DNA of 64,000 bases from Alphaproteobacteria bacterium (GTDB lineage Bacteria; Pseudomonadota; Alphaproteobacteria; Micropepsales; Micropepsaceae): contig CANJBZ010000005.1 in assembly GCA_947473475.1 (NCBI GenBank), positions 1-64,000 on the forward strand, written 5' to 3'. Shown here one piece after another: positions 1 through 64,000 of this stretch. Below the pieces are notes generated by a model. It was given only the letters and a program-made list of their open reading frames with translations, searched no databases and was not told where the DNA came from. The translations under genes and the position numbers were made by a program. Positions within the stretch are counted from its first letter, which is position 1. The number at the start of each line of letters is the position of its first letter.

Positions 1-138
1 GGCTTCCAACGGCGCAAACATGGATTGGGGGTGGGCCGAGGTGGACCGGGGCGAAATATGGCGCTTTCGTGCTTCCTAATCGTCTTCGGCAGCCCTACTC
101 TACCGCAGCGGTGGCCGGATCGGCTGGCCATATGGGAA

Positions 139-3100
139 ATGTCGGTTAAGACGGTCCTTGGACTTCCCAACGGGGTCAATCTGGCGACCTATGACTCCTA
201 TGCCGCGTTGCAAACCAATCCGAGCGATCCGGTCGCGCTGTCCGTTGAAAAAGCCTCCGTCGAAATTGCGGTCCTGACATCGCTGTCCGATGACGACACC
301 GGTGTGAATCTCGCCCTGCAAATCCTCAATGCTGCGGACAACGGTCAGACCCTCAATCTCGCCAATGCGCAGGATCTCGCCGACATTCTGGGAATCGACA
401 TCACGGGCATCACGAATAAGAAGTTCTATCCCGAGCCCTTGAAGGAAATTTTCGACCGCAACGACAATATCGCTCAGGCAAGCAACATCGGGGGAATCGA
501 AAGCGAGTGGCAGGACTTTCTAAGCCTGCAAGACAATATCGCTTCGACCTCGATTGCCGATCTGAACATTCACGTCAATCAGGCGCCGGAGGGCTTTGCC
601 ACTGCAGCTTTGATCGATGGCTTGCAAGGCACGTCATACGTGGTCAGCGCAGCCGATCTGCTGCAGGGGTTCAGCGATCCCGAAAGCGATCCGATGAGTG
701 TGGTCGGCCTGGTGTCGGACAATGGCACTGTGACCGACAATCTCGACGGCACGTTCACCATCGACCTGCCCGCCGATTTCAACGGCCCGGTGGAACTGAC
801 CTATACGGTTCAAGACAGTTTCGGCGCCAGCGCCCCAGCGAGCCAGTTGTTCGTCATCGACGCGAGCGTCATCGGCAACAATCCCCCCACGGGTAGTCCC
901 TCGGCCGTTCTCTCGAACGGGACGGAAGATTTCGCTTACATCGTCAGCGCGGCCGATCTGCTGCTCGGGTTCAGCGATCCCGACAGCGACACGCTCAGCG
1001 TCGCAAACCTTGCGGCATCGGATGGTTCTGTCGCCGACAATGGCGACGGCACGTTCACCATCACGCCGACGCAGGATTTCAACGGCGCGGTGACTCTCAC
1101 CTATGACGTCACCGATGGCATTGCCAGCATCGCGGCGACGCAGACCTACACGCTCGACCCGGTGAACGATGCGCCCACCGGCAGTGCCGCGGCAGTCCTG
1201 TCGAATGGGACGGAGGATTTTGCTTATCTGGTCAGCGCGGCGGATCTGCTGCTCGGGTTCAGTGACCCGGACAGCGACACGCTCAGCGTCGCAAACCTTG
1301 CGGCTTCGAATGGTTCAATCGTCGATAATGGCGACGGAACTTTCACCATCACACCAACGCAGGATTTCAACGGCGCGGTGTCTCTTACCTATGACGTCAC
1401 CGATGGCATTGCCAGCATCGCGGCGGCGCAGACCTACACGCTCGACCCGGTGAACGATGCGCCCACCGGCAGTGCCACGGCAGTCCTGTCGAATGGGACG
1501 GAGGATTTCGCCTATCTGGTAAGTGCGGCGGATCTGCTGCTGGGGTTCAGTGACCCGGACGGCGACACGCTCAGCGTCGCAAACCTTGCGGCTTCGAATG
1601 GTTCAATCGTCGACAATGGCGACGGAACTTTCACCATCACGCCGACGCAGGACTTCAATAGCCTCGTGACGCTCACCTATGACGTGACCGACGGCATTGC
1701 CAGCATTGGAGCTTCCCAAAGCTACTCCCTGGACCCGGTGAACGATGCGCCGACGGGCACGGCGACTGCCGTTCTTGGGGCTGGAACGCAAAACCTGCCT
1801 TACGTCGTACTCGCAAGCGATCTGCTGCTGGGCTTCAGCGATGTCGACGGCGATCTGCTCAGTGTGTCGGGATTAATCGCGTCCGATGGCTCAGTCACCG
1901 ACAACGGGGACGGCACCTTCACGATCACACCGTCGGCCGGCTTTTACGGCACGGTGACGCTTTCCTATGACGTGACCGATGGAATTGCGAGCGTGGCCGC
2001 CGTTGGGAGCTACGACTTGCTACCCGCGGGTTTGCTTCTGACCGGCACGGTCAAAGCAGACAATCTCGTGGGCAGCAACGGTAACGACACGATCGTCGGA
2101 GACAAAGGCAACGATACCGAGATCGGCAATGCGGGCGCCGACTCCATGCAGGGCGATACCGGCAACGATTCTCTTGACGGTGGGTCGGGCAACGACGTGC
2201 TGTTTGGCGGGTTGGGCGCCGACAAATTGCGTGGCGGCACGGGCGACGATCAGCTCAATGGCGATGACGGCAACGATACTCTCGACATCAGCGATGGCGG
2301 CAGCGATGCCGCAAGCGGAGGGGCCGGAAACGATAGCGTAATCGCGGGGGCGGCGCTGGATGCCGGCGATTCTGTCGACGGCGGTTTGGGCATCGATAAG
2401 CTGATTCTCGACGGAGACTATTCGTCCGGGCTTGTGTTTGCCGCCGCGACGATGACCAACATTGAAAGCCTGGTACTGACCGCGGGGCACACCTATGCCC
2501 TGGCGCTGGACGACGGCAACGTTGCGGCGGGAGCGACGCTGACCGTCGATGGCTCGACGCTGGGTGTGAGCGATGCGCTTATTTTCAACGGAGGCGCGGA
2601 AGCCGATGGACTTCTGAATGTCACCGGCGGCGCGGGCAGCGATGTGCTGGCCGGCGGTGGCAGCAATGACAGACTCACGGGCGGCGCAGGCGATGACGTG
2701 TTCGATCTTTCCGCTGGTGGGGCAGATTTCGCCAATGGCGGCGATGGGAACGATGTGTTCGTTTACGGCGCGGCGTGGGGCATCGGTGACAAAATCGATG
2801 GCGGCAACGGCGATGACACACTGATCCTCGATGGCGACTATACAGCGCTCACGACGCTCAAAGTGCTGAATGTCGAGGACGTGGTCCTCACCGCTGGGCA
2901 TAGCTACAACCTGAGGATCGCCGATACCGCGGGCTCACTTGGCGAAATTCTGCAGGTCGACGGTTCGGCTCTGGGCGTCGGCGAGTCGCTGATCTTCAAT
3001 GGCTCCAAGGAAACCGACGGCCAGTTGGTTCTCTTCGGTGGAGCGGGCGATGACTCGCTCACCGGCGGCGACCTCGCGGATACGCTGACTGGGGGAGACG

Positions 3101-3915
3101 GAAACGACTCGCTCGATGGTCATCTGGGGCCGGACTCGCTCGACGGCGGCGACGGTAACGACACCTATGTCGTCCGCGATGCAGCGGCGCAAATCACCGA
3201 CAGCAGCGGCATCGACACGATCCAGAGTTTCCTGAACAGCTACGCTCTTGGAACCGGGTTCGAAAATCTGACGTTTGCAGGCAAGGGTGTTTTCACCGGC
3301 GCCGGCAACGAACTCGACAACATCATCACCGGCGGCGCCTCCAGCGACAACCTCAACGGTGCAGCCGGCATGGATACGCTGAACGGCGGCGGTTCAAACG
3401 ACACGCTGCTGGGTGGCGATGACAACGACCAGTTGAATGGCGGAACAGGAAACGACTCGCTTGACGGCCAATCCGGCGACGACGTCCTCGATGGCGGAGC
3501 GGGCTCCGACATCCTGGCCGGTGGCGATGGTGCGGACGGCCTCATGGGCGGCACAGGCACCGACATACTCACGGGCGGCGCAGGCGCCGACAATTTGGCC
3601 GGTGGCACGGGCGCGGACAAGTTCATCTTTGCAGCCGCCGCAGATACAGCGGGCGACACAATTGCCGATTTCAGTCACGCCGAGCATGACAAGATCGACG
3701 TGTCCGGCATCGATGCAAATGCAATCGTGGCGGCGGATCAGGCATTCGTCTTCATCGGCGCTGCTGGATTCCATGGCGTCACGGGCGAACTGCATTTCGT
3801 CGTTACAGGAAGCGGCATCGACGTCGAAGGCGACACAGACGGAAACGGCGCAGCAGATTTTTCCATCGCCGTGTCGGGCGTGGGCAGTCTCGTCGCCGCC
3901 GACTTCATACTGTAG
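139..3915 (+). CDS. RTX protein with five cadherin-like repeats, probable type I secretion substrate
   Basis: Large acidic, Gly/Asp-rich protein of about 1,258 residues. After about 145 residues of unassigned N-terminal sequence come five tandem cadherin-like domains (bases 577-2029, about 96 residues each). Then follow blocks of GGxGxDxLx calcium-binding nonapeptides (bases ~2,040-3,620), interrupted by two copies of a module containing VLTAGHxY and LIFNG. The last ~90 residues (DxIADFSH, then IDANA, ending in DFIL) resemble the serralysin-type C-terminal region. Proteins of this build normally leave by type I secretion and bind Ca2+ outside the cell; no exporter is in the window. The frame is open back to base 1. 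I chose the ATG at 139 because the 46 codons before it do not look like RTX sequence, but there is no clear ribosome-binding site, so the gene may begin upstream of the window or be frameshifted near its start. Function inferred: adhesion or matrix protein. Confidence 0.8.
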   Translation: MSVKTVLGLPNGVNLATYDSYAALQTNPSDPVALSVEKASVEIAVLTSLSDDDTGVNLALQILNAADNGQTLNLANAQDLADILGIDITGITNKKFYPEPLKEIFDRNDNIAQASNIGGIESEWQDFLSLQDNIASTSIADLNIHVNQAPEGFATAALIDGLQGTSYVVSAADLLQGFSDPESDPMSVVGLVSDNGTVTDNLDGTFTIDLPADFNGPVELTYTVQDSFGASAPASQLFVIDASVIGNNPPTGSPSAVLSNGTEDFAYIVSAADLLLGFSDPDSDTLSVANLAASDGSVADNGDGTFTITPTQDFNGAVTLTYDVTDGIASIAATQTYTLDPVNDAPTGSAAAVLSNGTEDFAYLVSAADLLLGFSDPDSDTLSVANLAASNGSIVDNGDGTFTITPTQDFNGAVSLTYDVTDGIASIAAAQTYTLDPVNDAPTGSATAVLSNGTEDFAYLVSAADLLLGFSDPDGDTLSVANLAASNGSIVDNGDGTFTITPTQDFNSLVTLTYDVTDGIASIGASQSYSLDPVNDAPTGTATAVLGAGTQNLPYVVLASDLLLGFSDVDGDLLSVSGLIASDGSVTDNGDGTFTITPSAGFYGTVTLSYDVTDGIASVAAVGSYDLLPAGLLLTGTVKADNLVGSNGNDTIVGDKGNDTEIGNAGADSMQGDTGNDSLDGGSGNDVLFGGLGADKLRGGTGDDQLNGDDGNDTLDISDGGSDAASGGAGNDSVIAGAALDAGDSVDGGLGIDKLILDGDYSSGLVFAAATMTNIESLVLTAGHTYALALDDGNVAAGATLTVDGSTLGVSDALIFNGGAEADGLLNVTGGAGSDVLAGGGSNDRLTGGAGDDVFDLSAGGADFANGGDGNDVFVYGAAWGIGDKIDGGNGDDTLILDGDYTALTTLKVLNVEDVVLTAGHSYNLRIADTAGSLGEILQVDGSALGVGESLIFNGSKETDGQLVLFGGAGDDSLTGGDLADTLTGGDGNDSLDGHLGPDSLDGGDGNDTYVVRDAAAQITDSSGIDTIQSFLNSYALGTGFENLTFAGKGVFTGAGNELDNIITGGASSDNLNGAAGMDTLNGGGSNDTLLGGDDNDQLNGGTGNDSLDGQSGDDVLDGGAGSDILAGGDGADGLMGGTGTDILTGGAGADNLAGGTGADKFIFAAAADTAGDTIADFSHAEHDKIDVSGIDANAIVAADQAFVFIGAAGFHGVTGELHFVVTGSGIDVEGDTDGNGAADFSIAVSGVGSLVAADFIL
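577..2029 (+). repeat. Five tandem cadherin-like domain repeats inside the RTX gene
   Basis: Units start at about 577, 877, 1165, 1453 and 1741; the first is 300 bp and the others 288 bp. Each carries a (V/L)SAADLLLGFSDP-type core and an NGDGTFTITP core. Units starting at 877, 1165 and 1453 are nearly identical in DNA; the first and last are more diverged. Copy number could change by recombination. Confidence 0.85.
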
Positions 3916-3927
3916 CAAGACGTAAAA

Positions 3928-3963
3928 TGACAACGCCGCCGCGATTTTGCGGCGGCGTTGTCA
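3928..3963 (+). terminator. Hairpin after the cadherin-like RTX gene
   Basis: Perfect 15-bp stem (3928-3942 with 3949-3963) with a 6-nt loop, 13 bases after the stop codon. It is GC-rich, but no T-run follows on the plus strand, so it may be an mRNA 3' end barrier rather than a classical intrinsic terminator. Confidence 0.6.
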
Positions 3964-4078
3964 TATCACATCGTTATCACACCCACGGCGCGAAGACTGG
4001 TTTTAAGGTTCTCTCCGTGCAGTCGTGCATTGCGCAGTGCCGTCACAACGGTCTTCGTTTTGACAACTGCACGAAACA

Positions 4079-4120
4079 TGCGGGTTTGAGCGTATGGGCC
4101 CCCTCCTGCTCAAACCCGCA
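4079..4120 (-). terminator. Hairpin after the metalloprotease-like RTX gene
   Basis: A 13-bp perfect stem (4079-4091 with 4108-4120) with a 16-nt loop lies 6 bases beyond the stop of the minus-strand RTX gene. On the minus strand it is followed by TGTTTCG, a weak T-rich tail. It fits termination between two convergent genes. Confidence 0.6.
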
Positions 4121-4126
4121 GATGTT

Positions 4127-7030
4127 TCACAATATGAAATCGCCGCTTACCGGCGCTGCCGAACCATCCACGTTGAACGTGAAATCGGCTAAGCCGTCGC
4201 CGTCGGTGTCACCCGATACGGCTACGCCCGTTCCCGTGCTTGCATAGTTCAACTCGCCCGCGATTGCGTGAAACCCGGCGTTGCCGATGAGCACGAACGC
4301 TTGATCCCCGCCTGCATTCGCGTTGGCATCGATTGCGGAAAGATCGATCCTGTCGACTTGCGAATGGCTGAAGTCGGCAATTCTGTCCAACACGGGCCCC
4401 ACGGCGAAGTCGAAAAATTGGAACCGGTCGGCGCCGCTTCCCCCTGTAAGCACGTCCGCGCCCGCACCACCGTTCAACGTGTCGTTCCCGCCGCCGCCAT
4501 TTACGGAATCGTCTCCGTCGCCGCCGTCGATGCTATTGGCCGCTGAGGATCCGGTCAGCGAATCGTTCAAGGCCGATCCCGCAAGGTTTTCAAACAGAGT
4601 GAGCGTGTCGATTCCGGCAGCACCCGTATTCTGTGCCGTGCTCAGGCTCAGGTTTACGCTCACACCGCCTGCCGCGTGCGCATAGGACAACAGGTCGGCG
4701 CCGTTGCCGCCACTAAGGACATTGTTGCCGCCATCGCCTTCGATGGTGTCGGCAGCAGACGATCCGGTAATGTTTTCGATATTGAGAAGCACATCCCCCG
4801 CCGCGTCGCCGTTACTTGCGGTTCCGGCAGCAAGGCTCACATTCACGCCGCTTACCGATCCCGCATAGCTGGCGGTGTCCGTACCTGAAGCGCCGTCGAG
4901 CGTATCCGCGCCGGCAAGCCCGATCAGAACATTGTTGCCGGAATTGCCCGTGATCGCATTGGCGCCGGCATTGCCCGTGCCGTTGATCGCCCCTGAACCG
5001 GCAAGCGTCAGAGCTTCGAGATTTACGGCGAGCGCGTAGGTAATCGAGGAAAAGACGATATCGGCGCCTTCACCGGAATTTTCGCTCACACTATCGGTAG
5101 ATTTGTCCACAACGTAGGCGTCGTCTCCCACGCCGCCCATCATGGTGTCGGCGCTGCCGCCGCCGTCGATGCAGTCGTTGCCTGCGCCGCCGCTCAACCG
5201 ATTGGCCGAAGACGAGCCGGTAAGCGTGTCGTTGAAATCGCTGCCGATAAGGTTTTCGAATTGGGAAACGGTATCGATGCCTGCGCCGCCGGTATTCTGG
5301 GCCGACGTTAGGGCAAGGCTGATCTTTATGGCCGCCCCGGCATGCTCGTAGGAAAGTGTGTCGATGCCCCCGCCCGCGACGAGCACGTTGTTTGCCGCGC
5401 TGCCCTCGATGGTGTCGTTGAACGCCGAGCCGGTGAGATTTTCGATGTCGAGCAGCACATCGCCAGCGGCATCGCCGCCAGAGGCGATGCCCGTCATCAG
5501 GCTGATGCCGATACCCGCTGCCGAAACGGCGTAGGTTGCGGTGTCCTGTCCGCCCGCTCCGTCAATCGTGTCCGCCCCCGCAAGCCCGGCAAGGATATTG
5601 GCGCCGCTATTGCCCAGCAGATTGTTGCTGGATTCGTTGCCGGTTCCATTGAGAGCGGAGCTGCCGGTCAGGATCAGATTTTCAATGTTGGATGCAAGCG
5701 TAAATGAGACCGGCGATTGGACGGTGTCCGTGCCTTCATCCGCGTTTTCGATCACGGTGTCCGTAACAATATCGACCACATAGCGGTCATCGCCGTCACC
5801 TCCAAACAGGAAGTCCTTTCCGGCGCCGCCGTTCAGCGTGTCGTTGCCGGTAAAGCCCATCATGGTGTCGGTTTTTGACGTGCCGGTGAGGGAATTGGCC
5901 GCGTTATTGCCCAGAATGATCGGGAGGCCCGTCGAGGCGTTATTGAACTCCCGCATTTCGACGGCGGCATTGCCGATGTCGGCCAGCGCGCCGAGGTAGT
6001 AGGTTCCGGGCGTCAGATTGTCCGGCAGAACCAGATTTGCGAGTTCGGTTTGCGTTTGCCCCACGGACAAAGCGCCGATAGCAACCGTGGCCAGCAGCGT
6101 ATCGCTAGCCGTGATGGTGCTGTTGGAGGACAGATAAATTCCGGCAGTCGACGCCGCGGCATCGGCCGTTCCGGTGTTGTCGATCCGAAGGCTGATGCTG
6201 GCGCCCGCCGGCGTAAAATTTCCCACGAGCAAATCCGGCAGCGCCGCTTCGTCCCAGCCGATAGCGTCCATGACGATCATGTCGGCGTCGGAAATCGTGG
6301 TTACCGCTCCGGAAACTGCAAAAGCGCGGTAGGCATCTGTGACGGCGCTGCTCGCCCAATCGCCGAAGTCTCCGCTCGCATTGGTGTTGAACGACACCAA
6401 ATTCGTGGCGCCATCGTCGACGGAAAAATAGCCCGGCGTTGCCCCGGAAAAGCTGCGCGCGTGCGAAGCGGCGTAATGGAACAGATCTTCAGGCTCAAAG
6501 CTGTTCGGGGTGCCGCCCACGGTCTCACCGGCGAACAATTGCCGGCCCATGACCTCGGTGATTTCGTGCAGAAACACGCCGAAGAAATCATAGGCGCCTG
6601 AGGCTATTCCATCGCTTCTGTCGAAATCAAAATTGGTGGCGCCGGCGCGAAAGCCGATATAGCCGTCGATACCATTGCCGGAATAAAGGCCCAACGCTTT
6701 GGCTTCGGCTGTGGAAACGTAATAGTGGCCACCTGTCGGATCGGCCACCGGCAGCGATGCAATGGCGCTTGCATCGGCTCCCGTTATGGCGTCCGCAATG
6801 AGTGCGGACCGCAATTGCCCGTAGCTGGTGGAGATAAGATTGGTGAGGCTCTCGCCCAATGCGCCGGGGTCCAAGGGCTGACCCGCGATCTCGCCATATC
6901 CGACCGCGACATTGATCGTGACCGCATCGGTGTAATTCGTCTCCAGAAAGAAGACGGCCGATTGGACGGTCGCCGTGAAACCAGCCGGCGCACTGCCGAC
7001 GCTGCTGTCGTAACTGATATTGATGTTCAC
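4127..7030 (-). CDS. RTX protein with HExxE metalloprotease-like domain and CARDB domain
   Basis: 967 residues from a GTG start at 7030, chosen because GGGAG lies 6 nt upstream and the sequence before it does not look like protein. Residues ~1-260 resemble the NF038122-type metalloprotease family: HEITEVMGR at ~155-163 gives an HExxE zincin-like motif. Residues ~264-370 look like a CARDB (cell-adhesion) domain, and the remainder is RTX nonapeptides built from two similar ~215-residue modules. The last ~75 residues match those of the neighbouring RTX protein closely (IDANA, DQAFVxIG, AGFH, GDTDG, DFIL), so both probably use the same type I exporter. Inferred role: secreted calcium-dependent protease or adhesin. 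There is no Sec signal, as expected for this route. Proteolytic activity is unproven. Confidence 0.8.
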   Translation of the reverse strand: MNINISYDSSVGSAPAGFTATVQSAVFFLETNYTDAVTINVAVGYGEIAGQPLDPGALGESLTNLISTSYGQLRSALIADAITGADASAIASLPVADPTGGHYYVSTAEAKALGLYSGNGIDGYIGFRAGATNFDFDRSDGIASGAYDFFGVFLHEITEVMGRQLFAGETVGGTPNSFEPEDLFHYAASHARSFSGATPGYFSVDDGATNLVSFNTNASGDFGDWASSAVTDAYRAFAVSGAVTTISDADMIVMDAIGWDEAALPDLLVGNFTPAGASISLRIDNTGTADAAASTAGIYLSSNSTITASDTLLATVAIGALSVGQTQTELANLVLPDNLTPGTYYLGALADIGNAAVEMREFNNASTGLPIILGNNAANSLTGTSKTDTMMGFTGNDTLNGGAGKDFLFGGDGDDRYVVDIVTDTVIENADEGTDTVQSPVSFTLASNIENLILTGSSALNGTGNESSNNLLGNSGANILAGLAGADTIDGAGGQDTATYAVSAAGIGISLMTGIASGGDAAGDVLLDIENLTGSAFNDTIEGSAANNVLVAGGGIDTLSYEHAGAAIKISLALTSAQNTGGAGIDTVSQFENLIGSDFNDTLTGSSSANRLSGGAGNDCIDGGGSADTMMGGVGDDAYVVDKSTDSVSENSGEGADIVFSSITYALAVNLEALTLAGSGAINGTGNAGANAITGNSGNNVLIGLAGADTLDGASGTDTASYAGSVSGVNVSLAAGTASNGDAAGDVLLNIENITGSSAADTIEGDGGNNVLSGGNGADLLSYAHAAGGVSVNLSLSTAQNTGAAGIDTLTLFENLAGSALNDSLTGSSAANSIDGGDGDDSVNGGGGNDTLNGGAGADVLTGGSGADRFQFFDFAVGPVLDRIADFSHSQVDRIDLSAIDANANAGGDQAFVLIGNAGFHAIAGELNYASTGTGVAVSGDTDGDGLADFTFNVDGSAAPVSGDFIL

Positions 7031-7168
7031 GCGTAACTCCCGGCCGGCGAAATTCTGACGCCGGTTCCTGCCCCTGAGCGGCCACTTGCCGCGCCCACTA
7101 TAGCGCGACCGCGCCACCCCCGGCAGAAGATTTCCGAAGCCTGCAGTATTGTTAACGGCGCAAAGAAA

Positions 7169-7861
7169 TTAGACGGCGCGGTGGGAAGCAGCCCCTGCCT
7201 GCAACGCATGCGTTAACAGCGCCTGAACCGTCATCAGATCGCCAACAATGCCGGCACAGAGCGGCTCGATCTCCGGCGTGGGCTTCAGCATATCGGGCAC
7301 CATAATGGCCGCCATTCCGGCCGCGTGCGCAGCCCGGATTCCATGGTGGGAATCTTCCAGCACCAGACATTCGCCCGGCGCCGCGTTGAGCAGCGACGCC
7401 GCCTTCAGGAAACATTCCGGGTGGGGCTTGGCGAACGCCACATCATCGCGAGTCACCAGCACATCGACCAATGCGATCAGCCCCGTGCGCCTGAGATTGT
7501 CCTCGCTGCGGGCACGGTGGGTCGATGTGGCGACGCCAGCGGGAATACCGCGCTCCCTCAGGAACGTCAGCAATTCGCGTGCGCCGGGCTTCACCGGCAC
7601 TTCGTCGCGGCAAATGTGGTCGAAGTGAATCCGGCAGCGTTCACGATACACCGTGATCGGAAAATCCGGGCCGTAATGCGCTTGCAGCCGGGCATCCGTG
7701 CTGTCGCGCGCCCCGCCGATCAGGCTCAAATGGAGCGCATCCTCCATGACGTAGCCAAGGTCGGTGCAGGCATCGAACATGGCCTTGCGCACGACTGTTT
7801 CGGTATCGAGCAGCAGCCCGTCCTTATCGAAAATAACCGCTGAAAGGGGGGAGGGAATCAT
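7169..7861 (-). CDS. HAD-superfamily hydrolase, beta-phosphoglucomutase/phosphatase-like
   Basis: 230 residues starting at MIPSPLSAVIFDKDG. The DKDGLLLDTE motif supplies the nucleophile and acid/base aspartates of HAD phosphatases. PHPECFLKAASLLNA and LVLEDSHHGIRAAHAAGM are typical of subfamily I enzymes with a helical cap, as in beta-phosphoglucomutase and sugar-phosphate phosphatases. It probably acts on a small cytosolic phosphorylated metabolite; the substrate cannot be read from sequence. An in-frame extension to 7990 exists but overlaps the divergent gene, so I used the ATG at 7861. It is divergent from the MmgE/PrpD gene with about 45 bp between the starts. Confidence 0.85.
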   Translation of the reverse strand: MIPSPLSAVIFDKDGLLLDTETVVRKAMFDACTDLGYVMEDALHLSLIGGARDSTDARLQAHYGPDFPITVYRERCRIHFDHICRDEVPVKPGARELLTFLRERGIPAGVATSTHRARSEDNLRRTGLIALVDVLVTRDDVAFAKPHPECFLKAASLLNAAPGECLVLEDSHHGIRAAHAAGMAAIMVPDMLKPTPEIEPLCAGIVGDLMTVQALLTHALQAGAASHRAV

Positions 7862-7906
7862 CTGTCCAGGCCAGCTATAGTGCGAGTCGCACTCAGGTAT
7901 CACCCG

Positions 7907-9304
7907 ATGACCAAAGACACCACGTCCAATCCGTTTACCGCCGGCATGGCGCGCTTCATTGCCGGGCTGCGCTATGAGGCCATTCCGCAAGAGGTGCGCG
8001 AGCGGATCAAGCTGTTGATCCTAGACTCACTGGGTTGCGCCATTTTCGGCAGCGAACTCGAATGGAGCCGTATCCTGATGGACACGCTGTCCGGGGTCGA
8101 CAGCACGCCCGGCTGCGGCGTTTGGGGAACAAGCTTACGGCTTTCCGCCCCGCATGCGGCGTTGGTTAACGGAACGCTGGTGCAGAGCTTCGAGTTGGAC
8201 GACGTGCATCGGCAAGGGGTGCTGCATGTTGGCGCCGTGACGTTGCCGCCGCTGTTTGCGGTGGCCGAGCTGAAGCCGGGCATGAGCGGACAGGATTTTC
8301 TTGCCGCCGCGGTGGCGGGCTATGAGATTGGGCCCCGCGTCGGCATGTGCATGGGTCAGGAGCACATCGTTCAGGGCTGGCACTCGGGGGCTACCGTTGG
8401 CGTGTTTTCGGCGGCAGCGGGCGCGGCGGCCGGGCTGAAATTGTCACCGGAAAAAACGGTGCATGCGCTGGGCATTGCCGGAACACAATCGGCCGGCCTG
8501 ATGGCGGCGCAGTTCGGCGCCATGGTTAAGCGCATGCACGCCGGGCGTTCGGCGCAAAGCGGGCTTTATGCGGCGCTGCTGGCCGAAAACGGTTTCACCG
8601 GCATCACCGACGTGTTCGAAAATCCCTATGGCGGGTTTTGCACGACGTTTTCGCGTTCGACCGACCGTTTCAACCGCGAAGAGCTGACATCCGGCTTGGG
8701 CGATCGGTTCGAGACGATGCGGATTTCGCTGAAGTTCTATTCCTGTGTCGGCACCAATCACACCGCGCTCGACGCCATCCGCAACATGCAGGCGCGCCGT
8801 CCCTTCGGCCCCAAGGACGTGGAAAAAATCGTCGTGCGGGCGTCGGAAGCCACGCGTGAACATGCGGGGTGGGCCTACAAGGCCGAAGGCATGACCTCGG
8901 CGCAGCTGAATATGTCTTACTGTCTGGCGACGCTGCTGCTCGAAGGCGATGTCTTCGTGGAGCAATTTTCGGAAGGGAAACTCGCCGACCCTGAGCGGCT
9001 GGCGCTGGCCGCCAAAGTGGAGGTGGTGGAAGACCCCGCCATCACCGCACGCGGCTCCAAATTCCGCCACATGGTGCATGTCGCTGTGCATCTGACCGAT
9101 GGCACGGTGCAGGAAGACACCGTCGAAGCGCCGCGCGGCAGCGAGAAGAGTTTTGCCAGCGCGGAGGATGTCGCGGCAAAATTCACGAAGCTGACCGCGG
9201 CACGTATGCCACCAGGCGATGCGAAGCAACTCGCCGAATTGGTCCTAAATCTGGAGCAGCTGCCAAACATCGACGTGCTGCTTCACGCCCTTGCGCGGCG
9301 TTAG
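7907..9304 (+). CDS. MmgE/PrpD family protein
   Basis: About 465 residues spanning the whole MmgE/PrpD fold (2-methylcitrate dehydratase / cis-aconitate decarboxylase family). Typical family segments include ILDSLGCAIFGSE near the N-terminus, ELDDVHRQGVLHVGAV, HSGATVGVFSAAAGAA and MKRMHAGRSAQSG. The family dehydrates or decarboxylates small tricarboxylates, but many members are unassigned; no prpB or prpC lies nearby, so a methylcitrate role is not supported. The start is either the GTG at 7880 or the ATG at 7907, neither with a strong ribosome-binding site; I used the ATG. Stands alone on its strand. Confidence 0.85.
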   Translation: MTKDTTSNPFTAGMARFIAGLRYEAIPQEVRERIKLLILDSLGCAIFGSELEWSRILMDTLSGVDSTPGCGVWGTSLRLSAPHAALVNGTLVQSFELDDVHRQGVLHVGAVTLPPLFAVAELKPGMSGQDFLAAAVAGYEIGPRVGMCMGQEHIVQGWHSGATVGVFSAAAGAAAGLKLSPEKTVHALGIAGTQSAGLMAAQFGAMVKRMHAGRSAQSGLYAALLAENGFTGITDVFENPYGGFCTTFSRSTDRFNREELTSGLGDRFETMRISLKFYSCVGTNHTALDAIRNMQARRPFGPKDVEKIVVRASEATREHAGWAYKAEGMTSAQLNMSYCLATLLLEGDVFVEQFSEGKLADPERLALAAKVEVVEDPAITARGSKFRHMVHVAVHLTDGTVQEDTVEAPRGSEKSFASAEDVAAKFTKLTAARMPPGDAKQLAELVLNLEQLPNIDVLLHALARR

Positions 9305-9460
9305 CCGTTTCGCTACCGCGCCAGCGTTCAGGTTGCGTTCCTGGGACCTGTTTTTCTTGAACCGTATGGTTCGTGTCCGGTGTTACGATTCTCAGGGCGC
9401 TACAAAGCGATTCTCCACTGCGCCCATGCGCGACGTCCATCCGGTGAGAGCGAGGACACA

Positions 9461-9877
9461 ATGATCGGCAAGGCCTCCAAAAGTCCGCTGTCCGAGGCGA
9501 CACGCACCCGGCTGGATCAGCTTCGCCACAAGCTTCTGACCCTGCACAAATTGCTGCTGGACGGAGAGCGCACGGCGTATGAGCGCGACCATGGACGCCA
9601 GACAGCCGGTGGGATGCTGCAACTGCTCATCAATCACGAGCAATTCGCCTGGCTGCGGCGTATTTCGGAAATTATCGTGCGGGTCGACGAAATCCTGGAA
9701 GATGACGATCCGTCTTCGCCGACCAACGCGGCAATCTTGATGACGCAAGCCCGCGCGCTTCTGATGCAAGCCGAAAACGGCGACGAGTTCGCGCAGAAAT
9801 ACAACGCCGCGCTGCAGGGCCAACCCGGCGCTGTTCTGGTGCATAAGGACGTCGCGGGCATCCTCAGCGACGGCTAA
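9461..9877 (+). CDS. Conserved hypothetical protein
   Basis: 138-residue soluble, mostly helical protein that I cannot assign to a named family. The ATG at 9461 follows GCGAGGACAC, a reasonable ribosome-binding site, so I prefer it to an upstream in-frame start at 9380. Notable segments are RLDQLRHKLLTLHKLLLDGERTAYE and a short acidic stretch ILEDDDPSS. There is no signal peptide or membrane segment. A family-A palindromic repeat begins 26 bp after the stop. Confidence 0.6.
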   Translation: MIGKASKSPLSEATRTRLDQLRHKLLTLHKLLLDGERTAYERDHGRQTAGGMLQLLINHEQFAWLRRISEIIVRVDEILEDDDPSSPTNAAILMTQARALLMQAENGDEFAQKYNAALQGQPGAVLVHKDVAGILSDG

Positions 9878-9903
9878 GGGTTAACCGGTCCCCGGCGAAC
9901 GCC

Positions 9904-10007
9904 AGAGCATGATCCGTTCAAAAGGAATCGGATCATGCTCTAGATGCCTTAGTTTGTCGCGCAATCTAACGGCGAACCGGCATCCACTTCGCCGGATTGC
10001 GCTCTAG
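9904..10007 (+). repeat. Family-A palindromic intergenic repeat, copy 1
   Basis: About 104 bp made of two hairpins. The first has arms AGAGCATGATCCG and CGGATCATGCTCT; the second runs from GCGCAATCTAAC to GGATTGCGCTCTAG around a centre containing GGCGAACCGG and CACTTCGCCGG. The same element recurs at 14873-14978 (inverted) and 23346-23447. Confidence 0.85.
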
Positions 10008-10151
10008 GCTTCCGCCGGCCACCCTGCGGCCCTGGCACGCCGTTAACTATCTTTTCCAGCTTCAAGGCGATGCGGGCATCGATTGGGGCAGCGTTGGACC
10101 TTGTACAAATTCGCGATAGGGTTCCAACGGGGAATGGGTTGGGAGGATCGA

Positions 10152-10931
10152 ATGATCCCGAATTATAAACGGGGCATCGTGGGGAGTCTGCTTGTCGCCG
10201 GGGCGATGGCGGCAGTGCCGGTGAACGCTGAGACGGTTCTCGAGCAAGGCGCCGAGCATCGCTATCAGCTCGATTTCCACGTGCCGGATGCCGCGCTGCA
10301 GAAAATGCTGCCGAGCGGATGGGTGCCTCAAGTAGCCGCCATGGGGCCGGCGAAAGACGCCAATATCCGCATGATCTTTATCGACCGGATCAATGTCGTG
10401 GGTACCGACGGGAAGCCGGTTGGACGCGGCACCTCGCGCATGGCCTATCTCGCCGTTCCGGTGAAGCAGGCTGCCGGCGATATGACGGGGCAGATCATTA
10501 TTGCCGGTCTCACCGACAATGCCGCCGATGCGCCTGGTCCGTTCGGCGTTTATCAATACGCGCCCAATGCCAAGATGACCCGCACCGTCAGCGCGTCGGG
10601 TGGCGTTGCGACCAGCGAAGAGGATTGGGATTTCAGCGCGCCGTCCGGCGAGCGCATGCAGGTGCATGTGAAATACGAACACGCCGCCACGAACAAGGGC
10701 GGCGGCGATGTGAAATTCTTCAATCCGTCGGATCCTTCCAAATATCAGATATTCCGCACCGAACAGGGCACCGACATCACGCGCAACGTAACCACCACGC
10801 CACCCGACCGCGTGAAGGAGTTCTCCTATCGCGCGGGCGGCGGACGTATCGCCGCGTTGTTCGACGGGACGGAAAAGGTTCTGAGCTGGGATTCACAGCC
10901 GTTTTACAACCGCACCGTGATCCAACCATAA
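10152..10931 (+). CDS. Secreted protein of unknown function
   Basis: 259 residues with a Sec signal peptide (MIPNYKRGIVG then a hydrophobic stretch, predicted cleavage after VNA before ETV). The ATG at 10152 is preceded by GGGAGGA, which decides the start. The mature part is a ~230-residue beta-rich domain (RYQLDFHVPDAALQKMLPSGWVPQ, FIDRINVVGTDGKP) that faintly recalls acetoacetate-decarboxylase-like folds, but I would not assign an activity. It ends 20 bp before the secreted alpha/beta hydrolase gene, so the two are probably one operon. Confidence 0.6.
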   Translation: MIPNYKRGIVGSLLVAGAMAAVPVNAETVLEQGAEHRYQLDFHVPDAALQKMLPSGWVPQVAAMGPAKDANIRMIFIDRINVVGTDGKPVGRGTSRMAYLAVPVKQAAGDMTGQIIIAGLTDNAADAPGPFGVYQYAPNAKMTRTVSASGGVATSEEDWDFSAPSGERMQVHVKYEHAATNKGGGDVKFFNPSDPSKYQIFRTEQGTDITRNVTTTPPDRVKEFSYRAGGGRIAALFDGTEKVLSWDSQPFYNRTVIQP

Positions 10932-10951
10932 AAACATAAGGGAGAAGGATC

Positions 10952-12280
10952 ATGCGCCGCATTGCATCGCATCTGGGATTTCTTCTATCGCTCGCGGTAT
11001 CGCCCGCTTTCGCCCAACAGCCCGATACTGTTCCGTGTCCGGACAATGTGGCGAAAATCGCCATCTGCTACGGCGGCAAACTGGAAACCGGCGCTTATGT
11101 ACTGGCCGCCATGCCGAAAAGCTGGAACGGCGTGCTTGTCGTGTTTGCGCATGGCGGACCGTCGCTGGAACCGGCCAAGCCCGACAGCAGCAAGGGCGAT
11201 CTGACCAAATATGCCGCCGAAGTGGAACGCGGCTTTGCCTGGGTCGCCTCCTCCTATCGCCGTGAAGGCTATGGCGTGCAGATGGCGGCGGACGACACCG
11301 AGGACGCGCGGAAATTCTTCATCGCCCGCATCGCCAAGCCCAAGCGCACGCTGCTTCACGGCGCGTCCTATGGCGGGCTGGTCGCGACGAAACTGATCGA
11401 GAAATACGCGAAGAATGCTGACGGCACGCTCAATTACGATGGCGTCTTCCTAAACAGCGGCCTCGTTTCTGGTTCGGCGGTCGGCTACGAATTCCGCGCC
11501 GATCTGCGCGCCGTCTATCAATATTATTGCAAGAACCTGCCGCGTGCCGGCGAGCCGCAATATCCGTTGTGGAAAGGAATCGCCGCCGAATCGAAAATGA
11601 CGGCCAAGGAATTGGAAGCGCGCGTGGACGAATGCACCGGTGTGACCAAGCCCGCGGCAATGCGCACGGATCAGCAGAAGCAGAACCTTGCGAACATTAT
11701 CGGGGTGATGGGTTTCTCACCCGCCAGGCTGGTGAGTCACCTGCAAGCCGCGGCGTTCATCTTCCGCGACATCGACCAGCGGATCGCGAACGGCAAACCC
11801 GCTTTCACCAATGTCGGCATTCGCTATCGCGGCTCAGCGGACGATGCCGCGCTCAACAGCGGTGTGGCGCGTTTCGAGGCCGACCGAGGCGCGCGCGAGG
11901 CCCTGAAAGCCGATGGGCAGCCGACAGGTGCGCTACCTATCCCCATGGTGGCGATTCATTCCATCAACGATCCGCAAGTGGTGGTGGAAGTTGCGTCGAT
12001 GTGGCGCGACACGGTGCGGGCGGCGGGCAATGCCGACCGGCTCGTGCAGGCGTATACGGACGAAAATCAGCACACGGGCCAAAGCGCACCGGAAATCATC
12101 GGCGCTCTGGAAATGCTGATGCAGTGGATTGAAATGGACTTCAAACCGGATGCGTCGATCATCGCGGAAGCCTGCGAACAACTCCGCCCCGGCTTCGACG
12201 GCCCCTGCCGCTACCACCCCGACTTCCAGCCGAAGGCGTATGGCACGAAGTACTACACGCGTGACGCGGTAGCGCGGTGA
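10952..12280 (+). CDS. Secreted alpha/beta hydrolase
   Basis: 442 residues with a signal peptide (MRRIASHLGF, cleavage after AFA) and a GGGAGAAGG ribosome-binding site. The nucleophile elbow is GASYGG at ~residue 133. The oxyanion region is VFAHGGPS, and a late histidine (ENQHTGQ) may complete the triad. Two cysteine-containing N-terminal segments (VPCPDNVAKIAICYGG) suggest disulfides in the periplasm. Probably an esterase or peptidase-like enzyme of the periplasm, co-transcribed with the secreted protein upstream. Substrate unknown. Confidence 0.75.
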   Translation: MRRIASHLGFLLSLAVSPAFAQQPDTVPCPDNVAKIAICYGGKLETGAYVLAAMPKSWNGVLVVFAHGGPSLEPAKPDSSKGDLTKYAAEVERGFAWVASSYRREGYGVQMAADDTEDARKFFIARIAKPKRTLLHGASYGGLVATKLIEKYAKNADGTLNYDGVFLNSGLVSGSAVGYEFRADLRAVYQYYCKNLPRAGEPQYPLWKGIAAESKMTAKELEARVDECTGVTKPAAMRTDQQKQNLANIIGVMGFSPARLVSHLQAAAFIFRDIDQRIANGKPAFTNVGIRYRGSADDAALNSGVARFEADRGAREALKADGQPTGALPIPMVAIHSINDPQVVVEVASMWRDTVRAAGNADRLVQAYTDENQHTGQSAPEIIGALEMLMQWIEMDFKPDASIIAEACEQLRPGFDGPCRYHPDFQPKAYGTKYYTRDAVAR

Positions 12281-12502
12281 TTAATGAATGACCTCGCCAT
12301 CCTGTCCCCGGACGGCGAAATCACGCCCAGCCTCATGGCCTGCCGGCTGATCTGCCTTGGGCGTGCTCACACAGGGAGCCGGGAGGTTCGGCTCGTGCGC
12401 CACGGAAACATGCCTCAATGTGCGGTTCGTCGAGTCCAAGACACGCGGGCAATTCCTGGAAGTCGATTTCTCCGTTCAATCTGGCTCCGGAGTCAGGCGG
12501 CG

Positions 12503-13369
12503 TTACTTCGGCTTGCGGAAGCGGAACATGAATTGATCGTCCTGTTCGTGGGCGCGCATCGTGTGGGCATCGCCGGGCTTCGCGAGCACTTTGCTTTCGC
12601 CGTCGAACACGAAACCGGCCTTCAGAATTTCCGCCTTCGTGGCTTCCGGGTCGCCCCGGTGCAGCATCTGCGATTGCGTAAAGCCTGAACCGCTCTGCGC
12701 CACATAATCGCTTACCAGAAACACGCCGCCCGGCTTCAGCGCGTCGAAAACGCTCTTGTTCAACACCGCGATATCGTCGGCGTGATAGCCGCCGGTATTG
12801 TGCAGGTCGTGGTAATTCTGGGACGTCCACACCACATCGACCGGCTCGGGCGCCATCAGCTTTGACGGCGATTGCTTCAGCTCGCTGACATTGGCGTAGG
12901 CGGGATTGCTCGCAATCGCTTGCAGGCCGTCGGCCATGCCCATGTTGCCCATCTGGGCGCCCATCTGTCCGCCCATTGGCATGCCGCCGTTTTGGCCCAT
13001 GGCTCCGCCCATCGGCATCGATCCACCCATGGGCATAGCGCCTGTTGCGCCACCGGCCATGCCGCCGGCCATCGCCGGTGCGGCAGCGGTCGCATATACG
13101 TGCCCCTGCGGCCCAACCACTTTGCTGAGAAGGCGCGTGAAGTAGCCGCCGCCCGCGAGGAAATCGACAACCTTGTCGCCTGGTTTCACGCCCGCGAACG
13201 CAATCGACTCCGCGGGCTTGCGGTTGGCATCCCGCATCTTGTCGGCAACCGGCCGGCCGGCATCGTTGACGGCCGCGGTCACAAAGGGCGCCACCGTTTG
13301 GGCCTCGGCGGACGCGAAAAGCGCAGTCAGGGCGAGCGCAGTGGCGCCAAGAAGGAACGGACGCATCAT
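12503..13369 (-). CDS. Exported class I methyltransferase-like protein with Met/Gly-rich insert
   Basis: 288 residues. A signal peptide (MMRPFLLGATALALTALFASAEA) precedes a Rossmann methyltransferase-like domain. KPGDKVVDFLAGGGYFTRLLSKVVGPQGHVYA is the SAM-binding motif I region, and DVVWTSQNYHD and LKPGGVFLVSDYV match later motifs. Between motif I and the next strand sits a ~50-residue low-complexity insert made almost only of M, G and A with MPMGG repeats (residues ~99-148). Periplasmic methyltransferase-like proteins of this type are known from databases, but SAM is not expected in the periplasm, so the activity is uncertain. The Met-rich loop could bind Cu+; this is inference. Confidence 0.7.
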   Translation of the reverse strand: MMRPFLLGATALALTALFASAEAQTVAPFVTAAVNDAGRPVADKMRDANRKPAESIAFAGVKPGDKVVDFLAGGGYFTRLLSKVVGPQGHVYATAAAPAMAGGMAGGATGAMPMGGSMPMGGAMGQNGGMPMGGQMGAQMGNMGMADGLQAIASNPAYANVSELKQSPSKLMAPEPVDVVWTSQNYHDLHNTGGYHADDIAVLNKSVFDALKPGGVFLVSDYVAQSGSGFTQSQMLHRGDPEATKAEILKAGFVFDGESKVLAKPGDAHTMRAHEQDDQFMFRFRKPK

Positions 13370-13566
13370 CGTTTTTGCCTCATTTGTCTTTGTGCCACGC
13401 TAACACATTTGCGGCGCTCACCGAATGGGCCGCCGCCGGGGTAAGCACCGCAGCTTGGCAAACCGAGCGCGATTGCGATCGGCACCGGGGCCACATCTTC
13501 GTCGCGCACGTCGAAGAACCGTTACTTCCCAAAAGGGGACGGACGCTCCTCCGCTTGATCGGCGCC

Positions 13567-13603
13567 ATTAGGGAATACTTAAAAATAACTAGGTAATCCT
13601 AAT
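13567..13603. promoter_or_regulatory. AT-rich dyad before the AraC-type gene
   Basis: ATTAGG (13567-13572) and CCTAAT (13598-13603) form an inverted pair about 25 bp apart in a clearly AT-rich stretch just upstream of the AraC-type regulator start. It could be a promoter or an autoregulatory operator. No functional proof. Confidence 0.3.
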
Positions 13604-13621
13604 GACATTGAACTGTGGGTT

Positions 13622-14692
13622 GTGCGTTCTTCCGTTCTCCGGGGTATCATAGTGGGTGTTGCGTACAGCGTTGCCGGCGGCATCAAGAACTACCCGCTGG
13701 ACGGGTTTCCGGCGGTCCGGGCAGATCTCCCGGAAGAAGCGGAAGACAGCATCCGCCGCATATACGGCGCCCGGCATGTCGAATTTCCGGCGCAGTGCAG
13801 CACGGTAAGCGTCCACGCGAATCATTGGGCCTCGGCGAATCTCGCTATCTCCTATTGCCATTATGAGACTTCCGCGCGGGCGGAATTTCCCGAAGCCAGC
13901 TTCGTCAGGCTGCAACTGCCGCTTTCAGGGGAGACTCAGGCTCGGGTTGGCCGCGAATGGCGGCCAATCACCAGCGATCTCAACTGCGTCATACCGGCCG
14001 AGACAACGCTTCTAAACAACTTTCCCGCGCATTATCGGCAGCTCGTCCTCCGCTTGGAAACGGACGCGCTCACCGCCAAACTTGCAGCGATGCTTGGCGC
14101 GCCACCGACTCAAAAGCTGGAACTCGAGCGAGCTGTGCGGTTAAGCCAACTATCGCTTCTTCAGCGTACCCTGCTGTTCCTTATCGGTGAGCTTGATGGG
14201 CCAGATTCCTCGCTCCCCCCTGTGGTTCTCGCGGAGTTGGAGCAATCCATCCTCGTGGCGTTCTTATGCGGCACACCGCACAATTATTCGTCCCTTCTGA
14301 ACGACAGTCCTGCCACGCCTTCAAGCCGTCAGGTTCGTCTGGCGGAAGAATACATAACCGGCCATTGGCAGGAACCGATCACCATTGAATCGCTGGCACG
14401 CGAAACGCAGGTCAGCGCAAGAACGCTGTTTCATCATTTCAAGCAAAGCCGCGGACAAACCCCGATGGAATTCTTGAAGCAGATCCGCCTGCTTCATGCC
14501 CGCGACATGCTGTTGGACACCGGCCGGGAAACATCGGTGTCGGCGGCGGCACGCGCCTGCGGTTTCGGCAATCTCGGCCACTTCGCAAAAGACTATGGCA
14601 AGCGCTTTGGCGAACGTCCGTCCGAAACACGCAAGCGCGTCGCGGCGGCCGCGCCGCAGCCGTCGCCCGCGCGTAGCGGTATTCAGGATTAA
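13622..14692 (+). CDS. AraC-family transcriptional regulator
   Basis: 356 residues. The N-terminal ~220 residues form an AraC-binding-like ligand domain (FVRLQLPLSGETQARVGREW, NCVIPAETTLLNNFPAHYRQLVLRL). The C-terminal ~100 residues are two helix-turn-helix motifs: ITIESLARETQVSARTLFHHFKQ, then ARDMLLDTGR and ACGFGNLGHFAKDYGKRFGERPSE. It probably senses a small molecule and controls nearby or distant catabolic genes; no obvious partner operon adjoins it. The start at GTG 13622 is provisional. An Ala/Pro-rich C-terminal tail follows the DNA-binding domain. Confidence 0.85.
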   Translation: MRSSVLRGIIVGVAYSVAGGIKNYPLDGFPAVRADLPEEAEDSIRRIYGARHVEFPAQCSTVSVHANHWASANLAISYCHYETSARAEFPEASFVRLQLPLSGETQARVGREWRPITSDLNCVIPAETTLLNNFPAHYRQLVLRLETDALTAKLAAMLGAPPTQKLELERAVRLSQLSLLQRTLLFLIGELDGPDSSLPPVVLAELEQSILVAFLCGTPHNYSSLLNDSPATPSSRQVRLAEEYITGHWQEPITIESLARETQVSARTLFHHFKQSRGQTPMEFLKQIRLLHARDMLLDTGRETSVSAAARACGFGNLGHFAKDYGKRFGERPSETRKRVAAAAPQPSPARSGIQD

Positions 14693-14872
14693 CCGGCACG
14701 CTGCTCAAAAGAGAGCTGGATCAAAGGCCGTTGGTATAAGCAGAATTGTCTTGTGAGAAGGTCTCAAGCTGTCGCCGCAAAGGGCCGACGCGGGAGTGCG
14801 CTGCGGCGGTAGACAGCGGCGCCTCTGGCTGAATCCGGGCCGCTGTCTTCCGTGCTCCGCAAGCTGCTCGTC

Positions 14873-14978
14873 TTAGAGCGCAATCCGGCGAAGTGGACGC
14901 CGGTTCGCCGGTAAATTGCGCGGCAATTCAAGGAATCTAGAGCATGACCCGATTCATTTTGATCGGATCATGCTCTAG
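14873..14978 (-). repeat. Family-A palindromic repeat, copy 2 (inverted)
   Basis: Same two-hairpin element as at 9904 but in the opposite orientation. Its last bases (CTCTAG) overlap the TAG stop codon of the minus-strand globin-coupled chemoreceptor (14975-14977), so the element directly abuts the C-terminal coding end. Confidence 0.85.
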
Positions 14979-16537
14979 AATTCTTTCCAGTCGTGTGTCT
15001 CGGCGTTGGGCGCCAATGCCAATGCAGCCGCGCCACTGGAACGGCCTCGTGCCGTCGCACGTGTCCGCGCAGGGGCGGGACGTAAAGACTTCTTAGTGAC
15101 AGGCGCCGCGGTTTCAAACGTGTCCTGTGCCGCGCTCCATGCAGGTCTTGCCCCGGCCACTTTGAACATGGACACGAGCTTGCTCAGTTCCTGCGTTTCC
15201 TTGGCAAGCACGCGCGATGCCGCCGTGCTTTGTTCCACCATCGCGGCATTCTGTTGCGTCACCTGGTCCATTTCACCGACCGCGGCGTTGACCTCGTCCA
15301 CGCCCGATGCTTGCTGTTGCACGGCCAAGGACATTTCTCCGACGAGACTGCTGACCGCGGAGACACCCTCGACAATGTGCTTCAATGCGTCTCCGGACGC
15401 TCCCACGGACTTCACGCCCGCGGCCACGTGCTCGCTTGAGGTCTTGATCAACTGCTTGATCTCGCGCGCCGCACCACTGGAGCGTTGCGCAAGCGCGCGC
15501 ACTTCACTGGCGACCACCGCGAAACCTTTCCCCGCGTCTCCCGCGCGTGCCGCCTCAACGCCGGCGTTAAGCGCGAGAAGGTTGGTCTGAAAAGCAATTT
15601 CATCGATCACGCCGATGATGTCGGTAATTTGCTTGGAGGATTGTTCAATCTGCCCCATCGCCGTGACAGCGGCTTTGACGACCGTCCCGCCGGTTTCGGC
15701 AGCCGATTTCGCGCCCGCCACCAATTTGCTGGCCTCTATCGCGTTTTGCGCGGTTCTTTTGAGGGTCGTGGTGATCTCTTCAAGAGCGGCCGCGGTTTCT
15801 TCCAGGCTGGCCGCTTGCTGTTCGGTCCGGCGCGAGAGGTCGTCAGCTGCATTGGAAATTTCGCGCACACCATTGCTGATGCCCGATGTGCTCGTCAGAA
15901 CCGCGGAAAGGGTTTCTTCGAGGTGCGCACTCGCGCCGTTGAAATCTTCTTTGAGCTTTGCGAAGGGACCTATCAATTCCTCTGAAATGCGGTAGGTCAG
16001 GTCGCCTTTCGCCATCGCGCCCAAGCCGGTGCCGATGCAGTTGACGATCACATCTTGTTCTACCGCGTCGAGGTAGGCGCCAATTGCCAGATCCATATCG
16101 AGCAGCACGGCGGTATTGATGGACGACACGATGCGCCGCAGACGCCATGGCGTCCAATGATACCGCTTGATGGCAATAGCGACGAGCTGGTTCAGAACGT
16201 ATTTGTAGCCGCCGATGTACCAGCGCGGCTCCAGACCGATCCGCTTGTGCGCGAGGCCGATCCGGTGAATGCTTTCCATATAGGCAGGATCGAACGTGCC
16301 GGAGAAAAGGCGCTCCCAGTGCGACCGCTGGGCTTGCTTCAAGCGATCGGTGTTTGAACCGATCAATTTCGCCAGCGACGGCTCTGTGGCGAGGTGCCGG
16401 TAAAAGCCGTCCAGTACGCCGCCCAATTTCGGCGCCAGCACGGACCAGAATTGGCGTAGAGTATCGCGAACGTCGTCCGACACTTCAACAAAGCGAAGGC
16501 GTGCGTCTCTGTCGGCATTGTCTCCTGCGTTGGCCAT
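14975..16537 (-). CDS. Globin-coupled chemoreceptor (soluble aerotaxis-type MCP)
   Basis: 520 residues, no membrane segment. Residues ~10-165 form a protoglobin/HemAT-type sensor with the probable proximal haem ligand His97 in [21 protein letters not shown]-like linker (~170-215) is followed by an MA signalling domain with the conserved tip [35 protein letters not shown]. The C-terminus DWKEF fits the xWxxF pentapeptide that tethers CheR/CheB. It likely senses O2 (or another gas ligand) and signals to CheA/CheW, which are not in the window. An AAAGGA site lies upstream of the start. It is followed by a family-A repeat that supplies part of the stop codon. Confidence 0.9.
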
Positions 16538-16719
16538 TCGAAATGATCCTTTGGTTATCTCAACCGCTGCCCCAATTCACTCCTTTCTACATAGTTTCGT
16601 TTAAGCAAATCATAACTATGACAATTGTGATGCTTACCTAGCGCAAAGCCCGTGAAGAAAAGCGCGCGTATTACGCCGATGAAACACGCAGCTTGTCGTT
16701 CGCATTGCATGTTCGCGTC

Positions 16720-18564
16720 TTAGAACTCCTCGAATTCGCTGCTCGGGCTCAATGCCGTATTGCCGACGACACTGAGACCCGGCGATGATCGCCGCTTCAT
16801 CTGCGCGTTCTTCTGCGGGATCGCGTCCCGCTTGTTCCCTGCAAGACTTGCCCTGGGTTGATAGCCGGCGGTCTTGAAGCGCCCCACCAAGTCCATCAAC
16901 TCGTCCGATTGATTCGTCAGAGCTCGGCTTGCCGCGGTCGCTTGTTCCACCATCGCGGCATTTTGCTGTGTGCTCTGGTCCATGAGATTGACCGCGGCAT
17001 TGATCTCGCCGATGGCCCGCGATTCTTCTCCGGAAGATGCGGCTATCTGTGCAATCAAATCGGTCACCTCCGATACCCTGCCGGCAATCGTCGTAAGCAC
17101 GGAGCCGGATTCGCCAACCAGTCTGACCCCGGTCTGCACGTGGGTGGCGCTGTCGGAAATCAAGTTTTTGATCTCGTTGGCGGCGACGGACGAACGCTGG
17201 GCGAGGGCGCGAACCTCGGTGGCGACCACCGCGAAGCCCCGGCCTGCATCACCAGCACGCGCTGCTTCGATGCCGGCGTTCAATGCCAAAAGGTTGGTTT
17301 GAAATGCAATCTCGTCGATAACACCGATGATCTGCGAGATTTGCTTCGATGAACTGCTGATCTGGCCCATGGCAACGATAGCTTCGTTCATCACGCGGCC
17401 GCCCTCCTCGGCTTGGCTCTGAGCGTGCTTGACCGCGCTGTCCGCTTCCTTTGCGCCTTGCGCGGACTTGCGAACGGTCGCCGTGATTTCCTCCAATGCT
17501 GCCGCCGTCTCCTCAAGGCTTGCGGCCTGGTGCTCCGTGCGGCCCGAAAGATCGTCCGCGGCCTGACTGATTTCCCCCGCTCCGGAGCGAATTACCCCTG
17601 TGCTGGCGACAACCGTCTGCATCGCCGCTCCAAGCCGCTCGACAGCCGTGTTGAAGTCTTTGCGGAGACTTTCATATTCACCGGCAAATTTCGTCTCCAC
17701 GTGCGTGGTCAAGTCGCCTTCCGACAAACGTCCGAGACATTGACCCAGCGTGGAGACTACGAGCGAGGTTTCTTCCCGCGCGACATTGAGGGCGATTGCT
17801 CCGTCCTTGAAGTGCTGTACCGCCGCCGCCATCAGGCCGATCTCATCCGCGTGGTCGTGCCCCGGCACGGCGATGGTGGTGTCGCCTTTCGCAAGCGCAT
17901 TCATCGCCTGCGTCATGCGGACCAGCGGGCTGACAACGATGCGGCGCATGCCGGCGAACAGGCCGAGCACAAAGCAAAGCGAAATCATCAAGGCGCCGAT
18001 CATCAGGTAAACGGACAAGCTCGCCTCGCGAGTGCCCTTTTCATTGATTGCGTGAACACTCTTCTCGAACACGTCGGCCACGTGGTCGAGCGAACCCTCG
18101 AGCATCTCGAACTGCTTCATGAAGCCGGGCAGCGCGGCATAGGCGCCCGCGGGATCGCGCCCCGCCAGCTCGATCATCTGTTGGGCAGACGCCATATAGG
18201 ATTTCACCGGCTCATCGATGGCCTTCAGCGCGTCTCGTTCCTCGGCGGAATCCGCAAGATCTGCTTCGGTCGCTAAGTCCTTCATGAAGCCTTCCGAATT
18301 CTCGCGAAGACTTGCGGCGACTTCCTCCAGTTTGACCTGCGAACGAACATCCATGGATGTCAGCGCCGACATTACATCGGCGTGGATGGCATCGTGCAGC
18401 ATGTCGGCGTGTACTTGCGCCCGAACCATGGCGGCACTGCTTCTCTGCTGTGTCAGATCGTCCGAAAGCGTGACTGCCGCCCACATGCCCACCACGCCGC
18501 ACAAGGCGATTGGGATCAGTACGGCAACACCGCCAATTGCGGCCTTCTGTGAAAGGTTCGTCAT
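16720..18564 (-). CDS. Methyl-accepting chemotaxis protein, membrane-bound
   Basis: 614 residues. One membrane segment near residues 8-32 and a second near 186-206 ([19 protein letters not shown]) flank a ~150-residue periplasmic helical domain with the conserved [13 protein letters not shown] stretch. HAMP domains and an MA signalling domain follow ([35 protein letters not shown]). The C-terminus is EFEEF, an aromatic pentapeptide-like tail. The gene begins 18 bp after the OprB porin stop, so the two should be one transcript; this hints that the receptor senses a solute entering through that porin. It is a paralogue of the receptor at 20075-21838. Confidence 0.9.
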
Positions 18565-18582
18565 TTTCCCTGCTCCTAAAGT

Positions 18583-19794
18583 CTAAAGCGTAAAGGCGGC
18601 CCGCAAAGTCGCCACCCACGCATCGTTGCGCGAGCCGTCGGCGTTCGGGTTGTGAATCACTTGAATGTCCGGCTGAATGCGCAGCCACGGCGTCACCTGA
18701 TCCGACGCGGTCAATTCAAATCCGGTCTCGGATGAAGAGGCCTGAATGCCGTTGTTGCGCAGATCGTCTTTTTCCTTGGCGCCCAGGCGGCCCTGAAAGA
18801 CGCCGAACGCCACCGTGCTGTTCGGCCGGCCGGGCAGCACGCGATTGAGCAACAGCCCCGCCTGCCATCCGCCATTGAATGGCGTCGTGTCGCCGTCGGA
18901 CATGCCTGCGCGCAAAAAGCCGGTGCCCGAAAAAGACGTATGTTCGTTGCCCCAGAGCGGCCGTTCCACGCTGATATACGCGCCGTACGCGGCCTTACGT
19001 TCGGCCGGGTTGGCGATATCCTCCTGCTTCCGCGAATAGTGCCAGGCGCCCGCGCTCGCATGGACAAATCCCTCCCACTCCAATTCCGAGATGAAGAGCA
19101 CGCCGTGCTTGAAGGAAACATCGACGCCACCGGGATCGCCCAGCACGCCGGCTTTGGCGTCAAGCACTGCAAATTTGAACGTCAGAACCGGCGACAATTG
19201 CGTGCGGGCACGCATGGCCAGGGCGGTCGAAGGGAAAATCGACGGACCGTTGGGTCCGGTCGAAGATAGTTCCGATCCAATACCGAAGGCCGGCGCCAGG
19301 AAAAGAGCGGCGGTCGGGGTCGAATAGAACTCGCTGTTGAGATCGTAAAGACCGGCGCGCGTGCCGACGCCCGCCAGATCTGTCTCCGCCCAAAGCTCGA
19401 ACAGCCGCGTGCTCGCTTGGGCGACTTCGATATTGTCGACGCCTTGCAGCGTCCCGGCTGCATTGTTGGCTTTTCCGCCGGCGTTCGTCAGAACGCTTCC
19501 ATAGACGTTGACGCCTGGACCTCCGAGCCGCTCCAAGTCGGCGCTGCCCGAAACCAGCAGATTGTGCATCACATTGCCGGAGTACGACGTGGCGCCGGCC
19601 AGGGCCGCCGAATAATCGACGACATATGTTGCGTTTACGCTGACAGCGCCGTCTTCAAAGTCAATCGCGTGCGCGCCGGATGCGGCCAGGAACATCGGAA
19701 TGGCAGCCCCCGCAGCCTGCAGCAAGCGCGATTTGCAGCGCGCCTTGCGTTCCGACCGGCGTTTCGCCGACGTGAACATTCTTTTACCCCACAT
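18583..19794 (-). CDS. OprB-family carbohydrate-type porin
   Basis: 403 residues (or 398 from the ATG at 19779) with a basic N-region and signal peptide ending near SGAHA before IDFEDG. The mature part has the OprB pattern: GAVSVNATYVVDYSAALAG, FELWAETDLAGVGTRAGLYDLNSEFYSTPTAALFL, a series of beta strands and a C-terminal ATLRAAFTL that ends in an aromatic/hydrophobic residue pair for outer-membrane assembly. OprB porins admit sugars and similar small solutes. It is the first gene of a porin-chemoreceptor operon, and a promoter-like element lies 24-54 bp upstream of the start. Confidence 0.85.
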   Translation of the reverse strand: MWGKRMFTSAKRRSERKARCKSRLLQAAGAAIPMFLAASGAHAIDFEDGAVSVNATYVVDYSAALAGATSYSGNVMHNLLVSGSADLERLGGPGVNVYGSVLTNAGGKANNAAGTLQGVDNIEVAQASTRLFELWAETDLAGVGTRAGLYDLNSEFYSTPTAALFLAPAFGIGSELSSTGPNGPSIFPSTALAMRARTQLSPVLTFKFAVLDAKAGVLGDPGGVDVSFKHGVLFISELEWEGFVHASAGAWHYSRKQEDIANPAERKAAYGAYISVERPLWGNEHTSFSGTGFLRAGMSDGDTTPFNGGWQAGLLLNRVLPGRPNSTVAFGVFQGRLGAKEKDDLRNNGIQASSSETGFELTASDQVTPWLRIQPDIQVIHNPNADGSRNDAWVATLRAAFTL

Positions 19795-19818
19795 AGCTGT
19801 TTCGCTCTCAGGCGTTAC

Positions 19819-19848
19819 CTAAGCGGAGCAATCGTAACGACAGGTAAA
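19819..19848 (-). promoter_or_regulatory. Promoter-like element before the porin-MCP operon
   Basis: On the minus strand TTTACCTGTCGTT, then 13 bases, then TTAG, ending 24 bp before the porin start. The same 13-mer and spacing occur at 21999-22028 before another chemoreceptor. The sigma factor or regulator is unknown; it does not match sigma54 or flagellar sigma28 consensus. Confidence 0.45.
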
Positions 19849-20074
19849 AATGGACACGCCGCAGTGCAACAGTTCGCAACCTAGCTAAACGAATACTCAA
19901 TACGTGCAACACCTGCTCAGCAACCGCCGAAACGGCGCACGTTTCGACCGTAAGCGCATGTCGATCCGGGATCGCCGCCGGCACACGCTCGCATTTTCAT
20001 AAAATTTGAATCAAAACAGACGCGCATCGCATGTCGCGAAAGCATTCGGAGAGCGAGCCCTGCGGGGCATAACG

Positions 20075-21838
20075 CTAGGCGGCCTTCTTCCGCCGGACCA
20101 TTGCGTCAGCGCGGCCGGAATTGTTCGCTGCGAGCGAACTCGCGCTTATCTTGAAGCGGTTCATCAGGTCCATCAGCTCCTCTGCCTGCTGGGTCAACGC
20201 GCGGCTTGCGGCTGTCGACTGCTCCACCATGGCGGCATTTTGCTGTATGGTGCGGTCCATCACATTGACCGCCGAATTGACCTCGGCAAGAGACCTTGCT
20301 TCCTCTTCCGTAGAGGCCGCCATTTGCGTGATCAAGGACGTGATTTCCGAAACTTTGCAGGCAATGGCGGTCAGGGCATTCCCCGCTTCGCCCACCAGTT
20401 TGACGCCCGTCTCCACATGAGTTGCGCTGTCGGTGATCAAGGATTTGATCTCTCTGGCGGCCGTCGATGACCGCTGCGCCAGGGCGCGGACTTCCGTCGC
20501 AACCACCGCGAAGCCACGGCCGAAATCTCCGGCGCGCGCTGCTTCAATTCCGGCATTGAGCGCGAGCAAATTCGTCTGGAAGGCGATCTCATCGATCACG
20601 CTCAGGATTTGCGAGATCTCCTTGGATGAGTTGCTTATCGCGTCCATGGCGACGACCGCTTGCGTCATCACCTGCCCGCCATCATCTGCTTGTTTACGCG
20701 CGTGGATGACGGCGTCGTGAACGTCCTTCGCGCCCTGAGCGGATTTGCGCACGGTCGCGGTAATCTCATCCAGGGCTGCCGCTGTTTGTTCCAGACTCGC
20801 GGCCTGGTGCTCTGTGCGGGTTGCGAAATCGTCCGCGGCTTGGCTGATTTCTCCGGCGCCAAGGCGGATGATGCCCGCGTTTGAAACAACGGCTTGCATC
20901 GTCTCGGCCAAGCGGCCGATGGCCTCATTGTAGTCACCGCGGAGCTTCTCATACTCGCCCGGAAAACCGATTTCGACGTGTGAAGTAAGGTCGCCTTGCG
21001 AAAGACTTTTGAGACTCTGTGCCAGCGTATTGACGACCAGCATTGTTTCTTCGCGCGACTTGTTCAGAACCATGGCTTCTTTGAATGTCTGCACGGCCGT
21101 AGCCATCAAACCGATTTCGTCGCTGCGTTCCTGCCCGGTAACATCAATCGACGTATCGCCTTTGGCCAACCCGCGCATGACATCGGTCATGCGCTGCAAC
21201 GGCTTTACGATGAAGCGGCGCATGGCCGTGAACATGCCGAGTAGAAAGAGGACAGACGTCAGGAGCGCGGCGGCCAATACAAGGGCGCATAAATTCGCCT
21301 CTCGCAGGCCTTTGTCATCGGTTTTCTTCACAGACGATTCATAGACATCCGACACACGGTCGAGTTCGCCCTCAAGCGTTTCGAATTGCTGCATGAAACC
21401 GGGAAGAGCGGAGTAGGCCGCCGCCGGATCGTTTCGTGCCAAATCGAGGACATGCTGTGCCGATCCGATATAGGCCTTCACAGGCTCTTCGATGCTCTGC
21501 AGGGCGCGTTTCTCTTCCACGGAGCTTACGACGCGCTTCTCGGCCGCCAAGTCTTTGAGGATTGCGTCTCCGTGCTCCTGAAGCTCCTTGGTGGCCTCCT
21601 CCAACTTCAAATGCGAGCGGGCGTCCAAGGACGCAAGCGCCGAAATGACGTCCGCATGAATCGCATCGTGCAGCATGTCCGCATGAACATGGGCTCGAAG
21701 AAGCGCGGCACTGGTTTTCTGCTCGCTAAGCCCGCCTGCCAATGTGAATACACCCCACATGCCGACAGCGCCGCATAAGACGATCGGAACAAGGACGGCG
21801 ATGCCGCCAACCGCTGCTTTCTGTGAAAGGTTCTTCAT
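20075..21838 (-). CDS. Methyl-accepting chemotaxis protein, membrane-bound
   Basis: 587 residues with the same plan as the 16720-18564 receptor: N-terminal membrane segment, periplasmic helical domain with [13 protein letters not shown], second membrane segment ([19 protein letters not shown]), HAMP and an MA domain ([35 protein letters not shown]). The two are clearly tandem duplicates flanking the porin gene. Unlike its paralogue this one ends in a basic tail (AMVRRKKAA) and lacks an xWxxF-type pentapeptide, so it may depend on other receptors for adaptation enzymes. Its upstream region carries the same promoter-like element as the porin operon. Confidence 0.9.
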
Positions 21839-22199
21839 AATGCTCCCCCCTGACCCAAATTGGAATCGACAGGCAACGGCCGCTCATAGACCGCCCCATG
21901 CGTCGTTCGCATGCGACCGGCAAAGGGCCGGGCACGCGTTGAATGGCTTTATCGTGAGGTTGCTTCCCCCCGTATGCGCCTTCGCACAGGGGCGCACGCT
22001 AAACCGGGCGCCTACAACGACAGGTAAATGCGTGCGCTATTAATGCAATCTAGCGCAGCGATTTCGTGACGTCCGTTATACGGACCGTTAACGTGTGGCC
22101 GTCGAGCCGAAAAATGTTCAGGTTCACGCCCTGGAAGCGGAACGTAATTGCTCAAGAATGGCAATGCTCGCTCAAATAACGCAAAAGATGTACGAGCGG
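21839..22199. other. 361-bp intergenic region upstream of the second receptor
   Basis: No convincing gene. It holds the shared promoter-like element (21999-22028) and a short hairpin GTCCGTTATACGGAC (~22070-22084). Together they separate the receptor from the SRAP gene, whose transcript may end here. Confidence 0.5.
21999..22028 (-). promoter_or_regulatory. Promoter-like element before the second receptor
   Basis: Identical 13-mer TTTACCTGTCGTT on the minus strand and TTAG at the same 13-base spacing as before the porin operon, here about 160 bp from the start codon, implying a long leader. Confidence 0.45.
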
Positions 22200-22835
22200 T
22201 TAAAACAAGTTCGGCTGATCGTTGCCCCTAAAGCGCGGCGTCTTCTCTGGGCGCATCGTCCAGTCGCCTTCGACGGGCGCGAGTATGTTTTTCAATTCGT
22301 TAGAGTTCGCGGGCTCTTCGCCCAACCATTTCGCCCAATGCTCCGGGGGAACGATTGCCGGCATGCGGTCGGTAATCGTGGCGATCAGATTGTTGGCCGC
22401 CACGGTGACCATCGCGAAGGTTTCAAGCATCTCGCCCCAGCGTTCCCAAATAACCGCAATGGCAAGCAGCGAGCCATCATCGGGCGCGATGACGTGCTGC
22501 TCGGTTTTTGAGGGTGTGATTTCCTTGCCTTCGTTGAAGGTCTTCACCACCACCAGCCCGCGCCGGTGCCGGAACGCCGCCGCGAAGGTTGGCCGTTGGT
22601 CGATGGTTTCCGCGCGTGCGTGAATGAAGGGCGACGCATTCGGGTCTTTCGCACCGGGGGGGATCAGCCCCCAGCGCATGCGGACGGCCTCCCGCGCGCC
22701 CGGCCCACCCAACCGGATCACCGTCGCAAAGCGCATCGGTGTGACCGTTTCGGAAGGGCCGTCCGACCGTCCGATCAGATCCGCCAAGGCCACATAGGCG
22801 CCCCAGGACATCATTTGTGTAAACTTGCCGCACAT
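22200..22835 (-). CDS. SOS response-associated peptidase (SRAP/HMCES/YedK family)
   Basis: 211 residues starting MCGKFTQ. Cys2, exposed after removal of Met1, is the residue that in this family forms a covalent link to abasic sites in single-stranded DNA. HARAETIDQRPTFAAAFRHRRGLVV and the following APDDGSLLAIAVIWERW segment are typical family blocks. The role is protection of abasic sites at replication forks. Family length is about 190-230 residues, so it looks intact. It is divergent from a small secreted protein gene, with about 110 bp between the starts. Confidence 0.9.
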   Translation of the reverse strand: MCGKFTQMMSWGAYVALADLIGRSDGPSETVTPMRFATVIRLGGPGAREAVRMRWGLIPPGAKDPNASPFIHARAETIDQRPTFAAAFRHRRGLVVVKTFNEGKEITPSKTEQHVIAPDDGSLLAIAVIWERWGEMLETFAMVTVAANNLIATITDRMPAIVPPEHWAKWLGEEPANSNELKNILAPVEGDWTMRPEKTPRFRGNDQPNLF

Positions 22836-22945
22836 GCAGGACCTATACGCCCCGCCCGCCGTTTCGCGCCAGACCTTGCGGCTTTACGCATGACTTTTCG
22901 GACCGTCGCCAGTCCGCGTAGACTGCCGCCACAAGGGAGTGCCCG

Positions 22946-23356
22946 ATGCGTCTGCCGCGTGCCGTATTAGCCTGCATCTGCTGCTGCCTCGCTTCTGGCG
23001 CGGTTGCGGCCGATGCGACGTTCGATGCGCCCGACGCAAAAAGCGCGCTTCATGCCCTGAACGGAAGGACCTATTGGGAGATGTTCGCGGTCTGCTTCAC
23101 CTCAGCCAACGCGGTGCTTGAAAAGGCGGCGCAGGACCGCAACGAGGCCGCGCAGCGCGAATTCGGCAAACTGGCAACCGATGTGCTGGAGCGCGGAATC
23201 GCCCGTCTGGTAACGGACAGGGCGGTATTCGAAGGCGAAGCCGAGGAAGTGTTCCTGTCGCGTGCCGCGCAATTTCCGCCCATCGCCGAATTTGCCGACG
23301 CCTGCCGCCTGTACATCGACGACCACGATTCGCGCTTCGGCCTGCCTAGAGCATGA
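22946..23356 (+). CDS. Small secreted hypothetical protein
   Basis: 136 residues with a signal peptide (MRLPRAVLACICCCLASGAVAA), ATG preceded by AAGGGAG. The mature ~114 residues are helical with two cysteines (AVCFTSAN, ADACRLYID) that could form a disulfide. No family recognised. The last two codons and the TGA stop lie inside a family-A repeat (starting about 23346), so the native C-terminus was probably changed when the repeat arrived. Confidence 0.65.
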   Translation: MRLPRAVLACICCCLASGAVAADATFDAPDAKSALHALNGRTYWEMFAVCFTSANAVLEKAAQDRNEAAQREFGKLATDVLERGIARLVTDRAVFEGEAEEVFLSRAAQFPPIAEFADACRLYIDDHDSRFGLPRA

Positions 23357-23447
23357 TCCGATTGAATCGGATCATGCTCTAGATTCCTTGATTTTGCCGC
23401 GCAATCTAGCGGCGAACCGGCGTCCACTTCGCCGGATTGCGCTCTAA
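23346..23447 (+). repeat. Family-A palindromic repeat, copy 3
   Basis: Same orientation as copy 1: AGAGCATGATCCG, a short loop, CGGATCATGCTCT, then the second arm GCGCAATCTAGC to GGATTGCGCTCTAA. It overlaps the stop codon of the small secreted protein. Confidence 0.85.
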
Positions 23448-23509
23448 GTAGCGAATTGCCGCCGCCGCCCAATGCGCGGTACACTGCCCGCGACACATGG
23501 GAGGCTTCA

Positions 23510-23659
23510 ATGGCCAATCGGGAACAGAAAAAAAGCAAAGAAAAGAAAAAGCCCAAGCAGGATAAGAACAAGAAAACCGCGCAAGCCTCCGGCTTCAGCG
23601 GCCAGTTGAATCAAACGAAGGCGCCGGGCGGGGCGCAACAGCAGGGCAATAAGAAGTAG
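23510..23659 (+). CDS. Small lysine/glutamine-rich basic protein
   Basis: 49 residues from the ATG at 23510, chosen because GGGAGG lies 6 nt upstream. The first half is a run of K and E/Q (MANREQKKSKEKKKPKQDKN), the rest is Gln/Gly-rich ending GGAQQQGNKK. Highly basic, no hydrophobic segment, probably disordered. Short Lys-rich proteins of this type occur in many alphaproteobacteria without known function; nucleic-acid or ribosome binding is a guess. Converges with the esterase gene, leaving 13 bp. Confidence 0.6.
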   Translation: MANREQKKSKEKKKPKQDKNKKTAQASGFSGQLNQTKAPGGAQQQGNKK

Positions 23660-23672
23660 GCAATCGCCAATC

Positions 23673-24836
23673 TTAGCGTGACGCCGTTTCGGCGGGCATG
23701 GCTTTGCTCAGCCATTTTTCCATAGCGGCGGCCACTTCGATGTTGTTCTTTTCGAGCATCATCATGTGGCCGTTGCCGTGAATCCCGGCTTTGCCCAGAT
23801 CCATCCAAGTCGGTTTGACGCCGGCCTGTTCCAGATATTTCACCGTGCAGTGCTCGAACGGCGCGTGGAATGACGCCTCGCCGTTGACGATCAGCATCGG
23901 CATCTTGGCGAGATTCGGCAATTGCCGCGCCGGCGCTTTCTGCATCCAGCAGCGCGCCAGATCGGCGCCATCGGCCTTGTCCTGCTGGGCAAAGGCAAGC
24001 TCGTTCGCGGCCGCGGCGCGCGGCGTGTAATTCAGCGGAATCGTCGCCAGTCCCCAGGGGCGCGTGGCGGCGCCATCGCGTAGATATTCGGGGGCTCCCA
24101 CCATATCGACGTCGTGCACCGGCGGGCCGGATGGCTCGACCTGAATCAGCGCCTTCACCAAATCGGGCCGCGCATCGGCGGTGAGCCAGCCCATGGCTCC
24201 CGATTGGGAATGCGTCATCACCACGGCCGGGCCGATTTTCTCCAGCAGAGCGACCAGCGCGTCGCGCGTCATGGCCTGCGCTTTGTCGGGTGTGCGGACG
24301 AAAGGCACTTGCGACATGTAGAATTGATCGAAGACGGGGTCACCCGCGACGCCCGTCCCCGCCCACTGCGTATGCAGTTTTGCCTGCGGCCACAATTTGC
24401 TGCGCTCTGGCGCGGTGAACCGCTGCTCGGTGGCTTGTAGATCGGGGAACGCCTGTTCGCCTTGCAGATCGGCGCTGTAGGAAGCGCGGGCGCGGCCCGG
24501 CTGATCAATCACATAAACTGCATAGCCCTGGCGCAGGAAATATTCCGCCCAACCCATGCGCCCGTCCGGCGTGCCGGTAAAGTTGGTGCCGGTCTGAATG
24601 GCGCCATGCACCATGACGATGGGATAACGGTGCGTCTGGTTTTTGGGGATCTGGAATTCGGCGTAAATCTGTCCCGCCATAACGCGCTTGCCGTTGACGG
24701 TGTGGTATTTTCCGCCGGCAAACAGATAACCCTGTTTGGCGATAGGCACGCCTTCAGTCCCAGCAGGCGCCGCGCCAAATGCCACGCTGCTTAAGAGCGC
24801 CAAAATCAATGCGCCACAGAATACCGGTTTCATCAT
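23673..24836 (-). CDS. Secreted alpha/beta hydrolase (esterase-like)
   Basis: 387 residues with a signal peptide (MMKPVFCGALILALLSSVAFG). The hydrolase core includes YPIVMVHGAIQTGTNF (oxyanion strand), the nucleophile elbow HSQSGAMG and a C-terminal histidine in AGIHGNGHMMMLE. It belongs to a periplasmic esterase group; substrate unknown. Its start lies 15 bp after the stop of the MBL hydrolase gene upstream, so the two should form an operon of secreted hydrolases. Confidence 0.75.
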   Translation of the reverse strand: MMKPVFCGALILALLSSVAFGAAPAGTEGVPIAKQGYLFAGGKYHTVNGKRVMAGQIYAEFQIPKNQTHRYPIVMVHGAIQTGTNFTGTPDGRMGWAEYFLRQGYAVYVIDQPGRARASYSADLQGEQAFPDLQATEQRFTAPERSKLWPQAKLHTQWAGTGVAGDPVFDQFYMSQVPFVRTPDKAQAMTRDALVALLEKIGPAVVMTHSQSGAMGWLTADARPDLVKALIQVEPSGPPVHDVDMVGAPEYLRDGAATRPWGLATIPLNYTPRAAAANELAFAQQDKADGADLARCWMQKAPARQLPNLAKMPMLIVNGEASFHAPFEHCTVKYLEQAGVKPTWMDLGKAGIHGNGHMMMLEKNNIEVAAAMEKWLSKAMPAETASR

Positions 24837-24851
24837 GTGCCTCCCGCTGAT

Positions 24852-25745
24852 TTATTCGAAGTGATCGCCGAGCGCTTTCTGTTTGATGTAATCGAGCCTC
24901 TGCTCTTCATCGTGGCTCAGCACGACCGTCACGTTCTTCTCGTTGCGCATGAGCCCGTTCAGGAACGTCAGTTCGCCCTGAATGGCCGGTTCGTCTTCCA
25001 CGATCCACGGCGCGTCTTTGCCGGTGACCGTGCGCACGCCGTCCATGTGCCAGGCGACATCGCCCGCCAGCACATATTCCTTCCCCGACTCCAGCGCGAT
25101 GTAGACCATTTGCGAGCCCGGCGTGTGGCCCGGCGATTTGATCAGCGCCATGCCCGGCGCAATCGGATAATATTTGTCATAGTCGATAACGATGAAGCGC
25201 TGCGCCTGTTCGGCCGTCAGCTTGATTTCCGGCATTTGCGGCTCGGTCATCAGTGTGTGGATTTGCGTGCGCGTCAGAATGGTTTTTCCGGCGAGTTCGG
25301 CAAATTGCGGCGTGCGGATCACGCCCGCAACATGGTCGCCATGCTCGTGCGTCATCACGATCATGCGGGCGGCGCGGACGGCGCGTTCCACTTCCTTGGC
25401 CTGATCGGGGAAGTAGGGTTCCTCCACGCCGCGGCCAAAAAATTTGTGTACCTGCAGGTCCATGCCGGAATCGATCATGATCGTGCCGTCGCGATAGACC
25501 ACCTGGAACGCCGTGCGCGCCTGAATGCTCGGGTCTTTCGGCGCGCCCTTGATCGAGAAATTCTTGGTACGGCGGCTCTCCGCAAATTTCAGCACATTGA
25601 TGCGCAACGGTTTGGCGCCGGGCAGCAGTCCCGCGACGTGACGCACGTCTTTGATGTCCGCGCTCCAAGCAGGCGCGGGTTGCGCGGCGGCCTGCACCGC
25701 GCCCACGACTAACAAAACAAGAGCCAGGACGGTTTTGCACATCAT
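24852..25745 (-). CDS. Secreted MBL-fold hydrolase, N-acyl-homoserine-lactonase-like
   Basis: 297 residues; the start could also be the GTG at 25757. Signal peptide MMCKTVLALVLLVVGAVQA. Metal ligands appear as THEHGDHVAG (HxHxDH), a histidine in SPGHTPGS and an aspartate in YVLAGDVAWHMDG. This layout matches AiiA/AttM-type lactonases, which open homoserine lactone rings, but other MBL lactonases and esterases share it. With a signal peptide it would act in the periplasm, possibly destroying incoming quorum signals. Upstream partner of the esterase at 23673-24836. Confidence 0.75.
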   Translation of the reverse strand: MMCKTVLALVLLVVGAVQAAAQPAPAWSADIKDVRHVAGLLPGAKPLRINVLKFAESRRTKNFSIKGAPKDPSIQARTAFQVVYRDGTIMIDSGMDLQVHKFFGRGVEEPYFPDQAKEVERAVRAARMIVMTHEHGDHVAGVIRTPQFAELAGKTILTRTQIHTLMTEPQMPEIKLTAEQAQRFIVIDYDKYYPIAPGMALIKSPGHTPGSQMVYIALESGKEYVLAGDVAWHMDGVRTVTGKDAPWIVEDEPAIQGELTFLNGLMRNEKNVTVVLSHDEEQRLDYIKQKALGDHFE

Positions 25746-25858
25746 GGGAAAGCTCACAGGTGAATTGGGTGTCAGGCGCAGTCTATAGCCAAAGTCCGCC
25801 CCGCGCGAACGGGAAAGGCGGCTGGAAAGCGATGCAGTGCGGCGATACCTTGAAGGGT

Positions 25859-26269
25859 ATGAGGGAACCGCTCCGCATCGCCGCCGCCACCATCGCCGTG
25901 ATGTCGATGCAGGGCTGCGCGGCTATCGCGCCGCCAGCCTGCGGTTCCGGTCTAACGCCCATGACGCAGGCGCAGTTGTTCTTTGGCCGCGATATCGAGC
26001 GCCGTGCAACCGTAAGCGACCAGCAATGGCAAGACTTCATCGACCAGGAAGTCACGCCGCGCTTCCCGGATGGCTTCTCGGTGTGGGATGTAACCGGCCA
26101 ATACCGCGACCAGAGCCGCACCATTGTCCGGGAGCCGGGCAAGCAGGTGCTGATCTTCACCCGCACGGCTGACGAACCGAAGCTCAACGCGATCCGCGAC
26201 GCCTACAAGGGCCGCTTCAAACAGGAATCTGTGCTGCTGGTGCAAAGCCCGGTTTGCGCAGGATTCTAA
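25859..26269 (+). CDS. DUF3574 lipoprotein
   Basis: 136 residues. The N-terminus MREPLRIAAATIAVMSMQGC is a lipoprotein signal with lipobox MQGC, so Cys20 is likely lipidated. The rest matches DUF3574: QLFFGRDI, WQDFIDQEVTPRFPDGFSVWDVTGQYRD and a C-terminal RFKQESVLLVQSPVCAGF. Function unknown. An earlier ATG at 25832 with GGAAAG before it is a possible alternative start and would add 9 residues. A family-B repeat starts 9 bp after the stop. Confidence 0.8.
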   Translation: MREPLRIAAATIAVMSMQGCAAIAPPACGSGLTPMTQAQLFFGRDIERRATVSDQQWQDFIDQEVTPRFPDGFSVWDVTGQYRDQSRTIVREPGKQVLIFTRTADEPKLNAIRDAYKGRFKQESVLLVQSPVCAGF

Positions 26270-26278
26270 ATATGCATC

Positions 26279-26431
26279 AACCCTCCCCTTGAGGGAGAGT
26301 CGAATGCGCGGAGCGCGTACAACGCGCGAGCACATTCGGGGAGGGGAATTGGGGCGGCGCGATCCCCTCCCCGAAATTTCCGCTTCGCTTCGCTCATCGA
26401 AAATTTCGACCCTCCCTCAAGGGGAGGGTTT
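26279..26431. repeat. Family-B nested palindromic repeat, copy 1
   Basis: Outer arms ACCCTCCCCTTGAGGG and CCCTCAAGGGGAGGGT, each itself nearly self-complementary, enclose an inner inverted pair ATTCGGGGAGGGG / CCCCTCCCCGAAAT (26334-26346 and 26364-26377). It ends next to the stop codon of the amidohydrolase at 26433. Confidence 0.8.
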
Positions 26432-26432
26432 G

Positions 26433-27374
26433 TTACGCGAACCGGTAAAGACGCTGCGGGGTGTCGACGAGGATCATTTTGCGCATGGCCGGGTCGGGAC
26501 ACCATTGCGCGAACGCGGTCAGCAGCTTGGGGTTGTCCACCACCTGATAAGGCGTGATCTGTGTGATCGCACCACGCGCATTGCCGGGATGGGGCCAGTT
26601 AGTACCCCACAACATGCGGTTTGGCGCGGCTGCGATCAGCGCTTTGGCGATGGGCACCACATCGGCCCAATCGGGACGCTTGGACAGATTGTACGGCGCG
26701 GAAAGCTTCACGTAGACATTGGGGCTCTTTACCAGTTCGACAAATGTGCCGAAGCCCGGTTGATCGACGCCCTTGCCCGCATCCAGATTGGCCATGTGAT
26801 CGAACACCACCGGCACTTGCAAGTGCGCAACCGTGGGCGCAATCGCCTGAACGACGGGTAGCCCTGTGTTGATCTGGATGTGCCAGCCAAGCGGCACGAA
26901 GCGCGGCGCGAAAGCATTGATCGCATCAACAGCGACTTTGGGATCGCTGATACCGGAGGTGGCAAGGTTAAGTCTTACGCCGGTGATGCCCGCCTTTGCC
27001 AGCCGCTGCAATTCGGCATCGGACACATTTTGCGGCGCCACGGCGATGCCACGCGCGGATGTGCCCAATTCCGCCAACGCATCGACTAACTGCGAATTGT
27101 CGAAACCGTAGAAGCTGGGTTGCACGATGACGTTGCGCGGCACGCCCATTTGCGCCCGCAAGGCCCGCAATTGCGCGACGCTGGCTTCCGGCGGTGTATA
27201 GGTACGGGTAGCGGCCATGGGATATTTCGCAATCGGCCCGACGATGTGGTTATGCACATCGATCGCGCCTGCGGGCATGTCGGGAAGCGGGCTTGCCGCG
27301 AACGCGCTGCGCGTCGCCAATGCAGCCGCGGAACCTGCGGCAAGTTTTGCAAAGTCACGCCGATTGAAACGCAT
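26433..27374 (-). CDS. Tat-exported amidohydrolase, 2-pyrone-4,6-dicarboxylate hydrolase-like
   Basis: 313 residues from ATG 27374. MRFNRRDFAKLAAGSAAALATRSAFA is a twin-arginine signal. The mature protein is an amidohydrolase_2 TIM barrel: DVHNHIVGP (HxH), YTPPEASVAQL, IVQPSFYGFDNSQLVDAL, VVFDHMANLD, LWGTNWPHPG and a final ILVDTPQRLYRFA. These blocks resemble LigI (PDC hydrolase) and related lactonases. It shares about half its residues with the amidohydrolase at 29133-30059. Last gene of a probable minus-strand catabolic operon. The substrate is probably a lactone from aromatic or sugar-acid breakdown; the exact compound is unknown. Confidence 0.8.
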   Translation of the reverse strand: MRFNRRDFAKLAAGSAAALATRSAFAASPLPDMPAGAIDVHNHIVGPIAKYPMAATRTYTPPEASVAQLRALRAQMGVPRNVIVQPSFYGFDNSQLVDALAELGTSARGIAVAPQNVSDAELQRLAKAGITGVRLNLATSGISDPKVAVDAINAFAPRFVPLGWHIQINTGLPVVQAIAPTVAHLQVPVVFDHMANLDAGKGVDQPGFGTFVELVKSPNVYVKLSAPYNLSKRPDWADVVPIAKALIAAAPNRMLWGTNWPHPGNARGAITQITPYQVVDNPKLLTAFAQWCPDPAMRKMILVDTPQRLYRFA

Positions 27375-27385
27375 CGTCCTCTCCC

Positions 27386-28840
27386 TCAAGCGCCCAGCAG
27401 CGCGGGCTTGCGCTTTTCGACCCATCGTGTCGCTTCGTCATAAGCGAATGCCAATTGCAGGCAGGAAAGCTCTGCCTGGTTGCGCCCGACGATCTGCATG
27501 CCCATGGGCATGCCGCGTGCGTTGAAGCCGGCCGGCACATTGAGCGACGGCAATCCGCTCATGCTGATGAGCGAGCAGGTTTCCATCCAGCGGTGATAGG
27601 TGTCCATTTTGCGTCCCGCGATTTCGCTGGGCCAATGGGTCTTCGCATCGAACGGAAACACCTGCGCCGACGGCAACAGCACGAATTCGTGTTTGTCCAT
27701 GAAGCGCCGCATCGCCTGATACCATTGGGTGCGCACGGCGGCGGCATCGGTCATATCGGCGGCGGAAACTTTCGCGGCGGTTTCGACTTCATACTGCGCT
27801 TCCGGCTTCATCAGAGCGCGCTTTGCCGGATCGGCGTAGAAGCCCTTTAAGGACGCCGCGTTCTGCACGGCGCGTAACTTCACCCATGCGTCCCAAACTT
27901 TCTCCGGGGGGAAATCCGGCCGCGCTTCCTCGACCACGCAGCCGAATTGTTCAAACGCTTTGAACGATGCTCTGCACAGATCAAGCACGCCCGGCTCGAA
28001 CGGCAGATAGCCGCCGAAATCGCCGAGCCATCCGATCCGCACGCCTCTGAAATCGCGCTTGAGAGAGCCCGCAAAAACGGCAGGGTCTTGCCGGATGGAA
28101 AGTGGTGCGCGCGCGTCGTAGCCCGCTTGCACCGACAGCAGCATGGCAAGATCGGTGACCGTGCGCGCCATTGGGCCCGATACACCGAATGTCGGGTTGA
28201 ACACATCCATGCCTTCGCCCGGCACGCGCCCCCAGGACGGGCGTAAGCCGAACACGTTGCAGTACCCGGCGGGATTGCGGAGTGAGCCACCGGAATCGCT
28301 GCCATCCGCGACAGGCAGCATGTGCAGCGCAAGCGACACACACGCACCGCCGCTGCTGCCGCCCGGCGTCTTGGTCAGGTCGTACGGATTGAGCGTTGTG
28401 CCAAACACCGGATTATAGGTCTGCGATCCCAGACCGAACTCCGGCGTGTTGGTCTTGCCGATGACAATGGCGCCCGCGCGCTTCATGCGCTCGACATGAA
28501 TGGCGTCACTGGGTGCGACGAAATCTTTGAACAGCGGCGAGCCCATGGTCAGGCGGATGCCCTGTGCCGCCGCCAAATCTTTCACCGCATGCGGAAAGCC
28601 GTGCATCCAGCCGTGATAATTGCCGCGCGCCAGATCGGCGTCCTTGGCATGCGCATCCCGCATGCACGACTCGCGGTCCCGCAGCGAAACGATCGCATTC
28701 ACTTTCGGGTTGAACGCTGCGATGTGATCGAGATAGGCGCTCATCACTTCGGTGCACGACACACGTTTCGCTTTGATGGCGGCGGATAACGCCGCGCCGG
28801 GCATTATTACGATATCGGAAGGTTTCGCTGTTGCCGCCAT
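27386..28840 (-). CDS. Amidase-signature-family hydrolase
   Basis: 484 residues from ATG 28840, which has GAGGA 5 nt upstream. The amidase signature triad is visible: Lys in HAVKDLAAAQG, and the serines of TPGGSSGGACVSLA and DGSDSGGSLRNPA. The family hydrolyses amides such as glutaminamide, nicotinamide or acylamides. Upstream of this ATG the frame stays open and encodes TRRDVVVAAGVAAIFVG, a Tat-like signal, but without a normal start codon; a family-B repeat lies just before it. Either an ATT start at about 28920 is used or the export signal has been lost. The gene lies in the minus-strand catabolic operon. Confidence 0.75.
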   Translation of the reverse strand: MAATAKPSDIVIMPGAALSAAIKAKRVSCTEVMSAYLDHIAAFNPKVNAIVSLRDRESCMRDAHAKDADLARGNYHGWMHGFPHAVKDLAAAQGIRLTMGSPLFKDFVAPSDAIHVERMKRAGAIVIGKTNTPEFGLGSQTYNPVFGTTLNPYDLTKTPGGSSGGACVSLALHMLPVADGSDSGGSLRNPAGYCNVFGLRPSWGRVPGEGMDVFNPTFGVSGPMARTVTDLAMLLSVQAGYDARAPLSIRQDPAVFAGSLKRDFRGVRIGWLGDFGGYLPFEPGVLDLCRASFKAFEQFGCVVEEARPDFPPEKVWDAWVKLRAVQNAASLKGFYADPAKRALMKPEAQYEVETAAKVSAADMTDAAAVRTQWYQAMRRFMDKHEFVLLPSAQVFPFDAKTHWPSEIAGRKMDTYHRWMETCSLISMSGLPSLNVPAGFNARGMPMGMQIVGRNQAELSCLQLAFAYDEATRWVEKRKPALLGA

Positions 28841-28921
28841 TGTCGTCCTCGTCTGACCCACGAAAATGGCTGCAACACCCGCCGCAACCACCACATCTCG
28901 CCGGGTAAGGTGCGCATCAAT

Positions 28922-29132
28922 CCCACCCTCCCCTTGAGGGAGGGTCGAAATTATTTCGCGCCTCTCAGCCGGTGCAGCGTAAGGCGGGTCTTGCTCCGGC
29001 GCGGAAAAATTTCGGGGAGGGGACATCGCCGAACATCTCCCCTCCCCGAAATCTTCTTGCTGCTTCCGCTCCGTCACAACGCCCCACATCGTGCCCAAGA
29101 AGATTTCGACCCTCCCTCAAGGGGAGGGTGGG
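28922..29132. repeat. Family-B nested palindromic repeat, copy 2
   Basis: Same outer arms as copy 1; inner arms ATTTCGGGGAGGGG (29009-29022) and CCCCTCCCCGAAAT (29039-29052) match perfectly. One edge touches the stop codon of the amidohydrolase at 29133, the other lies where the amidase start should be. Confidence 0.85.
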
Positions 29133-30059
29133 TTAGAAACGATAGAGCTTCGCGGCATTGTCGACGAGGATCATCTTTTGCGTCGGCGGGTCGGTGTACC
29201 AGGACTTGAAGGTGTTCAAGACACCGGCGTCGTCAACCTTCTGGAACGGGGTCACTTCGGTGACCGGCTTGCCGGGAATCGTTGCGGTGTGCGGCCAATC
29301 GCTGCCCCACAACATGCGGTCGCGCGCGTTGTAGATCAGCGTCTGCGCCAGCGGCTTCACGTCCTTATAATCGGGCGCGGCTTTGGAAACGCGATAAGGC
29401 GCCGACAGCTTCACATAGGCTTTGCGCGCGTGCACCAAATCGACCAGCGCGGCCATGCCGTGCGTATAGCCCTCGGCGGCATTCGCTCCGCCGTAATGAT
29501 CGACGACGAGTGGTACTTTCATGTCCGCAATCGTGGTCACCAATTGCTGGATGACGGCGATGTTGGTGTAGACCTGAATGTGCCAATTCAGCGGCGCGAT
29601 CTTTTTTTCATAAGCGGCCAGCATCTCACGCGCCGCTTTTGGATCGCGATTGCCGCCCGTCTCCAGATTCAGGCGCACGCCGCGCACACCCTTGGCGTCC
29701 ATGTCGCGTAAGGCGGCATCGGAAATGGTCAGCGGCACAACCGCAACCGCCCGCGCGCTGTTGCCCAGTTCCGCCAGCGCATCCATCATGCAGGAATTGT
29801 CGAAGCCGTAGAAACTTGGCTGCACCAGAACTGTGCGCGAAATGCCGATCCGCGCGTGCATGGCTTTGAGTTGCGCCACGCTCGCCTCGGGCGGGGTGTA
29901 GGCGCGCTTTTCCACCATCGGATATTTGCTCTGCGGTCCGATGATGTGGACGTGACAGTCCGTGGCGCCCGTAAGTTCGGCGGCGTCGCTTTCGCTCATG
30001 GCGACACTTGCCGCCGCGCCAAGCGCCAGCGGTCCCAATCCGCGCCGGGTAATACGCAT
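29133..30059 (-). CDS. Amidohydrolase, 2-pyrone-4,6-dicarboxylate hydrolase-like
   Basis: 308 residues with a Tat-like N-terminus (MRITRRGLGPLALGAAASVAM). The barrel motifs DCHVHIIGPQSKYP (HxH), YTPPEASVAQL, LVQPSFYGFDNSCMMDAL, VVDHYGG, MLWGSDWPHTA and MILVDNAAKLYRF match the LigI-like branch of amidohydrolase_2. It is a paralogue of the 26433 gene. It starts 9 bp after the MFS permease gene and belongs to the same operon. Periplasmic hydrolysis of a lactone before or during uptake is a plausible role. Confidence 0.8.
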   Translation of the reverse strand: MRITRRGLGPLALGAAASVAMSESDAAELTGATDCHVHIIGPQSKYPMVEKRAYTPPEASVAQLKAMHARIGISRTVLVQPSFYGFDNSCMMDALAELGNSARAVAVVPLTISDAALRDMDAKGVRGVRLNLETGGNRDPKAAREMLAAYEKKIAPLNWHIQVYTNIAVIQQLVTTIADMKVPLVVDHYGGANAAEGYTHGMAALVDLVHARKAYVKLSAPYRVSKAAPDYKDVKPLAQTLIYNARDRMLWGSDWPHTATIPGKPVTEVTPFQKVDDAGVLNTFKSWYTDPPTQKMILVDNAAKLYRF

Positions 30060-30068
30060 GTCATTCTC

Positions 30069-31388
30069 CTATTCCTGCCGTACCATCAGTTTCAGCGACG
30101 CGGCCAGCCCCGTGGTCACGACCATGATTCCGGCCATGGCCAGAATACCGAGCGCGAAGTTTCCGGTCGCATCCTTCAAAATGCCCATCATATACGGGCC
30201 GACGAAGCCACCGAACGTACCGATGGTGTTGATAAAGGCGATACCGGCCGCGGCGCCGGCGCCGGTCAGAATACGCGGCGGAATGGCCCAGAAGATGCCG
30301 CGCGCGGCCGTGATGCCCACCAGCGCCAGCGTCAGGTCGATCACGGAAAACAGTAGAGAGCCCGACAACAGATAACCCGCAAGGCCCGCCACGCCCAAGG
30401 CGAGCGCCATCGTCATGTTGAAAATCTTCTTGCCGGTCTTATCGACAAGCTTGGCCCATAGCAGCATGCCGATGGTCGCAAACACGTAAGGCACCGCCAC
30501 CAGGAATCCGACGGCCGTGTTGGAAAGGCCATACTCTTTGAAGATCAGCGGCAGCCAGATGCCGACGCCATAGGAGCCCAGCGTGAAGCCGAACTGCACG
30601 AGCCCCAGAACGATGACGCGAGAATCTTTCAGAGCATCCAAGACCGAATGCTTTGGCCGGTCGTGCGTTTCCGCGGCATACATCGCGGAAAAGGCATCGG
30701 CTTCTTCGCGTGTCAGCCACGATGCCTCGCCCGGCGAATTCGGCAGCACTCTCCAGCAGATGAACCCGATGATGGTCGCCGGCCAGCTCACCATGATGAA
30801 CATCCACTGCCAGCCGGCCAGGCCCCAAATGCCATCCATCCCGAGCAGCAGGCCGGATACGGGGGCGCCGATAAGCGAGGACAGCGGAATAGCCGCCAGG
30901 AACCAGGCGAGGATGCGGGTGCGATAGGCGCGCGGAAACCAGCTCGATAGATAAAAGGTCACGCCCGGAAAAAAGCCCGCCTCCGCCACGCCGAGCACAA
31001 AGCGCATGACGTAAAGGCTTTCGGCGCCCGTGACGAAGGCGGTGCTGGCCGAAACGATACCCCAGGCGATCAACAGAACCGCAATCCACCGCCGGGCGCC
31101 GAAGCGGTACAGCGCCATGTTCGCCGGCACTTCGCACAGCGTGTAACTCAGGAAAAACCAGCCTGCGGCTGCGCCGAACTGGGTCGCGCTCAGACCCAGG
31201 TCTTTGTTCATGGTCAGGGCCGCAAAGCCGATGGAATTGCGGTCCAGATAGCTGAACAGATAACCAAGCGTGAGCAGCGGTACGAGCCGCCAAGCTGCCT
31301 TTTTCAGCGCCGATTCTTCTACGTCCGTAAAACCGCTTTCGCGTACCGATCCGCGAATGACTTCTGCGCTTAAGGCAGTTTGACTCAT
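30069..31388 (-). CDS. MFS permease, anion:cation symporter (phthalate/galactonate) type
   Basis: 439 residues with about 12 membrane segments. Family features are YLDRNSIGFAALTMNKDLGLSATQFG near the start, WFFLSYTLCEVPANM, RFGARRWIA and GVAEAGFFPGVTFYLSSWFPRAYRTR, which mark the ACS family carrying organic acids such as tartrate, galactonate or phthalates. Its ATG overlaps the stop of the dehydrogenase gene by 4 bp (ATGA), so the two are translationally coupled. Probably imports the organic acid used by this cluster. Confidence 0.85.
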   Translation of the reverse strand: MSQTALSAEVIRGSVRESGFTDVEESALKKAAWRLVPLLTLGYLFSYLDRNSIGFAALTMNKDLGLSATQFGAAAGWFFLSYTLCEVPANMALYRFGARRWIAVLLIAWGIVSASTAFVTGAESLYVMRFVLGVAEAGFFPGVTFYLSSWFPRAYRTRILAWFLAAIPLSSLIGAPVSGLLLGMDGIWGLAGWQWMFIMVSWPATIIGFICWRVLPNSPGEASWLTREEADAFSAMYAAETHDRPKHSVLDALKDSRVIVLGLVQFGFTLGSYGVGIWLPLIFKEYGLSNTAVGFLVAVPYVFATIGMLLWAKLVDKTGKKIFNMTMALALGVAGLAGYLLSGSLLFSVIDLTLALVGITAARGIFWAIPPRILTGAGAAAGIAFINTIGTFGGFVGPYMMGILKDATGNFALGILAMAGIMVVTTGLAASLKLMVRQE

Positions 31389-32440
31389 GTTCCCCCGATG
31401 CGGGCCGCTAAGGCCTCTCCCGTCTGTTTGGTCGAGAGCCTACCACCAATATCGCGCGTGATCTCCCCTGCCGCGATGGCAGCCGCGATGGCGGAGTCGA
31501 TGGCGGCTGCGGCTTGGCCGAAGGCGGGCTCGCCCTTGCGCCGTCCGTGCCATCCCAGCAGCAGGCCTGCCGACAGAATCAGCGAAAACGGGTTGGCGAT
31601 GTCTTTGCCCGCGATGTCGGGAGCCGAGCCATGCGCTGCCTGCGCCATGGCATAGAGTTCGCCCGCATTCAGCGAGCCGCCAAGGCCCAAACTGCCCGAC
31701 GCTTCCGCCGTCATGTCCGAGATGATGTCGCCGAACATATTCGTCGTGACGACTACGTCGAAGCGGGCCGGGTTGCGGATCAACAGCGCCATCATGGCGT
31801 CGACGATGGCCTCATCGACCGTCACGTCCGGGAAGTCTTTCGCGCATTTGTGGCATTCCTCAATGAACATGCCATCGCCGATACCGAGCACATTGGCCTT
31901 GTGCACGATCGTGACGTGCTTCTTGCGTGTCTGCGCCAGATCGAACGCGGCGCGGGCGATACGCGCGCAGGCTTTACGGGTGATGCGCCGCATGGAGACG
32001 ACGACGTCTTCCGTCACCAGGATTTCGGCATTGCCCTGAGCCATGTTGCGGTCGGCGTAAAAGCCTTCGGTGTTCTCGCGGGCGATGACCAGATCGAACT
32101 GCCCCAGCTTGGCGGGGAGGCCGGGATAGGTCCGCGCGGGACGGATATTGGCGAACAGGTCGAGCTTCTTGCGGAAGAAGGCCGACGGGTTGATCTGCCC
32201 CTCTTTCTTGAAATCGAAGGTCGCGGCCGGCCCCAGGATCAGGCCGTCAGCTGCCTTTGACTTGTCCAGCAAGTCCGGGCGGACGGTCGTGCCATGGGCC
32301 ACAAGGCTCTCATGGCCAACGATGTCATGTTCGAATTCCAGCTTCAGCTGAAAGCGGGCCGCGGCGGCTTTGAGCACGGTGAGTGTGGCGGCAGTGATTT
32401 CGGGACCGATGCCATCGCCTGGGAGAATGAGAAGGTGCAT
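31385..32440 (-). CDS. Isocitrate/isopropylmalate dehydrogenase-family protein
   Basis: 351 residues; the N-terminus MHLLILPGDGIGPEIT and the GDIISDMTAEASGSLGLGGSLN block are typical of beta-decarboxylating dehydrogenases. RPARTYPG and RENTEGFYADRNM (2-hydroxyacid-binding arginines), the lysine in HKANVLG and aspartates in the GDIISDMTAE region fit. The family covers 3-isopropylmalate, isocitrate, homoisocitrate and tartrate dehydrogenases; with an organic-acid permease next to it I infer a catabolic 2-hydroxy-acid dehydrogenase rather than leucine biosynthesis. First gene of the minus-strand operon, divergent from the secreted amidohydrolase-like gene. Confidence 0.8.
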   Translation of the reverse strand: MHLLILPGDGIGPEITAATLTVLKAAAARFQLKLEFEHDIVGHESLVAHGTTVRPDLLDKSKAADGLILGPAATFDFKKEGQINPSAFFRKKLDLFANIRPARTYPGLPAKLGQFDLVIARENTEGFYADRNMAQGNAEILVTEDVVVSMRRITRKACARIARAAFDLAQTRKKHVTIVHKANVLGIGDGMFIEECHKCAKDFPDVTVDEAIVDAMMALLIRNPARFDVVVTTNMFGDIISDMTAEASGSLGLGGSLNAGELYAMAQAAHGSAPDIAGKDIANPFSLILSAGLLLGWHGRRKGEPAFGQAAAAIDSAIAAAIAAGEITRDIGGRLSTKQTGEALAARIGGT

Positions 32441-32520
32441 GGATTTTCCGATAGTTAGGAGGAACGGGAAGGGTTTGAAAACGGCAATTTAAGTCAATTG
32501 ACCTGCACTCTGATTAATTG

Positions 32521-32534
32521 CGGAAACATTTCCG
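32521..32534. promoter_or_regulatory. Palindromic operator candidate between divergent genes
   Basis: CGGAAACATTTCCG has perfect 6-bp arms around CA and lies in an AT-richer patch between the divergent dehydrogenase operon and the secreted amidohydrolase-like gene. It resembles LacI-type operators, but no LacI-family gene is in the window. Confidence 0.4.
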
Positions 32535-32725
32535 ATTCATTGCGGGAGGGTTGCTCTCGCCTGGCTGGACGGTGGCGTTCTCCAACCTGGAATTAACCAA
32601 GAACTAAGTGGCTTCAGAGGGAAAAGCGATGGGGCGCGAGAGCGCGCATGACTGGCAAGGGCTTTCCCAAGCGCGCGCATGCTCCTCTATACTCGCCCCA
32701 TAGTGAGAACCCTGGGGAGGGACAC

Positions 32726-34666
32726 ATGAGCAAAGGATTTTTAGCGGCGGCGCTGCTGGCGTCGGCGGCGGTCGCGGCTTTGGCTGCTTCCAATGTGGCG
32801 GCGCAAGGTCAGGCGCAGGCGCTTGTTATTCAGGGCGGCACGCTGATCGACGGCAATGGTGGCGCGCCGGTTCCCAATTCGGTGATTGTCATTCAAGGCA
32901 ACCGCATCACGGCCGTCGGCCGCGCCGGGCAGGTGCAAGTGCCGGCCGGAGCGCAAGTTATCAATGCGTCCGGCAAATGGATTACGCCGGGGCTGGTAGA
33001 CGCCAAGGCGAATTGGAACTGGATGTATGGCGAAGGCTTCCTGCATTGGGGCGTGACGTCCGCCATGGTGACGGGTGCGCGCAACGATCAAGGTATCGCC
33101 GAACGCGACGCGATCAACCACGGCATTTTCGCGGGTCCGCGCCTGTATCAGGGCGTCCTCAATATGCGCGGCGGCGGGCCGAAGGGCGACCGCCCCGACA
33201 ATTACAAGCCAGGCGACGGGCAGCGTATTGCGGGAACGGTGGAGGCCGCCCGTGCGCTCGCCAAATCCAACATGGGAGGCGGCGCCGATTTCCTCGGCAC
33301 CAATGACGGCGATGGTCCGCCCGAAGTTTTCGCCGCCTATGCGGACGAAGCCCACAAGGCCGGCAAAGGTGTGGTGATGCGCTGCGTCGGGCCGCAAACG
33401 CGCGGCAAAGAATGCGTGCTCGCGGGCGCCGACGTGATGATTCACACCGGCGAGTTGGGCGTCCAGATGAACAAGGATTCGGAAAAGTGGACGGACTATG
33501 TCGGTCTGCCGCCGGATGCCTATTGCGATATGGACCCGGCCAAAGAGAAGGACATGATCGCCTTTCTGGTGGCGCACAACACGGCGCTGGAGCCCGATTT
33601 CATGGCGACCGACCGTGGCTTTCCCTCCATGTGGAAGCGCGTGCAGGAGGAAAGCCACGCCGCGTACACCGATCCGCAAATGCTGGCTTATTATCCGCAG
33701 TTCTCGATCCAGGACCTCTACGACAATCAGCAGACCAAAGAGGATTATCTGACCCCGGATCAGATTTCTTTGCGCGAGTGCGGCTACAAGAACCACGCCA
33801 AGTTCATCGGCGATGTGGTTGCGGCGGGCGGCCATGTGGTCGCCGCTTCCGACATCACCCAAACCGCGCCAGGACTTGGGCTGCATCAGGAAATGGCGGT
33901 GATGCAGGAAGACGCGCACATGCCGCCGATGAAGGTGTTGCAGTCGGCGACCAAATGGGTTGCCGACCACTTTAAGATCAAGGACATCGGGAGCATCGAG
34001 CCCGGCAAGCTGGCCGACATCGACATCGTCAATGCCGATCCGCTGGTGGACATCAAGAACCTGCGCCAGATCGACAGCGTGATCAAAGACGGCAAGGTCA
34101 TCGATCGCGGCTATCACGCCTGGTATCGCGGCGACCTGTTCTCCAACACGCATGAGTCCTACGACAATGCGGTCGTCAGCGATCTGGAATGGGTGCAAGG
34201 GCTGAAAGCCGCCACCCGCAACCGCGAGCCGCGTCCGTTGTTCCAGGTGAAAGCGCCGAACGGCAGCATGGTCAATGTCGGCGGCGGCGTGAACGATGTG
34301 CGCCGTGGACCAGGCGTCGGCCCTGTGCCGCATCCGACTCTGTCACCCACGCCGGGCATCGAAACGCTGATGCCGCATACGATCATTCAGGGTGCGCAGG
34401 AAACGACGTTCAATCTGACGGGCGTCGGCTTTACCACCCGTTCGGTCGCCTACGTGAATGGCCAGCCGGTGCCAACCAAGGCGCAGAGCGGGACGAAACT
34501 GTCCTTCACCGTCAGCAGCAACGAACTGTCGCAAGCCGGCAAGCTGCACGTGACGGTGAAGAATCCCAAACCGCTCGACACACCGGTCTGGGGCGACACG
34601 TCGAACACGGCGCACATATTGGTGCCGTTCACGTTCACGACCGCGTGGTCGCAAAACAAATATTGA
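32726..34666 (+). CDS. Secreted amidohydrolase-like protein lacking the HxH site, with a C-terminal IPT-like domain
   Basis: 646 residues; the ATG at 32726 follows GGGGAGG. Signal peptide MSKGFLAAALLASAAVAALA, cleavage near NVAA. Residues ~30-480 follow the imidazolonepropionase-like amidohydrolase layout (LVIQGGTLIDGNGGAPVPN, ITPGLVDAK, EPGKLADIDIVNADPL). The usual HxH after PGLVDAxxH is replaced by AKANWNW, so the first two metal ligands are missing; only one later histidine (VMIHTGEL) is kept. Residues ~560-646 look like an IPT/TIG-type beta sandwich (TFNLTGVGFTTRSVAYVNG). It may be a binding protein or use a different metal site. Divergent from the catabolic operon. Confidence 0.7.
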   Translation: MSKGFLAAALLASAAVAALAASNVAAQGQAQALVIQGGTLIDGNGGAPVPNSVIVIQGNRITAVGRAGQVQVPAGAQVINASGKWITPGLVDAKANWNWMYGEGFLHWGVTSAMVTGARNDQGIAERDAINHGIFAGPRLYQGVLNMRGGGPKGDRPDNYKPGDGQRIAGTVEAARALAKSNMGGGADFLGTNDGDGPPEVFAAYADEAHKAGKGVVMRCVGPQTRGKECVLAGADVMIHTGELGVQMNKDSEKWTDYVGLPPDAYCDMDPAKEKDMIAFLVAHNTALEPDFMATDRGFPSMWKRVQEESHAAYTDPQMLAYYPQFSIQDLYDNQQTKEDYLTPDQISLRECGYKNHAKFIGDVVAAGGHVVAASDITQTAPGLGLHQEMAVMQEDAHMPPMKVLQSATKWVADHFKIKDIGSIEPGKLADIDIVNADPLVDIKNLRQIDSVIKDGKVIDRGYHAWYRGDLFSNTHESYDNAVVSDLEWVQGLKAATRNREPRPLFQVKAPNGSMVNVGGGVNDVRRGPGVGPVPHPTLSPTPGIETLMPHTIIQGAQETTFNLTGVGFTTRSVAYVNGQPVPTKAQSGTKLSFTVSSNELSQAGKLHVTVKNPKPLDTPVWGDTSNTAHILVPFTFTTAWSQNKY

Positions 34667-34870
34667 TAGTCATCGCCCTCAACGCCTCCGCGAAGGGCCA
34701 AGTGCTGACGCAGAGGCGCGGAGAACGCGGTGTCCCACCAACTCTTCCTCACCGTTGTCATCGTTTTTCAAATCGGTTAGCACGCCTATCAGTGCGGGTG
34801 CATAAGCCCGCTTTGGGTCACAAAGCTACCGTGGGGGTTGCGCTAACGGTTGCCCAAGGCCCAAAAGCTA

Positions 34871-35716
34871 TTACTCGCGCGGCGTGCAGTTAAGCAGAAT
34901 CTCGTTTCGCCTCTGAGACACAGCGATTTGGAGCATAATGCTACTTAGGCCTTGCGCCTCTTCCGGAAGGTTCAACGCGGCACAAAGCCTGTCTGCATAA
35001 GTGCAAATCATCGCGCCCGTTGGATGGTCACGCGGGAAGCCAAGCATGAACGACTTTGTTGGTAGTGGCTCCTCGCAGGACGCGGAACTACGAATTAAAG
35101 CAGCGTACTCTTGCATACGAGTGTTGTGGATTTCACTAGCCTTCTCCTCTGACAGAACTCCCGAAGATCCTGCCAGCCGAGATCGTTCCCGCGCCATTGG
35201 CAAGGCGATCCAACTCATGGCCTGAAACACTTTCGCGGGTTGTAATCCTCGGCCTGTGCCCCGCGCTTCAAGCTGTGCCAAGATAGTTGTGACAACGCCT
35301 GTGAGGTATTCCATCTCGGTGTAAAGTGCCCTAATGATCAGTGCTTCTTCGAAATGATAAGCAATCGGGACGGCGGCCCATGGATTAGATCCCGCTGCTT
35401 GAGGTAAACCGAGCCTCCAGGCATTTGCTAGCAGCGCCTTATCAAGGCTTATCGCCGTGTTGGTGAAATCGACGGCAGACAGGAGAATGCTGACTACTTC
35501 CTCTTCGGTTGTTCGCTCGAAGTTCTTCCCCAATTTCATTTCTCCTTCTGCATCCGCCCGGCTCACTCGTTCGTCTGCGATAGTCTCGCGCACCTCAGCG
35601 ATGACAACCTTGCCGGTTTGAACCGCCCCCGAAATCGCCCAAATCCACGAATAGACGCAGAGGGCAAGAAAGCCGAGGCCTCCAAGAATCAGCAACAAGC
35701 CGAGAAGTGCATCCAT
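34871..35716 (-). CDS. Hypothetical protein with one N-terminal membrane segment
   Basis: 281 residues from ATG 35716 (a TTG at 35728 would add four). One hydrophobic helix at residues ~4-30 (LLGLLLILGGLGFLALCVYSWIWAI) anchors a ~250-residue, mostly helical soluble part with no recognisable family. The GC content is visibly lower than in the flanking genes, and it lies alone in a poorly coding stretch, which suggests recent acquisition. Function unknown. Confidence 0.55.
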   Translation of the reverse strand: MDALLGLLLILGGLGFLALCVYSWIWAISGAVQTGKVVIAEVRETIADERVSRADAEGEMKLGKNFERTTEEEVVSILLSAVDFTNTAISLDKALLANAWRLGLPQAAGSNPWAAVPIAYHFEEALIIRALYTEMEYLTGVVTTILAQLEARGTGRGLQPAKVFQAMSWIALPMARERSRLAGSSGVLSEEKASEIHNTRMQEYAALIRSSASCEEPLPTKSFMLGFPRDHPTGAMICTYADRLCAALNLPEEAQGLSSIMLQIAVSQRRNEILLNCTPRE

Positions 35717-36064
35717 GGGGTTGACCAAGCCGCCTAGCTAGGACCTTTGCAACATCACACTTACGCTGCTTACCTGTTTTCAACACTAGCAGAGTCAAGA
35801 TAAACGATAGCGAACGGCAGAACTTTCCAAAAGCCTCGACTGCGCAGTCGCATCCCTCCTCATGTTCAACGTCAATCCGCTTACACACTAAATTTCCGCA
35901 GCCGGTGAGGTCCGGCGCGTGCTTCGAGGCCTTGTTTCGCAAGACCCGTCAGTATGACGTGCCGGGCCTCGAAGGACGCGATGCTCGCAGGGGGTGACAG
36001 CTTGAGAATATAGAAACCGCGCTGACACGCCGCGATTGCCCTACTCCTCCGTGGGTAAGGGAGT
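35717..36064. other. 348-bp lower-GC intergenic region
   Basis: No gene seen on either strand. It contains an inverted pair CTTCGAGGC (35922-35930) and GCCTCGAAG (35966-35974) around a 35-bp loop. Base composition is lower in GC than the neighbours. Confidence 0.4.
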
Positions 36065-36517
36065 TTATTTATGAATTGGATCGACCCAGGTGACGGTCTG
36101 CGGCGACTCGACGGCCGCTATATCGAGATTGACCACCACCGCTTCGTTGTCGCTGCGGATGACCACGCATTCCAGCGGTTCGTCCGTGCTGGCGTTGATT
36201 TCCTGATGCGGCACATAGGGCGGCACGAAAATAAAATCACCGGCTCCCGCTTCGGCGGTGAATTCCAGATGCTCCCCCCAGCGCATGCGCGCGCGGCCTC
36301 GGATCACGTAAATCACGCTTTCCAATTCGCCATGATGGTGCGCGCCGGTTTTCGCGTCCGGCTTGATCCGCACGGTGCCGGCCCAAATCTTTTGCGCGCC
36401 AACGCGGGCGTAGTTGATTGCCGCCTTGCGTTCCATCCCGGGCGTCTGCGCGGTATTCGGGTCCAGCGAATGGCCCGGAATGACCTGCACGCCGTCATGC
36501 TTCCATTTTTCGCTCAT
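36065..36517 (-). CDS. Single-domain cupin protein
   Basis: 150 residues from ATG 36517; a much longer upstream open frame lies antisense to a better gene and is ignored. The cupin metal motif 1 is GAHHHGELESVIYVIRGRARMRWG (two His, one Glu) and motif 2 is PGDFIFVPPYVPHQEIN-like (AGAGDFIFVPPYVPHQEIN). A ~30-residue N-terminal lead and ~25-residue C-terminal tail complete a compact cytosolic protein. Such cupins bind or convert small molecules or sense them; the role is unknown. Divergent from a secreted-family gene with a family-D repeat in the spacer. Confidence 0.8.
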   Translation of the reverse strand: MSEKWKHDGVQVIPGHSLDPNTAQTPGMERKAAINYARVGAQKIWAGTVRIKPDAKTGAHHHGELESVIYVIRGRARMRWGEHLEFTAEAGAGDFIFVPPYVPHQEINASTDEPLECVVIRSDNEAVVVNLDIAAVESPQTVTWVDPIHK

Positions 36518-36566
36518 GGACGAACTATGCCGCGATGAGAGGCTTGGTGCAAAACCAAACAGACGG

Positions 36567-36652
36567 TCATCCCGGACGGACGCCCGTTTGGCGTCCGATC
36601 CGGGACCCAAGGTGCAACGGCCGGGTGGTTCCCTGCACGAGGCAGGATGACA
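36567..36652. repeat. Family-D palindromic repeat, copy 1
   Basis: Starts GTCATCCCGGA and ends in a partial inverse, CAGGATGAC, with an inner hairpin (ACGGACGCC / GGCGTCCG). It fills the spacer between the divergent cupin and secreted-family genes and may affect both promoters. A second copy lies at 51508-51599. Confidence 0.7.
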
Positions 36653-36703
36653 AAGAACATTCGAACCCGATAAAACGCAAAGCACTTCCGAAAGTCGAAA
36701 ACG

Positions 36704-37513
36704 ATGCCTCGCGTCCAAATCCCATGTTTCACCGCCGTGTTGCTCGTCTTCACACCCGCTCTTGCAGCCCCGGCCCATCCCGATATTTCCGGCATTTGGA
36801 CGCGAGGAGGGGCGGCGGAAACGGCTTTTCTGCCGCCGCCATCCGGTCCTGGTCCGGTGATGAATCTGCTTCCGACGCCGCCGGGCGCCGGGGCGGGCGG
36901 GGGGCTTGTGATCAACCACTGGCAGGGCGATTACAACGCGCCCATCCTGCAGCCTTGGGCAGTGGAAAAAGTGCGCGCCCATACCGAGGCGGACCGCGCC
37001 GGCCTGCCGATGAATTCGGCGCAGGAAACCTGCTGGCCGATGGGTGTGCCCTATATCCTCGAACTGAACATGCACACGCAGTTCATGGAGGATGCGAGGC
37101 AGGTGACCATCCTGTACGAGCGTCACATGCAGGCGCGGGTGATCCCGCTCAATGCCGCGCACCGCACGAATATCAAGCCGAGCTGGTTCGGCGATTCCGT
37201 CGCGCGCTGGGAAGGCGATACGCTGGTCATCGACACCGTTGGAATCGACACCCGGACATGGGTCGACGTGTTCGCGACGCCCCACACGGATAAGCTCCAC
37301 GTCGTGGAACGCTATCGTCTGCTGGATGCGAACAGGATGCAGGGGGAGGTCCGCGTCGAGGACCCCGGCGCTTTCACCACGCCTTGGACCGGCATCGTCA
37401 ATTACCGCCGCGACCGCGAGCCCTATCTGGAAGTCGCCTGCAGCGAAAACAACATCAATCCCGTGACCCACGAATCCATGGGCACCCCAATCGCGCAGAA
37501 GCCGGACTTCTGA
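36704..37513 (+). CDS. Secreted protein of an uncharacterised family, paralogue 1
   Basis: 269 residues with a signal peptide (MPRVQIPCFTAVLLVFTPALA). It shares with the proteins at 37672 and 43460 these conserved blocks: Cys near VP (ETCWPMGVP), KPSWFGDS, WEGDTLVIDTVG, TPHTDKLHVVER, VEDP and a second Cys in ACSENN. This family is common in soil alphaproteobacteria and acidobacteria and has no known function; the two conserved cysteines suggest a disulfide-stabilised periplasmic fold. I place no enzyme label on it. Confidence 0.7.
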   Translation: MPRVQIPCFTAVLLVFTPALAAPAHPDISGIWTRGGAAETAFLPPPSGPGPVMNLLPTPPGAGAGGGLVINHWQGDYNAPILQPWAVEKVRAHTEADRAGLPMNSAQETCWPMGVPYILELNMHTQFMEDARQVTILYERHMQARVIPLNAAHRTNIKPSWFGDSVARWEGDTLVIDTVGIDTRTWVDVFATPHTDKLHVVERYRLLDANRMQGEVRVEDPGAFTTPWTGIVNYRRDREPYLEVACSENNINPVTHESMGTPIAQKPDF

Positions 37514-37524
37514 TTCCACCAAAT

Positions 37525-37643
37525 CTCACCATGGCCGGGCTTGACCCGGCCACCCAGCGCGCCCGCGTCTGCGGGCGCAAAAGAATCATCGGCTCGCGGA
37601 CGCTCGCCTGCTGGGTGGCCGCCTCAAGGGCGGCCATGGTGAG
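37525..37643. repeat. Family-C palindromic repeat, copy 1
   Basis: About 119 bp with ends CTCACCATGGCC and GGCCATGGTGAG and inner halves that pair (GGCCGGGCTTGACCCGGCC). The middle is the reverse complement of the copy at 45317-45436. It lies between two converging genes. Confidence 0.85.
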
Positions 37644-37671
37644 AGTTTAAGTCCTCTCAGTCCAAAATGGC

Positions 37672-38460
37672 TTAAAACGCCGGATGCAAATCCATCGGCA
37701 TCCCCTTCACCGGCTCACCGCTGAAAGGATCGGTGTTGTTTTCCGAGCACGGGTCTTCGCCGAAACCCTCTTTGAACGGATGAAAGGTCAGTGAGGCGTC
37801 GAAGGGCTTGGTGAACACGCCGGGGTCTTCGATGTGATAGTCGATCCGAATCTCGCGCGGGCTCACGCGCCTTATCCGTTCGACGACGTGGAGCTTTTCC
37901 GTGTGCGGAGTCCCGAAGCGGTCGAACGGCACGACGTCGCGGGTTTTGATGCCGACCGTGTCGATCACCAGCGTGTCGCCCTCGTAGTGGCCGACTGATT
38001 CTCCGTACCAGGATGGTTTCACATCCTTGGAATGCGGCACATTCAGGTACACATGCCTAACCTGCCCCTGGTTGGCGATGACCATCGTCACCTTGTCGTT
38101 CTGCTGCAGGAACGCGTAGCCCTGGTGCAGCGTCATGACGCCAGGAACGGACGTCGGCAAACACAGGGCGTGGGCGTGCGGCGGCGCGCGTCCCGCATGG
38201 CTTTCCTCGGCCCAGAATTTCACCTGAGCGGCCGCGTCGGGCCGCAAAATCGGATTTTTATAATCGCCCTCCGGCCACTGAATATTACCGGACGCATTCG
38301 TCACCGGACCCGGCCCGCCATTTTCCGGCGGCGCCAGATCGAAACCCGGCCCTTCCCACCAGCCCGAGAGATCCGGAACGGGTGCTATCTCCTGTGCCGA
38401 TGCCGCCGGGATGGCTAACATCATCGCCGCAAGAAACATTCGACTGCGCATAGCGTTCAT
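37672..38460 (-). CDS. Secreted protein of an uncharacterised family, paralogue 2
   Basis: 262 residues from ATG 38460, signal peptide MNAMRSRMFLAAMMLAIPAASA. The shared blocks are CLPTSVPG, KPSWYGESVGHYEGDTLVIDTVG, FGTPHTEKLHVVER, IEDPG and CSENN. It lies 71 bp downstream of the MBL hydrolase gene, but a strong terminator sits in that spacer, so it may have its own promoter. Converges with paralogue 1 across a family-C repeat. Function unknown. Confidence 0.7.
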   Translation of the reverse strand: MNAMRSRMFLAAMMLAIPAASAQEIAPVPDLSGWWEGPGFDLAPPENGGPGPVTNASGNIQWPEGDYKNPILRPDAAAQVKFWAEESHAGRAPPHAHALCLPTSVPGVMTLHQGYAFLQQNDKVTMVIANQGQVRHVYLNVPHSKDVKPSWYGESVGHYEGDTLVIDTVGIKTRDVVPFDRFGTPHTEKLHVVERIRRVSPREIRIDYHIEDPGVFTKPFDASLTFHPFKEGFGEDPCSENNTDPFSGEPVKGMPMDLHPAF

Positions 38461-38479
38461 GGCTCGGCACTCAAGAAAA

Positions 38480-38509
38480 CGGGCCGGAACGGTATCCCAT
38501 TCCGGCCCG
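38480..38509 (-). terminator. Intrinsic terminator after the MBL-fold gene
   Basis: 10-bp stem CGGGCCGGAA / TTCCGGCCCG with a 10-nt loop, followed on the minus strand by TTTTCTTG: a good rho-independent terminator for the MBL-fold gene (stop at 38532), limiting read-through into paralogue 2. Confidence 0.75.
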
Positions 38510-38531
38510 CTATTGTTCAGCAAATCGCCCG

Positions 38532-39458
38532 TTACGCCGGGTTGGCCTTCGCGCCCTTCAGCGAGCGGTAGACCATCTTGACCATATTGTCGTCGGCCAT
38601 TTGATTGGTGTGAAGATCCTTGCCGATCGCGGCCAGCGGCTTGTCGGCGACCGCCTGATCTTCCGTCTTGCCGGCCTTGATTTCCGTCTGCACGGCATCG
38701 CGCACGCGCACCAGAAGGTCGTGATACTTCTGAATGTCGGCCTTGCTTGCCAGCGCACCGTGACCGGGCACGTATTTCGTCTGGTCGTTGCCCAACTTCA
38801 GATAGGTTTCGACCGTGGCAATGATGCCGTTGATGCTGCCGCCATTGGCGTAGTCGATGGTGACATAACGCTCGCCGGTGCTGACGGTGTCGCCGGTTAC
38901 AATTACATCGGCGGCCGGGAAGTACACATAGGAGTCGGTGTCGGTGTGCGCGCTCGCCGGATGGTTCACCATCGCGGACTGGCCATCGACCATGAGCTGC
39001 AGGCCTTCGGTCGTATAGGTCTTGGTGGGAACGCCCATCTTGGGCGAAGGCGCGGTCTTCGCGCCCGACATACCGTTGGTCGAGCCATGCTCCAGGCGCA
39101 GGGCGAGATTTTGATGCGCCACGACGGTGATTCCGTCCTTGGCGAAATTTTCATTGCCGCCCGTGTGATCGCCGTGGAAATGCGTGTTGATCAGATATTT
39201 CACCGGCTTGCCGCCGGAGACTTTGGCGACAGCCGCGGCGATCTTGTCGTGCAAGGGCGCGAACTCACCATCGACCTGAATGGCGCCGTCGCTGCCGACA
39301 GCCACCACCATGTTTCCGCCTTGGCCTTCCATCATGTAGACATTATGGCCGAGCGGCGTGGTCTTGATTTCAACTTTCGAAAAATCCTGCTGTGCGTACG
39401 CCATGGTCGCTGCGACGCTGATCGCGCTCGCGAATGCGATTCCGTATCCAAGCTTCAT
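38532..39458 (-). CDS. Secreted MBL-fold metallo-hydrolase
   Basis: 308 residues from ATG 39458, preceded by GAGGGA. Signal peptide MKLGYGIAFASAISVAATMAYA. Zinc ligands appear as NTHFHGDHTGG (HxHxDH), a His in NHPASAHTDTDSYVYFP, an Asp in DVIVTGDTVS and a His in YVPGHGA. This is the layout of periplasmic MBL proteins of the quinoprotein-relay (QPNC) or subclass B beta-lactamase-like groups; a true beta-lactamase cannot be concluded. Single-gene transcript, ended by the hairpin at 38480-38509. Confidence 0.8.
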   Translation of the reverse strand: MKLGYGIAFASAISVAATMAYAQQDFSKVEIKTTPLGHNVYMMEGQGGNMVVAVGSDGAIQVDGEFAPLHDKIAAAVAKVSGGKPVKYLINTHFHGDHTGGNENFAKDGITVVAHQNLALRLEHGSTNGMSGAKTAPSPKMGVPTKTYTTEGLQLMVDGQSAMVNHPASAHTDTDSYVYFPAADVIVTGDTVSTGERYVTIDYANGGSINGIIATVETYLKLGNDQTKYVPGHGALASKADIQKYHDLLVRVRDAVQTEIKAGKTEDQAVADKPLAAIGKDLHTNQMADDNMVKMVYRSLKGAKANPA

Positions 39459-39762
39459 CGGGTAGTCCCTCTCCATTTAATCTCGTGGGCGGCATTTCTT
39501 ATGCCGGCGCTTGTCCAGCGGCCAGCGTGCCGGGCGGGACTATAGCCATTTCCGCAGGCATCCGCACCGGGCCCGTGCTTTGGGCTTTTCGCCTTGCAAA
39601 CAAATGCCATGCAGGGAGCCGGGTTCCCGAACCCGTCCAGGCAAGTCCCCCGGGAATCAGGAAAATTTATAGACAAATCAATGTAATTACGGCCTTCGGC
39701 CTTTGCCGGGCAGCAAGAACTGTCCAGTACAAAGGTGGGGCGCATTCGTCCAAGGCACACTC
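39459..39762. other. 304-bp intergenic region before the ParA-like gene
   Basis: No gene seen. Short GC hairpins occur (for example ACGGCCTTCGGCCTTT near 39690), and the stretch AATTTATAGACAAATCAATG just before them is AT-rich and may contain the promoter of the ParA-like gene. Confidence 0.35.
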
Positions 39763-40659
39763 ATGATCGTAGTCGCCATCGCATCCCAGAAGGGCGGTTC
39801 GGGTAAGACGACCTTGTCTGGGCACCTTGCCGTCGAGGCTGATAAAGCCGGGGCGGGACCCGTAACGCTGATCGATACCGACCCGCAGGGCTCACTCTCC
39901 CAATGGTGGAACGCCCGTGCGGCGCGAAGCCCCCAATTCGCCAAAGTCGGCGCCTTCGAGCTGGAGGCCGCGCTGAATCATCTGGCGCGTACGGGAACCC
40001 GTATCGCCATCATCGATACTCCGCCGGCCATTTCCGATTCCATTTCGCACGTTATAGCCCATGCCGATCTGGTGATCGTGCCGACGCGCCCCTCGCCGCA
40101 CGATCTGCGCGCGGTTGGCGCCACGGTCGACATGGCGGAACGCTTCGACAAGCCGCTCATCTTTGTTGTGAATGGCGCAACGGCGCGGGCCCGCATCACC
40201 GGCGAAGCGGCGGTCGCGCTGTCCCAGCATGGCGTGGTGGCGCCGGTCACGCTGCATCATCGCGTCGACTTTGCCGCCAGCATGGTGGACGGCCGCACAG
40301 TGGGGGAAGTCGTCCCGAAATCGGCGTCCGCGAAGGAAATGACGGAGCTCTGGGTTTACATCCAAGAGCGGCTGGCGCGCCTGACCAAAGACAACAGCCT
40401 GTTGCCTGGAAATCGCGCGACGCATTTGTCGTTGTCACCGTTGTTGGGCCTGGATGCCCACGATGCGCCGGAAAGCGAAGAGATTCCGATGCAGGAGATC
40501 AACCCGGCACAGCCGGTTGTGCAGACGGCGGACTATACTGGCCCCGACCGCCGCGCTGTGCCGCGCAATCCCTCCCTCTTCGGCGTGCCCGAACGGCGCC
40601 CCAATGTGTTCGGCCGCCGGAGCGCGGACCAGTATCCCGACGTGAGTGGCCGAAAATGA
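39763..40659 (+). CDS. Orphan ParA-like ATPase
   Basis: 298 residues from ATG 39763. MIVVAIASQKGGSGKTTLSGH is the deviant Walker A of ParA/Soj/MinD ATPases; TLIDTDPQGSLSQWW and IAIIDTPPAISDS follow as expected. There is no N-terminal helix-turn-helix. The core (~210 residues) is followed by an ~80-residue Pro/Arg-rich tail (GPDRRAVPRNPSLFGVPERR). It overlaps the next gene by 4 bp (ATGA), which strongly suggests a partnered pair. Orphan ParAs of this type position chemoreceptor clusters or other cargo; no parS-like cluster, rep gene or parB is nearby, so plasmid partition is unlikely. Confidence 0.85.
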   Translation: MIVVAIASQKGGSGKTTLSGHLAVEADKAGAGPVTLIDTDPQGSLSQWWNARAARSPQFAKVGAFELEAALNHLARTGTRIAIIDTPPAISDSISHVIAHADLVIVPTRPSPHDLRAVGATVDMAERFDKPLIFVVNGATARARITGEAAVALSQHGVVAPVTLHHRVDFAASMVDGRTVGEVVPKSASAKEMTELWVYIQERLARLTKDNSLLPGNRATHLSLSPLLGLDAHDAPESEEIPMQEINPAQPVVQTADYTGPDRRAVPRNPSLFGVPERRPNVFGRRSADQYPDVSGRK

Positions 40660-41141
40660 ATGGTGGTAAGTTCGCGAGCCTCACGGCAGGGCTCCTCGTG
40701 CGTAAAGGCGAGGCGCATCCGTCCATGATCGGCCCGGCGTCTGTTTTCAATCCATCTCTGCTTCATATGCAACAGAGTCGTACGCAACGGTTTGAGTTCG
40801 TTTCCGGTGCGGAAAGCTCATCGCCGCCGGATCTGGACGCATTGGATCGCACTCCGGATTATGACGGATCTGAGCCGCCCGCAGAGCGCATCGAGCCCGC
40901 GCCGGGCCGCCGCAAGTCGGCAAGTGGGAAGCCGCCTCCTCCGCGGCCGCCCGCCAAACCCCGGCGTCTGATGGTTACACTAAGCTCGCAGGAGTTCGAA
41001 ACGCTGGGGCACATGAGCGTGAAAAAGGGCGCGACGCGGCACCAATTATTGCGTAATGCGCTCGACGAATATATGTCCCTGCTGGGCGAGGAGTTTGGCG
41101 GCTACTGCCAGTGCATCTACACCGGCTGCTCCTGCGATTAG
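40656..41141 (+). CDS. RHH-type partner of the ParA-like protein with Cys-rich tail
   Basis: 161 residues. ATG 40656 overlaps the TGA of the ParA-like gene, so translation is coupled. Residues ~1-100 are Pro/Ser-rich and probably disordered. Residues ~103-140 (RRLMVTLSSQEFETLGHMSVKKGATRHQLLRNALDEYM) look like a ribbon-helix-helix DNA-binding domain. The end is CQCIYTGCSCD, two CxC pairs separated by four residues, a possible metal or cofactor site. Ribbon-helix-helix proteins serve as ParB substitutes in several ParA systems. What it binds is unknown. Confidence 0.65.
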   Translation: MNGGKFASLTAGLLVRKGEAHPSMIGPASVFNPSLLHMQQSRTQRFEFVSGAESSSPPDLDALDRTPDYDGSEPPAERIEPAPGRRKSASGKPPPPRPPAKPRRLMVTLSSQEFETLGHMSVKKGATRHQLLRNALDEYMSLLGEEFGGYCQCIYTGCSCD

Positions 41142-41147
41142 CTCAAA

Positions 41148-41177
41148 CATCACCTCCCCCAACGCGGGGAGGTGATG
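41148..41177. repeat. Short CACCTCCCC palindrome
   Basis: CATCACCTCCCC and GGGGAGGTGATG form a perfect 12-bp stem with a 6-nt loop, 6 bp after the RHH gene stop. The same core recurs at 59426-59452 and, diverged, within 63250-63272. No T-run follows, so it is a repeat element first and at best a weak terminator. Confidence 0.75.
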
Positions 41178-41222
41178 AATATGCGGGCGCCCTCAGCGGT
41201 GGGGCGCACCCTATCGGCCGCT

Positions 41223-42116
41223 CTATCTCGGAAACAATTGCACGCCGTTGGAACTGCTGGAGGCCGAAGAACCGCCGAAGCGCATCCGCTCGCCGATATC
41301 GCAGCCCTTTTCGTAAACCGGATGCGATGACCCACGCGAGGGCATAGTAGCCGCGGTCTTAAACAGTAGCGGGTTCTCGTTCTGCTTTGGACGCGCATCG
41401 GAAATTTCCAGAATAAGCTTCCGCCGCAGCGCCCGCGCCAAATCCTCGAACCCGTGCGCCACTTGAATAAAGGCGCCCGGGCCGCCGATGACGCAGCCGG
41501 CGTAATATTTGTCGAGGTCTTCCAGATAATACACGTCCAACTGATCGGCGGGCGTCATGATGGGAAGACCGTTGATGACAACACCCTGCGCGACAATCTC
41601 ATCGCGCACCTTGTCAACCAAATGGCCCTCATTGTTGGGTCCGTCGCCCGAAACATCGATGACGCGCTTGGTCGCCGTGTATGGGCTCGCCTCCAGCAAG
41701 CGTTGCGCCAGCTCCAAACCGCTGCTTATGGAGGTTTGTACGCCTAGCGTGCGCGGCTTGGATGCCAGCAAATCGGCAAATGCATCGGCGCTCGCCTTGT
41801 CATGCACCACCGTCCAATTGGCGATGACACGGTTTGCCTGGTAGCTGGAGAAATCGAGATAGGCCACCGCAATGCGGCCCAGGGAACCGGCCTGAATGGC
41901 TTTCACCACATCGGGATTGCGAAACGCTGCAATCGCGCCATCACGCTGAAAGCGGGCTTCGTTTTCATCCACGCTGTAGGAAACGTCCGTCACGATGACG
42001 AGCGCAACATCGACCTGCTGCGCGGAAGGCGCCGCCGTCGAGCTTTCCCCGATTGTGCATCCGGCAAGGATTGCCATCCCCAGCCGGACTCCTCCCCAAA
42101 TCTTTGCAGCGGTCAT
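41223..42116 (-). CDS. DUF1194 (VWA-like) lipoprotein-type secreted protein
   Basis: 297 residues with an N-terminal hydrophobic segment and lipobox-like LAGC (MAILAGCTIG). The body matches DUF1194, a von Willebrand A-like domain with MIDAS-type motif DVSYSVD, then AFRNPDVVKAIQAGSLGRIAVAYLDFS, VQTSISSGLELAQRLLEAS and VIDVSGDGPNNEG. It probably binds a divalent metal and a protein partner at the cell envelope. Alphaproteobacterial family without known function. Stands alone; GC-rich Ser tail at the C-terminus. Confidence 0.8.
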   Translation of the reverse strand: MTAAKIWGGVRLGMAILAGCTIGESSTAAPSAQQVDVALVIVTDVSYSVDENEARFQRDGAIAAFRNPDVVKAIQAGSLGRIAVAYLDFSSYQANRVIANWTVVHDKASADAFADLLASKPRTLGVQTSISSGLELAQRLLEASPYTATKRVIDVSGDGPNNEGHLVDKVRDEIVAQGVVINGLPIMTPADQLDVYYLEDLDKYYAGCVIGGPGAFIQVAHGFEDLARALRRKLILEISDARPKQNENPLLFKTAATMPSRGSSHPVYEKGCDIGERMRFGGSSASSSSNGVQLFPR

Positions 42117-42343
42117 TATGGTGTCTCTCGTCGCCCGCCTTTGAGAACGATACTCCCGCGTTTAAGTTACCGGCAATGGCATTGGACGAATTTCACACCG
42201 TCGGCAGGTCAGCGTTAATGCGGGCTGATTTGCGCCCATTTCGGGCCCGGCTTCACGCAATCGGGGATTGGCGTGGGCGCTTTGCCCAAGTAAATTGCCC
42301 GAAGCGCGGCCTTTAAGGCGGCGATCCACCGAGGAGGAACCGC

Positions 42344-43387
42344 ATGCATCCCGAATCCGACAAGCAGAATTCATCCCAAAGCCCCAGCCGCCGCTCCGTG
42401 TTGTCCGGCATCGGCGTTGCCGCCGCAGCAGCCGCGGTGCCGTCCGTGTCGCGCGCGGCCGCAAATACAACGTTCGGGACACAAGGCTTTTGGAACAAGG
42501 AATATGTCGCGAAAAAAGGCGACGTGAAACTTCAGCTTTATCGCCGCCGCATGGCCGAGCCGAAGGCCGGCGACAAGGCAATGCCGACGCTGGTCATGGT
42601 GCATGGCTCCTCCATTGGCGCGCTATCGAGCTGGGACCTCACGGTGCCGGGCGCCGGCGAATACAACATGATGAACGTGTTCGCGCGCTTCGGTTACGAC
42701 GTGTGGGCCATCGACTTTGAAGGCTACGGCAAGTCCGACGTGACCAGCGGCAATTCCGATATCAAGAGCGGCGTCGCCGACTTGGTGGCGGCAGTGCCGC
42801 TGATCGCCAAGGAAACCGGCATGCAGAAGCTGCATTTCATGGGCGAGTCCTCCGGCGCGTTGCGCGTGGCGGCGTTCGCGGCTGCGCACCCCGAACTCGT
42901 GGATCGCGCTTTGCTCGGCGCCTACACCTACACCGGAAAAGATTCGCCGACGTTGACCGAGCGCGCCAAGAACGTGGAGTTCTATCGCACGCACAATCGC
43001 CGTCCGCGCCCGAAGGAAATGATCGAATCGATCTTCACGCGCGACAAGCCTGGCACGTCGGACAACCGCGTTGCCGCCGCGATGGCCGCGTCCGAACTGC
43101 GCTTCGGCGACACCGTCCCGACCGGCACCTATCTCGACATGACGGCAAAGCTGCCGATCATCGAGGCGAAACTCGTGAAGTGCCCGGTGCTGCTGGCGCG
43201 TGGCCAATATGACGGCATCGCGACGGAAGCCGACATTCTGGACTTCTATAGCCAACTTCCCAACCCTGACCGCCAGCTTTCGATCCTGCCGGGTCTGGCG
43301 CACTCGCTTACGCTGGGTCTCAATCGCCAGCTTTATTGGCACGTCGCCAATGGGTTCTTGAGCATGCCCAAGGGGCAGATGGCTTAA
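42344..43387 (+). CDS. Tat-exported alpha/beta hydrolase
   Basis: 347 residues; a GAGGAGG site precedes the ATG. The N-terminus contains SRRSVLSGIGVAAAAAAVPSVSRA, a twin-arginine signal. The fold shows TLVMVHGSSIG (oxyanion strand), the nucleophile elbow GESSGA, DFEGYGKSD and a C-terminal GLAHSL histidine. Likely a periplasmic esterase or related hydrolase. It is followed by an intrinsic terminator, so it is probably a single-gene transcript even though the next gene lies just 73 bp downstream. Confidence 0.8.
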   Translation: MHPESDKQNSSQSPSRRSVLSGIGVAAAAAAVPSVSRAAANTTFGTQGFWNKEYVAKKGDVKLQLYRRRMAEPKAGDKAMPTLVMVHGSSIGALSSWDLTVPGAGEYNMMNVFARFGYDVWAIDFEGYGKSDVTSGNSDIKSGVADLVAAVPLIAKETGMQKLHFMGESSGALRVAAFAAAHPELVDRALLGAYTYTGKDSPTLTERAKNVEFYRTHNRRPRPKEMIESIFTRDKPGTSDNRVAAAMAASELRFGDTVPTGTYLDMTAKLPIIEAKLVKCPVLLARGQYDGIATEADILDFYSQLPNPDRQLSILPGLAHSLTLGLNRQLYWHVANGFLSMPKGQMA

Positions 43388-43408
43388 GCATTTGTGAGAT
43401 TGAACAAT

Positions 43409-43437
43409 CGGCTCCGCCTTCATCGGCGGGGCCGTTT
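43409..43437 (+). terminator. Intrinsic terminator after the Tat hydrolase gene
   Basis: CGGCTCCGCC pairs with GGCGGGGCCG (10 bp including one G-T pair, 6-nt loop) and is followed by TTTGT. It lies 21 bp beyond the stop and before the third secreted-family paralogue. Confidence 0.65.
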
Positions 43438-43459
43438 GTATAAAAAGGGGTGCGCGGCA

Positions 43460-44293
43460 ATGCGGTTCGGTGCGGTTAGCGTTTCGCTTTTGGCAATGTG
43501 GCTCGCCGGTCCCGCGGCGGCGCAGGACAAAATCCCCAACCTTGCGTCCCATGATTTCGCGTGGCTCGCGCTTGGGGTCGATTGGCTCGATCCGCCGCCG
43601 GGTTTGGGACATGGGCCCATCCGTAACGATCCGGCCTATCCGCTGCACGGCAATCGCGACGGGCCGGGGCAGATCACCCCGCGCATCGCCAATATCAAAG
43701 ACCCGGCGCTGAAGCCGTGGGCCGCCAAGCAGATGCAGGAAGCGAACGAGGAAATTCTCTCGGGCAAGCGCGGCCTGCCGTTCTCCGCGCAATCGACCTG
43801 CTATCCCGGCGGCGTCCCCGAGCAATTGCTGACGCCGGCCGAACCCGTCTATTTCATCCAGACCCCCAAGGAAGTGTGGATGGTCTGGGAAAGCGACCAT
43901 CAGGTTCGCCGCGTCTATATGACGGACAAGCATTCCGCGAATGTGAAACCATCCTGGTACGGAGAATCCATCGGCCATTACGAAGACGGCGACACGCTTG
44001 TCGTGGATACCGTCGGTCTTCAGGCGCGCAACTCCTATCTTGATTGGTTCCGCACGCCGCACTCGGAAAAGATGCATGTCGTCGAACGCTTCAAGCTGTC
44101 GCCTGACGAAAAGGTGCTGACCGCGGTGGTGAAGGTGGAAGACCCGGACACGTTCAACGAACCGCTCTATATGTCGCGGCGCTGGAACAAGTCTCCCAAT
44201 CCCCTGCTGGAAATGGTGTGCGCCGAGAACAATCAGGATCGCTTCGGAAAGAATCTCTTTCCCATGCCGCAAGCGAACAGTCCCGACTTCTGA
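43460..44293 (+). CDS. Secreted protein of an uncharacterised family, paralogue 3
   Basis: 277 residues from ATG 43460, with AAGGGG upstream. Signal peptide MRFGAVSVSLLAMWLAGPAAA. Same blocks as paralogues 1 and 2: STCYPGGVP, KPSWYGESIGHYEDGDTLVVDTVG, FRTPHSEKMHVVER, VEDPD and CAENN. One residue is inserted before GDTLV compared with the others. The TGA stop is the first part of a long-range RNA stem (44291-44302), see the regulatory entry. Function unknown. Confidence 0.7.
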   Translation: MRFGAVSVSLLAMWLAGPAAAQDKIPNLASHDFAWLALGVDWLDPPPGLGHGPIRNDPAYPLHGNRDGPGQITPRIANIKDPALKPWAAKQMQEANEEILSGKRGLPFSAQSTCYPGGVPEQLLTPAEPVYFIQTPKEVWMVWESDHQVRRVYMTDKHSANVKPSWYGESIGHYEDGDTLVVDTVGLQARNSYLDWFRTPHSEKMHVVERFKLSPDEKVLTAVVKVEDPDTFNEPLYMSRRWNKSPNPLLEMVCAENNQDRFGKNLFPMPQANSPDF

Positions 44294-44406
44294 CCCAAGC
44301 CTTGGTGCGCCGGAACCACTGTGACAAGCCTGTGACCTCGGTTCCGGCATACTTCCAGTGCGCCGTTGAATAGCTAAAGATTCCACCGACCGAGGCTTGG
44401 GGGTCA
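44291..44406 (+). ncRNA. Possible structured RNA in a 3' region
   Basis: TGACCCAAGCCT (44291-44302) can pair with AGGCTTGGGGGTCA (44393-44406) with one 2-nt bulge, enclosing a perfect 9-bp hairpin GCCGGAACC / GGTTCCGGC (44309-44317 and 44340-44348). The first stem includes the stop codon of paralogue 3. It matches no RNA family I know. A UTR element, small RNA or chance structure are all possible. Confidence 0.35.
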
Positions 44407-44518
44407 CCTGACGGGAGTGCTTTGCTGCTCACGCCGAGGGGCGGTTATCGGACGGATGCTGCGTGTATGTGCGCATTCATGATGGGTGAACGCTCAAGCA
44501 TGCGCGCGGAGTATCGTG

Positions 44519-45307
44519 ATGAGAATGCATCTGATGACAGCCCTGGTGTTGGCTTCGTCTTGCTCGGCAGCCTTCGCCCAAACCCAAGCGCTGCGTGACA
44601 GCACGCCGGCCACTGTCGGTGGCGTCGAGGCGGTTTGCACGGGCGCAAGCGCGGAGGCGCGGGCCAATCCGAAATGGCGCGCCTATCCGGTGCGGCTCGA
44701 ATTTTCCGGTGCGCGCGGACAATTTCTCGGCGACGAAACCGTGACGGTTAAGGGCAACGGCATCGACGTGTCCGTCAGCTGCCAAGGCCCGTGGCTTCTG
44801 CTGAAGCTGCCGGCGGGCCGTTACGACGTCAGCGCCGATGTCGCCGATGCCGGGCACAAGGACATCGAGTTGCGTGCTCCGGCCCGCATCGCCGTGAGTT
44901 TTCCCATGGCCGGGGGCAAGGCGACAACGCGCGCTCCTGCTCCGCGCCGCGAACTGGCGGCTACACGGGATTTAAACCGCAAGACTTTGCAGGTACCCAA
45001 CCCAGTGGTGCATCACCCCGAACTGAAGGACGAGTACAGCGCACTAGACAAGCAATACCGCGCGCAGATTTCGGCGACCGAAACCTTGCGTCAAACCTAT
45101 AGCGGACAGCGCGATACGCATGATGCGCTGAACCGGGAACTTCAGGATTGGAGCCCCGCCAAAGATCAGCAGTTTCAGAACCAGAAAAATGCCTACCTCC
45201 TGAAAGAAACCCCGTATGAGGAGCAGGCGCGCCAACATCAACAACAGCACGCCGATTATCAGGCGCGTCTAACCCGCTACGAAACCGAACTCCGTACCGC
45301 GAAGTAA
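44519..45307 (+). CDS. Secreted protein with C-terminal coiled-coil region
   Basis: 262 residues from ATG 44519 (GCGGAG upstream). Signal peptide MRMHLMTALVLASSCSAAFA. Residues ~25-120 form a beta-type domain with RLEFSGARGQFLGDETVTVKGNG and WLLLKLPAGRYDVSADV, similar in style to carboxypeptidase-regulatory-like or PEGA-like folds. Residues ~165-262 are rich in Q, E and R with heptad-like spacing, so a coiled coil or extended helix is likely. No function can be named. Confidence 0.6.
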   Translation: MRMHLMTALVLASSCSAAFAQTQALRDSTPATVGGVEAVCTGASAEARANPKWRAYPVRLEFSGARGQFLGDETVTVKGNGIDVSVSCQGPWLLLKLPAGRYDVSADVADAGHKDIELRAPARIAVSFPMAGGKATTRAPAPRRELAATRDLNRKTLQVPNPVVHHPELKDEYSALDKQYRAQISATETLRQTYSGQRDTHDALNRELQDWSPAKDQQFQNQKNAYLLKETPYEEQARQHQQQHADYQARLTRYETELRTAK

Positions 45308-45316
45308 ATCATATCT

Positions 45317-45436
45317 CTCACCATGGCCGACCTCCGAGCCGGCCACCTAGCGGGCGAGCGTCCGCGAGCCGATGATTCATTTGCGCCCGCAGACGCGGGC
45401 GCGCTGGGTGGCCGCCTCAAGGGCGGCCATGGTGAG
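45317..45436. repeat. Family-C palindromic repeat, copy 2 (inverted)
   Basis: About 120 bp. The ends match copy 1 (CTCACCATGGCC ... GGCCATGGTGAG), but the central ~70 bp are the reverse complement of copy 1's centre, with about 90% identity by eye. Lies between two convergent genes. Confidence 0.85.
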
Positions 45437-45486
45437 TGTGGTTTTGAGACGGTCGATAGTCTCTATGCAACAAACCTAACGAGCCA

Positions 45487-47001
45487 TTATTCCCCCGGAA
45501 CGGGTTCCGGCTTAACCGGCGCGTGGCCCGGAAACGAGTCCAGTTCGCGGACCGGTATCATCATCGCGAACACCGTCGACAGCGCCGAGAAAAACACCAT
45601 CGCGACAAACGTAAGGCGCAGCGCCGAATCGAGCGCCGCCCGCAGCGGCAGGTCGGAGCCGCCGCCCAAAATATTGCCGATGCTGCCCAGCAAGTCATGG
45701 ATCTGCGCCGTGCTGAGACTGCCGGCCTTCTCGCTGGCAAACATCACCACTGCCAAATTCAGCACCGCTCCAAGCGCGGTGACGCCGAACGTGTTGCCAA
45801 GCGTGCGCGAAAAGATGAGAGACGCCGTGGCGCTGCCGCGTTTGCTCCATTCGACGCTGCCCTGGATCATCACCATGGAGGTGATGTTCAGCAGGCCCAT
45901 GCCGAAGCCCATTATGAACGGACCCACGCCGGTAAATGCCGGATGTGTGTCAGGCCGGATGAACAAAAGCATAGCCGTGCCGATGGGAATCAGCGTCGCG
46001 CCAAATCGCAAGGTCGTGCGCATCGAGAAGCGGCGCAAAATGCTGTGCGACACAGCCGACGCCAACGGCCAGGCGAACATCATCGCCGAGAGTGGAATGC
46101 CCGCCAAAATCGCGGGCCTTCCCTGCACACCCTGAATGTAAACCGGAAGATACGTCGTCACGCCAATCAGCGTCATGGTGCCCAGCAGCAGCGAGGCGTT
46201 CGCTGTGGCAACCATGCGATTGCCCCACAAATCCAGCGCGATCATCGGTTCGTGCGCGCGCTTCTCTTGCAGAAGGAACAGCAGCGCCGCCGCGAGGAAC
46301 AGCGCCAGCAGCGCCGCGATTTCGCCCCAGCCAAGCGTCGCGCTCTGCGTCAGCGCGATCAGCAGCGCGCTGACCGCGACCGAAAACAGCGCGGCGCCAA
46401 GATAATCGAGCGCGTGTGTCCTGCGCTCGACCTTCTCGTGCATGAACATCAGGAACCCGGCGATCGTGATGATTCCGATCGGAATGTTCACCCAGAACAC
46501 CCAGGCCCAATTGAACCGCTGCACAATGAACGCGCCGGCAATCGGTCCGGCGACGGCGGCAATCCCCCACACCGACGACAGCCATCCCTGGATTTTCAAT
46601 CGCTCCCGCGGCGAATACAGATCGCCCGCGATGGTAATCGCGACCGGCTGCATCGATCCGGCGCCCAATCCCTGAAGCAGGCGGAAGGCAATCATCGACG
46701 GCATGGACCACGCGAAACCGCACAGCAGCGATCCGCACAGGAAAATGACAATGCCGCCGATCATGACGGGCTTGCGGCCGTAAATGTCGGAGAGTTTGCC
46801 GAACAGGACCGTGGTCGCGGTCTGCGTCAGCAGAAACGCGGCGAAGACCCAGGAATAGAGCGCAAACCCGCCGAGCTTGCCGACAATCTGCGGCATGGCG
46901 GTGGCGACGATGGTTGCCTCGATGGCAGCCATGAACAGCGCCAGCATGACGCAAAGAAGAACCAAGGGGCGGCGTGCGGGCGGCGAGGAAATCGCGGACA
47001 T
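45487..47001 (-). CDS. MFS drug exporter, DHA2 (EmrB/QacA) family
   Basis: 504 residues with about 14 membrane segments. Motif MPQIVGKLGGFALYSWVFAAFLLTQTATTVLFGKLSDIYGRKPVMIGG (signature of DHA2 exporters) and the later VAGPIAGAFIVQRFNWAWVFWVNIPIG block (antiporter motif C and following loop) are clear. It probably exports toxic hydrophobic or cationic compounds by proton antiport. No outer-membrane or adaptor partner lies next to it, so it may work alone. Divergent from the ABC exporter gene with 200 bp between the starts. Confidence 0.85.
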   Translation of the reverse strand: MSAISSPPARRPLVLLCVMLALFMAAIEATIVATAMPQIVGKLGGFALYSWVFAAFLLTQTATTVLFGKLSDIYGRKPVMIGGIVIFLCGSLLCGFAWSMPSMIAFRLLQGLGAGSMQPVAITIAGDLYSPRERLKIQGWLSSVWGIAAVAGPIAGAFIVQRFNWAWVFWVNIPIGIITIAGFLMFMHEKVERRTHALDYLGAALFSVAVSALLIALTQSATLGWGEIAALLALFLAAALLFLLQEKRAHEPMIALDLWGNRMVATANASLLLGTMTLIGVTTYLPVYIQGVQGRPAILAGIPLSAMMFAWPLASAVSHSILRRFSMRTTLRFGATLIPIGTAMLLFIRPDTHPAFTGVGPFIMGFGMGLLNITSMVMIQGSVEWSKRGSATASLIFSRTLGNTFGVTALGAVLNLAVVMFASEKAGSLSTAQIHDLLGSIGNILGGGSDLPLRAALDSALRLTFVAMVFFSALSTVFAMMIPVRELDSFPGHAPVKPEPVPGE

Positions 47002-47201
47002 CGTCTTTTCGGCCGCATTGGCCGGATCGGGGGGAACCCTTCACCGGAGGGCGGCGCTTTCATGTTCGCTTCCTTCTAGCACGGCGGAGACGCGGGTCAC
47101 CTTTTTACGCGTGCCAAAGATGACGGTTGCGTAACGTGGGCGACTGCGCGAGCGACCCGACGCCACTACCCCCGCGCGGATGGTTTCCGCTATAGGACGG
47201 C

Positions 47202-49022
47202 ATGACCGATACAGCCCAAACCCAACGCGAACATCTGAACCGCCAGACCGGACGCCGCCCTACCTCTACGAAACTCACCCCTTTAGGCGCCCTTAAACCG
47301 TTTTTGGCCCCATATCGCTGGACGATCCTGCTCGCCGGCGCGGCGCTGGTCGTTGCGGCGGGGGCGACCCTGGTGTTGCCCGCGGCGGTGCGGGGGGTGA
47401 TCGATCACGGGTTTTCGCAGGAAGATGCCGCCAACATCCGCCGGTATTTCCTGGCGCTGATCGCGGTTGTCGGCATTCTCGGCGCGGCATCGGCGACGCG
47501 ATTCTATCTGGTGTCGTGGATTGGCGAGCGCATCGTTGCCGACGTTCGCGCCAAGGTGTTCAGCCATGTTTTGTCGCTGTCCCCGCGCTTTTTCGAAACC
47601 ACACGCACGGGCGAAGTGCTTTCGCGCCTGACCGCGGACACCACTTTGGTGCAGACCGTCATCGGCTCGTCGGCCTCCTTCGCCTTGCGCAATCTGGTTA
47701 TGGCGGTGGGCTCGCTCGTTATGATGGGGATCACCAGCCCAAAGCTGACCGCTCTTTGCTTGATCGGCGTTCCGCTGGTGGTTGGCTTGATCCTTCTGTT
47801 CGGACGCCGTGTGCGCAAGCTCTCGCGGGAAGCCCAGGATCTCATCGCCGAAACCACCGCCTATGCGGGTGAGGCGATCAATGCGGTGCAGACGGTGCAG
47901 GCCTTCACCCACGAGGACACAGACCGCGCCAGCTTCAGCGCCGCCGTCGAAGCGTCGTTTGGCGCCGCCATTCGCCGCACAAAAATGCGTGCCGTGATGA
48001 CGGCCTTGGTGATTTTCATGGTCGGCACCGGTATCGTCGTGGTGCTGTGGATCGGCGCTTCCGACGTGCTCGCCGGCCGCATGACGGGCGGGACACTCAG
48101 CCAATTCATTCTATATGCCGTGTTTCTCGCCACCGGCATGGGCGCGGTCAGCGAAACCTGGGGCGATGTGCAGCGCGCATCGGGCGCAACCGAGCGGCTG
48201 ATGGAAATCATCACCACCGAACCGGAAGTGAAGGCGCCCGCCGCTCCGCTGCTGCTGCCAAAGCCCGTCAGGGGATCGATCGCCTTTGAAGGCGTATCGT
48301 TCCGCTATCCCTCGCGCCCCGAACACGCGGCGCTCACCAGCGTTGGTTTTTCGATTGCACCGGGTGAGGCTGTGGCCCTCGTCGGGCCTTCGGGCGCGGG
48401 AAAATCGACCGTTTTCCAGTTGCTTTTGCGGTTTTTCGATCCCCAGGAGGGATGCATCCGCTTCGATGGTGTCGACATCGCGCAAGTCGAGCCAAGCGAA
48501 CTTCGGCGGTACATCGCGCTGGTGGCGCAGGACCCCGCCATCTTCTCCGGCACAATCGCGGAGAACATCCGCTACGGCCGGCCCGGCGCGTCCGATGTCG
48601 AAGTTCGCGACGCAGCAATTGCGGCTGCGGCCGACGAATTCATCCGCGACTTGCCGGACGGTTACGAATCCCGTCTCGGCGAGCGAGGGGTTACGCTGTC
48701 GGGCGGGCAACGTCAGCGTCTCGCCATTGCGCGCGCGATCCTGCGCGATGCGCCATTGCTATTGCTGGATGAAGCGACAAGCGCGCTCGACGCCGAAAAC
48801 GAGCGTCTGGTGCAGCAGGGGCTCGCCAATCTGATGCACGGCCGCACCACCATCGTCATCGCGCACCGGCTCGCCACCATTCAGCGCCTGAAGCGAATCG
48901 TCGTGATGGAACAGGGCCATATCATCGCCGAAGGCAGTCACGCGGAACTGGTGTCGCGAGGCGGACTCTATGCACGTCTGGCGTCGCTGCAGTTCGACGA
49001 GGCGCGCGCGCTCGCGAGCTAA
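47202..49022 (+). CDS. ABC exporter, fused membrane and ATPase domains (MsbA-like)
   Basis: 606 residues: a six-helix transmembrane domain (residues ~30-330, including SLSPRFFETTRTGEVLSRLTADT) followed by an ATPase. Walker A VGPSGAGKST is at ~394, signature LSGGQRQRLAIARAILR at ~499 and Walker B LLLLDEATSALD at ~519. It works as a homodimer in the inner membrane; members of this group export lipids, lipopolysaccharide precursors or drugs. Substrate not predictable. GC-rich, well-preserved sequence. Confidence 0.9.
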   Translation: MTDTAQTQREHLNRQTGRRPTSTKLTPLGALKPFLAPYRWTILLAGAALVVAAGATLVLPAAVRGVIDHGFSQEDAANIRRYFLALIAVVGILGAASATRFYLVSWIGERIVADVRAKVFSHVLSLSPRFFETTRTGEVLSRLTADTTLVQTVIGSSASFALRNLVMAVGSLVMMGITSPKLTALCLIGVPLVVGLILLFGRRVRKLSREAQDLIAETTAYAGEAINAVQTVQAFTHEDTDRASFSAAVEASFGAAIRRTKMRAVMTALVIFMVGTGIVVVLWIGASDVLAGRMTGGTLSQFILYAVFLATGMGAVSETWGDVQRASGATERLMEIITTEPEVKAPAAPLLLPKPVRGSIAFEGVSFRYPSRPEHAALTSVGFSIAPGEAVALVGPSGAGKSTVFQLLLRFFDPQEGCIRFDGVDIAQVEPSELRRYIALVAQDPAIFSGTIAENIRYGRPGASDVEVRDAAIAAAADEFIRDLPDGYESRLGERGVTLSGGQRQRLAIARAILRDAPLLLLDEATSALDAENERLVQQGLANLMHGRTTIVIAHRLATIQRLKRIVVMEQGHIIAEGSHAELVSRGGLYARLASLQFDEARALAS

Positions 49023-49071
49023 GGGCGAGCGGCTTATGCTATGATCGCGTGCACCTTCATCGTGGACGTCG

Positions 49072-50037
49072 ATGAAACCCATGCTGCTGGCGGTTCTCGC
49101 TGTCTCATTCGTTCTTCCAAGCTCAGTCGCGCTGGCGACTAATTATCCCAAGACCACCGGAATATTCACGCGCAGCGTGGGAAGCATTGGCGGGCGAGAT
49201 CGCTCGTTCTTTGTCTATGAGCCGCGCGATCTTAAGCCCGGCGCGCCGCTCCTGTTCATGTTCCATGGCGGCGGTGGCGATGGCCGCGCCGCGCGCGAGG
49301 GAACCGGCGGTGAGTTTGAGCTGCTGGCCGACCGCTACGGCTTTGTCGTTGTCTATCCAGACGGCGTGAACCGTTCGTGGAACGGCTGCCGCAAGCTGCA
49401 GAACGCCCAACGGCAACGGCGCGGCATCGACGACATGGCGTTTGTCGATGCCATGATCGCGCAAGAGATTGCGCGTCACAAAATCGATGAAAAGCGCGTC
49501 TTCGCCGTCGGCCATTCCAATGGCGGGGCGTTGGCATTCCGGTTGGCGTTGGAGCGGGCGGACAAATTCGCGGGCATCGCCGCGATTTCCACCAATCTGC
49601 CGGCCGCGGACAATATGGATTGCGATCCAAAGCCGAAACCTATGCCGGTGCTGATCATGAACGGCACGGCCGATCCCGTCAGTCCGTATGACGGCGGCAC
49701 GAACCGGCGCGGCACCGCCAACGGACGCACGCTCTCCACCGATGAAACGGTGCACTATTTCGCTAGGAGCAATGGGCTTGAGGGAGCGCCGGAGCGCGCG
49801 GTGCTGCCGCACAAAGGTGCGGACACGACGTCCGTTGAACGCGTTGTCTGGACCGCGCCCGGAAAGCCAGCCGTCGCGCTCTACACGATCCGCGGCGGCG
49901 GCCATAATGTGCCGCAGCCCTATTTCCGCTTTCCGCGCTCAGTCGGTCCGCAGACCGAGGATGTCGACGCGCCCGCCGCGATCTGGGATTTTTTCATGCG
50001 GGAAACGTCAGGACTTGCCGCGCAGCAGGTCCAATAG
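49072..50037 (+). CDS. Secreted esterase, PHB-depolymerase/LpqC-like
   Basis: 321 residues with a signal peptide (MKPMLLAVLAVSFVLPSSVALA). The hydrolase core shows LLFMFHGGGGDGR (oxyanion), the nucleophile elbow GHSNGGALAF, and the late Asp in MNGTADPVSPYDGG and His in GGGHNVPQ. This matches the LpqC/polyhydroxybutyrate-depolymerase-type esterases, often feruloyl or acetyl-xylan esterases; the substrate is not known. Its 3' end overlaps the 3' end of suhB by 30 bp on the opposite strand. Confidence 0.8.
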   Translation: MKPMLLAVLAVSFVLPSSVALATNYPKTTGIFTRSVGSIGGRDRSFFVYEPRDLKPGAPLLFMFHGGGGDGRAAREGTGGEFELLADRYGFVVVYPDGVNRSWNGCRKLQNAQRQRRGIDDMAFVDAMIAQEIARHKIDEKRVFAVGHSNGGALAFRLALERADKFAGIAAISTNLPAADNMDCDPKPKPMPVLIMNGTADPVSPYDGGTNRRGTANGRTLSTDETVHYFARSNGLEGAPERAVLPHKGADTTSVERVVWTAPGKPAVALYTIRGGGHNVPQPYFRFPRSVGPQTEDVDAPAAIWDFFMRETSGLAAQQVQ

Positions 50038-50802
50038 CGGCCGGTGCAAAGTCTGGTTCGTGGCGATGATGTGGCCGGAATCCATCATGTTCTCGCGGCC
50101 GTCCATATCGGAAACGACGCCGCCGGCTTCCTTCACGAGCAGTATGCCGGCTGCAACATCCCAGGGTTTGAGATTGCGTTCCCAGAACGCATCGAAGCGT
50201 CCCGACGCCACCCAGGCAAGATCGAGCGCCGCCGAACCGAACCGGCGCACCCCCGCGGTTGACGCGACCACTGCGTTTAATTCCGACAGAAATACATCGC
50301 GGCCGTCCTTGCCCATGAAAGGCGCTCCCGATGCCACCAGAATATCGGACATGTTTTGCCGCGCGGCGACTCGCAAGCGCCGGTCGTTCAAATAGGCGCC
50401 GTGGCCTCTCTCCGCGAGATACATCTCATCGGTCACCGGATTGAAGATCAGCGCCGACACAAGCTGCCCTTCGCGCTCCAGTCCGATGGAAATCGCGAAT
50501 TGCGGAATGCCGTGCATAAAATTGGTGGTGCCGTCGATGGGATCGATGATGAATCGGTGTGATTTGTCGCGTCCCTCGATGGCGCCGCCTTCTTCGACGA
50601 GAAAGCCATAACCAGGCCGGGCCTTGGTCAGTTCCTCGACAAGAATGCGTTCGGTGCGGGTGTCCGCGGTGGTGACAAAATCCGCCGGTCCCTTTTTCGA
50701 GATCTGCAAATTCTCCAGCTCGCCGAAATCGCGGATAAGGCCACGCGCGGCTTTGCGGGCGGCCGCAATCATCACATTCAGAGCGGGCGAAAGATAAGGC
50801 AT
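50008..50802 (-). CDS. suhB: Inositol-monophosphatase-family protein SuhB
   Basis: 264 residues. Metal-binding motifs are EEGG (AIEG follows), FIIDPIDGTTNFMHGIP and a late WDVAAGILLVKEAGG block, all typical of Mg2+-dependent inositol monophosphatases. In bacteria SuhB also acts in rRNA transcription antitermination with NusA; which role dominates here cannot be read from sequence. It follows efp on the same strand with an 82-bp gap, a common alphaproteobacterial order. Confidence 0.9.
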   Translation of the reverse strand: MPYLSPALNVMIAAARKAARGLIRDFGELENLQISKKGPADFVTTADTRTERILVEELTKARPGYGFLVEEGGAIEGRDKSHRFIIDPIDGTTNFMHGIPQFAISIGLEREGQLVSALIFNPVTDEMYLAERGHGAYLNDRRLRVAARQNMSDILVASGAPFMGKDGRDVFLSELNAVVASTAGVRRFGSAALDLAWVASGRFDAFWERNLKPWDVAAGILLVKEAGGVVSDMDGRENMMDSGHIIATNQTLHRPLLDLLRGKS

Positions 50803-50884
50803 AGACGTGTGTATCCTGCGAGGCGTGCCGGAGCAAACGGACGCCCGAGTGCGAACGCGTTCGCTTGCCGGAAGGTGCGGAGAA

Positions 50885-51451
50885 TTAGTCCGCGCGTTTC
50901 ACATAGGAGCCATCGTCCGTGGAGACGATGACCTTCGTTCCGGATTCGATGAACGGCGGCACCTGAATGCGCAACCCATTCTCAAGTGTGGCGGATTTGT
51001 AGGACGACGCGGCGGTTTGTCCCCTGGTGGTGGGATCGGCTTCGACGATCTGCAGCACCACCTGTGGCGGCAGCTTTACGCCCAGCGGCTTGCCCTCGTG
51101 CAGCTGCATGACGACCTTCATGCCGTCCTGCAGGAATTTCGCGCCCTCGCCCAGCAAATCGGACGGGACTTCAAGCTGATCGTAGCTCTGCATGTCCATG
51201 AAGGTCAGCATGTCGTCGCTGCCGAAGAGATATTGGAAATCGCGGCGCTCCAGCACGACCTCGTCCACGGTTTCGGCCGAGCGAAAGCGTTCGTTCAGCT
51301 TGCCGCCGGTGACGACATTTTTCAGCTCGACCTGATTATAGGCCCCGCCCTTGCCGGGCTTCACCGACTGGGTCTTGACCACCGACCAGAGCTGACCGTT
51401 CAGCTCGATGATCATGCCGGGACTGACTTCGTTACCTGCGACTTTTGACAT
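50885..51451 (-). CDS. efp: Translation elongation factor P
   Basis: 188 residues, standard EF-P length, three beta-barrel domains. Lysine in the loop [14 protein letters not shown] is the residue modified (beta-lysylated in many bacteria). Typical blocks are [27 protein letters not shown] and the C-terminal [41 protein letters not shown] relieves ribosome stalling at proline runs. A family-D repeat lies upstream between this gene and thiE. Confidence 0.95.
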
Positions 51452-51507
51452 GGTGCGTTTGTGCTTTTCTTGGGTCGCGCGGGTTCTAGCAGGGGCAGCA
51501 ACCCCGT

Positions 51508-51599
51508 GTCATCCCGGAAGCCGCGTTAGGCGGCTATCCGGGAACTACCCAGCAAACGGCACAGTGGGTCCCGGCTCACGCTTCGCTGGCCGGGATGAC
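51508..51599. repeat. Family-D palindromic repeat, copy 2
   Basis: GTCATCCCGGA at one end, CCGGGATGAC at the other, with an inner hairpin around GCCGCGTTAGGCGGC. It lies between the thiE stop and the efp start. Copy 1 is at 36567-36652. Confidence 0.75.
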
Positions 51600-51601
51600 A
51601 G

Positions 51602-52219
51602 TTACATGAGAGCGTTAAACGCCTTAACGGCCGCTGCCGGACCTTGCGGGTAATCCCAGACGCCCGCGGCGACCGCTAGAAAATCCGCGCCGGCTTCGAT
51701 AAGAACGCCGCAATTTTCCACAGTGATGCCGCCAATGGCGACGCAGGGCACCACCATCGTTTGCGACCACCATTGCAGCAATTCAGGCTCGGCGCGGGTC
51801 TTCGGTTCTTTGGTCTGCGTCGGGAAGAAGGCGCCGAACGCCACGTAGTCGGCGCCCGCGTCGGATGCCTCGATCGCCAAATGCCGCGAATCGTGACAGG
51901 TGACGCCGACAATCCGGTCCCGCCCCAAAAGCGCGCGCGCGTCCACATAGGACGCATCTTCCTGGCCGACATGGACGCCATCCGCGCCCATCCGCGCCGC
52001 CAGATCGGGCCGGTCGTTCAGAATGAAGGCAACGCCGGCGCGTTGCGCGATGGGCAGCAACGCATCGGCCGCGCGCATGATTTCATCGTCCGGGATGTCC
52101 TTCAGCCGCAGTTGAAGGCTCGCCACATCGCCGCCGCCGAGCGCGCCTTTCAGCGTCTCGGCGAAGCTCTTGGGTTCAATCCGCGGCGGCGTAATCAGGT
52201 AAAGACGGCATTGGCTCAT
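51602..52219 (-). CDS. thiE: Thiamine-phosphate synthase
   Basis: 205 residues, a TIM barrel with [25 protein letters not shown] and [36 protein letters not shown], typical of ThiE, which joins the pyrimidine and thiazole parts of thiamine. Start ATG at 52219 overlaps the upstream HEPN-like gene stop by 4 bp (ATGA), so its translation may be coupled to that gene. The next genes upstream in the same direction are the small partner, fba, pgk, gap and tkt. Confidence 0.9.
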
Positions 52220-52719
52220 CGGGCTTTAAGCAACATTGCTAGCAAAAACAGTCGTCGCTCATCAGGTGCGGCAGTTTCAAATTGAGTTATCGCGAAGGCC
52301 GCGCGAATGGACGCTGCCAATGCTTCCGACTTATAGACCCGGATGTTGGGATCATAATCCGCTCTGTGGCGAAGCTCTTGGAGGTCCGCGAACGCATACG
52401 CGACGTACTGAATTTCTTTCGAAAAGGCCTTGCGACCTAACGATGCCGCCAGCTTAGCCGGCAACTGTCCCTTCGCTGCATCCTGACATAGCCGCAACAT
52501 CGCAGAATGCTCATAAGCGCGATAAACAAGTGCGTATGCTGGGGATTTTCGAGCCTTAGCGGTCGCTCCAATCAGGTCATCGGCGGCGGCCCGCAATAGG
52601 TGGTGAAACAGTGCGTAGTAAGTTGCGGATATCGCCCGGCGAAGGTCGACCTGTTTTGGTGCTCCGCGGCGGGTCTTTATGAGTCGGACCGCATGACGAA
52701 CAAGTTCGCTGGCGTCCAT
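52216..52719 (-). CDS. HEPN-like helical protein
   Basis: 167 residues, all helical. [23 protein letters not shown] is a HEPN-type first helix pair and [13 protein letters not shown] a second typical block. HEPN proteins are often RNases of toxin or defence pairs, but the catalytic Rx4-6H motif is not clearly present (RAYEH gives Rx3H), so activity is uncertain. It begins 3 bp after a 98-residue partner gene and ends overlapping thiE by 4 bp. Base composition is lower in GC than the surrounding core genes, a sign of transfer. Confidence 0.6.
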
Positions 52720-52722
52720 AAG

Positions 52723-53019
52723 CTAAGAAACCGCACTGCGTAATTCTTTTTCTCCAACATAGCGAAGGTATGGGTATCGCGTCTCTCCGATCGCGGTTAG
52801 TCGTCGCTCTACAGCCTCATGAAGAGAGAAGTAATCTCCTCCCTTCATGGTCGGGAGTTTCGAAAAAACGACCATTATTGCCAGCGTGGGTTGTCCGGCA
52901 GCGCTGTCGATGTCTTCCTCGACAGTGACCTCGGAAATTTTCGCGCGAGGCAAAACTTCCTGAACGCCCGCCTTCACGAGGCCTGCAATCTCATCCTTCG
53001 TAGCAAACGACCTGTCCAT
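52723..53019 (-). CDS. Small partner protein of the HEPN-like gene
   Basis: 98 residues with an alpha/beta pattern: ISEVTVEEDIDSAAGQPTLAIMVVF, a loop, then LHEAVERRLTAIGETRYPYLRYV. It lacks the GS...DxD motif of classical nucleotidyltransferase (MNT) antitoxins, yet its size and place directly before a HEPN gene are what one sees in two-gene HEPN cassettes. The start at 53019 has no clear ribosome-binding site; TATGAT lies about 12 bp upstream on the minus strand, so a leaderless transcript is possible. Function inferred only. Confidence 0.55.
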   Translation of the reverse strand: MDRSFATKDEIAGLVKAGVQEVLPRAKISEVTVEEDIDSAAGQPTLAIMVVFSKLPTMKGGDYFSLHEAVERRLTAIGETRYPYLRYVGEKELRSAVS

Positions 53020-53046
53020 TCAATTAGAATATCATAATGTTTGTTA

Positions 53047-54078
53047 TCACGCCGCCTTTTCCAAATCGGCTTTCCACTGACCGCGCTCGGCAAGGCCGTT
53101 CATGTGCGCACGGTGCGCAAAGGCGCGCTGTCCGGCCGCGACGTTCTCGGGTTTGCCGGCCCAAACCTTTTGCGGCTCATGCTGCAAGGCGCGGCCATAG
53201 GAGAAGGTGACGGGCCAGGGCAGCGGTCCCATCGCATTCATCAGGCTCAGGTGCTGCGTGGCTTCTGTGTCCGCTTGCCCGCCCGACAGGAATGCGATGC
53301 CCGCAACGGCAGGCGGCACGCATTCTTTCAGAATACGGACGGTCTCGGACGCGACCTGTTCGGGGCTGGCGCGGTTGGCGTTCTTCTTGCCGGAGATCAC
53401 CATGTTCGGCTTCAGTACGATGCCTTCCAGCATGACGCGCTGATAGAACAGCTCCTGGAAAGTCGTCTTCAGCACCCATTCCGTTACGCGCGCGCAGGTA
53501 TCGATGTCGTGCGCGCCGTCCATCAGGACTTCGGGTTCAACGATTGGGACGATGTTATGCTCCTGGCAGATTGCCGCATATCGCGCCAATGCGTGCGCAT
53601 TCGTGTGCAGGCAGGTATGCGAGGGGATCGGCGGCGTCCCGGCGGCAATATCGATCACCGCACGCCATTTCGCGAACAGCGCACCGAGTTTGTAATATTC
53701 GTCCAGGCGCGCGCCCAAACCGTCCAGGCCTTCGGTGATCACTTCGCCGGGGCAGCCGTGCAGCGGCACGACGCCCTTGTCGACCTTGATGCCCGGAATG
53801 GAGCCCGCGTCTGTGATCAGCTTCGCCAGCGGCGTGCCGTCCTTGGCGTTCTGGCGGATGGTCTCGTCGTACAGGATTACGCCGGAGATGTTTTTGGTCA
53901 TCGCGGTGGTGGTGCGGAACAGCATCTCGCGATAATCGCGGCGGTTGCTTTCCGTCGATTCCACGCCGATTGCGTCGAAGCGCTTCTTGATCGTGCCCGA
54001 ACTCTCGTCGGCGGCCAGAATGCCCTTGCCCGGCGCCACCATCGCTTTGGCGACACTCATCAGCTGTTCTTTATTCAT
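53047..54078 (-). CDS. fba: Fructose-bisphosphate aldolase, class I
   Basis: 343 residues from ATG 54078 (GAGGGA upstream); a 108-codon in-frame extension upstream is antisense to pgk and ignored. MVAPGKGILAADESSGTIKKRF and the Schiff-base lysine in IVLKPNMVISGKKN identify a class I (metal-independent) aldolase rather than the class II enzyme usual in many bacteria. It cleaves fructose-1,6-bisphosphate to GAP and DHAP. It is in one operon with tkt, gap and pgk, 10 bp after pgk. Confidence 0.93.
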   Translation of the reverse strand: MNKEQLMSVAKAMVAPGKGILAADESSGTIKKRFDAIGVESTESNRRDYREMLFRTTTAMTKNISGVILYDETIRQNAKDGTPLAKLITDAGSIPGIKVDKGVVPLHGCPGEVITEGLDGLGARLDEYYKLGALFAKWRAVIDIAAGTPPIPSHTCLHTNAHALARYAAICQEHNIVPIVEPEVLMDGAHDIDTCARVTEWVLKTTFQELFYQRVMLEGIVLKPNMVISGKKNANRASPEQVASETVRILKECVPPAVAGIAFLSGGQADTEATQHLSLMNAMGPLPWPVTFSYGRALQHEPQKVWAGKPENVAAGQRAFAHRAHMNGLAERGQWKADLEKAA

Positions 54079-54088
54079 CCTTCGTCCC

Positions 54089-55285
54089 TCATTTTCCGGC
54101 CAACGCCGCCACCCCCGGCAGCGTACGGCCTTCAAGCCATTCAAGAAATGCGCCACCTGCGGTCGAAACATAGGTGAAATCGTCGACCACCCCGGCATGG
54201 GCCAAGGCAGCCACCGTGTCGCCGCCGCCCGCAACCGACAGCAGCTTGCCGTCTTTGGTGCGTTCGGCCACCGCCTTCGCCGCCGATGTCGTGCCGCGGT
54301 CGAACGGCGGGATTTCAAATGCGCCGAACGGTCCGTTCCAAACGACAGTCTTGGTTTTATCGAGCTGACGGCCAAAGGCCTGGATCGTTCTCGGACCAAC
54401 ATCCAGGATCATCTCGTCCTCGTCCACATCGGCAATGCCGACGATGCGGGACGATGCCCCGGCTTTGAACTCCCGCGCCACAACGACGTCGGACGGCAGC
54501 AGCACCATCGCGCCGCCGGTCTCCGCCTTCGCCAGAATGCGCTGCGCGGTTTCGACCTGATCCTTTTCGGCCAGCGATTTGCCGATGGCGTGACCTTGCG
54601 CCAGCAGGAACGTGTTTGCCATGGCGCCGCCGATAACCAGCACATTGACGCGCGCAACCAGATTTTCCAGCAGCGCGATCTTGCTGGAAATTTTGGCGCC
54701 GCCGACGACGGCCATCAGCGGCCGCTCGGGCTTGTCCAGCGCCTTGGCCAGATGCGAAAGCTCCGCTTCCATGGAGCGGCCCGCCGCTGAGGGGAGCAGA
54801 TGCGCCAGCCCTTCGGTCGAAGCATGGGCGCGATGGGCAGCCGAGAATGCGTCGTTCACATAGATGTCGCCATTCGCAGCCAGCGCCTTCGCAAATTCCG
54901 GGTCGTTCTTCTCTTCGCCTTTGTGGAAGCGAGTGTTTTCCAGCAGCAGCACGTCGCCATCGCTAAGCTTGTCGACCGCGGCTTCCGCCACCGGGCCAAC
55001 GCAATCGTCCGCGAAAGCGACGGGACGCTTCAGCACTTCGGCCAACGCCGCCGCGACCGGCTTCAGCGACATCTCCGGGACGACTTTGCCGCCGGGCCGT
55101 TCGAAATGGGACAGCACGATCACCCGCGCGCCCTTTTCGGACAATTCACGAACTGTCGGGGCTTGCCGCTCGATGCGCGTCGCATCCGTGACCTTACCGT
55201 CCTTCATGGGGACGTTCAGGTCGAGGCGCACGAGCACGCGTTTGCCGCGCACCTCAATGTCATCGAGGGTCTTGTAATCAGCCAC
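54089..55285 (-). CDS. pgk: Phosphoglycerate kinase
   Basis: 398 residues, usual length. [19 protein letters not shown] near the start, substrate-binding [12 protein letters not shown], hinge GGAKISSK and nucleotide-binding GGGDTVAAL are all present. Catalyses the first ATP-forming step of glycolysis and the reverse in gluconeogenesis. Third gene of the tkt-gap-pgk-fba operon, 64 bp after gap. Confidence 0.97.
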
Positions 55286-55349
55286 GGGAAATCCGCCTCT
55301 CCTCGCCCTTCAAACCATACTGCCCCACAAGGCGGGACGAAGAAACGCG

Positions 55350-56357
55350 TCAGATCAGCTTCGCCATCGCGATGGCGGTGTCCAGCATTCGATTCGAGAA
55401 GCCCCACTCATTGTCGTACCAGGACATGACGCGAACGAAATTGCCGTTCATCACCTTGGTCTGATCCAGCGCGAACGACGACGAATGCGGATCGTGGTTG
55501 AAATCGGCGGAAACCAGCGGGGCGTCCACGATATTCAGGATGCCCTTAAGCTCCTGAGCGGCGGCGCGCTGCATAGCTTCGTTGACTTCCTTCACGGTGG
55601 TAGGACGCTTGGTTACCACCTTGAAATCGATCACGGAAACATTCGGCGTCGGCACCCGGATGGAAACGCCGTCCAGCTTGCCGTTGAGGTCCGGCAACAC
55701 CAGACCCACGGCCTTTGCCGCGCCGGTCGAAGTCGGGATCATCGACACCGCCGCGGCACGCGCGCGATAGAGATCCTTGTGCATCTGATCGAGCGAAGGC
55801 TGGTCGTTGGTGTAGGAGTGAATCGTGGTCATGAAGCCGTGTTCGATGCCAATGGCATCGTGCAGCACCTTGGCGACCGGGGCGAGGCAGTTCGTGGTGC
55901 AAGAGGCGTTGGAGACAATGATGTCCTCCTTCGTCAGCTTCTGGTGATTGACGCCATAGACAACCGTCAGATCGACGCCGTCGGCGGGCGCGGAAATCAA
56001 CACGCGTTTGGCGCCGGCCGTCAGATGGGCGGACGCCTTTTCTTTCGACGTGAAAATGCCCGTGCATTCGAAGGCGATATCGACGCCCAGCTCCTTATGC
56101 GGCAGCTCGGCGGGGTTCTTGATGGCGGTGACGCGGATGGCGTGGCCGTCCACGATCATGCTGTCGCCTTTGACCTCGACCTTGCCGGGGAAGCGGCCAT
56201 GCACCGAGTCGTATCGCAGCAAATGTGCGTTGGTCTCAACCGGCCCCAGGTCGTTGATCGCCACGACCTCAAGATCCGTGCGGCCCGTCTCCAGGATGGC
56301 GCGCAGAACGAGGCGCCCAATTCGTCCGAATCCGTTGATCGCGACACGCACGGCCAT
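55350..56357 (-). CDS. gap: Glyceraldehyde-3-phosphate dehydrogenase, type I
   Basis: 335 residues. NAD-binding N-terminus [17 protein letters not shown], active-site Cys in [19 protein letters not shown], and the conserved [14 protein letters not shown] near the C-terminus. Converts GAP to 1,3-bisphosphoglycerate. It begins 16 bp after tkt and is followed by pgk. Confidence 0.97.
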
Positions 56358-56373
56358 GGCACTATTTCCTTTT

Positions 56374-58389
56374 CTAATGAGCCTTTTTGGTCAGGTGGCT
56401 AAGGGCGGCTTCCGCCGCAGCCTCAGGCGTAATACCGAATTTCTGATATAGTTCCTTATATGGTGCGCTCGCGCCGAAACCGTTCATACCGACAAAAGCG
56501 CCACTGGCGCCTATATAGCGGGCCCAACCGAAAGGCGAGGCCGCTTCGATGGCAACGTTAACAGCCGCCGAATCAAGGATTTGCGACCGGTAGGCCCGGT
56601 CCTGCTCCTCAAACAGCTCCCAGCACGGCATGGACACAACGCGCGCCCCGATACCTTGGCGCTGCAATATGTCGCGTGCCGCCACCGCAATCTCAACCTC
56701 GGACCCAGTCGCCATGAATGTCACCTGCAAGGGGCCTTCGCTTTCCCGCAGGATATAGGCGCCGCGCGCGCAGCGGTTTTCCGGCGTGTGCTCGGTCCGC
56801 AGTAGCGGAAGGTTCTGCCGCGAGAGGGCCATCAGCGAGGGCCGCTTGTTCTGGTTCATCGCCAGTTCCCAGCACTCAGCTGTCTCCACCGCGTCCGCCG
56901 GGCGCATGACCAGGAGATTGGGAATGGCCCGCAGCGCGGCCAGATGCTCCACCGGCTGGTGGGTTGGGCCGTCTTCGCCAAGGCCGATGGAATCGTGAGT
57001 CATCACATAGATGACCCGCTGTTCCATGAGTGCCGACAACCGGATCGAGGGCCTGCAATAGTCGGAAAACACCAGGAACGTGCCCGAAAAAGGTATCAGC
57101 CCGCCATGCAGCGCCATGCCGTTCATGGCGGCGGCCATGCCGTGCTCCCGCACGCCGTAGTGAACGAAGCGGCCGTTATAATTGTCCGGTGAAACGACCG
57201 GATCGTTCTTGGTCTTGGTCAGGTTGGAGCCGGTCAGGTCGGCCGATCCGCCGATCGTCGCCGGCACTTCGGCATTGACGACTTCCAGCGCCATTTCCGA
57301 GGCTTTGCGCGTGGCGACAGTGGTTTTGTCCGCCACGAACTTCTGCTTCAGGGCGTTTATGCCTGCGCCGAACGCAGGGGGGATTTCGCCCGCGAGCGCG
57401 GAATCGAACTGTACGCGCAACGCGCGATCGGCATCCGAATGCCGTGCCCGCCACGCTTTGCAGGCGTCCGCTCCGCGCGATCCGGCGGTTCGCCACGCGG
57501 CCGTGATCTCTTCAGGAATCTCAAACGGGGGGAAAGGCCAGCCAAGTGCGGCTCGCGCCCCGGCAATTTCCTCGGCGCCAAGGGGCTCGCCATGAGCCTT
57601 TGACGTTCCGGCACGTTTCGGAGCGCCAAAACCGATCTTGGTCCGGCAGGCGATCAGCACGGGGCGATCGCTGTTTTGCGCGTCCTGCAAAGCCGATGCG
57701 ATGGCGTCGGCGTCGTGCCCGTCGACGCGGACAGCCGCCCAGCCCATCGACTCGAACCGCATCAGCGCATCGGTCGAGTCGGACAAAGACGTCGCACCAT
57801 CGATGGAAATAAGATTGTCGTCATACAGCACGATCAGCCGGCCCAGCTTCAAATGCCCGGCGAGACTGCATGCTTCGTGGCTGACGCCCTCCATGAGGTC
57901 GCCATCGCTGGCGATCACATAGGTTTTGTGATCGACCAGAGCATCGCCGAACCGGGCGTTCAGGATGCGCTCGGCAAGCGCCATGCCGACAGCGTTGGAA
58001 ATGCCTTGCCCCAACGGCCCGGTGGTCGTCTCGATGCCCGGAATGAAGCCGTGCTCAGGGTGGCCAGCGCAGGGGCTTCCCATCTGCCGGAAGCGTTTGA
58101 TGTCGTCGATGCCGATGCCGGGGTAGCCCGTCAGATAGAGCAGCGCATACAGCAGCATCGAGCCATGGCCGGCGGACAGCACGAAGCGGTCGCGGTCGGG
58201 CCAGGACGGATCGGCAGGGTCGAATTTCAGAAAGCGCGTGAACAACACGGTCGCCACATCGGCCATGCCCATGGGCATGCCGGGGTGACCGGATTTTGCG
58301 GCTTCGACGGCATCCATTGCGAGCGCGCGAATGGCGTTCGCCATGAGTCTCGAGCCGTCCTTCGTCGTCGGAACCGGTGCGGAATTCAT
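56374..58389 (-). CDS. tkt: Transketolase
   Basis: 671 residues from ATG 58389 (GAGGG upstream). Thiamine-pyrophosphate motif: [30 protein letters not shown] (GDG-type variant). The substrate-binding N-terminal [17 protein letters not shown], a central [27 protein letters not shown] and a C-terminal transketolase domain complete the family layout. It moves two-carbon units in the pentose phosphate pathway. First gene of the tkt-gap-pgk-fba operon, divergent from the DUF4164 gene. Confidence 0.96.
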
Positions 58390-58542
58390 CGTATTGCCCT
58401 CATAAGGTGGCCTTAAGGCAGGCCTTGGCCGCACGCAAGAGCCGGAAAGCCGCGTTCCACTGGGTTCTCGTAGCCAACACTCCACAATGCAATTCGCGCG
58501 CGGGTTGCCGGGGCTTTCTTCAACGCCTAAGGTGCCAATGTC

Positions 58543-58824
58543 ATGGAACCTGCGTGCAACAGCAGACTGGACGCGGCTTTGGCGCGCTTTTCCGAGGCGG
58601 TCAGCCGCCTGGATACGGCCGTTGAACAGGGACTTTCGCGCGCGCGTGATGCCGCCAGGCTCGAGGCCGAGCTTCGGAGCGCCAACGAAGAACGCGACGG
58701 TCTCGTGGTGCGGGTGGCGAGCCTGGAAGACGAAGCCCGGGAACTCGCTGGGCTGACGGACGAAGTGGAAGACCGGCTTGACGGCGCCATCGCGGAAATC
58801 CGCGAAGTGCTGGGGCGCAATTAA
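58543..58824 (+). CDS. DUF4164 coiled-coil protein
   Basis: 93 residues, almost entirely one long coiled coil (heptads through [41 protein letters not shown]). DUF4164 proteins lie directly before zapA in alphaproteobacteria and are thought to help cell division or its regulation; experimental data are scarce. ATG 58543. It ends 13 bp before zapA and is surely co-transcribed with it. Confidence 0.85.
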
Positions 58825-58837
58825 AGAGGGCTCACGG

Positions 58838-59197
58838 ATGCCGCTCGTAAACGTGCTGGTGAATGGCCGGGCCTATACGGTGGCCTGCGATGAGGGCGAA
58901 GAGGACCATGTCCGCGACCTCGGACAATTCCTGGACAAGCGGGTGCGAGAGCTTTCGGGCTCTGTCGGGTCGGTCGGCGATTCCCGGCTGCTGCTGATGG
59001 CCGGCCTCGTCATCGCGGACGAACTGTCGGAAGCCCTGGCCAAATTGCACGAGCGCGAGACGGAGCTGCAGGCCCTGAAATCAGGAGAGGCCAAAGCCGC
59101 CGAAGAGCTGCAAATAAAAGAGAATCGGGCCGCGGAAGCCGTTGAAGACGCGGCCTCGATGCTGGAGGCCATTGCCGTGCGCTTGGAGCACGCCTAA
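58838..59197 (+). CDS. zapA: Cell division protein ZapA
   Basis: 119 residues from ATG 58838 (AGAGGG upstream). [36 protein letters not shown] is the ZapA N-terminal domain, followed by [13 protein letters not shown] and a long coiled coil. ZapA binds and bundles FtsZ filaments at the division site. It is followed by the 6S RNA region and fthC, the classical alphaproteobacterial order. Confidence 0.9.
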
Positions 59198-59202
59198 GTT
59201 AG

Positions 59203-59372
59203 CTCCGGGCGGGTACTGCCCCGCACGTCAGGAAAGCGATGCCCAGGGGCCTTAATGGTACTCATAGGGAGCTGTTCCTGTCCGGGATCGTGGTCCCGGA
59301 CATACGGTGCCCACCTGCATCTGCAGGCCCGTGAGGATCCAAATCCAACGGCTACGGCGGTCCCGCCCACTT
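59203..59372 (+). ncRNA. ssrS: 6S RNA (ssrS) candidate
   Basis: Lies between zapA and fthC, the conserved site of 6S RNA in alphaproteobacteria. The sequence folds as one long interrupted hairpin: closing stem GGGCGGG (59207-59213) with CCCGCCC (59362-59368), a middle stem GGGCCT with AGGCCC, a large open central part, and a perfect 9-bp apical hairpin TGTCCGGGA / TCCCGGACA (59279-59287 and 59294-59302). This matches the 6S layout, which mimics an open promoter and binds sigma70 RNA polymerase. Exact ends are uncertain. Confidence 0.65.
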
Positions 59373-59425
59373 ATTTCCTGGATTTCCTCCCCCCGGGGGG
59401 GACCTGCCGGGAGTTTAGCCTCCAC

Positions 59426-59452
59426 ATCACCTCCCCCATGCGGGGAGGTGAT
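59426..59452. repeat. Short CACCTCCCC palindrome
   Basis: ATCACCTCCCC and GGGGAGGTGAT form an 11-bp stem with a 5-nt loop, followed by TGAATATG as in the copy at 41148-41177. It lies in the leader of fthC, after the 6S RNA. Confidence 0.7.
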
Positions 59453-59530
59453 TGAATATGGGATTGCCTCGCTGAGCCGCGTGATAGTTGCATCTGTTAC
59501 AAGCGGTCGATGCCTGCGAAAAACCACTCC

Positions 59531-60121
59531 ATGACCATCGCCGAAGAAAAAGAAGCCATCCGCAAACAAGCCCTGGACCGCCGCGCCGCGCTGAAGGCTG
59601 ACGTCCCCGAGCTGAGCCGCGCTCTGGCGCGCAAATTCGTCGAACTGGTGCCCATTCCCACGGGCGCGGTCGTCTCGGCCTATTTTGCCATTGGCGATGA
59701 AGCCGATCCCGCGCCGCTGATCGAAGCGCTTCGCGCCCGCGGCCATAAAATCGTGCTGCCGCGTGTCGCGGGCAGGGGAAAGCCGCTTAACTTTCACCTG
59801 TGGGAAGAAGGCGCGCAGCTTGTGCCCGGCGGCTTTGGCCTTTCCGAGCCGGCCCGTGATTGGCCGCTGCTCGATCCCGACGTGCTGGCCGTGCCGCTGC
59901 TGGGCTTCGATCGCCAGGGCTATCGCATAGGTTACGGCGCGGGCTTCTACGACCGCACGCTGCAACGCTTGCGCGCGATGAAACCCATCGTCGCGGCCAG
60001 CTATTGCTTCAGCGTACAGGAATTCGCCGCCATTCCCCATGACGAGAACGATCAGAAGCTCGACTGGATCGTGACGGAAAAAGATGCCGCACGCGTTTCG
60101 CTACAGACCAAGCCACTGTAA
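59531..60121 (+). CDS. 5-formyltetrahydrofolate cyclo-ligase
   Basis: 196 residues from ATG 59531 (an earlier ATG at 59510 would add seven). Signature KIVLPRVAGRGKPLNFHLWEEG, then GFDRQGYRIGYGAGFYDRTLQRL (substrate and ATP site) identifies the family (YgfA/FthC/MTHFS). It converts 5-formyl-THF to 5,10-methenyl-THF using ATP. The place after zapA and a 6S RNA is characteristic. It ends 9 bp before the YmdB-like gene. Confidence 0.92.
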   Translation: MTIAEEKEAIRKQALDRRAALKADVPELSRALARKFVELVPIPTGAVVSAYFAIGDEADPAPLIEALRARGHKIVLPRVAGRGKPLNFHLWEEGAQLVPGGFGLSEPARDWPLLDPDVLAVPLLGFDRQGYRIGYGAGFYDRTLQRLRAMKPIVAASYCFSVQEFAAIPHDENDQKLDWIVTEKDAARVSLQTKPL

Positions 60122-60130
60122 TAGAACCGC

Positions 60131-60946
60131 ATGCGTATTCTCTTTATCGGCGATGTGATCGGAAAACCTGGGCGAGACGTGCTGGCGGCAGAGCTGCCGC
60201 AATTGCGCGAGCGTCTCAATTTAGACTTCGTCATCGCCAATGGCGAAAACGCGGCGGGCGGCTTCGGCATCACCCGCAACGTCGCCAATGAGCTGTTCGC
60301 CACCGGTGTCGACGTGCTGACCAGCGGCAATCACTGGATGGATCAGCGCGAAATCCTGACCTTCATCGACAGCGAAGAACACATCCTCAGGCCGCTGAAT
60401 TATCCGCGCGGTACGCCGGGACGCGGCGCCAATTTGTATCAGACCCGCAACGGCGGCAGCATTCTGGTGATCAATGCGATGGGCCGCGTACACATGGACC
60501 CATTGGACGATCCCTTCGCCGCGGTGGACGCCGAGCTTGCGGCCTGTCCATTACGCGAGGCGGCAGATGCCATCCTTGTCGATATCCATGCCGAGGCGAC
60601 CTCGGAAAAAATGGCCATGGGGCAATTCTGCGATGGCCGCGTGTCGTGCGTGGTGGGTTCGCACAGCCATATTCCGACCGCCGATGCGCAGGTCCTTCCC
60701 AACGGCACCGGCTATCAAACCGATGCAGGCGCCTGCGCCGATTATGATTCCGTCATCGGCATGGACAAATTCGAGCCGTTGCAGCGGTTCACCAAAAAAA
60801 TGCCTACGGGGCGAATGACCCCCGCCACCGGACCCGCCACTCTATGCGGCGTCTTCGTCGAAACCGACCGCCTGACCGGCCTCGCGCTCCGCTGCGAGCC
60901 GGTGCGCGTCGGCGGCCGTCTTATTCAAGCGATACCTTTCGTCTGA
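60131..60946 (+). CDS. YmdB-type metallophosphoesterase
   Basis: 271 residues of the TIGR00282 family. Metal ligands are seen in GDVIGKPGRDV, ANGENAAGGFGITR, SGNHWMDQREI, DIHAEATSEKMAMGQ and GSHSHIPTAD. The family acts as a cyclic-nucleotide phosphodiesterase (YmdB of Bacillus); in alphaproteobacteria its substrate is not settled. Directly follows fthC with a 9-bp gap, so the pair is probably one operon. Confidence 0.88.
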   Translation: MRILFIGDVIGKPGRDVLAAELPQLRERLNLDFVIANGENAAGGFGITRNVANELFATGVDVLTSGNHWMDQREILTFIDSEEHILRPLNYPRGTPGRGANLYQTRNGGSILVINAMGRVHMDPLDDPFAAVDAELAACPLREAADAILVDIHAEATSEKMAMGQFCDGRVSCVVGSHSHIPTADAQVLPNGTGYQTDAGACADYDSVIGMDKFEPLQRFTKKMPTGRMTPATGPATLCGVFVETDRLTGLALRCEPVRVGGRLIQAIPFV

Positions 60947-60988
60947 CGTTAACTTGATCTGCCGGCCCGGCCGCGCCATATCGGCGGT

Positions 60989-61765
60989 ATGCTCCCGAGC
61001 CTGTTTATCTCCCATGGCGCGCCGACGCTGCCTTTGACCGAGTGTCCGGCGCGCGAATTCCTGAAGGGCTTGGGCAGTCAACTCCCGCGCCCTCGGGCCG
61101 TGCTGGCAATTTCCGCGCATTGGGAAAGCGATGCTCCCACGCTCAATCGCGTGGCGCGCAACGACACCATTCACGACTTTTACGGCTTTCCGGAGGAGCT
61201 CTACCGCTTTCAATACCCAGCGCCGGGATCTGCCGCGCTCGCCGAGCAGGCGGCAAAGGCTCTGGCCCTGGCAGGCTTTGTGCCCAAGCTCGACAATGTG
61301 CGCGGCCTCGACCACGGGGCCTGGGTGCCGCTGCTTCTGGCGTACCCTCACGCGGACATTCCGGTTGTCCAACTGAGCATTCAGACCCCGCTCGGGCCGG
61401 AGCACCATTGGAAGCTCGGACGCGCCCTGGCGCCGCTTCGCCATCAGGATGTGCTGATCGTCGGAAGCGGCAGTCTTACGCACAACCTCCGCAGCATGGC
61501 GCGTGGGCAGATCGATGCGCCGGAACCGGCCTGGTCGAAGGAATTTTCCGATTGGATTCATGCGGCCCTGATCCACCGACATACGGCCGATCTGTTTGCC
61601 TACCGGCGCTTGGCGCCGCATGCGGCTTACGCCCATCCCCAGGACGACCACTTTGTTCCTCTGTTCGCTGCACTGGGCGCGGGCGGTGAGGGGAGCAAGG
61701 CGAAGCGTCTGCATCAGAGCACGACCTACGGCTCCCTGCGTATGGACTGCTACGCCTTCCACTGA
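60989..61765 (+). CDS. DODA-type extradiol ring-opening dioxygenase-like protein
   Basis: 258 residues, class III LigB-like fold. Probable metal ligands: His in FISHGAPTLPLTECPA, His in AISAHWES and the central GLDHGAWVPLLLAYP. The DODA/YgiD branch includes DOPA 4,5-dioxygenases and bacterial proteins of open function. It lies 42 bp after the phosphoesterase; co-transcription is possible. There is no aromatic-degradation gene beside it. Confidence 0.85.
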   Translation: MLPSLFISHGAPTLPLTECPAREFLKGLGSQLPRPRAVLAISAHWESDAPTLNRVARNDTIHDFYGFPEELYRFQYPAPGSAALAEQAAKALALAGFVPKLDNVRGLDHGAWVPLLLAYPHADIPVVQLSIQTPLGPEHHWKLGRALAPLRHQDVLIVGSGSLTHNLRSMARGQIDAPEPAWSKEFSDWIHAALIHRHTADLFAYRRLAPHAAYAHPQDDHFVPLFAALGAGGEGSKAKRLHQSTTYGSLRMDCYAFH

Positions 61766-61877
61766 TGGGGGCCACTGAGGGCCGGACCGGTTAACGCTGC
61801 CACCGCCCTTGAACGGGGCATTTAACCCCGCTATCTGAGCCGGAACCTGTTCCAGACCAGCTTTCGGAAAACCGCCC

Positions 61878-62627
61878 ATGGCCGGCCATTCACAGTTCAA
61901 GAACATTATGTTCCGGAAGAACAAGCAGGACGCTCAGCGTTCCAAGCTGTTCTCCAAGCTCTCGCGCGAAATCACGGTCGCCGCCAAGCAGGGCCTGCCG
62001 GACCCCGCGCACAACGCCCGCCTGCGCGCCGCCGTTATCGCCGCCAAGGCGCAGAGCATGTCGAAGGACGTCATCGACCGCGCCATCAAGAAAAGTCAGG
62101 GCGGTGAAGCCGAAAACTATGAAGAGGTGCGCTACGAAGGCTTCGGCGCCGGCGGGGTCGCGATCATCGTGGAAGCGCTGACCGACAACCGCAACCGCAC
62201 CGCCGCCGATGTGCGCTCTGCCTTCTCGAAATATGGCGGGGCAATGGGCGAGAACGGCTCGGTGTCGTTCATGTTCAGCCGGGTGGGATCGATCATTTAT
62301 CCCGGCACTGCGGGCGATGCCGATTCCATGCTGGAACTGGCGATTGACGTGGGCGCCGATGAATCCATCTCATCGAGCGACGGCCACGAATTTCTGACCA
62401 AGGTTGAAGACTTCGCCGCCGTGCGCGAGGCGCTGGAAGCCAAGCTCGGTGCGCCGTTAAGCGCCAAGATCATCTGGCGTCCCGGCAATACCGTGCAGGT
62501 GGGCGAGGATTCCGCCGAGACGCTGACGAAATTGCTCGATGCCCTGGACGATCACGACGATGTCCAGAACGTCTACGCCAATTACGAAATGAGCGAGGCG
62601 CTGATGGAGAAACTCTCCGCCGCCTAA
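61878..62627 (+). CDS. yebC: YebC/PmpR-type regulator or translation factor
   Basis: 249 residues. [37 protein letters not shown] is the family N-terminus. The three-domain layout continues with [30 protein letters not shown] and the C-terminal [15 protein letters not shown]. YebC was annotated as a transcription factor and is now also linked to relief of ribosome stalling at proline stretches. It precedes ruvC, a conserved neighbour order. Confidence 0.93.
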
Positions 62628-62689
62628 TGCTGTTGCACCGGCCGTAATGAATCGCGGACACTGCTGGAAGCGATTCTCCAGGTGCCGCA

Positions 62690-63205
62690 TTGGCCGTAAC
62701 CATCCGCATTGCCGGCTTCGATCCGGGCCTGTCACGCACCGGCTGGGGCGTGATTGAGGTGACCGGCTCAAAACTGATGCATATCGCCAACGGCGTGATC
62801 GCCACGGCGGCATCGCTGCCGCTGGCCGAAAGGCTGGCGATCCTGCACAGCGGTATCCGTGCGGTGCTGGTGGAATATGCGCCGCAGGATGTGGCCGTTG
62901 AACAAGCCTTCGTTGCGAAAGACCCGCTGGCCGCTTTGAAGCTTGGCCACGCGCGCGCCATCGCTTTGCTGGCTGCGGCGGAAGCCGGTCTGAACATCGC
63001 CGAATATGCACCCAACCACATCAAGAAGTCGGTCGTCGGCGTCGGCCATGCCGACAAAATTCAGGTGCAAGCCATGGTGCGGCGGCTGTTGCCGACGGCT
63101 CGCTTCGAAACGGCCGATGCTGCCGACGCTTTGGCCTGTGCCATTGCCCACGCCCATCTTGCCGGTACCAACGCGCGAATGGCCGCGCTCCTCGCCCAAT
63201 GTTGA
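62690..63205 (+). CDS. ruvC: Holliday junction endodeoxyribonuclease RuvC
   Basis: 171 residues from a TTG start at 62690 (CCAGG upstream). Catalytic acids: Asp in AGFDPGLSRTGW, Glu in VAVEQAFVAKDP and the pair in DAADALACAIAHAH. RuvC cuts Holliday junctions symmetrically during recombination, with RuvAB. It is followed by a family-B repeat and then ruvA. Confidence 0.93.
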   Translation: MAVTIRIAGFDPGLSRTGWGVIEVTGSKLMHIANGVIATAASLPLAERLAILHSGIRAVLVEYAPQDVAVEQAFVAKDPLAALKLGHARAIALLAAAEAGLNIAEYAPNHIKKSVVGVGHADKIQVQAMVRRLLPTARFETADAADALACAIAHAHLAGTNARMAALLAQC

Positions 63206-63227
63206 CGCCCATGATCCTCCAGCCCTT

Positions 63228-63463
63228 CGCAGGGCTATCGCATATTCCATTACGTCCCCCTTGTGGGGAGGTCGAAATGCTGAAGCGGCTTCAGCCGCGA
63301 GGTATTTCGGGTGGGGGGATTGTTGCGGATAAGCTCCCCCCACCCGAAATTGCTCGCGGGAAGCGCGATCAATTTCGGCCTCCCCACGAGGGGGAGGCAA
63401 TTTCGACCCAAAAGCCTTTCGCTCGGTCCGCATATGCGGCAGCCCCCGCTGCGCAGGGGAGGA
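63228..63463. repeat. Family-B nested palindromic repeat, copy 3 (diverged)
   Basis: Inner arms ATTTCGGGTGGGGGGA (63304-63319) and TCCCCCCACCCGAAAT (63335-63350) match perfectly over 16 bp; outer arms are TCCCCCTTGTGGGGAGG and GCCTCCCCACGAGGGGG. The left edge contains the ATATTCCATTAC segment seen beside the short palindromes. The right edge provides GGGGAGGA just before ruvA. Confidence 0.75.
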
Positions 63464-63467
63464 TTGT

Positions 63468-64000
63468 TTGATCGGCAAACTGACGGGGAAGGTCGACTCA
63501 GTGGCGGCCGATCACGCCATCATTGACGTTGGCGGGGTGGGCTATCTGGTGCATTGCGCAAGCGCGACGCTGTCGCGGCTTACCATTGGGGCGACGGTCA
63601 GTCTGGCCGTGGAAACCAAAATGTCGGATGAGGCCATACGGCTCTACGGCTTTCTGGCGGCCGACGAGCGGGAATGGTTCCGGCTGCTCCAGACGGTGCA
63701 GGGCGTGGGCGCTCGGGTCGCCCTGTCAATTTTGTCCGGGCTGAAGATTGCCGATTTGGAGCGCGCGGTCGTGCTCGGCGACAAAGCGGTGGTCGGACGC
63801 GCGCAGGGCGTTGGCCCCAAGCTTGCCACGCGCATCGTCACGGAGTTGAAAGACAAAGCCCCATCCATGGCCTTGCAGCGCGTGGCCGATACGGGTGAGC
63901 GCATTCCTAGCATGCAATCGCTGCGGCCCGTGGAAGCCGACGCCATCGGCGCCCTCGTAAAACTCGGCTATTCGCAGATGGCCGCCGCGGAATCCGTGGC
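63468..64000 (+). CDS. ruvA: Holliday junction helicase subunit RuvA (partial)
   Basis: Runs off the window edge with 177 full codons visible. TTG start at 63468; the GGGGAGGA site 4 bases upstream comes from the end of the family-B repeat. The OB-fold domain (IGKLTGKVDSVAADHAIIDVGGVGYLVH) and two helix-hairpin-helix motifs (LLQTVQGVGARVALSIL, AQGVGPKLATRIVTELKDK) are clear. RuvA binds Holliday junctions and loads RuvB. Confidence 0.92.
   Translation, partial: MIGKLTGKVDSVAADHAIIDVGGVGYLVHCASATLSRLTIGATVSLAVETKMSDEAIRLYGFLAADEREWFRLLQTVQGVGARVALSILSGLKIADLERAVVLGDKAVVGRAQGVGPKLATRIVTELKDKAPSMALQRVADTGERIPSMQSLRPVEADAIGALVKLGYSQMAAAESV

Follow-up and report, generated by a model that had tools for sequence, protein, structure and literature searches.

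For many ParA ATPases of bacteria no partner is known, and these are referred to as orphans (PMC10241942). In the many kinds of partner that have been described, a short, basic, flexible N-terminal peptide triggers the ATPase, leaving the remainder of the protein to hold the cargo (PMC7993993; PMC10241942). PpfA/TlpT, McdA/McdB and PomZ/PomX have partners other than ParB (a chemoreceptor, McdB or a coiled coil), and these too are thought to use a short basic N-terminal peptide (PMC7993993). In ParF/ParG, the type Ib system of plasmid TP228, tandem genes encode a small ParA and a ribbon-helix-helix (RHH) partner, ParG, with an arginine-finger-like motif on a flexible, basic arm ahead of its RHH domain (PMC7308502).

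The locus described here lies in a window of 64,000 nucleotides, the whole stretch of alphaproteobacterial DNA that was analysed. ParF/ParG was the top sequence match for both of its proteins and the top fold match for its ParA. The pair shares with ParF/ParG the small ParA, the RHH partner, with a predicted flexible basic arm, and the tandem genes; unlike ParF/ParG, it is chromosomal, its ParA has a C-terminal tail of 90 residues with an FGRR motif, and in its partner the linker is long and the C-terminus bears a cysteine tail. With ParABS (Soj/Spo0J) it shares the general mechanism, a deviant Walker ATPase and an activating-type N-terminal peptide on the partner, but the partner has no ParB/CTPase domain, no parS was found, and the genome has a ParB of its own elsewhere (G000:C9:18274). 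PpfA/TlpT, McdA/McdB and PomZ/PomX resemble it in using non-ParB partners, although this family has RHH or SPOR domains in their place. The original prediction, that this system is unlike classical ParAB, stands in so far as the ParB domain is missing and a canonical ParB is encoded elsewhere; the ParF/ParG precedent and close plasmid relatives take the edge off the claim. Novelty of the architecture is not supported, as a small ParA with an RHH protein bearing an ATPase-activating N-terminal tail is already the ParF/ParG plan (PMC7308502). What is new is the conserved activating-type motif of the partner, the wide occurrence of the pair on chromosomes, the CxC tail and its conservation, and the replacement of RHH by SPOR in some relatives. 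Our literature search, partial in its coverage and hence a weak negative, found no description of a ParA-RHH-CxC or ParA-SPOR pairing.

We put the probability at about 0.7 that the pair is a chromosomally settled relative of the small plasmid-partition modules built on the ParF/ParG plan, whose partner would activate ParA and move with its cargo.

The ATPase and its plasmid relatives

The ParA-family gene (39763..40659, plus strand) encodes 298 residues, which Pfam and NCBIfam both place in the ParA superfamily. Residues 1-208 form a ParF-like core with the deviant Walker A motif KGGSGKTT (39790..39813, plus strand, residues 10-17; QKGGSGKTT in the sequence), invariant in ParA alignments A2 and A4. 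The closest solved sequences by phmmer were 4dzz (E 1.7e-13) and 5u1g (E 1.8e-13), so that its nearest solved relatives by sequence are TP228 ParF and the ParA-ParB complex of the same plasmid. Foldseek likewise ranked ParF first for the ParA model (4e07/4e03, E 3.9e-13 to 5e-13, TM-score 0.84-0.88 on the target). ParF-like kinship, ParF fold and deviant Walker A are thus all present. The best NCBIfam model, NF041546 (ParA_partition), gave 162.7 bits against a cut-off of 180, about 17 bits short, and nothing in the organism's own genome exceeded 180 bits against this model; the missed cut-off counts against our reading.

The protein is larger than a ParF-type single domain of about 206 residues, which the core of about 208 residues would fit alone. 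The remainder is a disordered C-terminal tail (residues 209-298; 40387..40656, plus strand), in which nearly all residues from 223 to 298 have a pLDDT below 50 in the AlphaFold model. Near its end lies FGRR (residues 283-286; 40609-40620, plus strand); the G-R-R is invariant in alignment A2 and FGRR is nearly invariant in alignment A4. The original prediction was silent on this tail. Repeated GPERR/DRR together with a terminal FGRR were seen in chromosomal ParA tails (for example this one and those of L104 and L105), and FGRR-like stretches occur in some partner linkers as well (L070, L077, L078).

A paralogue in the same genome (G000:C1:36180-37085, equivalent to L084:9181-10089) matches residues 1-223 at 80% identity but diverges in the tail, and the ORF downstream of it is not a partner gene. 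A single partner may serve both ParAs of this genome; the partnerless paralogue also counts against our reading.

ParAs 58-62% identical to the core of the window protein are found on plasmids of Comamonas (pZM22-2), Deefgea, Xanthomonas and others, among them pXCV19 and PLAsvaD. All those inspected are followed, in the same gene order, by an RHH-type partner of about 78-114 residues that carries the N-terminal motif described below or a variant of it, and several pairs (Comamonas, Deefgea, E. coli, Defluviicoccus, PLAsvaD) lie beside a rep gene. Given these RHH partners with the motif, in several cases by rep, the window pair is akin to plasmid partition modules. The plasmid pairs differ from it in that their ParAs end at about 206-216 residues without the FGRR tail and their partners have no CxC (0 of 12). 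A tblastn search of plasmids with the window partner gave no match, and plasmid partners were reached only via their ParA. The plasmid sequences fall within the chromosomal diversity in two groups, on unrooted quick trees with long branches that do not settle the direction of transfer.

This kinship would also suit what is left of a plasmid that once integrated, degenerate or selfish and keeping a partition function by inertia, for example in incompatibility with related plasmids. The partnerless paralogue agrees with such a remnant, as does the failure to keep neighbouring genes between genera. We nevertheless consider it improbable: the pair occurs in many alphaproteobacterial families with Walker A and N-terminal motif intact and CxC mostly so, a search of the flanking ORFs found no gene for an integrase, Rep or relaxase, and the lineage-specific CxC and long ParA tail argue for selection on a host function.

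Of 241 alphaproteobacterial genomes sampled, 35, from many families, had a ParA of the window type (E 1e-60 or better). Named hosts of the family are, among others, Rhizomicrobium, Parvibaculum, Maricaulis, Devosia, Sneathiella, Kordiimonas and many Sphingomonadales. The relatives studied were those nearest to the window together with an even sample of the class, and many of their genomes are drafts. First-pass neighbour calling missed the ParA in 26 loci, so that synteny counts are lower bounds. For this family a likely partner can now be named, and its short motif predicts more. In loci from the window's own taxonomic family (L061, L063, L074, L076-L080) a DUF2336 gene lies immediately 5' of parA, and some of these have a ROS/MucR regulator gene nearby, downstream.

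The RHH partner and its N-terminal motif

The partner gene (40656..41141, plus strand), single-copy in its genome, encodes 161 residues made up of an N-terminal motif, a linker, an RHH domain and a cysteine tail. Its start and the parA stop share the ATGA at 40656-40659, and the two ORFs are as the original prediction had described them. Nearly all relatives examined have the partner as the next gene downstream of ParA, mostly at -4 to +40 bp. This adjacency, together with the invariance of the first CxC in the 19-member partner alignment, shows that the pairing is not due to chance. Loss of the cysteines or separation of the genes in relatives had been named beforehand as evidence against the proposal; neither occurred, as the cysteines are conserved and the genes stay together.

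The best conserved stretch of the partner is residues 6-22 (FASLTAGLLVRKGEAHP; 40671..40721, plus strand). Across 19 aligned orthologues (alignment A1) L-x-R-K-G-x-A-x-P is invariant, and K17 and G18 are invariant over 42 diverse partner sequences. The linker that follows varies in both length and sequence among relatives. In the AlphaFold model the N-terminal arm has low confidence and no secondary structure. More than the disorder originally described is present there, as the near-invariant motif LLxRKGxAxP lies within residues 6-22. By analogy with other ParA partners we infer that this stretch is a candidate ParA-activating peptide, with R16 and K17 as the probable ATPase activator. Its position, its basic charge and its persistence after replacement of the rest of the partner (see below) fit that role.

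The RHH domain occupies residues ~100-149 (40953..41102, plus strand). AlphaFold places helices at 111-124 and 128-146, in a block with a pLDDT of about 84-97. The top structural matches of the model were RHH proteins (Foldseek CopASO/CopG; VIA Z up to 5.7), and the partner family profile found ParG (PDB 1p94, E 5.5e-4) as its best solved match. Taken alone, the window partner scored E 0.23 against PF01402 in Pfam, below every RHH or ParG threshold, which counts against our reading; the Pfam ParG family PF09274 matched 2 of 19 family members weakly (best E 0.01) and did not match the window protein at E 1. The domain is real in spite of this weak single-sequence score, as originally proposed, and has the C-terminal position and fold of ParG.

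A single-sequence scan of genome contigs with the window partner retrieved zero relatives, and alignment A1, a mixture of partners, varied too much to serve in such scans. Relatives were found instead by whole-genome search and a ParA profile. One genome (G002) has, on short contig C567, a partner-like ORF with the N-terminal motif and without CxC or a ParA (L086:3198-3593). An intact pair is present on its contig C282, and as the genome is a draft the C567 ORF could be a fragment.

Antitoxins are often RHH proteins, and most of the structural matches were antitoxins or CopG-type repressors. The gene might on those grounds encode an antitoxin, or a plain RHH regulator that happens to stand by an unrelated ParA. 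The same ParA is linked to it throughout, however, no toxin gene was found, and the N-terminal motif is conserved along with ParA and persists where SPOR replaces RHH. These points leave this the least probable of the readings considered, with scarcely any weight.

If the pair works as a relative of the ParF/ParG modules, ParA would dimerise on ATP and coat the nucleoid. The RHH partner would be a dimer whose C-terminal halves hold the cargo, for which a specific DNA site is the simplest candidate, and from which two long flexible arms extend, tipped by LLxRKGxAxP. The R-K pair of this motif would stimulate the ParA ATPase and so release ParA from the DNA. Partner and cargo would then track gradients of ParA and so come to be regularly placed, or be shared between daughters.

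The surroundings of the pair were searched for signs of such a DNA site. In ParF/ParG the centromere/operator is built of tetramer boxes that recur close to the genes, but a repeat scan found neither these nor any other centromere- or parS-like repeats in the 361 bp upstream of parA, nor was a promoter consensus found there. No conserved upstream footprint was detected among relatives or within the window-like group. The missing repeats and footprint count against our reading, in which DNA is the putative cargo. The flanking ORFs include no rep, integrase or relaxase gene, so the placement beside a replication gene that is seen on plasmids is absent here. These results agree with the original statement that neither parS nor a replication gene is near. 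Just past the partner stop lies a perfect 12-bp hairpin (CATCACCTCCCC / GGGGAGGTGATG; 41148..41177, plus strand), possibly a transcription end that dispenses with a T run. A terminator scan found no T-run terminator after the partner gene and did not flag this hairpin. Three paralogous proteins surround the module, two before it (36704-37513, plus strand; 37672-38463, minus strand) and one after (43460-44293, plus strand). They have no Pfam match, are 34-41% identical to the first and carry apparent signal peptides.

Three chemoreceptor (MCP) genes are present in the window at about 15.6, 17.3 and 20.6 kb, 19-24 kb from the pair, and one lies immediately 5' of the pair in a relative (L051). 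Positioning of chemoreceptor arrays, as in PpfA/TlpT, might be suspected from this, and co-occurrence with chemoreceptors had been put forward as a check. It was not borne out: among about 90 relative loci, a chemoreceptor gene lies within about 7-9 kb on either side in only 4 (synteny counts being lower bounds), and the partner itself is no chemoreceptor. We regard this function as very improbable.

The cysteine tail

The partner ends in CQCIYTGCSC (YCQCIYTGCSCD). Its four cysteines, C151-x-C153-x4-C158-x-C160 (41106..41135, plus strand; CQC-IYTG-CSC at residues 151-160), form the CxC-x4-CxC tail that had been predicted. The first CxC, directly after the RHH helices, is the conserved pair. 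It is kept in orthologues, the check that had been proposed: among chromosomal RHH partners from outside the sphingomonads 50 of 53 have it, made up of 14/14 from window-like loci, 17/17 from the family's other genera and 19/22 from Alphaproteobacteria beyond the family. The position of the second pair moves. It follows the CxC in the window's lineage, and in sister genera it stands just before the RHH domain as CxxC or similar. Exactly four cysteines were counted in 25 of 31 partners from the window's lineage and the same family, and this pattern suits a four-ligand metal site. Some relatives (Sneathiella and Kordiimonas types) have two cysteines only, a point against our reading; an RHH dimer would there supply four per dimer.

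None of the 56 sphingomonad partners has the CxC. This counts against our reading and shows that the ParA-partner machine can do without the tail. Judged from the sequence, the most likely role of the tail is metal binding (zinc or an iron-sulfur centre) or the formation of redox-sensitive bonds. Placed right after the RHH helices, it would in this way stabilise or gate the partner dimer. Through the tail the environment might control where ParA positions its cargo, a kind of control that would be new if demonstrated. The original prediction had raised metal binding and a response to small molecules as possibilities.

SPOR-type pairs and the Sphingomonadales loci

In seven sampled loci (L065, L067, L195, L210, L212, L214, L220) the gene after ParA encodes the N-terminal motif (for example MSKKPAPLTSDLLVRKGDATPS), a hydrophobic, membrane-type segment and a C-terminal SPOR domain. 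Pfam recognised SPOR in two of the seven proteins (E 8e-15 and 5e-10), and the others were assigned by sequence similarity. Five genomes (G044, G168, G151, G243, G227) have both RHH-type and SPOR-type pairs. The ParAs linked to SPOR may have one common origin (AU p 0.78). Since the motif also heads SPOR proteins, it can move independently of RHH, which is what a ParA-contact peptide should do. The replacement of RHH by SPOR, with both types side by side in some genomes, is a natural experiment on change of ParA cargo.

SPOR domains are also encoded close to RHH-type pairs. In Sphingomonadales a TPR-SPOR gene follows the ParA-RHH genes as a cluster in at least 42 loci, and a Sel1-SPOR gene faces them in at least 35. 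SPOR domains bind septal peptidoglycan, so that part of the family probably acts at the division site. Upstream of parA, 45 of 54 Sphingomonadales loci (L107-L172) have TTAA-N7-TTRR, mostly about 64-90 bp before the start; about 1 was found in shuffles and 0-3 with altered spacing. Exact TTAA-N7-TTAA also stands upstream of parA in L061, L070 and L071. The CtrA consensus is TTAA-N7-TTAAC (PMC7200025), and the sequence resembles this cell-cycle box; alternatively, it could be an operator for the RHH protein. Genome-wide, the box variant TTAACC-N5-TTAG was no commoner than its reversed control, a count that favours neither a CtrA box nor an RHH operator.

These observations bear on a further explanation, in which the cargo of the ParA is an assembly of proteins linked to division or to the envelope, and the RHH domain serves for autoregulation or nucleoid docking. 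The activator step would be the same as in our preferred reading and only the cargo would differ. The motif on membrane-SPOR proteins, the genomes with both pair types, the TPR-SPOR and Sel1-SPOR neighbours and the CtrA-like box all agree with it. At the window locus and its near relatives, however, the SPOR neighbour is absent and the box was found in 0 of 15, and elsewhere the box could be the RHH protein's own operator. We give envelope positioning considerable weight, short of even odds, and continue to prefer a settled relative of the plasmid-partition modules.

A wider and more doubtful proposal, which we think unlikely as it stands, is that these loci represent a widespread family of positioning ParAs in Alphaproteobacteria that has no name as yet. 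Its LLxRKGxAxP would be set on interchangeable cargo ends: an RHH domain whose metal- or redox-responsive CxC switches cargo binding, or a septal, membrane-anchored SPOR domain. If this were true, one type of ParA would tie the position of the nucleoid to cell division and to the redox or metal state of the cell, with CtrA control in Sphingomonadales. The linkers of sphingomonad partners (e.g. L150:7753-8313) have a second conserved short motif, (D)DLGWNDMG, amid otherwise variable sequence.
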